Both the position numbers and the translations under genes were made by a program. The notes below the pieces were generated by a model. It searched no databases and was not told the DNA's origin. It worked only from the letters and a program-made list of their open reading frames with translations. From the NCBI GenBank assembly GCA_025929465.1, contig JAICMC010000002.1, forward strand, positions 1 through 43,699: a stretch of DNA of 43,699 nucleotides, written 5' to 3'. This document shows, one piece after another, positions 1 to 43,699 of the stretch (positions are counted from its first letter, which is position 1; each line of letters begins with the position of its first letter). This DNA comes from Nostocoides sp. (GTDB lineage Bacteria; Actinomycetota; Actinomycetes; Actinomycetales; Dermatophilaceae).

Positions 1-840
1 GAACTGGTGCACCCGGATGATGCCGCGGGTGTCCTTGCCGTAGGACCCCGCCTCGCGCCGGTAGCAGGTCGAGGAACCGGCATACCGGATCGGCCCGCCC
101 GAGAGGTCGATGATCTCCTCGGCGTGGTAGCCGGCGAGCGCGACCTCGGAGGTGCCGGTGAGGTAGAGGTCGTCGGCCTCGAGCCGGTAGACCTCGTCGG
201 CGTGGTCGTCGAGGAACCCGGCCCCGCCCATGACCTGCGGGGTGACCAGGGTCGGGGTGACCATCGGGACGAACCCGGCCCCGACCGCCTGCTGCATGGC
301 CAGTCCGAACAGGGCCATCTCCAGCCGCGCGCCGACCCCCTTGAGGAAGTAGAAGCGGGAACCGCCGACCTTGGCCCCGCGCGCCATGTCGAGGGCGTCC
401 AGGCCCTCGGCCAGGTCGAGGTGGTCCTTGGGCTCGAAACCCTCGGCGGCGAAGTCCCGCGGCGTGCCGACCGTCGCGCGGACCGTGTAGTCGTCCTCGC
501 CGCCGCTCGGGACGCCGGGCTCGATCACGTTGCCGACGCGACGGAGCAGGGTGTCGAACGCCTGCTGGGCGGTCGCCGCGCCCGCGTCGAGCTCCTTGAC
601 CCGGGCGGCAAGCTGCTTGGTGCGGGCCAGGAGCGCCTGCTTCTCCTGGCCCTGGGCCCGGGCGACGTCCTTGCCGATCGACTTCTGCTCGGCCCGCAGC
701 TGCTCGTATGCGGTGAGGCTGGACCGTCGCAGCTCCTCGGCCGCGAGGATCCGGTCGACGATCCCGGCGTCCTCGCCACGCGCCCGCTGGCTGGCGCGGA
801 CGGTGTCGGGGTCGTCGCGCAGGAGCCGGATGTCGATCAC
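1..840 (-). CDS. serS: Seryl-tRNA synthetase, C-terminal part beyond window edge
   Basis: Minus-strand translation starts [18 protein letters not shown] (GTG at 838-840). Class II motif-2-like [23 protein letters not shown] sits at the window edge. Confidence 0.93.
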
Positions 841-1120
841 GCCGTCGAGTTTATCGACGGGCGGCTGACCCAGGCTCTCCCCCACCTCGCGCGCGCGGGG
901 ACGGGGGCGGGCGCGGCGGAGGGAGCGGGGCGGTCAGCCCTGCGCCGTCCGGTGAGCAGCAGTGCGGCCAGGGCGACGGTCAGCAGGCGGGACAGGGACG
1001 GCACCGCTGCACGGTGAGGCCGCACCCGGCATACCGGCAAGCCGGTTCCACCCGTCGGCCGATCGGACGACCCTCGTCCCCCGGCCCGACCTGGACCGGG
1101 CCGCAGGGGTCCTGCCCCCG

Positions 1121-1205
1121 AACGCATTTCTGCGCCCCGGCGCAGATCCCGATGACCGCCGCAGAACTGGCTGCGCCGCTCGTCGGCTTCAGCGCCATGG
1201 CGCTC
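1121..1205. repeat. Dispersed palindromic intergenic repeat, copy 1 (REP/BIME-like)
   Basis: Contains the hairpin TCTGCGCC-CC-GGCGCAGA (1129-1146) and the palindrome AGCGCCATGGCGCT (1191-1204). Aligns without gaps to the reverse complement of copy 2 (28768-28869), about three quarters identical by eye over 77 bp. Confidence 0.8.
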
Positions 1206-3750
1206 AACGGTCGGGCGCAGGGGTGAACCGCCACTGGGAACCCATGCAGTGGAAGGCTGCCGCGACGTCGTCGTTCTCGGTGACCGCCATCGCCAGCGCC
1301 TCGTCGGTCGGGCGACCTGCGGCGAGGTGCCGGTGGTGGGCCGTCATGACCTCGCAGGCCACCTCATCGGGGACCGGCGAGACAGCCGCGACGACGGACG
1401 CCGCGCCGAGCGAGAGCATCGACGCGGCGAGGCCGAGCGACTCCTCCCCCGGCCGCACCATCGCCAGACCGACGTCGCACGCGGAGAGGACGACGTGCCG
1501 GGCCCGTATGCCGTGCGGCTGGAACTCGTGGGCGAACACCGGCCCGTCGTCCAGGTCGATGGAGCTGAACAGCGGGCTCTGCGGTTCGTGGGTCCCATGG
1601 GCGGCGACGTGCACGATGTCGGCCTCCGTCACGGCCCGGACCAGGGCGGACGCGGTTGCCGGAGAGTGGAGGTCGACCCGGTCCGGGCCCCAGGTCGCGG
1701 CGAGCGCGGCGGCCTCGTCGTGGGCCCGGCCCAGCCTGGGCCCGACGCTGACCTGGACGGTCGGCCGCCCCGCGCTCTGCCCCGTGCGGCGTGCCCAGCT
1801 CCCCAGCGACCGTGCGATGGTGAGCGGACGGCCGACGAGCGAGGGGGCCAGCGCCCAGGGCAGGCTGCCCAGCTCCCGGCAGGGCAGCAGCACGAGCCCG
1901 CCCTCGGCACGACCCCACGGCCGCAGGACCGCGTCGTCCAGGCGGGCGAGGTCTGCGCGCAGCGAGCTGACCACGGCGGCGCGCAGGGCACCCAGCTGGT
2001 GGGTGCCCATGACGCGCAGGTCGGCGCGCGCCCGTTCAGCGAGCTCGGCGGCCTCCTCCAGCGCCAGCAGGTCACGCAGTCGCGCCCTGCCGGCGCAGAT
2101 GGCGACCCCCATCAGCCGGCCCCCGTGGGGGAAGAGCCACAGTGCCTCACGGTCCGCCGACCGCAGCCGCTCGGTCGCTGTCGAGAGCGTGGCCGCCGAC
2201 CCCGCCTGCCGCGCGTCGGCCCGGGAACCGGCCCAGTCCCGTTCCCGGATCCGGTGCTGCAGCGCGCTCGCCTGGTCCTGCAGGCCCGTCACGACGTCCA
2301 CCGCCGTCTCACGGCGCATCCTGTCCCGGGTCGAGCGCAGCTGCTCGGTCAGCCGTGCCAGCTCCGGGTCGGAGGAGGGACGCACACGCGGTAGCCGGTC
2401 CGTGGCCGACCGCCACCGCTCCAGGCTGGTCAGGGTTGCGTGCGCCCCCCGAGGCAGGGCCAGGTCCAGGTCCAGGTCCGCGAGCCGAACCCCGTGCAGG
2501 GCGGCGGCGGCGCGCAGGTCCAGGCTGGCGCTGCCCTGCTGACCAGCGGCCAGCAACCGGCTCCCTCGCGACAGCAGCCTGCGCGCCTTCGCCGTCTCAC
2601 CCGTCCCGGACAGGACCAGGGCCTGGACCTGGACCCGGTGCAGGTCGCCCTGGAGCGACCGGTTGGGCCGGTGTGCGGGCTCGGTGAGGTGGCGTCCTGC
2701 GGCCGTCCAGTCGCCGCGCCGCGCACAGGTCTCGGCCGCCACGGTGAGGGCCCGGTCGGCCAGGGACGCCGATCCGAGGCGGTCCGCGGTGGCTGCCAGC
2801 TGCTCGGCGTCCGCAGCCATCGCCGGCGTGGCCCGCCCCGAGTCCAGGGCGATCTGGAGCAACAGCAGTCGCGCGTCCGCCTCCCACGCCAGGGCGCCGT
2901 GCCGACGGTAGAGCGCGCGGGCGCGCCGCGCCGCGGCTGCTGCCGCGGCCTGCCGTCCGGACCAGCGATGAACCCTCGCGAAGGACAGCAGGATCTCGGC
3001 ACGGACCCGCCACGCCGTCCTCGGTGCCACCCGCAGGGCGGTGTGCAGGGCCTCGGCCGCCTCGTCGGTCAGGCCGGCGTCGACCAGCACGATGGCGCGG
3101 TCCAGGTCGGGCGAGGTGGGCAGGTCGCCGTGCGCGACCGCGTCGGCCATCCCGGCCAGGGCGGCCGGGATGTCCCCCATGAGGTACGCGGCATACGCGG
3201 CGTCATGCGTGGCGTAGGCCGCCATGGCCCGGTCCCCGATCACCCGCGCGGCCTCGGCGGCTGCGCGGAAGAGCGGCACCGCCTCCGATGGCCGGCCGGC
3301 CTCGGACAGGAGCATCGCCTGGGTCACCTGCACCGCGCACCGCTCCCGGGGTGTGAACGCGGCCAACCCGGCCCCCACCGCCGCCTGGTGGCCGAGGGCG
3401 CCGGTCAGGTCTCCGGCCTGGCCGAGGATGCCGGCGAACTGGAAGTGCCACCTGCTCTCCAGGAGCCCGGCCTCCGGCCCGGCGACACCGTCGATCAGCG
3501 TCCGTGCCTCGGCCAGGACCCGGGTCGCCGGCTCCAGCCCCTGGGTCAGGAACGTCGTCAGAGCCGACGTGATCAGGACGTTGACGCGAGCGGAGCGAAC
3601 CCCGGGCGTCTCGCCCGCACCGGCTGCCGCCCGGTCCAGGACGTCGAGCGCCCTTGCCAGGGACCGGCGTGCCCGGTCCGGTCGCCCGGCGTGGTTGGCT
3701 GCCACCGCCCGCCGCCGCTGGGCCTCGGCCAGCTCCAGGGAGTCCTCGAT
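1204..3750 (-). CDS. TPR-CHAT domain protease-like protein
   Basis: Long helical repeat N-terminus (LAEAQRRRAVAANHAGRPDRARRSLARAL...). C-terminal CHAT caspase-like dyad: HVAAHGTHEPQSPLFSSIDL (His) and VVLSACDVGLA (Cys). Start uncertain: no ATG/GTG next to the GAGGAGG ribosome-binding site; in-frame ATC at 3750 or GTG at 3705. Confidence 0.85.
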   Translation of the reverse strand: MEDSLELAEAQRRRAVAANHAGRPDRARRSLARALDVLDRAAAGAGETPGVRSARVNVLITSALTTFLTQGLEPATRVLAEARTLIDGVAGPEAGLLESRWHFQFAGILGQAGDLTGALGHQAAVGAGLAAFTPRERCAVQVTQAMLLSEAGRPSEAVPLFRAAAEAARVIGDRAMAAYATHDAAYAAYLMGDIPAALAGMADAVAHGDLPTSPDLDRAIVLVDAGLTDEAAEALHTALRVAPRTAWRVRAEILLSFARVHRWSGRQAAAAAAARRARALYRRHGALAWEADARLLLLQIALDSGRATPAMAADAEQLAATADRLGSASLADRALTVAAETCARRGDWTAAGRHLTEPAHRPNRSLQGDLHRVQVQALVLSGTGETAKARRLLSRGSRLLAAGQQGSASLDLRAAAALHGVRLADLDLDLALPRGAHATLTSLERWRSATDRLPRVRPSSDPELARLTEQLRSTRDRMRRETAVDVVTGLQDQASALQHRIRERDWAGSRADARQAGSAATLSTATERLRSADREALWLFPHGGRLMGVAICAGRARLRDLLALEEAAELAERARADLRVMGTHQLGALRAAVVSSLRADLARLDDAVLRPWGRAEGGLVLLPCRELGSLPWALAPSLVGRPLTIARSLGSWARRTGQSAGRPTVQVSVGPRLGRAHDEAAALAATWGPDRVDLHSPATASALVRAVTEADIVHVAAHGTHEPQSPLFSSIDLDDGPVFAHEFQPHGIRARHVVLSACDVGLAMVRPGEESLGLAASMLSLGAASVVAAVSPVPDEVACEVMTAHHRHLAAGRPTDEALAMAVTENDDVAAAFHCMGSQWRFTPAPDR

Positions 3751-3760
3751 CCGGGCCTCC

Positions 3761-4243
3761 TCAGAGCTCGACGCTGGGGGTGATGACCGGGCGCGCGTCC
3801 GGCTCCCCCGGATCCACCCGGACCAGGAAGTGCACCCATCCCCGGGGCAGGCCGTCCACGACGAACCGGCCGTGCTCGTCGGCCGTGACCGAACGGGTGA
3901 GGTCCGCCGTGACGACGTCCACCACGGCCCCACCGCGGGTCACCCAGCCGTCGATCCGCGCGGTCCGCCCGTCATCACCCACCCTCGTGGTCACCATCAG
4001 GCTGACCGTGCCACTGGTGAAGGTGATCGACTCGGTCCGCGTCGCGTCCTTCGCCGATCGGGTCGCCACCATCTCTGCCTGGGTGAGCTCGGCCACCTCG
4101 GCATGGAGGGCATGGACGGTGAGCGCGAACCGGCTCCGCTCGGCCAGGTCGGCCGGCACCGGATCCACCCTGGCCAGCAGCTCGTGCAGCGCTGCGAGGT
4201 TGGCCAGGTCGACCTCGTCGATGGGGTCGGTGTGGGTCGTCAT
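3761..4243 (-). CDS. 160-aa small protein of the CHAT/subtilase operon; candidate sigma regulator or protease substrate
   Basis: ORF MTTHTDPIDEVDLANLAALHELLARVDPVPADLAERSRF...SVEL*. Helical N-terminus and beta-rich C-terminus resembling a carboxypeptidase-regulatory-like domain (TADEHGRFVVDGLPRGWVHFLVRV). ATG lies 1 nt after the sigma-factor stop. Confidence 0.75.
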   Translation of the reverse strand: MTTHTDPIDEVDLANLAALHELLARVDPVPADLAERSRFALTVHALHAEVAELTQAEMVATRSAKDATRTESITFTSGTVSLMVTTRVGDDGRTARIDGWVTRGGAVVDVVTADLTRSVTADEHGRFVVDGLPRGWVHFLVRVDPGEPDARPVITPSVEL

Positions 4244-4244
4244 G

Positions 4245-4826
4245 TCAGGCCTCCCAGGTGGGATCGGTGGCGATGGCCGTGCGCAGCTTCTGCAGGCAGC
4301 GGCCACGGGTCGGGCCGATCGACCCGACCGGCATACCGAGGGACTGCGCGATCGCCGCGTAGTCGGGTCGGTCGGCGAAGGCGACCACCCGCAACAGCTC
4401 CTGGCACCGGGCCGGCAGCGCGGCGACGTGTCGCCACAGCGCCTTCTGGCGCTCCCCGAGGATCGAGACCTGCTCCGGGCCCAGGGCCATGGCCGGCGCC
4501 TCCGGGACCTCCTCGACATCGATCTCGCGCCGCTCGCCACGGACGAGGCGCCACGTCTCGCGTTTGACGGTGATCACCAGCCAGGCGAGCACGGCGAACG
4601 GGTCCAGGATCCGGTCCGCGGAGTCGACCAGGCGCAGCCAGGCCGTCTGGATGGCGTCCTCTGCCGTCGCACCCGAGGCACCTTGGGCCCGGGCGGTGTG
4701 CCACAGCACCGGGGTCAGCAGCTCGACGAGGTCGCCGAGTCGCTGGTGGTCGCCCTCCTGGTAGGCCGCGAAGGCCTGCCCTGCGCGGTACCCCAGGCTC
4801 TCGGACGAGACGGGCCTCGGGTTCAC
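4245..4826 (-). CDS. Sigma-70 family (ECF-type) RNA polymerase sigma factor
   Basis: Region 2-like DAIQTAWLRLVDSADRILDPFAVLAWLVITVKRETWRLVRGE and region 4 HTH LPARCQELLRVVAFADRPDYAAIAQSLGMPVGSIGPTRGRCLQKLR. GTG start overlaps the stop of the upstream subtilase gene. Confidence 0.88.
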   Translation of the reverse strand: MNPRPVSSESLGYRAGQAFAAYQEGDHQRLGDLVELLTPVLWHTARAQGASGATAEDAIQTAWLRLVDSADRILDPFAVLAWLVITVKRETWRLVRGERREIDVEEVPEAPAMALGPEQVSILGERQKALWRHVAALPARCQELLRVVAFADRPDYAAIAQSLGMPVGSIGPTRGRCLQKLRTAIATDPTWEA

Positions 4827-6451
4827 GGCGCCACCTCGGCCAGCCCGGCTCGGGCGCGGTCCGCACGGGCGGCCATGGAACCCTTGTCGACCTGGGCCAG
4901 CAGCTCGTCGGCCGCGAGGCCCCGCGCCGCGTCGGCGGCGACCGCGGGGGTCGAGAACGAGGTTCCGCTCCAGACACTGAAGCCCGAGCCGTAGTCCTCC
5001 GGGTCGATCGTCGAACGCCCACCCGCCATGATGCCGACCCCGACCTGGCTGGCCTGCGCACCGCCGCGGAAGGTGGTCGGCACGGTGCTGACCACCGCGG
5101 CGCCGCACCGCAGGTACCGCACCCAGCTGCCCACGTTGGAGAACAGCGCCGTCGTCCGGCACCCGGGGTTGAGCGCGCCCACGGCGAGCAGGGGGACGGG
5201 CAGGTGCGCCGGGTCAGGGTCCTCGGTGTCGGCGAACGCTGCCGGGTAGAGGGGACGACGCGTCGCGTCGTTGCCCGAACCGGCGCAGACGATCACCTGC
5301 CAGTCGCAGTACCGCTGGAACAGGATCCGGAAGCGGTGCTCCTCGCCGGGGTCGTCGCTGGGGTCCGGGTAGTAGCCCATCGAGACCGACAGCACGTCGA
5401 TCACGTCGTCCGGGTGGTTGTCCAGGACGCCGTTGACGTGCCGGAGCAGCAGCAGCACGAGGGCGGTGTGGACCTCGGTCTCCACGGCGATCCCGTCCCG
5501 GCTCATGACCGGGATGGAGAGGATGGCTGCCTCGGGACACCGTTGCCGCACGATCCCCGCCACGAACGTCCCGTGCCCGGCGAGGGCGCCCAGGGCTCCG
5601 ACCAGCTCGTCGCTGACCCCGTCGCCCAGGTCCTCGTTGGCGCCCCCGATGGGGACTCCCCTGAAGGAGGCGCCGACCTGCACGCTCGGGTCCCCGTCGA
5701 ACCAGGGATGCTCGCCGAGGCCGGTGTCCGGTAGTGCGACGACCGGGCGGCGCTCCCACCGTCGGGCGGGACGGGGCTTGGGCACGGCCAGGTGGACCGG
5801 CATCCGACCGCCGCGCCCGGGTATGCCGTACTCCGCCGGTGTCCCGATACCGGGCCACAGCCCGCCGATCCCCGGCCAGAGTCCCCCGATCCCGGGCCAC
5901 AGCCCACCGATCCCGGGCCACAGGCCCCCGCTGGGGGTGAGCACGTGGTCCAGGGCCAGCCGTGCGGCGGTGTCCGGCGCCACCCTGCGGATGTCGGCCA
6001 GGACCTGCTGGGCGTCGACGGCGTAGCCGGGGTCGGTGGGGACCAGGACGATCCGGGTGACCCACAGCTCGTCGCGCAGCTCGGCCAGCACGCCGGGCAG
6101 GTCCTCCAGAGCGGGCAGCCGGGCGGCGTCGGCCGGGATCTCGGCGCGCAGCGGCAGCCCGGCCTCGGTGATCGCCGCCTGGACCGCGTTGAGCGGCTCC
6201 TCGTCGGCCGTCGCGATGTAGCCGGACCAGACCAGGTGGTCCAGCACGTACAGGCTGGGCGGCGTCGAACCGCCACCGTTCCCGGCCGGTACCGAGCCCA
6301 CCCGCCCGGGTGGGACCCGTCCGCCTCCACCGCCCCGACGCGATCCGTCCAGGTCACGGCCGGCGGCGTTCGTCGCCTCGCCCGCCGTCGACGTCTCGGA
6401 TCCGGCGGACCCCTCCTGCGCAGGTGTGCTCTGGCCGTCCGGCTCATCCAT
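4823..6451 (-). CDS. S8 family subtilisin-like serine peptidase, no evident signal peptide
   Basis: Asp (VVALPDTGLGEHPWF), His (GHGTFVAGIV) and Ser (GTSFSTPAVAA) motifs are present. N-terminus is acidic/Gly-Arg-rich with no hydrophobic signal sequence. Confidence 0.9.
   Translation of the reverse strand: MDEPDGQSTPAQEGSAGSETSTAGEATNAAGRDLDGSRRGGGGGRVPPGRVGSVPAGNGGGSTPPSLYVLDHLVWSGYIATADEEPLNAVQAAITEAGLPLRAEIPADAARLPALEDLPGVLAELRDELWVTRIVLVPTDPGYAVDAQQVLADIRRVAPDTAARLALDHVLTPSGGLWPGIGGLWPGIGGLWPGIGGLWPGIGTPAEYGIPGRGGRMPVHLAVPKPRPARRWERRPVVALPDTGLGEHPWFDGDPSVQVGASFRGVPIGGANEDLGDGVSDELVGALGALAGHGTFVAGIVRQRCPEAAILSIPVMSRDGIAVETEVHTALVLLLLRHVNGVLDNHPDDVIDVLSVSMGYYPDPSDDPGEEHRFRILFQRYCDWQVIVCAGSGNDATRRPLYPAAFADTEDPDPAHLPVPLLAVGALNPGCRTTALFSNVGSWVRYLRCGAAVVSTVPTTFRGGAQASQVGVGIMAGGRSTIDPEDYGSGFSVWSGTSFSTPAVAADAARGLAADELLAQVDKGSMAARADRARAGLAEVAP
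5845..5928 (-). repeat. 21-bp in-frame tandem repeat x4 encoding GGLWPGI
   Basis: Coding-strand translation SGGLWPGIGGLWPGIGGLWPGIGGLWPGIGTP. Plus strand shows repeated ccgatcccgggccacagcc-type units. Confidence 0.9.
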
Positions 6452-6533
6452 GGGGGCTCCTCGTCGCGTTCATCCAGCTGGCCTGCATCCGTCAGGAGGG
6501 CCGTGGGCGAGCCCTGATACATGGTCCCGCGTG

Positions 6534-7076
6534 TCAGGTCCGATGTCCTGTCACGTCCCAGAGGTGGTGGGCCAGGTCGTGCAGCCCGTACCGGCCGAGG
6601 GTCAGCACGGTGAACGTGGAGCCGTTGGAGCGCACCCCGGCCCGGTCCCACTGGTCGGCCGCGACGGCGGCATACGCCGCGCTCCACGCATCGGCCGCCG
6701 CAGCGAGGCCGGTCGCGACGACGGCCGGGTCCTGCGCGGCATACGCCCCCTCGACGGCCGCCGCGTCCTGGTCCCAGTTCGCGAACAGCGGCTCGTCCTC
6801 CCCCAGGATCAGCTCCAGCCGCTCTCGGAACAGGACGCACACGTCGCGGACGTGCGCGCCGTACTCCAGGGGCGACCACACCCCGGGGGCCGGCCGCTCC
6901 CGGACCCCCCGCCGGGCGAGGACGCCGGGCCACGGCGCGGCCAGGGCCGCGATCCGACCCGCGACCCGATCGGCGGTCACCTCGGCCGCGGCGAAGCCGC
7001 AGTCGGGGCAGACCCGTCGCAGGGTCCAGGTCCAGTCCTTGCCGTCCGGGACGATGGTGGGGTCGCTCGGCGCCAT
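6534..7076 (-). CDS. DinB-like / mycothiol-dependent maleylpyruvate isomerase-like family protein
   Basis: ORF with WSPLEYGAHVRDVCVLFRERLELIL and LGRYGLHDLAHHLWDV, typical DinB_2-like His-containing helices. Confidence 0.65.
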   Translation of the reverse strand: MAPSDPTIVPDGKDWTWTLRRVCPDCGFAAAEVTADRVAGRIAALAAPWPGVLARRGVRERPAPGVWSPLEYGAHVRDVCVLFRERLELILGEDEPLFANWDQDAAAVEGAYAAQDPAVVATGLAAAADAWSAAYAAVAADQWDRAGVRSNGSTFTVLTLGRYGLHDLAHHLWDVTGHRT

Positions 7077-7133
7077 GCCTGCCAGACTTCCGTATGCCGG
7101 GCCACCACCACCAGTGCGGTACGGTCACGTTCC

Positions 7134-8264
7134 GTGTCACGCACCGACTGGCCCCTGCTCCTCGTGGCCGTGGCGCTCCTCCTCGCCCTCGGCGTCGTCG
7201 CCGGACTCCTCCGCAGCCGCGCCGCCTCGGGCTCGGGCGGGCGGCACCGCCCGCACCGGGACACCTTCCGGCCCGAGGACGCCGTGCCACCGCCGCCGAA
7301 GCGAGCCGCCATGGTCGTCAACCCGACCAAGTTCACCGATGTGGCTGATCTGGAGGCGCGGCTCACCGCCGCCTGTCTGACGCACGGCTGGGCCGAGCCG
7401 ACGTTCCACCACACGACCGTCGAGGACCCGGGGACCGGGCAGGCCCGGGCGGCCGTGGCCGACGGCGTCGACGTCGTGTGCGCGCTCGGTGGTGACGGCA
7501 CCGTGCGGTCGGTGGCTCAGGCCCTTGCCGGCACCCAGACGGCGATGGGGCTGCTCCCCAGCGGCACCGGCAACCTGCTGGCCCGCAACGTGGGTCTGCC
7601 GCTCACCAGCCTGGAGGACGCCGTCGCCATCGCGCTCACCGGCCGTAACGAGCGGGTCGACGTGGGGCGGCTCGTCGTCGACGCCGTCACCGACGACGGC
7701 GACCACCACAAGGCCCGCGAGTACGTCTTCCTCGTCATGGCCGGGATGGGCATGGACGCCGCGATCATGGGCGACTCCCCGGACGAGCTCAAGGCAAGGG
7801 TGGGCTGGCCGGCGTACTTCGTCGCCGGGCTGCGCAACCTGCGGGGAGACCGGTTCCGGGCCGTCGTCAGCATCGGCGACGAAGGACACGAGGAGGTCGT
7901 CGAGACCCGCGCCCGGACCGTCGTCGTCGGGAACTGTGGCCGGATCATGGGCGGCATCACCCTCATGCCCGAGGCGCGGATCGACGACGGGCTGCTCGAC
8001 GGCCTGATCCTCTCGCCGGCGACGATCGCCGGCTGGGTTGCCGTCACCGGCCGGCTGCTCCGTCAGAAGACGACCCGCAACGACCGGGTGCTCCACCGGG
8101 CGGCCACCCGGTTCGTCGTCCGGCCGGACCGGCCCCAGCAGGTGCAGCTGGACGGCGACCACATCGGGTCCGCGCGCAGCCTCACCGCCGAGGTGTGGCC
8201 GCGCGCGCTCATCGTGCGTATGCCGGTCGGCCAGCGGCTGCCGGACCTCGCCGACGAGTCGTGA
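7134..8264 (+). CDS. Diacylglycerol kinase / YegS-like lipid kinase
   Basis: GTG start (VSRTDWPLLLVAVALLLALGVVAGLL, membrane segment), then MVVNPTK, GGDGTVRSVAQALAGT and LLPSGTGNLLARNVGLPL. Confidence 0.88.
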   Translation: MSRTDWPLLLVAVALLLALGVVAGLLRSRAASGSGGRHRPHRDTFRPEDAVPPPPKRAAMVVNPTKFTDVADLEARLTAACLTHGWAEPTFHHTTVEDPGTGQARAAVADGVDVVCALGGDGTVRSVAQALAGTQTAMGLLPSGTGNLLARNVGLPLTSLEDAVAIALTGRNERVDVGRLVVDAVTDDGDHHKAREYVFLVMAGMGMDAAIMGDSPDELKARVGWPAYFVAGLRNLRGDRFRAVVSIGDEGHEEVVETRARTVVVGNCGRIMGGITLMPEARIDDGLLDGLILSPATIAGWVAVTGRLLRQKTTRNDRVLHRAATRFVVRPDRPQQVQLDGDHIGSARSLTAEVWPRALIVRMPVGQRLPDLADES

Positions 8265-8281
8265 GCACCCGGCATACCGCT

Positions 8282-9712
8282 TTAGAACCGCTTCTCGCGC
8301 CACTTCCGCTCGAACGGCAGCCGCCACGCGAAGGGGGCCACGAGCTGGTGGATCTGGTTCGGGCCCCACGAGCCCGGGTCGTAGGGGCGCGGCGTCGGCG
8401 GGTGGTCGAGCAGGGTCTGGGAGATGGACCAGAGCCGCTCGATGCCCTCGGCCGAGGTGAACAGGGTGCGGTCGCCGCGGGCGGCGTCGTAGATGAGCCG
8501 CTCGTAGGCCTCCAGGACGGCGCCGGCCCAGTCGGTCTCCTGCATGGCGAACTGCATGGACAGCTTGTCCAGCTTGAAGCCGGGGCCGGGGCGCTTGCCG
8601 TAGAACGACAGCGACATCCGAGCCTTGTCGGCGAGGTCGAAGGTGAGGTGGTCGGGGCCGTTGTCGCCGACCCCGGAGTCGCGCGGGAACATCGACTGCG
8701 GCGGCTCCCGGAAGGCGATGGAGATGATCCGGGCGCCCTCGGCCATCCGCTTGCCCGTCCGCAGGTAGAACGGGACGCCGGCCCACCGCCAGTTGTCGAT
8801 GTAGCACTTGAGCGCGATGAACGTCTCGGTCTCGGAGTCGCCCCGCACCCCGGGCTCCTCCCGGTAGCCGATGTACTGGCCGCGGACGACGTCCTGCGGC
8901 TGGATCGGCTGCATGGACCGGAACACCTTGTCCTTCTCCCGGCTGATCGCCCGCGGCTCCAGCGCGGTCGGCGGCTCCATGGCGGTGAACGCGAGGATCT
9001 GGAACAGGTGGGTGACGACCATGTCGCGGTAGGCGCCGGTCCCCTCGTAGAAGTCGGCCCGGGTGGACAGTCCGAGGGTCTCGGGGACGTCGATCTGGAT
9101 GTGGTCGATGTAGTTGCGGTGCCAGATCGGCTCGAACAGCCCGTTGGCGAAGCGGAACGCGAGGATGTTCTGCGCCGCCTCCTTGCCCAGGAAGTGGTCG
9201 ATCCGGAAGATCTGGTCCTCGTCGAACACCTCGTGCAGCTGGGCGTTGAGGGCGACCGCGCTGACGAAGTCGGTCCCGAACGGCTTCTCCATGACGATCC
9301 GGCTGTTCTTGACCAGACCCGCCTCGGCGATCGTGGCCACCGCCGCGAGTGCGGCCTTGGGGGGCACCGAGAGGTAGTGGAGCAGCCGCTTGTCGGTGCC
9401 GACCAGGTCGGCCTCGGCCGCGCGGACGGACTCGCCGAGGCCCGCCGGTCCGGCCTTGAGCGGCACGTAGTCCAACTTGTTGACGAACGCCCGCAGGTCC
9501 GGCTCGGGCAGGTCGCGAGTGCTGAACTCCCTGATGGCGTCGAAGGCGAGGTCCTGGAACGCGGCGACCGACAGGTCGTCCAGAGACGTGCCGACCACCC
9601 GCAGGTCGTCGAGCAGGTTGGACTGGGCCAGGTGGAGCAACCCGGGCAGCAGCTTGCGCTTGGCGAGGTCGCCTGTCGCGCCGAACAGGACGACGGTCGT
9701 AGGGGAGGTCAT
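8282..9712 (-). CDS. zwf: Glucose-6-phosphate 1-dehydrogenase
   Basis: [19 protein letters not shown] (NADP binding) and [22 protein letters not shown] (active site RIDHFLGKE). Confidence 0.95.
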
Positions 9713-9805
9713 GGCCCCAGCGTGTCGCACTCGGCCTGCTCGCGCCAGACGTCGGTGTCCGCGGCCCGGCGGGGTGCACAGCCCCCGAGGCAGTAGTGTC
9801 GACAG

Positions 9806-9824
9806 CAAGGAAAGGCTATCCTTA
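9806..9824 (+). promoter_or_regulatory. IdeR/DtxR-like iron box upstream of efeU
   Basis: CAAGGAAAGGCTATCCTTA matches the canonical TTAGGTTAGGCTAACCTAA at 13 of 19 positions by eye and precedes the ferrous/ferric uptake operon. Confidence 0.65.
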
Positions 9825-9862
9825 CCTCGTCCCAGCTCCCGTCGGAAGATTGGTCCCCGTCC

Positions 9863-11476
9863 GTGCTTGCAACCTTCATCATCGGGCTCCGCGAAGGTCT
9901 CGAAGCGGCACTGATCGTCGGTATCGTCGCCACCTTCCTCACCAAGAACGGCCGCCGGCTCACGCCCATGTGGATCGGGGTGAGCGCGGCGGTGCTCCTC
10001 AGCCTCGCCGTCGGGACCGGCCTGGCCCTGGTGGAGAAGGCCCTCCCGCAGGCGGCCCAGGAGGGCTTGGAGACGGTCATCGGGGCGGTCGCCGTCCTGT
10101 TCGTCACCAGCATGATCCTGTGGATGAGCGCCCACGCACGAGGGCTCAAGCGCGAGCTGGAGGCCTCGGCACAGCACGCGCTGGGCGGTGGCGGCTCCAC
10201 CGCGCTCGCCGCGATGGCCTTCCTCGCCGTGCTCAAGGAAGGCTTCGAGTCGGCCGTGTTCCTCCTGGCGACCTTCCAGGCGTCGACCAACACCATCACT
10301 CCGGCGCTGGGTGCGGTGCTCGGCATCCTCGTCGCGGTCGGCCTCGGCGTCGGCATCTACCGCGGTGGCGTCCGGCTGAACCTGTCCAGGTTCTTCCGAG
10401 CCACCGGGGTCTTCCTCGTCCTGGTCGCGGCCGGCCTCGTGGTCCGGGCCCTGCGGACCGCCCACGAGGCGGGGTGGCTCAACGCAGGCCAGCAACGCAC
10501 CCTTGACCTGTCCTGGCTGGCTCCGGTGGGGTCGGTCCGCGGGGCGCTGTTCACCGGCGTGCTGGGCATCCCCGCCGACCCCCGGCTGGTGGAGGTCCTC
10601 GGCTGGGTCGCCTTCCTCCTGCCGATGATGCTCATCGTGCTGTGGCCGCAGGCCCGACGCCCCGGTGTCGCCGTGAGCAACCGGATCAAGCAGGTCCTCG
10701 CCGGCGCAGCTCTGGCCACCGCTGCCGCCCTTGTCGCGTTCGGCGCCGCGCCCGCCGCCGCGACCTCCGCACCGGCCCCTCTGGTCGACGCCACCGGGGC
10801 GTCCGCCGGGACGGCCACCCTGCGGGGAACGACCCTCACGAGGACCCTGGACGGCGCCGCCGTGGCCCTGCCCCTGCACAGCACCGGCGACACGGTCCAC
10901 GACGGCAGCACCGCCGAGCACCTGACCGGCCCGGCCGCTGCTGTGGCCGGCGAGCTGCCGGCCACCCTCACCCTGGCGGAGCTGGTGGCCCTCGGCGGCG
11001 GCCGGGTGCCGGTCGGCGTCGACGTGCAGCGCAACCCCGGGCCGTATGCCGCACGCTGGGCGGGCACCTCGCGCGTGGACGCCTGGGTGGTGGACGGGCG
11101 GCTGCTCGACGCCACCTGCACCCAGCGTGTCGTCCTCACCCTCTCCGGCGGCGGTCTCCCGACGCCTCGCACCCTCACCGTCTCCCCCGGGTCAGCCCTG
11201 CCCGGCGGGCACCTCGCCCCCGCGGGCTGGCGGGTCGAGCCGGCATACGTGGGCCGGACCGCACACGAGGTCCGCGCACTGGCCGCCGACCGGACCGAGG
11301 CGCACTTCTGGGGACGGTTCGTCCCGGTCCTGCTCGTGCTCACCTCCCTCGCCCTGCTGCTCGTCGTCCGGCGGCGACGGGCCACGACTCTGCCTGCGCC
11401 TTCCGGGTCGACGACCCACGAGGGACCGGCAACCGACACCACCAACACACCAAGGAGCAACGTCCATGCCGGTTAG
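9863..11476 (+). CDS. efeU: FTR1-family iron permease EfeU with C-terminal extracytoplasmic extension
   Basis: [26 protein letters not shown] (REGLEA motif) and [17 protein letters not shown]. Extra ~250 aa ending in a TM segment ([25 protein letters not shown]). Confidence 0.9.
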
Positions 11477-12719
11477 CCCCAGCCGTCGTCTCGCCCTGAC
11501 GGCCGCCGCCGGACTGACCGCCCTCGCGCTGTCCGCGTGTGGCTCCTCGGGCGGCGACGCCACCGCCGGCGGCGGGCCCTCGGTAGCCGGCCTGACGGCC
11601 GCGCCGGTCAAGGACGGGGCGGCACAGGTCGCCGTCACGCTGGCCGTGGGCTCGGGCGGCGACGCCTGCCAGCTGGACCACGCCACAGCGGCCGCGGGGC
11701 CGGTGACGTTCACGGTGACCAACAAGGACGCCGCTTCGATCACCGAGCTGGAGCTGATGAGCGACCAGCGCATCCTCGGTGAGAAGGAGAACCTCGCCCC
11801 GGGGCTCCCGGCCGTCAGCTTCACCGTCACCCTCGGCGGCGGCACGTACCAGGTCTACTGCCCCGGCGCGTCGGTCGAGAACCAGACGTTCACCGTGACC
11901 GGTCGGGCCGCGACCGCCCCGACCGGTGACGCGGCCACGCTCCTCGCCGCGGGCGCCACCGAGTACGGGACGTACGCCGTCCAGACGCTGGCCGACATGC
12001 AGACCGCTGTCGCCAACCTCACGAAGGCCGTCGACAGCGGCGACCTTGCCGCGGCCAAGAAGCAGTACGCCCTCGCCCGGCCGTTCTACGAGAAGGTGGA
12101 GTCGGCGGTGGAGGGCTTCGTGCTACCCGGCTTCACGGCCGACGACAACCGGGGCAACCTGGACTACCTGCTGGACATGCGGGCCTCCAACCTCGACCCG
12201 GCGGTCGGCTGGCACGGCTTCCACGCCATCGAGCGCGACCTGTGGCAGGGCGGCCGGATCACCGACCGGACCAGGACGTACGCCGCAGCCCTGCAGACCG
12301 ACACCGCGAAGCTGGCCGGCGTGGCCAAGACCCTGACCTACCAGCCCGAGGACCTGGCCAACGGCGCGGCCGGACTGTTGGAGGAGGTCCAGTCCAACAA
12401 GATCAAGGGTGAGGAGGAGAGCTACAGCCACCTCGACCTGGTCGACTTCGCGGCCAACGTGGAGGGTGCCCAGCAGGCCTTCGCCTACCTCAAGCCGGGA
12501 CTGGAGAAGATCGACCCGACTCTGACCGAGCAGGTGGCCACCCAGTTCGACCGGGTCAACACCGCCCTGGAGAAGTACAAGGACCCGTCCCAGGCCGGCG
12601 GGTTCAGGCTGTGGACCCCCGCCCTGCGGGCGACCGACGCCGCCGCGATGTCCAAGACGGTCCAGGCGCTGCAGGACCCGCTCTCCCAGATCGCGCAGAA
12701 GGTGGCGACCGCCCAGTGA
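11466..12719 (+). CDS. efeO: Iron uptake system component EfeO (cupredoxin plus M75 imelysin-like)
   Basis: Lipoprotein signal LTALALSACGSS, cupredoxin-like domain, then GWHGFHAIERDLW (HXXE motif of the M75 family). Start overlaps efeU. Confidence 0.9.
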   Translation: MPVSPSRRLALTAAAGLTALALSACGSSGGDATAGGGPSVAGLTAAPVKDGAAQVAVTLAVGSGGDACQLDHATAAAGPVTFTVTNKDAASITELELMSDQRILGEKENLAPGLPAVSFTVTLGGGTYQVYCPGASVENQTFTVTGRAATAPTGDAATLLAAGATEYGTYAVQTLADMQTAVANLTKAVDSGDLAAAKKQYALARPFYEKVESAVEGFVLPGFTADDNRGNLDYLLDMRASNLDPAVGWHGFHAIERDLWQGGRITDRTRTYAAALQTDTAKLAGVAKTLTYQPEDLANGAAGLLEEVQSNKIKGEEESYSHLDLVDFAANVEGAQQAFAYLKPGLEKIDPTLTEQVATQFDRVNTALEKYKDPSQAGGFRLWTPALRATDAAAMSKTVQALQDPLSQIAQKVATAQ

Positions 12720-14029
12720 CCCCGGTCGCACCGTCCGACCGAGCACCCGGCTCCCAGCAGCCCGGGGCCGCCGCTGGGCTCGTCCGGCGCCGGTTCATGC
12801 AGGGCACCGCGGCCGGCGTGGCCGCCGGCGCCCTGGCCACGGGCGGGGCCGCTTGGGGCCTCGGCGGCTCCCTCGCGTCGGCCGGCGCCGGTGCTGCCGG
12901 CGGCGCGGACAAGGACCTGGTCGACCTCACCGGCCAGCATGCCTTCTACGACCAGCCGCACCCCCCGGGCATCCAGACCCTGCCCCAGCGGCACGCCATC
13001 GTGATGACCTTCGACATGGTCGCCGGGACCACCCGGGGCGACCTGCAGTCGCTGCTCGCGCGGTGGAGCGCCGCCATCTCCCGGCTGATGGCCGGTCAGC
13101 CCGTCGGGCAGGTCCAGCCCACCAGCGCCGAGGCCGTGGCGCAGGACACCGGCGAGGCGACCGGGCTGGACCCGGCCAGCCTCACCGTGACCGTCGGGCT
13201 CGGACCCGGCCTGTTCGACGAGCGGTTCGGTCTGGCCGCGAAGCGGCCGCGGCTGCTCCGACCCCTCCCCGAGCTGCCGAGCGACAACCTGGACCCCGCG
13301 CTGACGGGCGGCGACCTGTCGCTGCAGGTGTGCGCCGACGACCCGCAGGTCTGCTACCACGCCGTCCGGAACCTGGCCAGGATGGTCCGCGGCACCGTCC
13401 ACACCCGGTGGACCGTCATCGGCTTCGGCCGGGCCTCCGCCGGCGCCGGACAGCAGACGCCCCGGAACCTGATGGGGTTCAAGGACGGCACCCGCAACCT
13501 TCGGACCCCGGAGGAGCTGGACAGCCACGTCTGGCTCAAGGACGCCGACTGGATGACCGGCGGCAGCTACCAGGTCGTCCGCAAGATCCTGATGAACATC
13601 GAGACGTGGGACGCCGACCGGGTCAGCGACCAGGAGAAGATCTTCGCCCGGACCAAGCTCGAGGGCGCCCCCCTCACCGGCCGCAAGGAGTTCGACACCC
13701 CCAGCTTCGCGACCCTCGGACCGGACGGGCAGCCGGTCATCGACCCCACCTCGCACGTCGCGCTCGCCTCCGCGGAGAACAACGGGGGGATCCGCATCCT
13801 GCGTCGCAGCTACAACTACACCGACGGGATCAACGCCTACGGTCAGCTCGACGCCGGGTTGCTGTTCGTGGCCTACGTCAACGACCCGGACCACTTCGTG
13901 CGCCTGCAGACCAGGCTCGGTGCATCCGACCTGCTCAACGAGTACATCAGCCACGTCGGGTCCGGGATCTTCGCCGTCCCGCCGACGCCGAAGGTCGGCC
14001 ACTACATCGGCGAGCCGCTCTTCGCCTGA
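12716..14029 (+). CDS. efeB: Deferrochelatase/peroxidase EfeB, Dyp-type, Tat-exported
   Basis: Tat-like RRRFMQGTAAGVAAGALA signal. Dyp motifs NLMGFKDGTRN and GIRILRRSYNYTDG. Confidence 0.93.
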   Translation: MTPVAPSDRAPGSQQPGAAAGLVRRRFMQGTAAGVAAGALATGGAAWGLGGSLASAGAGAAGGADKDLVDLTGQHAFYDQPHPPGIQTLPQRHAIVMTFDMVAGTTRGDLQSLLARWSAAISRLMAGQPVGQVQPTSAEAVAQDTGEATGLDPASLTVTVGLGPGLFDERFGLAAKRPRLLRPLPELPSDNLDPALTGGDLSLQVCADDPQVCYHAVRNLARMVRGTVHTRWTVIGFGRASAGAGQQTPRNLMGFKDGTRNLRTPEELDSHVWLKDADWMTGGSYQVVRKILMNIETWDADRVSDQEKIFARTKLEGAPLTGRKEFDTPSFATLGPDGQPVIDPTSHVALASAENNGGIRILRRSYNYTDGINAYGQLDAGLLFVAYVNDPDHFVRLQTRLGASDLLNEYISHVGSGIFAVPPTPKVGHYIGEPLFA

Positions 14030-14100
14030 CAGGGGTGAGCAGGTGGTGGCCGGCAGATCGCCACCTCCGCCCGGCGGCGAGCGCGGCATACGCTGCACGC

Positions 14101-14958
14101 ATGGCCCCCGGACCGCAGACCGTGCGGCGTACCGCATACGTCCTCGGCGGCGGCGGGATCCTCGGGACCACCCAGGTGGGGATGCTCCGGGCGCTCGCCG
14201 AGCACGGCGTGCGGCCCGACCTCGTCCTGGGCACGAGCATCGGGGCGCTCAACGGGGCCTTCGTGGCGGCCGACCCGTCGCCCGCGGGCGCCCAACGGCT
14301 CGCCGAGGTGTGGCAGGCGGTGCGCAGCGAAGGAGCGTTCCTGGAGAACCCCGTCCGCCAGGCCGCACGCGTCGCCCGCTACCGGACCCACCTGCTGTCC
14401 AACGCGCCGCTGCGCTCGATCATCGACCGTCGCCTGCCGGTCGACCGGATCGAGGACCTCCCGGTCGCGTTCCAGTGCGTGGCCGCCTCCATCGAGCGAG
14501 CGGACTCACGGTGGTTCGACGCCGGACCGGTCACCGACGCCGTCGTCGCCTCCTGCTCGGTCCCAGGCCTGTTCCCCCCGGTCGTGATCGACGGCGAGCA
14601 CTACCTCGACGGCGGTCTGGTCCACTCGATCCCGGTCGGCCGGGCGCTGGAGCTGGGCGCCACCGAGATCTACGTGCTGCAGGTCGGCCGGGTCGAGCAG
14701 CCGCTGCGGCCGCCGCGCCGGCCGTGGGAGGTGGCCACCGTCGCCTTCGAGATCTCCCGGCGGCACCGGTTCGTCCACGAGATGGCGTCGGTGCCCGGTG
14801 ACATCCCGCTGCACCTGCTGCCGAGCGGGGCGCCCACCAGCCCTAACCTGTCCCTCGGCTACGGCCGGTCGGGCCGGATGAGCGAGCGGATGGAGCAGGC
14901 GTATGTCGCGAGCACGGCCTATCTGCAGTCCCCCCGGGCGCGTGACGAGGAGGGCTGA
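14101..14958 (+). CDS. Patatin-like phospholipase
   Basis: GGGGILGTTQVGMLRAL (oxyanion), GTSIGALNGA (GXSXG), YLDGGLVHSIPV (DGG). Confidence 0.92.
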   Translation: MAPGPQTVRRTAYVLGGGGILGTTQVGMLRALAEHGVRPDLVLGTSIGALNGAFVAADPSPAGAQRLAEVWQAVRSEGAFLENPVRQAARVARYRTHLLSNAPLRSIIDRRLPVDRIEDLPVAFQCVAASIERADSRWFDAGPVTDAVVASCSVPGLFPPVVIDGEHYLDGGLVHSIPVGRALELGATEIYVLQVGRVEQPLRPPRRPWEVATVAFEISRRHRFVHEMASVPGDIPLHLLPSGAPTSPNLSLGYGRSGRMSERMEQAYVASTAYLQSPRARDEEG

Positions 14959-14964
14959 GCGGCA

Positions 14965-15975
14965 ATGGGAATGAAGGGCGTCCCGCCACCGCCGCTCATC
15001 GTCCGGCGCGCCATGCACGTCGTGTGGCCGTTCGTCGGGCTCGGCGTCTCCTTCCTCGCGCTGCCGCTCCTGCTCGCCGGCTGCGTGCAGGCCCTGTTCA
15101 CCCGCTCGGCCCGGCTGCTCCGGGTGACCGGCGTGGTCGTCCTGCTCGTCTGGGTCGACATCCGGCTGCTCGTCGGCTGCTGGCGGCTGTGGTTCGCCTC
15201 CCCGCGCAAGGACTCCCCGACCTGGCTGGCCGACCACGAACGGCTGCTCGTCGCCTGCCTCGACGAGGCGCTGACGATCGGCAGGCGGTGGGTGGGGTTC
15301 GAGGTGGTCCTCGACGAGCCGATGTGGTTCGGGCGCGACGACGCGCCGCTCGTGGCCTTCGCGCGCCACGCCGGGCCGGCCGACTCGCTGGCCGTCGCCT
15401 GGCTGCTCGCTCGGACCGCCGAACGACTGCCGCGGATCGTGCTGGCCGAGGCGCTGCGCTGGGACCCGGGGCTGGACACCATCCTGACCCGGCTGCACTC
15501 CTTCTTCGTGCCCTCCTCCTCCGGGGCCGGGGACGACCGGGTGGGCGGCGTCGCCCGGCTGGCCGCCTCGCTGCGGGCCCACGAGGTCCTCCTGCTGTTC
15601 CCCGAGGGGGAGAACTGGTCGCCGACCCGTCGCCGGCGGCTGGTCGCGCGGCTCCGGGCGCGAGGCGAGACCGCCCGGTCGCGACGCGCCGCGGCCCTGC
15701 ACAGCGTCCTGCCGCCCCGGACCCGTGGCGTCGTCGCCGCGCTCACCGCCCGTCCGGACGCCGACATCATGGTCGTCGCCCACGCCGGCTTCGGCCGGCT
15801 CACCTCACCACGCGAGATCTACGCGGCCGTGCCGTTCCGCGACCGGCCGTTCCTCGTGCGGACCTGGACGTATGCCGCGCCGGAGGTCCCCGACGACGCG
15901 GAGGGGATCGCCGCGTGGATCGAGGGCTGCTGGACCGAGGTGGACGCCTGGGTCAGCGCCCACGAGCGACCCTGA
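14965..15975 (+). CDS. 1-acyl-sn-glycerol-3-phosphate acyltransferase-like (PlsC-like) membrane protein
   Basis: Two N-terminal hydrophobic segments, HX4D-like motif ARHAGPADSLAVAW, and LLLFPEGENWSPTRRRR. Confidence 0.75.
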   Translation: MGMKGVPPPPLIVRRAMHVVWPFVGLGVSFLALPLLLAGCVQALFTRSARLLRVTGVVVLLVWVDIRLLVGCWRLWFASPRKDSPTWLADHERLLVACLDEALTIGRRWVGFEVVLDEPMWFGRDDAPLVAFARHAGPADSLAVAWLLARTAERLPRIVLAEALRWDPGLDTILTRLHSFFVPSSSGAGDDRVGGVARLAASLRAHEVLLLFPEGENWSPTRRRRLVARLRARGETARSRRAAALHSVLPPRTRGVVAALTARPDADIMVVAHAGFGRLTSPREIYAAVPFRDRPFLVRTWTYAAPEVPDDAEGIAAWIEGCWTEVDAWVSAHERP

Positions 15976-15980
15976 GGCCG

Positions 15981-16913
15981 TCAGCGGCCCGAGCCGCCCC
16001 GCAGCGCCCCGAGCCAGGCCCGCGCGCTGGTGAAGTCCTCGTCGGTGTTGAGCGGCGCGACGGTGGCCGTCTGCCGGTCGGCCCGTGGGTAGCTGCCCAG
16101 GAAGCGGATCTCGGCGCAGATCCGCCGCAGGCCCATCAGCGCCTCACCGACCCGCTCGTCCATGACGTGCCCCTCGGCGTCGATCGAGAAGCAGTACGAC
16201 CCCATCTCCTCCTTCGTCGGACGCGACTCCAGCCGGGTCAGGTTGATCCCCCGGGTGGCGAACTCCTCGAGCAGCGCGAGCAGCCCACCGGAGTGGTCGT
16301 CACGCTGGAACAGCACGAGTGTCGTCTTGTCGGCGCCGGTCCGGGGCGGCAGCACGCCGGGCCGGGCCACGAGGACGAACCGGGTCACCGCGTTGCCGAT
16401 GTCGCCGATGTCGCTGGCGAGGACGTCGAGACCGTTGTCCGCAGCCGCGACAGGGGCGCACACGGCGGCATCGAGGTGCTGCGCAGCCGGGTCGGCCAGA
16501 CCGGTTGCGGCCGAAGCGGTCGACAGGGTCGGGACGTAGGTCGCCTGAGGCAGGTTGGCCAGCATCCACTGCCGCACCTGGGCCCACGCGTGCGAGTGGG
16601 TCCCGACCGCCTCGACGTCGGCCAGCGTGGTCCCGGGGCGGGCGGCCAGGACGAAGGTGATCGGCACGAGCACCTCGCCGACGACGACGAGCGGCTCCCC
16701 CTGGGCCAGCGCGTCGAGCGTCGCGGTGACCCCGCCCTCGACCGAGTTCTCGATCGGGACCATGGCCGCGTCGACCTCACCCGCCCGCACGGCCGCGATC
16801 GCGGCATCGACCGACCCGTATGCCGTGCGCTCGGCTCCCGCCGCCGGGCCCCACCCGTTGAGCGCCATCTCGGTGAACGTCCCGGCGGGGCCGAAGTACC
16901 CGTAGTGCGTCAT
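15981..16913 (-). CDS. pheA: Prephenate dehydratase
   Basis: MTHYGYFGPAGTFTEMAL, PIENSVEGGVTATLDAL, and ACT domain with GGLLALLEEFATRGINLTRLESRPTK. Confidence 0.95.
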   Translation of the reverse strand: MTHYGYFGPAGTFTEMALNGWGPAAGAERTAYGSVDAAIAAVRAGEVDAAMVPIENSVEGGVTATLDALAQGEPLVVVGEVLVPITFVLAARPGTTLADVEAVGTHSHAWAQVRQWMLANLPQATYVPTLSTASAATGLADPAAQHLDAAVCAPVAAADNGLDVLASDIGDIGNAVTRFVLVARPGVLPPRTGADKTTLVLFQRDDHSGGLLALLEEFATRGINLTRLESRPTKEEMGSYCFSIDAEGHVMDERVGEALMGLRRICAEIRFLGSYPRADRQTATVAPLNTDEDFTSARAWLGALRGGSGR

Positions 16914-17029
16914 GGCGCTCACCCTGCCACGACCCTCACGGACCCGCTCGGCCCGTCCGGACGACGGCGAGGGGTCGCAGCTGACCTGCCGAGCAGCCTG
17001 GACCCGGCGGTCATAGGCTCGGGGTCGAC

Positions 17030-17644
17030 ATGAGCCTGGACCTTGCCACCGCAGCCGTCGCGTTCGCCTCGATCTTCGTCGTCGAGCTGCCGGACAAGAC
17101 GTTCATCGCCACGCTCGTCATGGCCACCCGGTTCCGGCCGCTGCTCGTGTGGGTCGGGGTGTGCCTGGCGTTCCTCGTCCAGACCGTCGTGGCGGTGACC
17201 CTGGGCGGGGTCCTGGCCCGGCTGCCGCGCACCCCGGTGGAGGTCTTCGCCTGTCTCATGTTCGTCGTGGGCGGGTTCATCCTGCTCCGCGGCGCCTCGA
17301 AGGCCACCGCTGAGGAGGCCGAGGCGGAGGAGGAGTTCGGGCAGCGTTCGGACCGTGCGGCCAAGGGGTGGCACGTGGTCACCCTGTGCTTCGGGATCCT
17401 CTTCCTCGCCGAGTGGGGCGACCTGTCCCAGATCCTCACCGCGTCACTCGTGCTGCGCTACCACGACCCGGTGGCGGTGTTCGTCGGTGCCTTCCTCGCT
17501 CTGGCGGCGGTGTCCGGGCTGGCTGCCGTCCTCGGCCGGGCCCTGCTCGGGCGGATCCCGCTCGCCCTCATCCGCCGCGTCGGCGGTGCGGTCTGCCTGC
17601 TCCTCGCGGCCGTCACCGCGCTGGAGATCGCCGGCGTCCTGTGA
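17030..17644 (+). CDS. TMEM165/GDT1 (UPF0016) family transporter
   Basis: Paired motifs VVELPDKTFIATLVMATR and LAEWGDLSQILTASL with 6 TM-like segments. Confidence 0.9.
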   Translation: MSLDLATAAVAFASIFVVELPDKTFIATLVMATRFRPLLVWVGVCLAFLVQTVVAVTLGGVLARLPRTPVEVFACLMFVVGGFILLRGASKATAEEAEAEEEFGQRSDRAAKGWHVVTLCFGILFLAEWGDLSQILTASLVLRYHDPVAVFVGAFLALAAVSGLAAVLGRALLGRIPLALIRRVGGAVCLLLAAVTALEIAGVL

Positions 17645-18905
17645 CCTCACCCGGGAGACCGGCATAGGCGGTGGAGGGGGCCTGGTCGCGGCAGACCCAC
17701 CACAGCAGGACGAGGGTGAGCACGGCGGCATACATGTCGCTGTTCTGCAGGATCCGGCCGAACAGGACCGGCGGCACACCGTGCGAGATCCAGGACACCC
17801 CCCACCACGGCAGCCGGCAGAGGAAGCAGGCCGTCACGGCACCCGCTGCGACCAGCCGTCGCCTGTCCCGCAACGGGTCCGGCCCGAGCAGGGCGAAGAT
17901 CGCGACGACGATCCAGTGGAAGTGGTGGATCCAGGAAACCGGTGAGACGAGGTTCGCGACGAGTCCGACGACCGCGACCTCGGCGACCGAGTCGTCCAGC
18001 AGGTACATCCGCCTGGCCAGCCAGAACCCGAGGACCGCCACGACGCCGGCGAGCACCAGCCAGAGGAGCGTCCCGGCCGACCCGGACGGCCCGATCCGCA
18101 GGAGCACCCCGCGGATGCTCTGGTTGGACGTCCCGCCGTTGGGGCCCAGCCGGGCCGGGTCGGACAGCGCTCCGCCCCAGAAGGCGAAGGAGTCCTCGGG
18201 CAGGACGAACCAGGACAGGACGGTGACGGCCACCGCCGACCCGACGGCCGTCGCCGCGACCCGCCAGCGGCGGGTCACGAGGTAGTGCACGACGAACACG
18301 CCCGGCGTGAGCTTGATCGCGGTGGCCAGACCGACGAGGACACCCTCGGGTATGCCGCGCAGCAGACGCGGCCGGGGCCGGCGGAGGTCCATCAGGCAGG
18401 CCAGGACCATGAACGCGTTGACCTGCCCGAACCGGATCCCGTCCGACACCGGGTGCAGCCACAGCATCGGCACGGTCAGCACGGCGAGCAGGAGCGGGAG
18501 ACGACCCCCCGCGCGATGGATCAGCCGGTACCCGGCATACCAGACGATGCCGGTCGTCGCAGCGATCTGCAGGGCGGTCCAGATCCAGCCGATCGCGCCG
18601 AAGGGCAGCAACGCCAACGGGATCGCGAGGATCGCCGCGAACGGCGGGTAGGTCGAGGGCAGCAGCTGGGGCGACTCGCTCATCGCGACGTAGACGGGCC
18701 GGCCGACGAGGATCGACTGCCCGGCCATCCGGTAGACCTCGACGTCCACCTGCCACTGGTCGAGCGGCCAGAACACCAGGTAGCGCAGGACGACCGGCAG
18801 CGACCCGAGCAGGATGACCGCGCCCGCCAGGAGCCAGATCCACCAGGACGGCGTCGCGCGCCGGGTTGCGGCGGTGGCGCTGCTCGGCGGGGCGGGGGTC
18901 ACCAC
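17613..18905 (-). CDS. GT87/DUF2029-like mannosyltransferase (GT-C, multi-TM)
   Basis: Multi-TM protein with VDVEVYRMAGQSILVGRPVY, STYPPFAAILAIPL and HPVSDGIRFGQVNAFMVLACLMDL (GQxN motif). Confidence 0.82.
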   Translation of the reverse strand: MVTPAPPSSATAATRRATPSWWIWLLAGAVILLGSLPVVLRYLVFWPLDQWQVDVEVYRMAGQSILVGRPVYVAMSESPQLLPSTYPPFAAILAIPLALLPFGAIGWIWTALQIAATTGIVWYAGYRLIHRAGGRLPLLLAVLTVPMLWLHPVSDGIRFGQVNAFMVLACLMDLRRPRPRLLRGIPEGVLVGLATAIKLTPGVFVVHYLVTRRWRVAATAVGSAVAVTVLSWFVLPEDSFAFWGGALSDPARLGPNGGTSNQSIRGVLLRIGPSGSAGTLLWLVLAGVVAVLGFWLARRMYLLDDSVAEVAVVGLVANLVSPVSWIHHFHWIVVAIFALLGPDPLRDRRRLVAAGAVTACFLCRLPWWGVSWISHGVPPVLFGRILQNSDMYAAVLTLVLLWWVCRDQAPSTAYAGLPGEVTGRRRSPAR

Positions 18906-18943
18906 GGCATTCTGCCGTGTCCGCGGGACCGTAGCCTGTACCG

Positions 18944-21145
18944 GTGAGCCGCCGACCCTCGACGCCCCGCCCCGTCGTGGTCGCGGCCCTGCTGGGACTG
19001 CTGTTCACGCTGCTCGGCGCGTCGGGCGCGTATGCCGCGAGCCGGCCCGCCTCACCCGCCGCCACCACACCGCACGGTTCGGTGGTCGTCATCGGCACCG
19101 GCGGCATCACCTGGTCCGACGTGTCCGAGGCCAGGACTCCGGCGTTGTGGTCCTTCCTGAGGGACGGGTCCAGCGCGGCGATGACGATCAGGTCGGTGTT
19201 CACCAACACCTGCCCGGTCGACGGCTGGCTCGGTCTGGGGTCGGGGGCCCGCGCGGCCGGACCCGGCCCGGGCGGGGCGGCCACGCGGGCCCAGAACCAG
19301 CCGTGTGCGCCGATCGCCAGGACCGTGGACGGACAGGTCCAGGGCTGGGACACCTACCTGCGGATCAATGCCGGCAACCACTTCGACTCCCACCTGGGCC
19401 TGGTCGGGGACGAGGCGACCGCGGCCGGCACGTGTGTCGAGGCGATCGGCCCCGGCGCGGCACTCGCGGCCGCGACGGGCAAGGGTGCGGTCGCGCACTA
19501 TGCGCAGTACGCGGCGGCCAGCCTCACCGCGGACCTGGCCAGCTGCCCGGTCACCCTCGTCGACGTCGGATCGGTCCGCGACGCCACCGACGTCGCTCCG
19601 GGCGAGGTCGCGCCGACGGCGAGCAAGGCAGATCAGGTCGCCGCGGTCGACGCGAAGATCGCCGAGGTGGCAGCGGCCGCACCCCACGGCGCCACCGTCA
19701 TCGTGGCGAGCCTGTCCGACGCGGGAATGACCGAGCGGCTGCGCCTCGCCGCCGCCAAGGGACCCGCCTACGGCCCGGGCACCCTGGCCTCCCCCAGCAC
19801 GAGGCAGCCCGGGCTGATCCAGCTCCAGGACGTCACCGTCACGGCCCTCTCGCTCACCGGGCTGCCGGTTCCGGACGCCCTCGGCGGGGCGGTGCTGGGC
19901 CGCAACGCCGCAACCAGCAGCTCGGTCGAGCTCGCACGGGACCGGCTGCGCGGGCTGGTCGACTACGACCAGGCCAGCCACGAGGTGCACTCGCTCGTGC
20001 CGCCGTTCTTCAACGGCGTCGTCTACGTCCAGCTGGTCATCTATGCCCTCGTCGCGCTGTTCTGGCGCGGCAAGATCGGCTCGGAGCGGACCCGGCTGCG
20101 CTCGCTGCGCCTCACCCGCGTCGTCGCGGTCGTCGCCGCGTCGATCCCCGCGGCCACCTTCCTGGCCAACCTGCTGCCGTGGTGGCGGTTCGCCAGCCCG
20201 ATGCTCGCCATCGTCGGTTCGGTGGCCCTCTTCGTGGCGCTCATCGCCTCGGTGGCCCTCCTCGGGCCGTGGGGGTGCCGGTTGTTCGGGCCGATGGTCG
20301 TCGTCACCGCGACGACGGTGGTCGTCCTCGGCGTCGACGTGATGACCGGGTCGCGGCTCCAGCTGTCCTCGCTCATGGGGCTGCAACCGGTCATCGGCGG
20401 TCGCTACTACGGGCTCGGCAACGTCGAGTTCTCGCTCTTCGCCACCTCCGCCCTGCTCCTGGCGACGGTCGCGGCCAACCGGTTCGTGCTGGCCGGCCGG
20501 CCGAGGACGGCTGCCGCTGCGGCCGCCGTCATCGGGGGCGTCGCGATCGTCGTCGACGGGGCGCCGATGTGGGGCGCCGACGGCGGCGGTCCGCCGGCCC
20601 TCGGGCCGGCAACCGTCTACCTGGTGCTCACCTTGCTCGGGATCGCCATCACCTGGCGCCGAGCAGCCGTCCTCGTCGTGGCCACGGTGGCCGCCTTCCT
20701 CCTCGTGTCCTTCCTGGACTGGCTACGACCCGAGGACTCCCGCAGCCACCTCGGCCGGTTCTTCCAGTCGATCATCGACGGGGGCGCGATGGACATCATC
20801 ATCCGCAAGCTCCAGCAGAACCTCGGCCTGCTGTTCGGCAACTACCGCCTGACCCTGCTCGTCCCGGTCGCGCTCGTCTTCGTCATCTACGTCATGGCCC
20901 GGCCGACCTCGTGGGGCTCGCGCGCGCTGCAGCGCTCGTTCGACCGCGCCCCGGTGCTGCGTCCCGGCCTCATCGCGGTCCTCGTCATGCTCACCATCGG
21001 CTTCGCGGTCAACGACTCCGGCGTCGCGATACCGGCCGTCGGCGCCACGATCGCCGTCCCGTTCATCATCGCGACCTCGGTCCGCACCCTGGAGGACGAG
21101 ACCCGGCAGGGTCAGTCGCGTCGGTCCGGCCGCCGCTCGCGCTGA
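18944..21145 (+). CDS. Conserved membrane protein with N-terminal alkaline-phosphatase-superfamily-like ectodomain
   Basis: Signal peptide (VAALLGLLFTLLGASGAYA), ~350-aa ectodomain (VVVIGTGGITWSDVSEARTPALWSF...), then about 10 hydrophobic segments. Confidence 0.65.
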   Translation: MSRRPSTPRPVVVAALLGLLFTLLGASGAYAASRPASPAATTPHGSVVVIGTGGITWSDVSEARTPALWSFLRDGSSAAMTIRSVFTNTCPVDGWLGLGSGARAAGPGPGGAATRAQNQPCAPIARTVDGQVQGWDTYLRINAGNHFDSHLGLVGDEATAAGTCVEAIGPGAALAAATGKGAVAHYAQYAAASLTADLASCPVTLVDVGSVRDATDVAPGEVAPTASKADQVAAVDAKIAEVAAAAPHGATVIVASLSDAGMTERLRLAAAKGPAYGPGTLASPSTRQPGLIQLQDVTVTALSLTGLPVPDALGGAVLGRNAATSSSVELARDRLRGLVDYDQASHEVHSLVPPFFNGVVYVQLVIYALVALFWRGKIGSERTRLRSLRLTRVVAVVAASIPAATFLANLLPWWRFASPMLAIVGSVALFVALIASVALLGPWGCRLFGPMVVVTATTVVVLGVDVMTGSRLQLSSLMGLQPVIGGRYYGLGNVEFSLFATSALLLATVAANRFVLAGRPRTAAAAAAVIGGVAIVVDGAPMWGADGGGPPALGPATVYLVLTLLGIAITWRRAAVLVVATVAAFLLVSFLDWLRPEDSRSHLGRFFQSIIDGGAMDIIIRKLQQNLGLLFGNYRLTLLVPVALVFVIYVMARPTSWGSRALQRSFDRAPVLRPGLIAVLVMLTIGFAVNDSGVAIPAVGATIAVPFIIATSVRTLEDETRQGQSRRSGRRSR

Positions 21146-22560
21146 GCCCGAGCCGGCGCGGCCAACGCGGCCACAGCCAGCCAGGCGAGCAGACCGGCAT
21201 ACGGGGCGACCTGCCGCCGGAAGCCGAGGGTCACCCGCTGCACCGTCGGGGTCATCCCCGACACGCGACCCGGCACGTAGGCGAGCGCCATCGCGACGGC
21301 GCGGCCGAGCAGCACCAGGTCCAGGCGGCTGACGGCGAGCGCCGGGAGGGTCGCCCAGGCGAGCTGGTCGTACCACGGCAGCGAGTACGGCGCGGCGAAG
21401 GCGTAGGCCGCGCCGAACACGAACGTCCAGCGCATCGCCTCTCCCCGGGCGGTGTGCGGGGCCAGACCACGCGTGAGGCGGGCGAGCAGCCAGACCAGTA
21501 CGAGGGTCAGGACCGCGGCCAGGGCGAAGACGAGGCTACGCACCGTCGAGGACGAGAGCGGCCCGGTGAGCAGCTCGACAAGCGGTCGCCACGGGGTGGC
21601 GAGCGACACCGACCGGCGGGCCCGCTCCAGCTGGTCGTACACCTGGAGCCCGAACACGAGGTGGAGGGGGACGAAGACGAGCAGGGCGCCGACGACCAGG
21701 GCCACGATCCGCCGGGCCCCGGTGCTGCTCGTGACGCGCAGCCAGGCCAGGACGATGGCCAGCCCGACGACGGCATACGTGACCTTCGTGCAGACCGACA
21801 ACCCGAGCGCACCCCCGGCGAGCAGGGGATGGTGCAGCGCCAGCCAGATCGCGAGCAGCGCCGCCGCGGTGGCGACCACGTCGACATGGGCGCCGAGGAC
21901 ACCGGCTCCGAAGACGAGCGGGTTGGCGGTCCAGAGCAGGTCGACGCGGGCGCGGTCCTCCGCGATCCGCAGGAGCAGCCATCGGCAGCCGAGCCACGCG
22001 GCCACCACGACGACCTGCCAGAGCCAGACCACCTGGCGCAGGTTGTCGCCACCGCCGGCCGCGGCGAGCCACTGCAGGACCGTCGCGAACGGGCCGTAGA
22101 CGCTGGGCGTGGTCGTCCAGGGCGCCTCCACGTGGGAGGTGATCGGGTCGTGGCCGCCGTGCCAGCCGATCGGCGACACGGCGTACGGGTCGCCGCCCTG
22201 CAGCAGGATCCGGCCGTAGGCGGCGTAGTTGAGGTGGTCGGCCGACCCGAACGGGGCGGTCACGAGCCCGGCGACCCCCAGCGTCGCGGTCAGCAGTGTC
22301 CCGCGGGGCAGGACGATCCTGGACCGGAGGCCGGCCAGCACCCCGAGACCACCGAGGACGTATGCCGTGGCGAGCAGCGCGGCGACGACGGCCGGGGCGA
22401 GGTGGCCGGGCAGCGAGCCGGGCGCCCACCCCCGCGGCCCGAGGTCGGGGCTGGCCGCATTGGGGCCGGTGACGCCGACGAGGAGGAGCAGCAGGAGGGA
22501 CAGGGCGAGCAGCCCGCCCGCGGCCCTGGTCTCAGCTCGTGCCACGGTCGCGACGCGCAC
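21112..22560 (-). CDS. Polyprenol-phosphate mannosyltransferase-like GT-C (MptB-like)
   Basis: Multi-TM; SADHLNYAAYGRILLQGGDPYAVSP and PWTTTPSVYGPFATVLQWLAA. Confidence 0.75.
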   Translation of the reverse strand: MRVATVARAETRAAGGLLALSLLLLLLVGVTGPNAASPDLGPRGWAPGSLPGHLAPAVVAALLATAYVLGGLGVLAGLRSRIVLPRGTLLTATLGVAGLVTAPFGSADHLNYAAYGRILLQGGDPYAVSPIGWHGGHDPITSHVEAPWTTTPSVYGPFATVLQWLAAAGGGDNLRQVVWLWQVVVVAAWLGCRWLLLRIAEDRARVDLLWTANPLVFGAGVLGAHVDVVATAAALLAIWLALHHPLLAGGALGLSVCTKVTYAVVGLAIVLAWLRVTSSTGARRIVALVVGALLVFVPLHLVFGLQVYDQLERARRSVSLATPWRPLVELLTGPLSSSTVRSLVFALAAVLTLVLVWLLARLTRGLAPHTARGEAMRWTFVFGAAYAFAAPYSLPWYDQLAWATLPALAVSRLDLVLLGRAVAMALAYVPGRVSGMTPTVQRVTLGFRRQVAPYAGLLAWLAVAALAAPARAQRERRPDRRD

Positions 22561-23269
22561 GCAGGGCCAGCCAGACGTCGCGGTACTGCCGGGCCCGGTG
22601 CAGCTGTCCCCGCCAGTCGCTGCCGCTCACCCGGTGCTGGAGCTGGCACGGCACCTCGCGCACGACGAGCCCGGCTCGCAGGACGTCGATGGTCAGCCCG
22701 GTCTCGACGCCCCAGCCCGGGGCCAGCGGCCTGGCACCCTCGAAGGCGGCTCGGGTGATGCATCGCATGCCGGACAGCGGCTGGGTCGCCTGCCAGCCGG
22801 TGCGCCGGGCGATGCCGCCCCGGGCGAGGTTGACGACCAGCCCCCTGCCGCCGGCGGAGCCGTCCTGCGGCGGCAGCGTCGCGATCGTCATGTCAGCCTG
22901 ACCGGTCACGACGGGGGGGAGCAGCACGCCGAGGTTGCGTGCGGTGTCGGCGAGGTCGGCGTCGACGAACAGGAGGGGACGGCCCGCCGGGCCGCCTGCG
23001 CTCGTGCTCTCCTCCTCGGCGACGCGCCGCGCGCCGCTCTCCATGGCCGCGGCCTTGCCCCGGTTGCGCGGGTGACGCACGACGACGGCGCCGGCGGCCT
23101 CGGCCACCGCCGCGGTGTCGTCCCTGCTGCCGTCGTCGACGACGACGACCAGGTCGATGCCGTCGATGTGCTGCAGTCCGGCGATGGTCGCACCGATCCG
23201 CTCGGCCTCGTCCTTCGCCGGGATGACGGCGGCAACGCCGACCCGTGGCTGCGTGGGGTGTTCGCTCAT
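22532..23269 (-). CDS. Glycosyltransferase family 2 (polyprenyl-phosphate sugar synthase-like)
   Basis: VAAVIPAKDEAERIGATIAGL, VVVVDDGSRDDTAAVA, NRGKAAAME. Start is in the minus-strand ORF MSEHPTQPRVG. Confidence 0.88.
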   Translation of the reverse strand: MSEHPTQPRVGVAAVIPAKDEAERIGATIAGLQHIDGIDLVVVVDDGSRDDTAAVAEAAGAVVVRHPRNRGKAAAMESGARRVAEEESTSAGGPAGRPLLFVDADLADTARNLGVLLPPVVTGQADMTIATLPPQDGSAGGRGLVVNLARGGIARRTGWQATQPLSGMRCITRAAFEGARPLAPGWGVETGLTIDVLRAGLVVREVPCQLQHRVSGSDWRGQLHRARQYRDVWLALRARRDRGTS

Positions 23270-23282
23270 CGTCGCGCTCCGC

Positions 23283-24170
23283 TCAGCGGAGGGTCACCTG
23301 CCGTGAGAGCAGGCCGGCCCTGGCCCGTCGCTCGGGTGTGGTGAGAGCAGCCTCAGACGCCAGCGCACCGGCATACCGGGTCCCCCAGGAGGCGAGCTCG
23401 TCCTCGTAGTCGGCAGCCTCGAGCGCGGGGTCCAGGTCCCAGACCGGGACGAGCAGCCCGCAGGCGCGGAACGCGCCGAGCAGGCGGGTCTGGCCTCCCA
23501 GACCGTCCGCACCGGCGCAGTGCAGCCGGGCGAGCGCGTCGGTGGCGGCGTCCTCCTCGTCGCCGAGGACCAGCCGGATGTGGGTCCGTGCACCGATCCG
23601 GACCCAGAACGCCGACGGCAGCGCCGCCATCCGGCTGGTCGGGACGACGGACTCGTTGGCGCGGTCGAGGGAGTCCTTGGCGTCGCCCTCGAGCTCCTGG
23701 TCGCCGACCCAGAAGTCGAAGCCCTCGTGCAGGGTCGCCGTCAGGGGCGCGTCGAGGAGCAGCTCCTGCAGCCGTGGTGAGTCGCCGGTCACGGTGGGCA
23801 CGTGCGGTACCGGCGTGCCCGGCTCGGCTGCGGCGGCCGCCAGGAGCTGGGCGGCCAGGTCGCGGGACGCGTCGCCGCTCGAGCTGCCGGACTGCATCCC
23901 GACCAGCACCGTGCCGTCGCCGCGGTGCAGACCGGGCCAGGCGAGCGGGAGCACCGTGGCCAGCGTCGCCTCCGCGGGAGCACCCTGGGGTGCGGCCCCC
24001 TCGGCCCACGTGACGGTACCCGTGGCCGCCGGCAGGATCTCGCGCAGCGCCACCCACTCGGTCTCGGAGGCGAGGCCCTGGAAGGGGCGGCGGACGAACG
24101 GCACCGCCCTGGTCCTGCGCGAGGACCCGTCCGTCGTGGCGTCCTTGCGTCGACGCGATGCCTTGCCCAT
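23283..24170 (-). CDS. DUF5926-like conserved actinobacterial protein
   Basis: MGKASRRRKDATTDGSSRRTRAVPFVRRPFQGLASETEWVALREILPAATG..., recalled as the DUF5926-type N-terminus. Confidence 0.7.
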   Translation of the reverse strand: MGKASRRRKDATTDGSSRRTRAVPFVRRPFQGLASETEWVALREILPAATGTVTWAEGAAPQGAPAEATLATVLPLAWPGLHRGDGTVLVGMQSGSSSGDASRDLAAQLLAAAAAEPGTPVPHVPTVTGDSPRLQELLLDAPLTATLHEGFDFWVGDQELEGDAKDSLDRANESVVPTSRMAALPSAFWVRIGARTHIRLVLGDEEDAATDALARLHCAGADGLGGQTRLLGAFRACGLLVPVWDLDPALEAADYEDELASWGTRYAGALASEAALTTPERRARAGLLSRQVTLR

Positions 24171-24222
24171 GGGGCCCCACCCTACTGACGCCCGCGAAGC
24201 CGACCGGCTCCGGTCAGCTGGC

Positions 24223-24264
24223 GCGACTCAGCGGCCGCGACTCAGCGCCCGCGACTCAGCTACC
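24223..24264. repeat. 14-bp tandem repeat x3 (GCGACTCAGCGSCC) spanning the stop codon of the ATPase gene
   Basis: gcgactcagcggcc / gcgactcagcgccc / gcgactcagctacc read directly. Confidence 0.85.
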
Positions 24265-24747
24265 GCGGCGACGGCTGGGTCCGCCGAGGGCGGCCCACAC
24301 GGTCACGTTGCCCTTCTCGTCGGACACGCCCCACTCGTGCGAGACGCTGCGGACGATCCGCAGACCGCGCCCGCTCGTGGCCCACAGGACTCGGGGCGCC
24401 GGTCGGGGCGGGGTCTCACCGCCGCCATCGGTCACCTCGACCTCGACCGTCTCCCCCTTGACCTTCCAACGCACCCGAACCGTGCCGTCGACGAGCGGCC
24501 GAGCGTGCCGGATGGCGTTGCTGACCAGCTCGGAGGTGACGATCTCGGCCTCGTCGACCAGGTCCCGCGGGAACGCCCGAGCCATCAGGTCCGCCACCAC
24601 AGCCTTGCGGACACGCGCCACCGACGCCGCCTGCCAGGGTGCCCGAATGGTCCGGACCGCCCCCTCACCGATCGTGCCGCCGAACTCGTCGAGTTCCGGG
24701 GTCGGCAACGTCGTCACCACCTTGGTCGAAGTTCCTGCGTAGTCCAT
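24256..24747 (-). CDS. Serine/anti-sigma kinase-like ATP-binding protein (HATPase_c_2)
   Basis: AEIVTSELVSNAIRHARP (N box), VEVTDGGGETPP (G1-like) and SGRGLRIVRSVSHEWGV (G2 box). Confidence 0.88.
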   Translation of the reverse strand: MDYAGTSTKVVTTLPTPELDEFGGTIGEGAVRTIRAPWQAASVARVRKAVVADLMARAFPRDLVDEAEIVTSELVSNAIRHARPLVDGTVRVRWKVKGETVEVEVTDGGGETPPRPAPRVLWATSGRGLRIVRSVSHEWGVSDEKGNVTVWAALGGPSRRRGS

Positions 24748-24798
24748 TGCCCCTGCCCCTTGCCCCTGCCCTGTATAGCTCCGAAGAACGATCAGAGC

Positions 24799-25635
24799 CT
24801 AGCCATTGTGGGCCATTTCCTCTATCACGAATCGGGGACGATTGGTGATGATCGCGTCGACACCCAGCTCGAGGCAGCGCTGGACGTCGTCGGTGGTGTC
24901 GACCGTCCACGCGAACACCTCGTGTCCGCGGGCCTGCTGACGCGACACGATGCGCGTCGGTCTGCGCAGGTTCCGGACGTCCACGCCCAGGGTGTGGACG
25001 CCCTTGGGCAGCGAGCCGTCGCGCAGCCAGATGGGGACGTACTCCACGAGGTAGACCAGGCCCACCCCCTTGTCCAGGGCCCGCATCCGCTGCAGTGCCA
25101 GGTGGCTGAACGACATCACTCGCACGGAGTGGCCGCCCGGCCCCCTCGCGTCCGGACCGGTGTACTCGAACCGCAGCAGGGCGGCCGCGACCGCCTTCTC
25201 GACCTTGCCGCCGTGTCGGCTGGGGTGCTTGGTCTCGATGAGGGTGAGCAGCGGACGGCCGGTGGCGGTGATCGTCGTGAGCAGCTTGTTGAGGGTCAGC
25301 AGCTCGCCCCGGTCCCGGTAGGGCAGCTCGTCGGGATCCTGCGGCCCGACGCGCTGCATCCACGACCCCCAGTCCAGCTGCTCCAGCTGGGACAGCTCGA
25401 GCTCGGAGACGGCCCCGGTGCCGTTGGAGGTCCGGTTGACCCGCCGGTCATGCACGCACACGAGGTGCTGGTCGGCGGTGAGGCGGACGTCGCACTCGAC
25501 CCCGTCGGCCCCGAACGCGATGCCCTTCTTGTATGCCGCGAGCGTGTGCTCGGGCTCCTCGGCGCTGGCCCCGCGATGGGCGATGACGAGCGGGCGGCGA
25601 GGTGGGTCGGCGGGCGTCGGCTCAGACACGGGCAC
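24799..25635 (-). CDS. Glycerophosphodiester phosphodiesterase family protein
   Basis: PLVIAHRGASAEEPEHTLAAYKKGIAFGADGVECDVRLTADQHLVCVHDRRVNRTSNG. Confidence 0.93.
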   Translation of the reverse strand: MPVSEPTPADPPRRPLVIAHRGASAEEPEHTLAAYKKGIAFGADGVECDVRLTADQHLVCVHDRRVNRTSNGTGAVSELELSQLEQLDWGSWMQRVGPQDPDELPYRDRGELLTLNKLLTTITATGRPLLTLIETKHPSRHGGKVEKAVAAALLRFEYTGPDARGPGGHSVRVMSFSHLALQRMRALDKGVGLVYLVEYVPIWLRDGSLPKGVHTLGVDVRNLRRPTRIVSRQQARGHEVFAWTVDTTDDVQRCLELGVDAIITNRPRFVIEEMAHNG

Positions 25636-25685
25636 GCGCACATCCTGCCGTACCCGTGGCTCGCCGCGCAGACGCCTCCCCGTGA

Positions 25686-25719
25686 CACCGGTCACCGGTC
25701 ACCGGTCACCGGTCACCGG
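25686..25719. repeat. 7-bp tandem repeat (ACCGGTC) about 5 copies, in a divergent promoter region
   Basis: gacaccggtcaccggtcaccggtcaccggtcaccggac read directly, between gdpD (-) and the sigma gene (+). Confidence 0.92.
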
Positions 25720-25805
25720 ACTGGCTACCGTACGGGAGGGTCCACACGGGTGCCGGCCGGCGGCTCGCGGCTGACCGCTCACACGCAAGGAGGCTGCGGC
25801 GTTCC

Positions 25806-26291
25806 ATGGGTGTGAACCTGCCCCCCTTCCAGCGCCTCGTCGACGATCACTGGCGTGACGTCGCCCGCCTGGCGCATGCCCTCGGCGGGCCGGTCGACGG
25901 TGACGACATCGCCCAGCAGGCGTGGGTGCAGGCGCTCGCGGCATACCCCACACTGCGGTCGGCGACCAACCTGCGGGCCTGGCTGCTCACGATCACCCAC
26001 CGCTGCGCCATGGACGGCCACCGCCGTCGGGCCCGCGCCGCCGTGCCGCACGAGGACCCCGGGTCGCTGGCCCAAGCACCGGCCGTCGCCGGACCCGAGT
26101 CGGGACTCACCGACGCGCCCCTGTGGGCACGGGTGGGTGCCCTGCCGCCGAGACAGCGGGAGGCGGTCGTGCTCAGGTACGTCGCCGACCTGGACCACCA
26201 GAGCATCGCCGCCGCTCTGCGGACGACGCCGGCGATGAGCCGCCGTCTCGTCAGCGACGCCCTCGCCACCCTCCGGAAGGACCAGCCATGA
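25806..26291 (+). CDS. Sigma-70 family RNA polymerase sigma factor
   Basis: DDIAQQAWVQALAAYPTLRSATNLRAWLLTITHRCAMDGHRRR (region 2) and LPPRQREAVVLRYVADLDHQSIAAALRTTPAMSRRLVSDALATLRK (region 4). AAGGAGG ribosome-binding site upstream. Confidence 0.88.
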   Translation: MGVNLPPFQRLVDDHWRDVARLAHALGGPVDGDDIAQQAWVQALAAYPTLRSATNLRAWLLTITHRCAMDGHRRRARAAVPHEDPGSLAQAPAVAGPESGLTDAPLWARVGALPPRQREAVVLRYVADLDHQSIAAALRTTPAMSRRLVSDALATLRKDQP

Positions 26292-26869
26292 CCGACCTCA
26301 CCACCGCGCTCGCAGCGTTCGCCCCGCCGGCGCGTCCACCCGTGCTGGACGCATCCGACGTCTCCTACGTCGTGGAAGACACCCCGATCGGCCGGATGCT
26401 GTTGGCCCGCACCGTGTCCGGCGCCATCGTCGCGTCGGCCTTCGTGCCCACCGATGACGCCGAGGACCGCCTGCTCGACCGGTTGGCGCACGTCGTCTCG
26501 CCGCGGGTGCTTCGCCAGCCGCGCGCTCTCGATGCGACACGGCGGGAGCTGGAGGACTATCTCGCTGGTCGACGACGGGGGTTCTCCACGCCGGTCGACC
26601 TGGCCCTCGCGACACCGTTCCAGCGCGCCGTCCTCGGTCGGCTCGCCGACCGGGTCGGCTACGGCGAACGCGCCACCTATGGTGAGCTGGCCCGGGCCAT
26701 CGGCCGGCCCTCGGCCTCGCGAGCCGTCGGGGCGGCGCTGGGTGCGAACCCGCTGTGCGTCGTCGTCCCCTGCCACCGGGTGGTGGCCTCGACCGGCGCG
26801 CTCACCGGGTATGCCGGTGGGCTGGCGGCCAAGGAGTTCCTCCTCGGCCTGGAGTCAGGTCAGGCCTGA
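26288..26869 (+). CDS. ogt: Methylated-DNA--protein-cysteine S-methyltransferase
   Basis: TPFQRAVLGRLADRVGYGERATYGELARAIGRPSASRAVGAALGANPLCVVVPCHRVV (PCHR active site). ATGA overlap with the sigma gene. Confidence 0.92.
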   Translation: MTDLTTALAAFAPPARPPVLDASDVSYVVEDTPIGRMLLARTVSGAIVASAFVPTDDAEDRLLDRLAHVVSPRVLRQPRALDATRRELEDYLAGRRRGFSTPVDLALATPFQRAVLGRLADRVGYGERATYGELARAIGRPSASRAVGAALGANPLCVVVPCHRVVASTGALTGYAGGLAAKEFLLGLESGQA

Positions 26870-27513
26870 GCCGGTCCCCCGGGTGCGCGGGCGACGAGGA
26901 CGACGTCGATCTCGTCGCCGTGCACGCCGGGCCGGACGACCTCTTCGCAGCGCTCCACGAGGAGACCAGCCGCCTTGTCCCGCAACGACTCCGGCGTGTT
27001 GAGGATGCTCGGATCGCGCGGGCCGCCGACGCCCTCGGTGAGGTTGCGCAGGGCGTGACCGATGACGACGAGCCGACCGCCTGGCTGGAGCCAACGGCCC
27101 AGCCGCCGGACGACGTCGGCGTCGACGTGGAAGTAGGTGAGCAGGACGAGGTCGTATGCCGCGTCGCTCGGCGGCGACCACGTCGTCGCGTCGGCCACGA
27201 CCCACTCGACCCGGTCGCCGACGCCGGCCTCGCGGGCGTTCGCCCGGCCGAGGTCGAGCGCCACCGCGGAGAAGTCGAGCGCCGTGACCCGCCAGCCCCG
27301 CTGGGCCAGCCAGACCGCGTGCCGACCCGGGCCGGCTCCGAGGTCGAGTGCCCGACCCGGGGCCACGCCGTCGAGCGTCGAGACGAGCTCGGCGCTGGGG
27401 ACGAGGCGGTGACCCTCCCGGTACCCTTCCGTGCTGTGCTGATGGTGGTGGGCGTTCGCGGCATACCGCCCGTTCCAGTGCTCGGGACCGCGGTCGCGCG
27501 CTCCGTCGGCCAT
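26860..27513 (-). CDS. Class I SAM-dependent methyltransferase
   Basis: HWNGRYAANAH, RALDLGAGPGRHAVWLAQRGWRVTALDFSAVALDLG. Confidence 0.9.
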   Translation of the reverse strand: MADGARDRGPEHWNGRYAANAHHHQHSTEGYREGHRLVPSAELVSTLDGVAPGRALDLGAGPGRHAVWLAQRGWRVTALDFSAVALDLGRANAREAGVGDRVEWVVADATTWSPPSDAAYDLVLLTYFHVDADVVRRLGRWLQPGGRLVVIGHALRNLTEGVGGPRDPSILNTPESLRDKAAGLLVERCEEVVRPGVHGDEIDVVLVARAPGGPAQA

Positions 27514-27515
27514 CG

Positions 27516-28595
27516 TCACAGCCTGCCACGGATGGGCGTGCGCTCCGCGGTGTCCGGCTCCGGCATGGTCATCTCCGCGCGAAGGCCGAGCAGCCTCACC
27601 TCGCGGTCCTGGTCGAGCCGGCCGGCCAGGACGAGGGCCGCCGAGCGGACGACCTCCACGTCGTCGGTCACGGCGGGCAGGGTGCGGGCGAAGGTCTTGG
27701 TGAAGAACGGCGCGTAGCGCACCTTGAGGGTGAGCCGGGTGACCGGGCGACCTTCCGCCGCAACGTCCTGCATCACCTGGCCGACCAAGGTGTCGACGGC
27801 GTCGCGGATCTCGTCGGGGGTCGTGAGGTTCTGCTGGTACGTCGTCTCCCGGCTGTGCCCCCGAGCCACCCACGGTGTGTCGTCGACGGTCCGGGAGCCG
27901 AGGCCGCGACCGAGCTCGCCGTACCACTGGCCCATCCGCGGTCCGAACTCGGCCACGAGCACCCCGGGCTCGGCATCGGCCAGCTCCCGAACCGTGTGGA
28001 TGTCGTGTCGCGCCAGTCGTTGGGACACCTTCGACCCGATCCCCCAGAGGTCGACCGTCGGTCGGTCGCCCATGACGTCGAACCAGTTGTCGCGAGTCAA
28101 CCGGAAGACACCCCGTGGCTTGCCGAAGCCGGTCGCGATCTTGGCCCGCACCTTGTTGTCGCCGATCCCGACCGAGGAGTGCAGCCCGGTGGCGTCCAGG
28201 ACGGTCGCTCGCACCCGGGCTGCATACGGCTCCGGGTCCTCGACGTCGACGCCGAGGAACGCCTCGTCCCAGCCGAGCACCTCCACGACGCACCCGAGGC
28301 TGCGCAGGGCCGTCATCACCTCCGCCGAGGCGGCGTCGTATGCCGGTCCGTCGACCGGGAGGATGACCGCCTGCGGGCACTTGCGAGCGGCGAGCCGAAG
28401 CGGCATACCGGAGCCGATGCCGAACTCCCGCGCCTCGTAGGTCGCCGTCGAGACGACGGCCCGCTCGCTCGGGTCTCCCCGGCCTCCGACGATGAGCGGG
28501 ATGCCCGCGAGCTCGGGACGTCGGCGGATCTCGACGGCAGCGATGAACTGGTCGAGGTCGACGTGCAACACCCACCGGCTGGGCTGTGCAGGCAT
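27516..28595 (-). CDS. dinB: DNA polymerase IV (Y-family)
   Basis: WVLHVDLDQFIAAVEIRRRPELAGIPLIVGG, CVVEVLGWDEAFLGV, SVGIGDNKVRAKIATGFGKPRG. Confidence 0.93.
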   Translation of the reverse strand: MPAQPSRWVLHVDLDQFIAAVEIRRRPELAGIPLIVGGRGDPSERAVVSTATYEAREFGIGSGMPLRLAARKCPQAVILPVDGPAYDAASAEVMTALRSLGCVVEVLGWDEAFLGVDVEDPEPYAARVRATVLDATGLHSSVGIGDNKVRAKIATGFGKPRGVFRLTRDNWFDVMGDRPTVDLWGIGSKVSQRLARHDIHTVRELADAEPGVLVAEFGPRMGQWYGELGRGLGSRTVDDTPWVARGHSRETTYQQNLTTPDEIRDAVDTLVGQVMQDVAAEGRPVTRLTLKVRYAPFFTKTFARTLPAVTDDVEVVRSAALVLAGRLDQDREVRLLGLRAEMTMPEPDTAERTPIRGRL

Positions 28596-28767
28596 GCAGC
28601 CCAGTCTGCCCTCGTCCACCGACGACGCGGTCGATGGACGCTGCCGAGCCGGCCACCGTGCTCAGCGCTCCGGGGTGGGGGGCCTCACCCCCACCGAAGG
28701 AGAAGTGGCTGCCGTCCTCATCGACCCCGAAGACCCCGATGTTGCTCGGCAAGGGGCCACCCCGCGC

Positions 28768-28869
28768 CCCGTCTGCGTTTCTGCGCCATGGCGCACGTTG
28801 CGACCACCGGCGCAGCCGTTCCTGCGCGCCTGGTCGGCATCTGCGCCGGGGCGCAGAAACGCAGACGGG
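28768..28869. repeat. Dispersed palindromic intergenic repeat, copy 2, with 20-bp perfect terminal inverted repeats
   Basis: CCCGTCTGCGTTTCTGCGCC (28768-28787) is the exact reverse complement of GGCGCAGAAACGCAGACGGG (28850-28869). Internal hairpins TGCGCC-AT-GGCGCA and CTGCGCC-GG-GGCGCAG. Confidence 0.9.
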
Positions 28870-28966
28870 CCGGGTGCCGCAGTTCCCAACATGTCGGTCG
28901 TGCCCCCGAGCGACACCAGCGGGAAGGCTGCAGCAGACTCGCAGGGACGACCCCTACCCTCGCAAC

Positions 28967-29998
28967 GTGACCCCCCACCAGGAACACCCGGACCGGCTCA
29001 GCTGCCCTCTGCGCGGGATGGCCTGGCGCGACGGAGCGGTCGTCGACGCCTCGGTCACCATCGGCGAGGTCGGACAGGTCGCCAACGACCCGAGCCAGCT
29101 GCTCTGGCTCGACCTCACCTCGCCCACCCGAGAGGACATGACGGCCCTGGCCGACCACCTCGGCCTGAGCGCGACCCTGGTGGAGGATGTCCTCTCCCCG
29201 TTGGAGCGGCCCAAGGTCACCCGGCATACCGACCACATCTTCTTCATGGCGTATGCCACGCGCCTGGGTCCGTCGGCGGAGTCCGGAACCCAGGCCGGAT
29301 CCGCACGCCTCACGACGAGCCGGGTGAGCGGGCTGGTGTTCAAGGGGGCCCTGGTGACGATCCGCGAGGACGACAGCTTCGACATCGACGAGGTCGTCCG
29401 GCGCTGGGCGGACAACGCCGACCTGCTCCGTTACGGCTCCGGTGCCCTCCTGCACGGCCTGTTGGACACCATCGTGGATAGCCAGTTCGACACGATCCAG
29501 CAGCTCGACGACGCGATGGAGGACCTCGAAGGCGAGCTGTTCGAGAACCGCGGCGCCAACTCGGCGTTCCTCCGTACCGTCTACGAGCTGCGCAAGGACC
29601 TCGTCCAGCTGCGCCGGGTCGTGCTGCCCATGCGCGAGGTCGTCAACGGCGTCCTGCGCCACCGGCCGGACGAGCCGACCGAGCTGAGCCGCTGGTACGA
29701 CGACCTCTACGACCACGTGCTCCGCGCCGCCGAGTGGACCGAGTCGTTGCGCGACATGGTGACGACGGTCTTCGAGACGAACCTGTCGCTCCAGGACACC
29801 CGGCTCAACACGGTGATGAAGAAGCTGGCCGGCTGGGCCGCGATCATTGCCGTTCCGACGGCGGTGACCGGGTGGTTCGGTCAGAACGTCCCCTATCCCG
29901 GGTTCGGCCACCAGATCGGGCTCTGGCTGGCGACCGGCCTGATCATCGGCCTGTCAGGGGTCCTCTACGTGTCCTTCCGCCGCCGCGACTGGCTCTGA
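28967..29998 (+). CDS. CorA-family magnesium/cation transporter
   Basis: Long helical region (ELRKDLVQLRRVVLPMREVVNGVL), two C-terminal TMs flanking GWFGQNVPYPGF, ending VSFRRRDWL. GTG start. Confidence 0.88.
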   Translation: MTPHQEHPDRLSCPLRGMAWRDGAVVDASVTIGEVGQVANDPSQLLWLDLTSPTREDMTALADHLGLSATLVEDVLSPLERPKVTRHTDHIFFMAYATRLGPSAESGTQAGSARLTTSRVSGLVFKGALVTIREDDSFDIDEVVRRWADNADLLRYGSGALLHGLLDTIVDSQFDTIQQLDDAMEDLEGELFENRGANSAFLRTVYELRKDLVQLRRVVLPMREVVNGVLRHRPDEPTELSRWYDDLYDHVLRAAEWTESLRDMVTTVFETNLSLQDTRLNTVMKKLAGWAAIIAVPTAVTGWFGQNVPYPGFGHQIGLWLATGLIIGLSGVLYVSFRRRDWL

Positions 29999-30750
29999 GC
30001 GACCAGCCCCACCAGCGCCACGGCGAAGATCGCGAAGCCGGCCACGGTGACCGTCCCGTCGCCCAGGCCGAGGCCGTGCGCGCGGGCGGCGGGCTTGCCC
30101 AGCCAGTCCGCCACGGACGCCCCCAGCGGGCGGGTCAGCACGTAGGCGGTCCAGAACATCGCCACCTCCCGGGCGCCCAGGCGCCACGCGAGCAACGGCA
30201 CCAGGATCGCGACCCCGAAGAAGATCGCCGAGGGCAGGTAGCCCCAGCGGAGGGTGTATGCCGTGAGGTCGCCCGCGGCCGTCCCGAGGGCGAACGTCGC
30301 CAGCACCGTGGCCCAGTAGAACAGCTCGCGTCGAGGGGTGAGTATCGAGTGGATCGACAGGGTGCGTTCGCTCCACCACCACCACCCCAGCACGACCGCC
30401 AGGGACAGCGCGTAGCCGACGGTCGTCACGGCATACGGGATGCCCAGGACGACGTGCGCGACGTCGGCGGCCATCGTCCCGAAGATGGCGACCATCGCGA
30501 CCGTCACCCAGTAGGCGAGCGGCTGGTAGCGGGTCGTGCGGAGCTGCCAGACGAGTGCGGCGAGCAGCAGCAGCCCGGTGGCCAGGACCGCGACGACCCG
30601 GTTGTGCGCGGCCAGGTAGTCCGAGGTCGCCTCGCCCAGGCCGGTGGTGAGGATCTTGACGGCCCAGAACACGGCGGTCACCTCCGGGACCTTGGTGGTC
30701 AGGTAGCGGCGGCGCGCGGTGGCGCGGGGGGCGGCGAGAGCTTCGGTCAC
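29965..30750 (-). CDS. DUF347/COG4705-like membrane protein
   Basis: Repeated TM pattern VPEVTAVFWAVKILTTGLGEATSDYL ... REVAMFWTAYVLTRPLGASVADWLGKP. Confidence 0.8.
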   Translation of the reverse strand: MTEALAAPRATARRRYLTTKVPEVTAVFWAVKILTTGLGEATSDYLAAHNRVVAVLATGLLLLAALVWQLRTTRYQPLAYWVTVAMVAIFGTMAADVAHVVLGIPYAVTTVGYALSLAVVLGWWWWSERTLSIHSILTPRRELFYWATVLATFALGTAAGDLTAYTLRWGYLPSAIFFGVAILVPLLAWRLGAREVAMFWTAYVLTRPLGASVADWLGKPAARAHGLGLGDGTVTVAGFAIFAVALVGLVAQSQSRRRKDT

Positions 30751-30814
30751 AGTGCCACCGTGCCGGACCCCGCTGGCCACAGCCTGAACGCGACCTGAGC
30801 ATCCGCCGGGAAGC

Positions 30815-31726
30815 TCAGCTGGTGATGTCCTTGCTGGTGAACCGGGCCCAGGCGGCCAGCCAGAACACGATGGCATACCCGAGGTCCTGACCCAGGCCGG
30901 TGAGCAGGTTGGACCACAGCGGCGGCTCGCGGAACAGGTCGCTGAACGACATCCACTGCTCGACGATGAGCCAGGGGTGGAGGAAGGCGAGCTGGTTCAC
31001 CCCGAGCAGGATCCACGAGATGATCGTGATGATCATGACGGTCACGGTCGCGGCCATCGGCTGCTCGGTCAGGGTCGAGACGAACAGCCCCACGGCGCCC
31101 AGGGCCGAGATGCCGGCCGCGCAGAACAGCGCCGCGAGCACCAGTCGCCAGACGGCCGTCCCGAAGCCGATCCGGACCCCCGAGAGCGTGAGCATCGGGC
31201 CGGTGCCGAACAGCGCGATCCCCGCCACCGCGCCGACGATGGCGACGATGAAGACCCCGATGAGGGCGCCGAGGACCAGCGACGCGTACTTCACCGCCAA
31301 CAGACGGGTGCGGTCGACCGGGACGGTGAGCAGGTAGCGCAGGGTGCCGAGGTTGGCCTCCCCGGCGATGCTGTCACCGGAGAGCATGGCGATCGCCATC
31401 GGCAGGAAGAGGGTCATCTCCAGGGTCAGCGCGGCGAGCGGGACGAACAGCCCGTTGGACGTCGCCTGGGACAGGAAGTCGCCGGCATCGTTGCCGCGGT
31501 TGTGCGGCTCGGTCAGCTTGACGGCGACGGCAAGGACGACCGGCAGGGCGGCCAGGACGAGCATCCCCATCTGGTTGCGGCGACGGCCCATGATCAGCCG
31601 CATCTCCGAGCGCAGCAACCGGGTGGAGACGGCGGGGGGCCGCGCGGACGGCGTATGCCGGGAGCCCACCTCTGTTCGCCCCTCGGCCGCCACGGCGGTC
31701 GCCGTGGCCTTCTCAACCGCTGACAT
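30815..31726 (-). CDS. ABC transporter permease
   Basis: RLLRSEMRLIMGRRRNQMGMLVLAALPVVLAVAV plus about 6 TMs; overlaps the ATPase gene start-to-stop. Confidence 0.85.
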   Translation of the reverse strand: MSAVEKATATAVAAEGRTEVGSRHTPSARPPAVSTRLLRSEMRLIMGRRRNQMGMLVLAALPVVLAVAVKLTEPHNRGNDAGDFLSQATSNGLFVPLAALTLEMTLFLPMAIAMLSGDSIAGEANLGTLRYLLTVPVDRTRLLAVKYASLVLGALIGVFIVAIVGAVAGIALFGTGPMLTLSGVRIGFGTAVWRLVLAALFCAAGISALGAVGLFVSTLTEQPMAATVTVMIITIISWILLGVNQLAFLHPWLIVEQWMSFSDLFREPPLWSNLLTGLGQDLGYAIVFWLAAWARFTSKDITS

Positions 31727-32651
31727 CGAAGCCCTCCCCGGTCATCGAGACGAACAGGTCCTCCAGGGTCGGCGCGTCGACGACGAACCCGCGGACGCCG
31801 ACGCCGGCCCCGACGAGGGCGGCGACGATCCGCTCCGGGTCCAGGTCGCCCGGAACGCCGTGGACCTCGTGCCCGACCCGCCTGACCTCGCTGACGCCAA
31901 GCCCGGCGAGCACCGTTGCAGCAGAGTCGAGCTGGCTTGTCTGGACCCGCACGGTGGCCACCGCTCCCGACCGGATCTCGGCCACGGTTCCCTGGGCGAC
32001 CAGGTGCCCCTCGCTCATCACGCCGAGGTGCGTGCAGACCTGCTCGACCTCGGACAGGAGGTGGCTGGACACCAGGACGGTCGCCCCGTCGGCGGCGAGC
32101 GAGCCGACGAGCGACCGGACCTCGCGGGTCCCCTGCGGGTCCAGGCCGTTCGTCGGCTCGTCGAGGACGAGCAGGTCGCGGGGCATGAGCAGCGACGCGG
32201 CGATGGCGAGGCGCTGCCGCATGCCGAGGGAGTAGGCGCGGTACTTCTTGCCCGCCGCCGCGAGCAGGCCGACCCGCTCCAGTGCGCCGTCGACCCGGGT
32301 GCGGACGGTGCGGGTGTCGGCGTAGCGGTCGGCCGCGTCCAGCCGGGCCAGGTTGGCACGGCCGCTGAGGTAGGGGTGGAACGCGGGCCCCTCGACGAGC
32401 GACCCCACCCTGGGCAGCGCTGCCGACGCTCCGCCCGGCATCGGCTGACCCAGCAGGGCGCGCGTCCCGGCGGTCGGCTCGATCAGGCCGAGGAGCATCC
32501 GGATCGTCGTCGTCTTGCCCGACCCGTTGGGTCCGAGGAACCCGTAGACGGCACCGGTCGGCACGGCGAGGTCGATCCCGTCGACGGCGGCGCGGCTACC
32601 GAAACGTTTGGTCAGCCCGCTCGTCGCGACCGCCAGGGCGGCTCCGGTCAC
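31713..32651 (-). CDS. ABC transporter ATP-binding protein
   Basis: Walker A FLGPNGSGKTTT, signature SLGMRQRLAIAASLL, Walker B LLVLDEPTNGLDP. Confidence 0.95.
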   Translation of the reverse strand: MTGAALAVATSGLTKRFGSRAAVDGIDLAVPTGAVYGFLGPNGSGKTTTIRMLLGLIEPTAGTRALLGQPMPGGASAALPRVGSLVEGPAFHPYLSGRANLARLDAADRYADTRTVRTRVDGALERVGLLAAAGKKYRAYSLGMRQRLAIAASLLMPRDLLVLDEPTNGLDPQGTREVRSLVGSLAADGATVLVSSHLLSEVEQVCTHLGVMSEGHLVAQGTVAEIRSGAVATVRVQTSQLDSAATVLAGLGVSEVRRVGHEVHGVPGDLDPERIVAALVGAGVGVRGFVVDAPTLEDLFVSMTGEGFDVSG

Positions 32652-33787
32652 TTCGCCGCCAGGGCGGCATACAGCTGGTCGGGCGCGACGGCACCGACGG
32701 CGACCCGGCCGTCATCGGTGAGGACCGCGGAGAACAGCGTGCCGGAGAGCAGGTGGCCCTTGCCCCAGGTGCCGGACACCGCGGGCAGCAGCCGCAGCAG
32801 GGTGTCGACCTGGCCGTTGCCCTGGCTGGCCGGGGCCTTGCCCGACAGGCCGGCGAGGACGTCGGCCGGGAGCTTGGCGACGACGACGGTCGACCAGCCG
32901 GTGCCGACGACAGTCGGTTCCACCGTGTCGCTGGCTGCCGAGGGCACCGTCGCCTCCGGCGTGGCGGAGGTCGCCTCCGGGACGTCCCCGTTCTTGACCG
33001 TCGTCCCCGGGGCCGGGGCGAAGGCGAACTGCCGCGCGTCCGGCCGGCCGAAGTCGACGGAGGTGAAACCGATCTCGAAGGCAGGCTTGGTGAGCTGGGT
33101 CGAGTAGACCTGCACCCGCAGCGGGACGCGCCTGACGCCATCGATGGCGATCCGCACCTGCGCCACCCGGGTGGTCCTGGCCTTGGGCGTGAGGACCAGC
33201 TCGTATGCCGGGCGGCCGGCAACCGTCGCGGTGCTCGACGTGGTCACCGACGTCGTCGTCCCGACCGCCTTGAGCACCTGCGCGGCAGCAGCGGCGGGCG
33301 TGGGCGGCAGCGTCGTCGGCAGCCCCGACGGGGTGGACGGTGCCGTGCCCGACTCGGGCGTCCGGGGGGGGAGGGTCCGCTTGGTGGCCGTCTTCGTGGC
33401 GCTGGACCAGGTCCACAGCGTGCGGCCGTTGCGGATGATGTCGGACTCGCCGTTCGTGCCGACGACGGCCAGGCGCTGCCGGTCCGGCCCGTCCACCCAC
33501 AGCCGCAGGGTGTGCGACCCGGAGACGAGCGACTGCAGGTCGGCGCTCCCGCTGCCGGCGCCGATCCCGGGCAGCGACGGCAGCCCCAGGTCGGCCGACT
33601 CGACGATGGTTCCGGAGAGGGTCGCCACGGTGGAGCTGCGGACGTCGGTCAGCAGCTGGCTCGCCGACCGCGGCGCCAGCCCCGAGTCGGCGCTGGCGCT
33701 CAGCGCATACGGGGTCACCGCAGCGACGGCCACCACCGCGACGGGTGCGATCCAGCGGGCCTTGGGGTGCGACGTCCAGAAGCTCAT
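32648..33787 (-). CDS. LolA-like / outer-membrane lipoprotein carrier-fold secreted protein
   Basis: Signal/TM N-terminus WIAPVAVVAVAAVTPYALSAS, then LSGTIVESADLG, LRLWVDGPDRQRLAVVGTNGESDIIRNGRTLWTWSSATKTATK. Confidence 0.75.
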   Translation of the reverse strand: MSFWTSHPKARWIAPVAVVAVAAVTPYALSASADSGLAPRSASQLLTDVRSSTVATLSGTIVESADLGLPSLPGIGAGSGSADLQSLVSGSHTLRLWVDGPDRQRLAVVGTNGESDIIRNGRTLWTWSSATKTATKRTLPPRTPESGTAPSTPSGLPTTLPPTPAAAAAQVLKAVGTTTSVTTSSTATVAGRPAYELVLTPKARTTRVAQVRIAIDGVRRVPLRVQVYSTQLTKPAFEIGFTSVDFGRPDARQFAFAPAPGTTVKNGDVPEATSATPEATVPSAASDTVEPTVVGTGWSTVVVAKLPADVLAGLSGKAPASQGNGQVDTLLRLLPAVSGTWGKGHLLSGTLFSAVLTDDGRVAVGAVAPDQLYAALAAK

Positions 33788-33879
33788 GGCCCCATCGTCT
33801 CCCGGCGCGGCTGAGAGGGGGCTGAGAGGCCGGCGAAGCACGACGCAGCGGCCTGTCGTTTCCGTGGGATCGTGGAGCC

Positions 33880-34530
33880 GTGCGGGTGCTGCTGGTCGAG
33901 GACGAGCCGCGGATGGCTGCCGCCCTCGTGCGTGGCCTCGGCTCCGAGGGCTTCGTCGTCGAGCACGTGAGCGACGGCCTGGCGGGGCTGGAGGCTGCCA
34001 GGTTCGGGGACCACGACCTCGTCGTCCTGGACATCATGCTGCCCCGGCTCTCCGGGTACGAGGTGGTGCGAACGCTTCGGGCCGAAGGGAACTGGGTCCC
34101 GGTGCTCATCCTGTCGGCCAAGGACGGGGAGTACGACGAGGCCGACGGGCTCGACTGCGGCGCCGACGACTACCTCACCAAGCCGTTCTCCTTCGTGGTC
34201 CTCGTGGCACGGCTGCGGGCGCTGCTCCGGCGCGACCCGGTGCCACGCCCGGTGGCGCTCACGGTGGGGGGCCTGGTCATCGACCCGGGCGCGCAGCGGG
34301 TCACCGCCGACGGGGCCGAGGTGGTCCTGTCCGCCACCGAGTTCCGGCTGCTCGAGGCACTGGCCCGCGCCCACCCCGCCGTGCGCTCCAAGGAGCGGCT
34401 GCTCGACTCGGTGTGGGGTCCGGGAGCGGACGCCAACATCGTCGAGGTCTATGTCGGATACCTGCGCCGCAAGCTGGGGAGGAACCGGGTCGTCACGCTG
34501 CGCGGCCGCGGCTACCGGCTCGCGCCATGA
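33880..34530 (+). CDS. OmpR-family response regulator
   Basis: VRVLLVEDEPRMAAALVRGL, LVVLDIMLP, LTKPFSFVVLVARLRALLRR, winged helix VEVYVGYLRRKLG...LRGRGYRL. Confidence 0.95.
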   Translation: MRVLLVEDEPRMAAALVRGLGSEGFVVEHVSDGLAGLEAARFGDHDLVVLDIMLPRLSGYEVVRTLRAEGNWVPVLILSAKDGEYDEADGLDCGADDYLTKPFSFVVLVARLRALLRRDPVPRPVALTVGGLVIDPGAQRVTADGAEVVLSATEFRLLEALARAHPAVRSKERLLDSVWGPGADANIVEVYVGYLRRKLGRNRVVTLRGRGYRLAP

Positions 34531-35954
34531 CGTCCGGCTGGCGACAACGGCTCAGCCTGCGCGCCCGGCTCATGGTCGTCGGCCTGCTGGGCGTCGCCGG
34601 CGCCCTCGTCATCGGCGGGGTGGTCCTGGACGCGGTGCTCCTCACCTCCCTGTCCCGAACGGTCCACGGGGAGGTCCGGGCGAGCGCGCGGGAGGTCGCG
34701 GCCCTCGTCGACGCCGGCCGGCTCCCGGAGCCGGTGCCCGTGTCCGGGGCCGAGATCGTCCAGGTCCTCGACGCCGGCGGACACGTCGTCGGCGGGTCGC
34801 TCTCGGCGGACCGGCTCACCCCGCTCGTGACCGAAGCCGAGCGGCGCAGGGCCGTCGCAGGGGAGACGCTCGTCGTGCCGGGCAACCGGGCCGGGCTCAG
34901 CGGGCAGCTCCAGGTCGCGGCCGTCGAAGCCGGCCCCAGGACCGCTCGTGTCACCGTGGTCGCGGCCACGTCCACCTCGACGATCGAGCAGAGCGGACAC
35001 ACCTTGCGGCTGCTCCTGCTCGGCCTGCTCCCGGTCATGCTGCTCGTCCTCGGGCTCGTGGCCTGGCGGGTCATCGGGGCGGCCCTCGCGCCGGTGGAGT
35101 CGCTCCGTCGGGGGGCCGAGCGGATCGACGAGGCCTCCGCCGACGACGAACGGCTGCCGGTGCCCCCGACCCGCGACGAGATCGCCGCGCTCGCCACCAC
35201 CCTCAACGAGATGCTCGCCCGGGTGGCCGGCGCCCGACGCACCCAGCGGGCCTTCGTCGCCGACGCCGCCCACGAGCTGCGCAGCCCACTGGCCAGCATG
35301 CGCACCCAGCTCGAGGTCGCCCAGCACCTCGGCGACCGCAGCGACCTGACGGTCGGTCTGCTCGCCGAGGTGGAGCGGCTGAGCAGCCTGGTCGAGGACC
35401 TGCTTCTCCTGGCCCGCAGCACCGACACCCCGCCGGTCGGTGGGCGCGCGACCAGCCTCCTCGCGACCGTCCTGCGCGCGGTGGTGGACCGGCAGGAGTC
35501 GGCGCGCGCGCCGGTCCGGCTGGACCTCGGCGCGGGAGTGGGCACCGTGGACTCGACGACCGCGGTCGCGATGGACGACCGTGACCTGACCCGCGCCCTG
35601 ACCAACCTCGTCGACAACGCCGTCCGGCACGCGACGTCGAGGGTCGAGGTGTCCGCCTCTGTCGCAGGCAGGTTGGCCCGCATCGTCGTGGTGGACGACG
35701 GTGCCGGCATCCCCGCTGGGGACCGGGAACGGGTCTTCGACCGGTTCACGCGGCTCGATGACGCCCGCGACCGGGACAGCGGCGGCACGGGGCTGGGCCT
35801 GGCCATCACCCGCCAGCTGCTGACCCGGGCCGGAGGCTCGGTGACCCTCGGCGACCGGGGTACCGGCTCCGGTCTGGCGGTCACCCTCACCGTCCCCCTG
35901 GCTCAGCCCACCCATCCAGGCGCGGATCCGGCGACCCGGGCCCCAGCCCGCTGA
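34527..35954 (+). CDS. Sensor histidine kinase
   Basis: HAMP, FVADAAHELRSPLASMRTQLEVAQ (H box), LTNLVDNAVRHA (N box), GTGLGLAITRQLL. Confidence 0.95.
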   Translation: MTSGWRQRLSLRARLMVVGLLGVAGALVIGGVVLDAVLLTSLSRTVHGEVRASAREVAALVDAGRLPEPVPVSGAEIVQVLDAGGHVVGGSLSADRLTPLVTEAERRRAVAGETLVVPGNRAGLSGQLQVAAVEAGPRTARVTVVAATSTSTIEQSGHTLRLLLLGLLPVMLLVLGLVAWRVIGAALAPVESLRRGAERIDEASADDERLPVPPTRDEIAALATTLNEMLARVAGARRTQRAFVADAAHELRSPLASMRTQLEVAQHLGDRSDLTVGLLAEVERLSSLVEDLLLLARSTDTPPVGGRATSLLATVLRAVVDRQESARAPVRLDLGAGVGTVDSTTAVAMDDRDLTRALTNLVDNAVRHATSRVEVSASVAGRLARIVVVDDGAGIPAGDRERVFDRFTRLDDARDRDSGGTGLGLAITRQLLTRAGGSVTLGDRGTGSGLAVTLTVPLAQPTHPGADPATRAPAR

Positions 35955-36137
35955 GGCCGGCGTGGCCCCATCGGGGCCGGTAGTCAGTTCGGCCAGGTTT
36001 GCCCGCGGCCCCTTGCCGGGCAGGTCGGGGGTTGCTGGACTGAGCAGCTTCAGCATCCACCTCGCATGGTCATCGGGGCCCGTCGCAGGCCCTGGAGAGG
36101 TGACCTTCGCGGGGAACCGGCCGAGAGGGACCGACCC

Positions 36138-39100
36138 ATGCCCGCAACCCAGATCGCCAGCCTGCGCCTCACGCCCGAACGGGCCCGCCCCGGTGAGTCG
36201 GTGCTCGTCGAGGCCCTGGACAGCGACGGAGGGCTGGTCCAGGACACCGACGTGCTCATCAACGGTGTCCGCGGCTCCCGCCAGTACGTCCAGTTCGACG
36301 CCATCGGGCAGTACGAGGTCCAGGCCGTGGCGGGAGCACCCGGCTCCTTGTCGGGGCAGACTGCGTCGCTCACCGTGGCGCACGACGACCTCGCCGAAGG
36401 GACTGTCCCCGCACGGTTCCCGATGCTGCGGGCCCGTCGCCCGGCCGCCGCCCGCACGGCATACTCGATCGTCTTCAACGCCCAGGACACCGACGCCTAC
36501 ACGGCCCGGCTCGCCCGGGCGTTCGGCGACGAGGGCATCGACCAGGACACCCTCACCCACGCGACCACGGTCACCTCCTGGACGTGGGACTTCGGGAACG
36601 GCGAGACCGTGCAGACCAGCTCGCCGGAGATCGAGTACGACTTCGAGGCACGCCTCGCCGTCGACGAGGAGCACCAGCTGTTCGACGTCGCCTGCCAGCT
36701 CGTCATGGCCGACGGGTCGACGTCGAGCGTCACCCGCACGCTCTCGGTGGTCAACGCGTATGCCGTGTGCCGGGCCCGTGGGGTCCTCGCGCCTCCGGTG
36801 ACGGCCGTCTCACCGGCGAAGAAGGTGCTCAAGGCCTACCAGGCCACGGCGGTGGTCCGGAACCCGGAAGCCTTCGCCGTGACGCTCACCTCGCGCCGCT
36901 TCCAGTGGGGGGATGCGGAGTCCGAGAAGACGACCGCGCTGACCGCGCTGGACCAGCCCGTCGTCATCCCGGCAGCGTCCAGCGTCACCCTGTCCGTGGG
37001 CGTCGGCTTCGACGTCGTCCCGGCCAGCGTGCGCTCCTTCGGCGTGCTCTGGCTCGGCACCGACGAGCAGGGCCGGGTCGTGCACATCGAGACGACGTTC
37101 GACGTGCCCCTCCCCGACCACCGCACCCTGGGGGCGCGGTGGGGGCAGATCGCGATGACCCGGATGCTGGCCCAGGGGCTCGAGGACGTCCGGCGGGTCA
37201 CCGGTGTGGAGGAGGTCGTCCACCCTCCCGACACGGACATCGTCGACGCGGTCGGCCGGCTGCACGAGCGGGGCGGCATCGGCGACCTGTTGGTCCACCA
37301 CGACGACGGGGGAGTCATCCGGGAGGGGCTGGGCAGGGTCCGGACCCGGCGCGAGGGGCTCAGCGGGCTGCGCGGCCAGGGCGAGCGGCTGGGTGGGCTG
37401 GCCCGGCGCGCCGGCGCGCAGGGGTTCGGGGAGGTCGGCTCCCCGCCGGCGCGGGCTCGCGCGATCGAGGCGGTCCGGCTGCAGCAGGGTGTCGACCTCG
37501 CAGCGCTCAGCGCCGTCGCTGTGCCGCAGGCACCCGTCGGCGCCAACGCCCGGATCGTCGACTCGCTCTCGACCCTGCTCGCCGACGACGACCTGGCATC
37601 GGTGCTGACCCAGGGCGCCTTGGCCGGCGGCGAGGCCGGCCGGGGCCGGGTGCTGCTCTCCACGTCGCTGATGGACCTCAGCGGGTGGGCCGCCACGCTC
37701 CAGGCAGCCCTGGCCGCTCCGGACGAGGGGAAGGTGTGCGACCCGGACAACCTGCCGGAGGACGCGGGCGAGGACTGGGCCTGCCAGATCGTCCCCAAGG
37801 GCGACGGGAGCCCGGAGATGGTGCAGTGGCACCGGCCGGCCCGCTTCCTCAACGCCCGCAAGGGCGACCTCGTCCTGGCCCCGGGTGGTCCGGCCGGCTT
37901 CATCGGCGGACTGCTCGGCCAGGTGTTCCCGCCGCAGCGGTACGCGCACATGGGGATCATGACCCGCAACCACGACATGGTGACCCACTGCACCTTCGCC
38001 GAGGAGCGGCTCAAGGACCACCCGAACGGCAGCATCGACCTGGGCCCGTTCGGCTCGGAGCCGGCACCCACCGACGGGTTCGAGCCCGACGTGCTGCGCT
38101 ACGGCTGGCCCGGCACGATCACCCAGTGGGTGGGCGGAGCCACCGACACCGGACGGCTCGCCGACCCGGCCGCCGTGGCCGACCCCACCGCGGTCATCCC
38201 CGGTGCCGACGTCGTCGAGGTCGACGCGACGGACCCGGACGGCAAGGTCTACAAGCTGGCCCCGTTCGACCGCTACCCCAAGGTCTCCTTCTCCGAGGAG
38301 TCCTGGCAGGTGGTCCCACCGATCGTCATCAAGCCGAACCCCGCGCTGGAGACGGCCGAAGTGCGTCAGGCGCTGCACCGGCTGGCCGACGCCTGCCGTC
38401 AGGACACCGGCCGGACGCACTACAGCTTCTTCGCCTACTCCGACGCCCGCAAGGCGCTCACCGACACCTCGACGGTGGCCGGCGCCTGGCACGAGGGCAC
38501 CTACCCGGCAGTCTGCTCCTCGTTCATCTGGGCGGTCGCCCGCCGGCTCGGGCTCCAGCTCGAGGGACCCGGTGGCCTGGCCCGCCCGCAGGACCTCGAG
38601 ATCACCGACGCACCAGCGGTCGAGGTGGGTGACAACACGCCGGACGGTCTGTACCTCTACCGCGAGGACGAGCGGACCAAGGCCGCGCACTGGTTCCACG
38701 AGCGGGTGCACACCGAGGTCCTGGACAACGTCAGGGGCAAGGTCAAGGAGAAGATCGGGGACGTCGGCAGGTTCGACGACCTGCTGGGCGGCATCATCAA
38801 CGCCCTGTCCGACATGGCCGACGACGTGGCCAACCAGATGTGCAACGCCTTCGCCTCGGACTGGTGCGACACCGACGCCAAGGACTCCGACCGCTGGTCC
38901 TCCCCGGGGACGGGGATCGCGGTCAGCCCGGACGACACGATGCGGTGGGACGGCCCCGACACGGGGGGCCTGTTCGGGTACGCCGTACCCGCGGTCTATG
39001 CACCCCCCACCGTCGAGGAGGGGCCCAGGTACGCCTGGCACTTCGCCCCCACGAAGGGAACCGTGCACGGCGTCGTCCGCGCTGACGGGGTTCCGCGTCG

Positions 39101-39782
39101 TGGCGCGCTCGTCCAGGTGAACGACTCCGCCTGGGGCACCACCCACACCGGCGCCGACGGCAGCTACCGGCTGACGCGGGTGCCGTTCGGCCGGTACCAG
39201 GTCAAGGCCCAGTACGACCGCGGCGACGGAGCCCTCTACAACGCCTCGCAGACGATCGACCTGGAGCAGGTCGACCAGGTCGTCGACTTCGGACTCTCCC
39301 AGCCGCGTGAGGCCAACCGGCTGATGTCGGTCACCGGCTCGCACTACTACATGAAGTACTACGTCGTCGGCCGTAACCCGCGCACCGAACCGGCCTACCC
39401 GTTCGGGTTCACCCGTGGCGTGACGCCGGTTCCGGACTCGATGCGGGCCACCGCGTTCACCGGCAGCGACTTCCACGGGATCTTCGGGGTGTCCTCGTTC
39501 CTGTTCAGCTGGCTGTCGGGTGGGACGGTCCAGTGGGCGGTCAACTGGAGCGTCTGCCAGGACCAGGCCCTCGCCGACCAGGTGGCACATGCCCTGACCG
39601 ACGTGGCCGACGACCTCAGCTTCGGCTTCGTCCCCTCGCTGTTCGGCAGCGAGGTCAAGGGTCAGGACATGCGAACCGGCGTCCTGGCTCCCGGCGAGGT
39701 GGCGCAGGACTCGATCCGGATCGGCCCGGACGACCGGACCACGGGCCTGCTCACGTTCCGGCTGGAGAACCTCCAGCTGTGA
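36138..39782 (+). CDS. Large multidomain protein (1215 aa): PKD-like, candidate permuted NlpC/P60 papain-like, and carboxypeptidase-regulatory-like domains
   Basis: ATG preceded by GAGAGGGA. PKD-like TSWTWDFGNGETVQTSSPEIEYDF; His motif RYAHMGIMTRNHD then Cys motif TYPAVCSSFIWAVARRLGL; C-terminal GVVRADGVPRRGALVQVNDSAWGTTHTGADGSYRLTRVPFGRYQVKAQYD. Confidence 0.75.
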   Translation: MPATQIASLRLTPERARPGESVLVEALDSDGGLVQDTDVLINGVRGSRQYVQFDAIGQYEVQAVAGAPGSLSGQTASLTVAHDDLAEGTVPARFPMLRARRPAAARTAYSIVFNAQDTDAYTARLARAFGDEGIDQDTLTHATTVTSWTWDFGNGETVQTSSPEIEYDFEARLAVDEEHQLFDVACQLVMADGSTSSVTRTLSVVNAYAVCRARGVLAPPVTAVSPAKKVLKAYQATAVVRNPEAFAVTLTSRRFQWGDAESEKTTALTALDQPVVIPAASSVTLSVGVGFDVVPASVRSFGVLWLGTDEQGRVVHIETTFDVPLPDHRTLGARWGQIAMTRMLAQGLEDVRRVTGVEEVVHPPDTDIVDAVGRLHERGGIGDLLVHHDDGGVIREGLGRVRTRREGLSGLRGQGERLGGLARRAGAQGFGEVGSPPARARAIEAVRLQQGVDLAALSAVAVPQAPVGANARIVDSLSTLLADDDLASVLTQGALAGGEAGRGRVLLSTSLMDLSGWAATLQAALAAPDEGKVCDPDNLPEDAGEDWACQIVPKGDGSPEMVQWHRPARFLNARKGDLVLAPGGPAGFIGGLLGQVFPPQRYAHMGIMTRNHDMVTHCTFAEERLKDHPNGSIDLGPFGSEPAPTDGFEPDVLRYGWPGTITQWVGGATDTGRLADPAAVADPTAVIPGADVVEVDATDPDGKVYKLAPFDRYPKVSFSEESWQVVPPIVIKPNPALETAEVRQALHRLADACRQDTGRTHYSFFAYSDARKALTDTSTVAGAWHEGTYPAVCSSFIWAVARRLGLQLEGPGGLARPQDLEITDAPAVEVGDNTPDGLYLYREDERTKAAHWFHERVHTEVLDNVRGKVKEKIGDVGRFDDLLGGIINALSDMADDVANQMCNAFASDWCDTDAKDSDRWSSPGTGIAVSPDDTMRWDGPDTGGLFGYAVPAVYAPPTVEEGPRYAWHFAPTKGTVHGVVRADGVPRRGALVQVNDSAWGTTHTGADGSYRLTRVPFGRYQVKAQYDRGDGALYNASQTIDLEQVDQVVDFGLSQPREANRLMSVTGSHYYMKYYVVGRNPRTEPAYPFGFTRGVTPVPDSMRATAFTGSDFHGIFGVSSFLFSWLSGGTVQWAVNWSVCQDQALADQVAHALTDVADDLSFGFVPSLFGSEVKGQDMRTGVLAPGEVAQDSIRIGPDDRTTGLLTFRLENLQL

Positions 39783-40926
39783 CCTCCGCCGGGCCGGACG
39801 CCGACGCGATCCGGCCCACCCGAGGGGACAGCACCGCGGTCACCGTCACGGTGAGCAGTGCGCTCAGCAGCAGCGCGGTGTCCTCTCCGGGCCGGAGCAC
39901 CCCGAGGGTCGTGCCGAGGGTCGCTGCGGCGACCGGGACGCCGAGCTGCGCCGAGGTGAGGACGGCGACCTCCCACGGCTGCCCGGTCAGCGCCATCAGC
40001 CCGTGCACGGCCGCCGCGGCCAGCCCGAGGGCGAGGCCGAGGACGACCGCCGACGGGTGCTCGGACAGCTGGCGCAGGTCGAGTGAGGCGCCGAGCCAGA
40101 CGAAGAAGATCGGGGCGAAGAGGCCCTCGGTCACGGCGAACACCTGGTTGCTGAGACGTCGCGGCTCCCCGACCCCGGCGAGGGCCAGACCCAGGACGAA
40201 GCCGGCGAGGAGCACCGACACGTGCATGACCGAGGCGATCGCCGCCAGCCCGAAGAGGATCGCCAACGTCGAGCGCAGCTCGACCGCCAGCCCCTGCTCC
40301 TCGGAGACGTCATGGACGCGGCGTCGGTCCCCTCGCCGCTCCAGGACCAGCAGCCCGACGAAGACGACGGCACCGGCTGCGAGGACGAGGACCGAACCGA
40401 GGGCGGCACGTCCCACGTGCCGTGGGTCGATGACGAGGGGCAGCAGCACGATGCACGCCGCGTCCGCCACGGCGATCTGCGGCACCATCTCCACGAGGGC
40501 GGTGCCGGACAGGGGTCTGCCGGCGAGCGACGGCATGATGAGCGACGCGGACGAGGAGGTGATCAGCACGGCATACAGCGCCGTGTGGCTGGTCCCGAAG
40601 ACCGTCGCGAGCAGCAGCGCCACCGGCACCGAGACGACTCCTATGCCGGCTGCCCGGGCAAGCCCGCGGACCGCCCCGGACCGCAGGGCGGGGTCACGCA
40701 CCGGGACGTGCGAGCCCACGACGAGCATGACGAGCGCGAACCCCACCTGCGCGAGGAAGCCGAACGTGGAGTTGGCGCTGTCCAGCACTCGAAAGCCGGT
40801 GGCGCCGAGGAGCACGCCGACGGCCAGCTCACCGATGACCACCGGGACGCGCGCCAGCCGCTGGACGGCGAGCATCGGCCCGACGAGCGCCACCGCGCAG
40901 ATGAGCGCCAGCTGCGCGAAGGTCAT
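39751..40926 (-). CDS. Cation:proton antiporter (CPA2/KefB-like)
   Basis: About 12 TM segments; VVIGELAVGVLLGATGF, GFALVMLVVGSHV, LFAPIFFVWLGASLDLRQL. Confidence 0.88.
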   Translation of the reverse strand: MTFAQLALICAVALVGPMLAVQRLARVPVVIGELAVGVLLGATGFRVLDSANSTFGFLAQVGFALVMLVVGSHVPVRDPALRSGAVRGLARAAGIGVVSVPVALLLATVFGTSHTALYAVLITSSSASLIMPSLAGRPLSGTALVEMVPQIAVADAACIVLLPLVIDPRHVGRAALGSVLVLAAGAVVFVGLLVLERRGDRRRVHDVSEEQGLAVELRSTLAILFGLAAIASVMHVSVLLAGFVLGLALAGVGEPRRLSNQVFAVTEGLFAPIFFVWLGASLDLRQLSEHPSAVVLGLALGLAAAAVHGLMALTGQPWEVAVLTSAQLGVPVAAATLGTTLGVLRPGEDTALLLSALLTVTVTAVLSPRVGRIASASGPAEVTAGGSPAGT

Positions 40927-41076
40927 GGCAGGGTCGACGGGTCGAGGGTCGGGTGGCTGGGCATGCGCGCTCCTTCGCTGGTTACCGGCTCGGGCTCATC
41001 ATCGCGCGACCTGTGAATCGGATATGAGCAGCATCCCCGCGGTCCGCCGACCCTGATCGCGACGTAGATTCGTTCA

Positions 41077-41949
41077 ATGACGCTCGCTGCGACCCCGCCG
41101 GCGAACACGACGCCCGGGGTGCCTCCCGACCCGGCGCCTCGACGGCGCGGTCCGCTCCGGGAGGGACGACGACGGCTCCGCGCCGTCTCGCGGGCGACGT
41201 GGGTCATGACCGGCACGCTGGTCGTCCTCCTCGCGGCCGGCCTCGTGTGGTGGGGCACGGCCGACCACGGCCCTCCGGCACTCACCCGTGCCGACGTGGC
41301 CAAGCAGGTCGACGCAACGCTGAAGGCCCAGCAGAGGGCGCTGGCCGAGCAGCCACCCGATGCCGTCGCGGCCTACGCGACCCTCGCTCCGTCGCTCGTG
41401 ACCATCGTGAGCAGCGGATCCGACGAGCGACTCGGTTCGGGTGTCATCGTCAACGCCGACGGGTCGGTCCTCACGGCCGACCACGTCGTCGACAAGGCGA
41501 CGTCGGTTCGGGTCACCTTCGCCGACGGGACGACCTCGAGCGCCCGGGTCGCCGGCGCGGACAAGGCGACCGACACCGCGACGCTCTCGGTCAGCGACCT
41601 GCCCGAGGTCGTCGTCCCGGCCACCCTCGGGGGCGGCGCCCGGGTGGGCGCCACCGTCTATGCCCTCGGCAACCCGCTCGGCCTGCGCAGCTCCTTCACC
41701 GCCGGCGTCGTCTCCGCCCTCGGTCGCACGGTCAAGGTCGACCCGACCCGGTCGCTCAAGGACCTCATCCAGTTCGACGCCGCCGTCAACCCGGGCAACT
41801 CCGGCGGCCCCCTCGTCAACAGCGCCGGCGAGGTCATCGGCATCGTCACCGGCCTGGCGAACCCCTCCGGCCAGGCCTTCTTCGTCGGCATCGGCTTCGC
41901 CGTGCCCATCGCCTCCGCCGGCGGCGGCGACAGCATCCCACCCCAGTAA
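41077..41949 (+). CDS. S1C trypsin-like serine protease (HtrA/DegP-like, PDZ-less), membrane anchored
   Basis: TM anchor WVMTGTLVVLLAAGLVWW; VLTADHVVD (His), ATDTATLSV (Asp), AVNPGNSGGPLVN (Ser). Confidence 0.92.
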   Translation: MTLAATPPANTTPGVPPDPAPRRRGPLREGRRRLRAVSRATWVMTGTLVVLLAAGLVWWGTADHGPPALTRADVAKQVDATLKAQQRALAEQPPDAVAAYATLAPSLVTIVSSGSDERLGSGVIVNADGSVLTADHVVDKATSVRVTFADGTTSSARVAGADKATDTATLSVSDLPEVVVPATLGGGARVGATVYALGNPLGLRSSFTAGVVSALGRTVKVDPTRSLKDLIQFDAAVNPGNSGGPLVNSAGEVIGIVTGLANPSGQAFFVGIGFAVPIASAGGGDSIPPQ

Positions 41950-41957
41950 GGACTCCG

Positions 41958-42995
41958 ATGGACCAGGACCGCCCGCAGCACCCGCTCCAGCAGGCGCTCT
42001 ACGAGGTGAAGAAGACGATCGTCGGTCAGGACCTGCTGCTCGAGCGGATGTTCGTCGCCCTCCTGTCCCGGGGCCACCTCCTCGTCGAGGGGGTGCCCGG
42101 GCTGGCCAAGACGATGGCGATCAAGACCCTCGCCGACACGATCGGGGGTCAGTTCCAGCGCATCCAGTTCACACCCGACCTGGTTCCCGCCGACCTCATC
42201 GGCACCCGGATCTACAACCAGAAGGAGGGTGAGTTCCAGGTCTCCCTCGGGCCGGTCATGGCCAACCTCGTGCTCGCCGACGAGATCAACCGAGCACCCG
42301 CCAAGGTGCAGAGCGCCCTGCTCGAGGTCATGCAGGAGCGGCAGGTCACCATCGGGCGGCAGACGTATGCCGCCCCCGACCCGTTCCTCGTCATGGCGAC
42401 CCAGAACCCGATCGAGAGCGAGGGCACCTATGCGCTGCCCGAGGCCCAGGTGGACCGGTTCATGCTCAAGGTGGTCATCGGATACCCCTCTGTCACCGAG
42501 GAGTTCGTCGTCGTCGAGCGGATGACCCAGCCGCTCCCGCAGACGGCGCGGGTGCTGTCCCCGGAGCAGCTCGCCGGGTTCCAGAGGGCCGTCGACGCCG
42601 TCTACGTCGACCCCGGCGTCATCTCCTATGCCGTGCAGCTGGCGACGGCGACCCGTGCTCCGGCCAGCGTCGGGCAGCCCGACCTGGCGCGGTATGTCTC
42701 CTTCGGCGCCAGTCCCCGCGCCTCGATCAACCTGGTCCGGGCAGCCAAGGCGCTGGCCTACCTGCGCGGCCGCACCTACGCCCTGCCCGTCGACGCCCGC
42801 GACCTGGCCCGCGACGTGCTGCGGCACCGGCTCGTGCTGTCCTACGAGGCGCTCGCCGACGACGTCTCGGCCGACGAGATCCTGACCCCGGTGATCGACG
42901 CCGTCCGGATGCCCGAGGTGGTCGCCGACCGCCAGCCGACGCTCGCTGCCACCCGGACCACTGGTGGGGAGTCATGGCCGGCGCCGACCAGCTGA
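41958..42995 (+). CDS. MoxR-family AAA+ ATPase
   Basis: GHLLVEGVPGLAKTMAIKTLA, ADEINRAPAKVQSALLEVMQERQVTIG, ATQNPIESEGTYALPEAQ. Confidence 0.95.
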   Translation: MDQDRPQHPLQQALYEVKKTIVGQDLLLERMFVALLSRGHLLVEGVPGLAKTMAIKTLADTIGGQFQRIQFTPDLVPADLIGTRIYNQKEGEFQVSLGPVMANLVLADEINRAPAKVQSALLEVMQERQVTIGRQTYAAPDPFLVMATQNPIESEGTYALPEAQVDRFMLKVVIGYPSVTEEFVVVERMTQPLPQTARVLSPEQLAGFQRAVDAVYVDPGVISYAVQLATATRAPASVGQPDLARYVSFGASPRASINLVRAAKALAYLRGRTYALPVDARDLARDVLRHRLVLSYEALADDVSADEILTPVIDAVRMPEVVADRQPTLAATRTTGGESWPAPTS

Positions 42996-43699
42996 CCCCT
43001 GAGCGGGTGCTGAGCCGGCTGGAGTGGCGGGTGATCCGTCGCCTCGACGGCCGGCTCCAGGGTGACTACCGGACCTTCTTCCGCGGAGCGGGCCTGGACT
43101 TCACCGATCTGCGCGAGTACGCGCCCGGGGACGACCTGCGGCACATCGACTGGAACGTCACCGCACGGATGGACGAGCCGTTCGTGCGCGAGTACGTCGA
43201 GGACCGCGAGGTGACCGGCTGGCTGCTGCTCGACCGGTCGGCGTCGATGGCGTTCGGGCCGGCCGACCGGCGCAAGGACCTGGTCATGGCCGAGGTCGCG
43301 ACGACGCTCGCCCAGGTCCTGTCGCGCAGCGGCAACCAGGTCGGGGCGATCCTGTTCGACCACGACGTCGACAAGACCATCCGCCCCGGTCACGGCCGGG
43401 GCCAGGTGCTCCGGATCGCCGCGGAGCTGCTCAGGGCACCCGCTCATCCGGCCGGGACGGCCACGACCGACCTGCGCGTGCTGCTGCGCGCCGCGCTCGG
43501 CGTGATCCGGCGACGCAGCCTCGTCGTCCTGGTGAGCGACTTCATCAGCGAGCCAGGCTGGGACCGGCCGCTCGGCATCCTCGCCCAGCGGCACGACGTC
43601 GTCGCGATCCAGGTCCTCGACCGCCGCGAGGGGGAGCTGCCCCGGGCCGGGATGATCTGGATCGAGGACGCCGAGACCGGCGAGCAGATCTTCGTCGAC
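42974..43699 (+). CDS. DUF58 domain-containing protein (partial)
   Basis: FTDLREYAPGDDLRHIDWNVTARMDEPFVREYVEDREVTGWLLLDRSASMAFG. Confidence 0.93.
   Translation, partial: MAGADQLTPERVLSRLEWRVIRRLDGRLQGDYRTFFRGAGLDFTDLREYAPGDDLRHIDWNVTARMDEPFVREYVEDREVTGWLLLDRSASMAFGPADRRKDLVMAEVATTLAQVLSRSGNQVGAILFDHDVDKTIRPGHGRGQVLRIAAELLRAPAHPAGTATTDLRVLLRAALGVIRRRSLVVLVSDFISEPGWDRPLGILAQRHDVVAIQVLDRREGELPRAGMIWIEDAETGEQIFVD

Follow-up and report, generated by a model that had tools for sequence, protein, structure and literature searches.

How might a sigma factor be controlled when its gene sits among those of two proteases and a small protein? The question is raised by an operon on the 43,699-nucleotide stretch of Nostocoides sp. 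DNA (contig JAICMC010000002.1) that we analyzed and call the window. Four minus-strand genes are tightly packed here, in the reading order subtilase, ECF sigma factor, 160-aa protein, TPR-CHAT peptidase (Table 1). The TGA of the subtilase gene shares bases with the sigma GTG at 4826 (GTGA), and 1 nt separates the sigma stop from the ATG of the 160-aa gene. These coordinates confirm the packing that a preliminary description of the locus had reported. The ordinary start codons nearest in frame for CHAT are GTG 3933, which lies within the preceding gene, and GTG 3705, with no ATG, GTG or TTG in that frame between the two; a possible ATC start codon at 3750 stands at the right distance behind the ribosome site GGAGG. 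The sigma factor matches the generic ECF model only (TIGR02937). An ARAGORN tRNA call inside the subtilase gene (6250-6337, minus strand) lacks a proper anticodon and is almost certainly spurious. The host genome, 73% complete in 206 contigs, holds a second sigma and small-protein pair on an 8.6-kb contig (C122; L124:355-1402), with a subtilase gene fragment at the contig end; a CHAT gene beside this pair was not found on that contig.

Table 1. Features of the operon and its upstream region, with positions in the window
Feature	Position	Strand	Basis
GTATCAG-N15-CTCCT, a promoter-like element whose end lies 42 nt ahead of the subtilase ATG; candidate ECF promoter for autoregulation	6494..6520	-	
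Subtilase (S8), 542 aa: disordered N-terminus, propeptide-like domain, tandem array, catalytic domain	4823..6451	-	Pfam S8 E=3e-8
Propeptide-like domain (approximate limits), ending LDHVLTPS	5930..6253	-	beta-alpha-beta-beta-alpha-beta order in homologue L132
Perfect 4-copy heptapeptide tandem array GGLWPGIGGLWPGIGGLWPGIGGLWPGIG (GLWPGIG x4), between the propeptide-like domain and the catalytic Asp	5843..5929	-	
ECF sigma factor, 193 aa, GTG start	4245..4826	-	TIGR02937 E=5e-14
160-aa sigma-partner protein: two-helix N-terminal segment, disordered linker, C-terminal beta-sandwich (weak CarboxypepD_reg similarity)	3761..4243	-	
Arg62 codon of the 160-aa protein; candidate scissile residue (in T-R-S, between R and S)	4058..4060	-	99% Arg in 121 distinct homologues; pLDDT below 50 there in homologue L035
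TPR-CHAT cysteine peptidase; start uncertain (ATC 3750 or GTG 3705)	1204..3750	-	PF12770 E=5e-27

The layout has been recorded before, and by genomic context the window very probably holds a new member of the ECF54 group. In the passages of PMC8999054 available to us, which draw on Huang et al. 2015 and Casas-Pastor et al. 2021, the conserved neighbors of ECF54 sigma factors are a ‘carboxypeptidase’, a subtilase and a CHAT protein, and control by proteolysis is put forward as a proposal. A sigma factor with subtilase, CHAT and carboxypeptidase-like neighbors is what we find here, although the ‘carboxypeptidase’ is represented solely by a sub-threshold, regulatory-like beta-sandwich in a protein of 160 aa without a catalytic domain; the contexts would match exactly if the two are the same protein. 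The preliminary description had allowed that an identical operon might already be characterized. This is so to the extent that the ECF54 context is catalogued and its proteolytic control proposed in those passages; an experiment on the operon was not found in the literature searched. Arg62, the promoter and the array are not described in the part of the ECF54 literature that we found, and may stand in the primary ECF54 papers; nor is the operon described in the searched passages of eLife work on bacterial conflict systems.

Surveys of related genomes show how constant this arrangement is. The small protein is present in 48 of 117 close relatives, and in 103 of 395 genomes sampled across the class and 36 of 398 across the phylum. 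Neighborhoods were read in a first set of 80 loci of up to 20 kb each, with genes called by a simple codon-position gene finder, and in a second set of 67 loci from named species; contigs were scanned with a closer set of small proteins, the diverse alignment being too variable for the purpose. A sigma gene lies directly upstream of 68 of 79 small-protein genes, which had been collected without regard to sigma, and the junction between the two (first set) is mostly a 4-nt overlap or a 1-nt gap. An apparent fusion of the two genes in L132 (8069-9307, minus strand) was rejected, as a frame shift inside sigma puts its first half in the small-protein frame. Both CHAT and subtilase occur in the locus for 59 of the 79 small-protein genes, and the linked protease pair is missing for the other 20 within the stretch read. 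Gene orders differ (subtilase-sigma-small-CHAT, sigma-small-subtilase-CHAT, and layouts with divergent CHAT and subtilase), and what stays constant next to sigma is the small protein, not one of the protease genes. Judged by these sequence matches, the module is conserved across Actinomycetota. The co-occurrence of the four genes far exceeds chance; they stand together in dozens of genera, which disposes of the possibility, raised in the preliminary description, that relatives would lack such linkage.

Both active sites are intact. The His-Cys dyad of CHAT (codons 1597-1599 and 1477-1479) is 100% conserved in 108 homologues, and the subtilase keeps its Asp-His-Ser triad and oxyanion Asn, as expected of an active enzyme, in 100% of 93 homologues. 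The window subtilase has no evident signal peptide, a hydrophobic N-terminus occurs in just 1 of 66 relatives, and neither the small protein nor sigma has a membrane segment. No CRISPR-like repeat array lies within the window, and a RAMP-family protein (gRAMP/Cas7-11) was not found in its 73%-complete genome. The earlier claims of intact catalytic residues, no obvious signal peptide and no CRISPR thus stand.

These features invite comparison with systems in which proteolysis reaches a sigma factor. In type III-E Craspase, cutting of Csx30 relieves the inhibition of a sigma factor (PMC10028731, PMC11106740). The operon shares with Craspase, Csx30 and CASP-sigma a TPR-CHAT peptidase, an ECF-like sigma factor and a third protein in one locus, but it has an extra subtilase, and no CRISPR array or RAMP protein was found with it. 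The preliminary proposal of a CRISPR-independent Craspase therefore holds as an analogy and fails as a claim of membership: the operon may work in the manner of Craspase and Csx30-sigma without belonging to the type. Removal of a sigma partner by proteolysis, as it would occur here, also recalls the membrane anti-sigma systems RseA/RpoE and RsiW/SigW. It differs from them in that the small protein and sigma lack membrane segments and the proteases are soluble and without signal peptides.

What, then, is the small protein? Domain searches returned sub-threshold matches only, the best of them to a carboxypeptidase regulatory-like domain (E=0.002), and found no enzymatic domain; PDB and Pfam searches gave weak beta-sandwich matches only, and no Csx30-type match was obtained in Pfam, NCBIfam or PADLOC. 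The protein is no carboxypeptidase. We modeled it with AlphaFold as part of an in-frame sigma and small-protein read-through from locus L035, with the stop read as Gly and an alignment of 38 rows. In the model (mean pLDDT 84, pTM 0.37) two helices lead through a loop with pLDDT below 50 (residues 254-264) into a seven-strand beta-sandwich. Taken singly the domains are well modeled, and the model does not fix how they lie relative to each other, so that the sigma:small arrangement, drawn from a single read-through chain and a shallow, mostly unpaired alignment, is not a confident one. The linker is variable in sequence and length save for one Arg, which is Arg62 in the window and is kept in 99% of 121 distinct homologues; the residue that follows is Gly, Ser or Ala in 89% of them.

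Going by this alignment and the model, Arg62 looks as expected of a scissile site in a disordered inter-domain linker, and we regard it as a candidate for one; it could alternatively be a structural or binding residue. The preliminary description had offered the 160-aa protein as a protease substrate or an anti-sigma factor. The substrate role gains support because Arg62 is near-invariant in the disordered linker. What argues for the anti-sigma role is the constant place beside sigma; the read-through model, for its part, gave no confident arrangement of the two. Arginine at P1 is typical of several peptidases of clan CD, to which CHAT belongs, and since cleavage after Arg is frequent in that clan, TPR-CHAT is the most likely cutter. 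The putative substrate here has a near-invariant Arg, whereas the cut sites of Csx30 are not conserved between orthologues (L and D, M and K, or A and S flank the cut; PMC10028731, PMC11106740), and an Arg preference of CHAT does not therefore follow from the Craspase precedent.

We give about even weight to the reading that the operon is an ECF54-type cytoplasmic switch gated by proteases, in which a cut in the partner would free sigma for autoactivation and for a hydrolase-rich regulon. Sigma would be produced together with the 160-aa partner, whose N-terminal helices would keep it inactive. Some signal would activate the co-encoded peptidases, TPR-CHAT would most likely cut the partner after Arg62 in its disordered linker, and the partner would let go. 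Once free, sigma would act at GTATCA(G/C)-N15-CTCC(T) promoters to transcribe the operon itself and a small regulon, in which other proteases, caspase/CHAT proteins and hydrolases would be included.

The promoter-like element emerged when the regions ahead of the operons were searched for dyads without supervision: TATCA and TCC blocks at a fixed distance occurred in half of the sequences and in none of the shuffles. Neither it, nor the regulon, nor the tandem array was part of the preliminary description. Of 57 matches to the refined element ahead of the operon in relatives, 51 have a gap of 16 between GTATCA and CTC, and a leading G is present in 26/26 sites although the pattern did not demand it. 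The element is linked to the module. Across the 117 relatives, 67 sites fall in the 35 genomes whose small-protein match is strong (1.9 per genome) and 18 in the 69 genomes with no match (0.26 per genome); a reversed control pattern gave 33 sites over all 117 (0.28 per genome). Among 41 non-operon sites read, only 4 lie inside a predicted gene, and most stand some 40-100 nt upstream of a same-strand start. The genes behind them in relatives encode caspase C14, M6 metalloprotease, A4 peptidase, trypsin, CHAT and Zn-dependent phospholipase C proteins, and a second site in the window's own genome lies ahead of a protein in which the trypsin-like motifs TATHC and GDSGGP occur (L198). Targets vary by species, and about half of those scanned have no informative Pfam match. 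Going by the targets listed, the regulon may be rich in hydrolases. At one locus (L226:2319-7108) two divergently transcribed CHAT-domain proteins, of which one carries a CBM9-like domain at its C-terminus, share an intergenic region with two promoter-like elements, one per direction. In two genera (L220:2085-4403, L228:454-4212) the element is followed by a protein resembling Zn-dependent phospholipase C, and by a similar downstream ORF.

The tandem array in the subtilase is the least explained feature of the operon. An array of this kind occurs in 45 of 66 first-set subtilases, after the N-terminal domain has ended (..LDHV..) and ahead of the catalytic Asp, and the second set adds more. The unit is usually 6-7 residues long, is present in 3-9 copies and differs by lineage: GLWPGIG in the window, and elsewhere GTWGGIG, GYWGGVG, GQFGGIG, GYGDGV, GWGQGV, HPFWGG, NPFTRS, NPAYQG, MPYYVS and others. 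Neighboring units diverge at 45.5% of their synonymous sites and at 0.6% of the nonsynonymous ones (pS 0.455, pN 0.006, the latter biased down because arrays were detected through amino-acid identity), so that the codons vary under a preserved peptide. Given this synonymous divergence, recent duplication does not account for most arrays; recently copied units do occur in some, as in L153. In an AlphaFold model of a subtilase and CHAT-TPR read-through chain from L132, the N-terminal domain has the beta-alpha-beta-beta-alpha-beta order known from subtilisin propeptides, and the array takes on no structure (residues 173-242, pLDDT below 50). PDB matches of the model include pro-Tk-subtilisin and PCSK9, and no propeptide family homologue, Inhibitor_I9 included, was found by sequence in Pfam or PDB searches. 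On the strength of the sequences and the model, the subtilase looks like a zymogen in which a disordered array of identical, species-specific peptides joins the propeptide-like and catalytic domains. It resembles subtilisin-type zymogens in having such a domain ahead of a subtilisin catalytic domain, but differs from them in having no propeptide-family sequence match, an array after the propeptide-like domain and no signal peptide. The array peptides are probably either sites of processing or a recognition ligand in activation; self-processing sites, an intramolecular inhibitor and a CHAT ligand are all conceivable.

It is conceivable, if rather unlikely, that proteolysis is instead the off state, and that the subtilase, CHAT or both degrade sigma in unstressed cells with the 160-aa protein as adaptor or delivery factor. 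A small protein without an enzymatic domain would fit an adaptor, and the scheme is close to the mechanism proposed for ECF54 in the available passages of PMC8999054, yet it leaves unexplained both the near-invariant Arg in the disordered linker of the small protein and why this protein, and not a protease gene, is the constant companion of sigma. A caspase-like TPR-CHAT protein beside a sigma factor, and promoter-like sites ahead of caspase and CHAT genes, might also suggest a module for anti-phage defense or programmed cell death, a CRISPR-independent relative of Craspase. We think this very doubtful. PADLOC returned nothing except a weak BovA match to the CHAT protein, the module is nearly absent from plasmid and phage collections, and the loci lie among recurring, ordinary chromosomal genes (pheA, cysK/cysE) that are often shared within a lineage; a mobile defense island is disfavored because the neighborhoods are chromosomal and made of core genes. 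ECF54 is a catalogued group, and the candidate scissile Arg, the promoter-like element with its protease-containing regulon and the lineage-specific array make the idea of ECF54 proteolysis amenable to point-mutation and reporter tests. If the cut in the partner that we favor is confirmed, caspase-like control of sigma factors would be a widespread, CRISPR-independent bacterial strategy.

One elaboration would add to partner cutting rather than replace it. Identical peptides, whether still attached to the subtilase or set free, might act as a multi-copy ligand that binds the TPR of CHAT and activates this protease, which would set an ordered protease cascade upstream of the sigma partner. The position of the array between the propeptide-like and catalytic domains, a perfect peptide written in differing codons and a unit that varies by genus speak for such a ligand. 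So does a first co-variation analysis, in which unit similarity followed CHAT-TPR divergence given the other modules over 74 loci (partial r 0.21, p 0.003) and showed no correlation with the subtilase's own domains. Permutation within clades reverses this signal: the unit then follows the catalytic domain of the subtilase (r about 0.5, p 0.002), with no such link to CHAT-TPR (p 0.12 to 0.22). The array is, in addition, unstructured in the subtilase and TPR read-through chain. Because the stricter test contradicts the first, we dropped co-evolution of array and CHAT and claim no partner for the array; the ligand itself we consider improbable. It is tempting to speculate further, and at slightly longer odds, that a species-specific signal peptide (units of about 6-10 aa) is built into the interior of the subtilase in multiple copies. 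Processing would expose or free it, the TPR of CHAT would sense it, and CHAT would then cut the sigma partner at Arg62, the whole forming a self-contained intracellular peptide-protease relay that controls the hydrolase-rich regulon. The GLWPGIG unit was not found elsewhere in the available genome of the window. Array homologues are among L031-L070, L124-L163 and L238-L304, and among Terrabacter relatives the copy number of the array varies from about 4 to 7.
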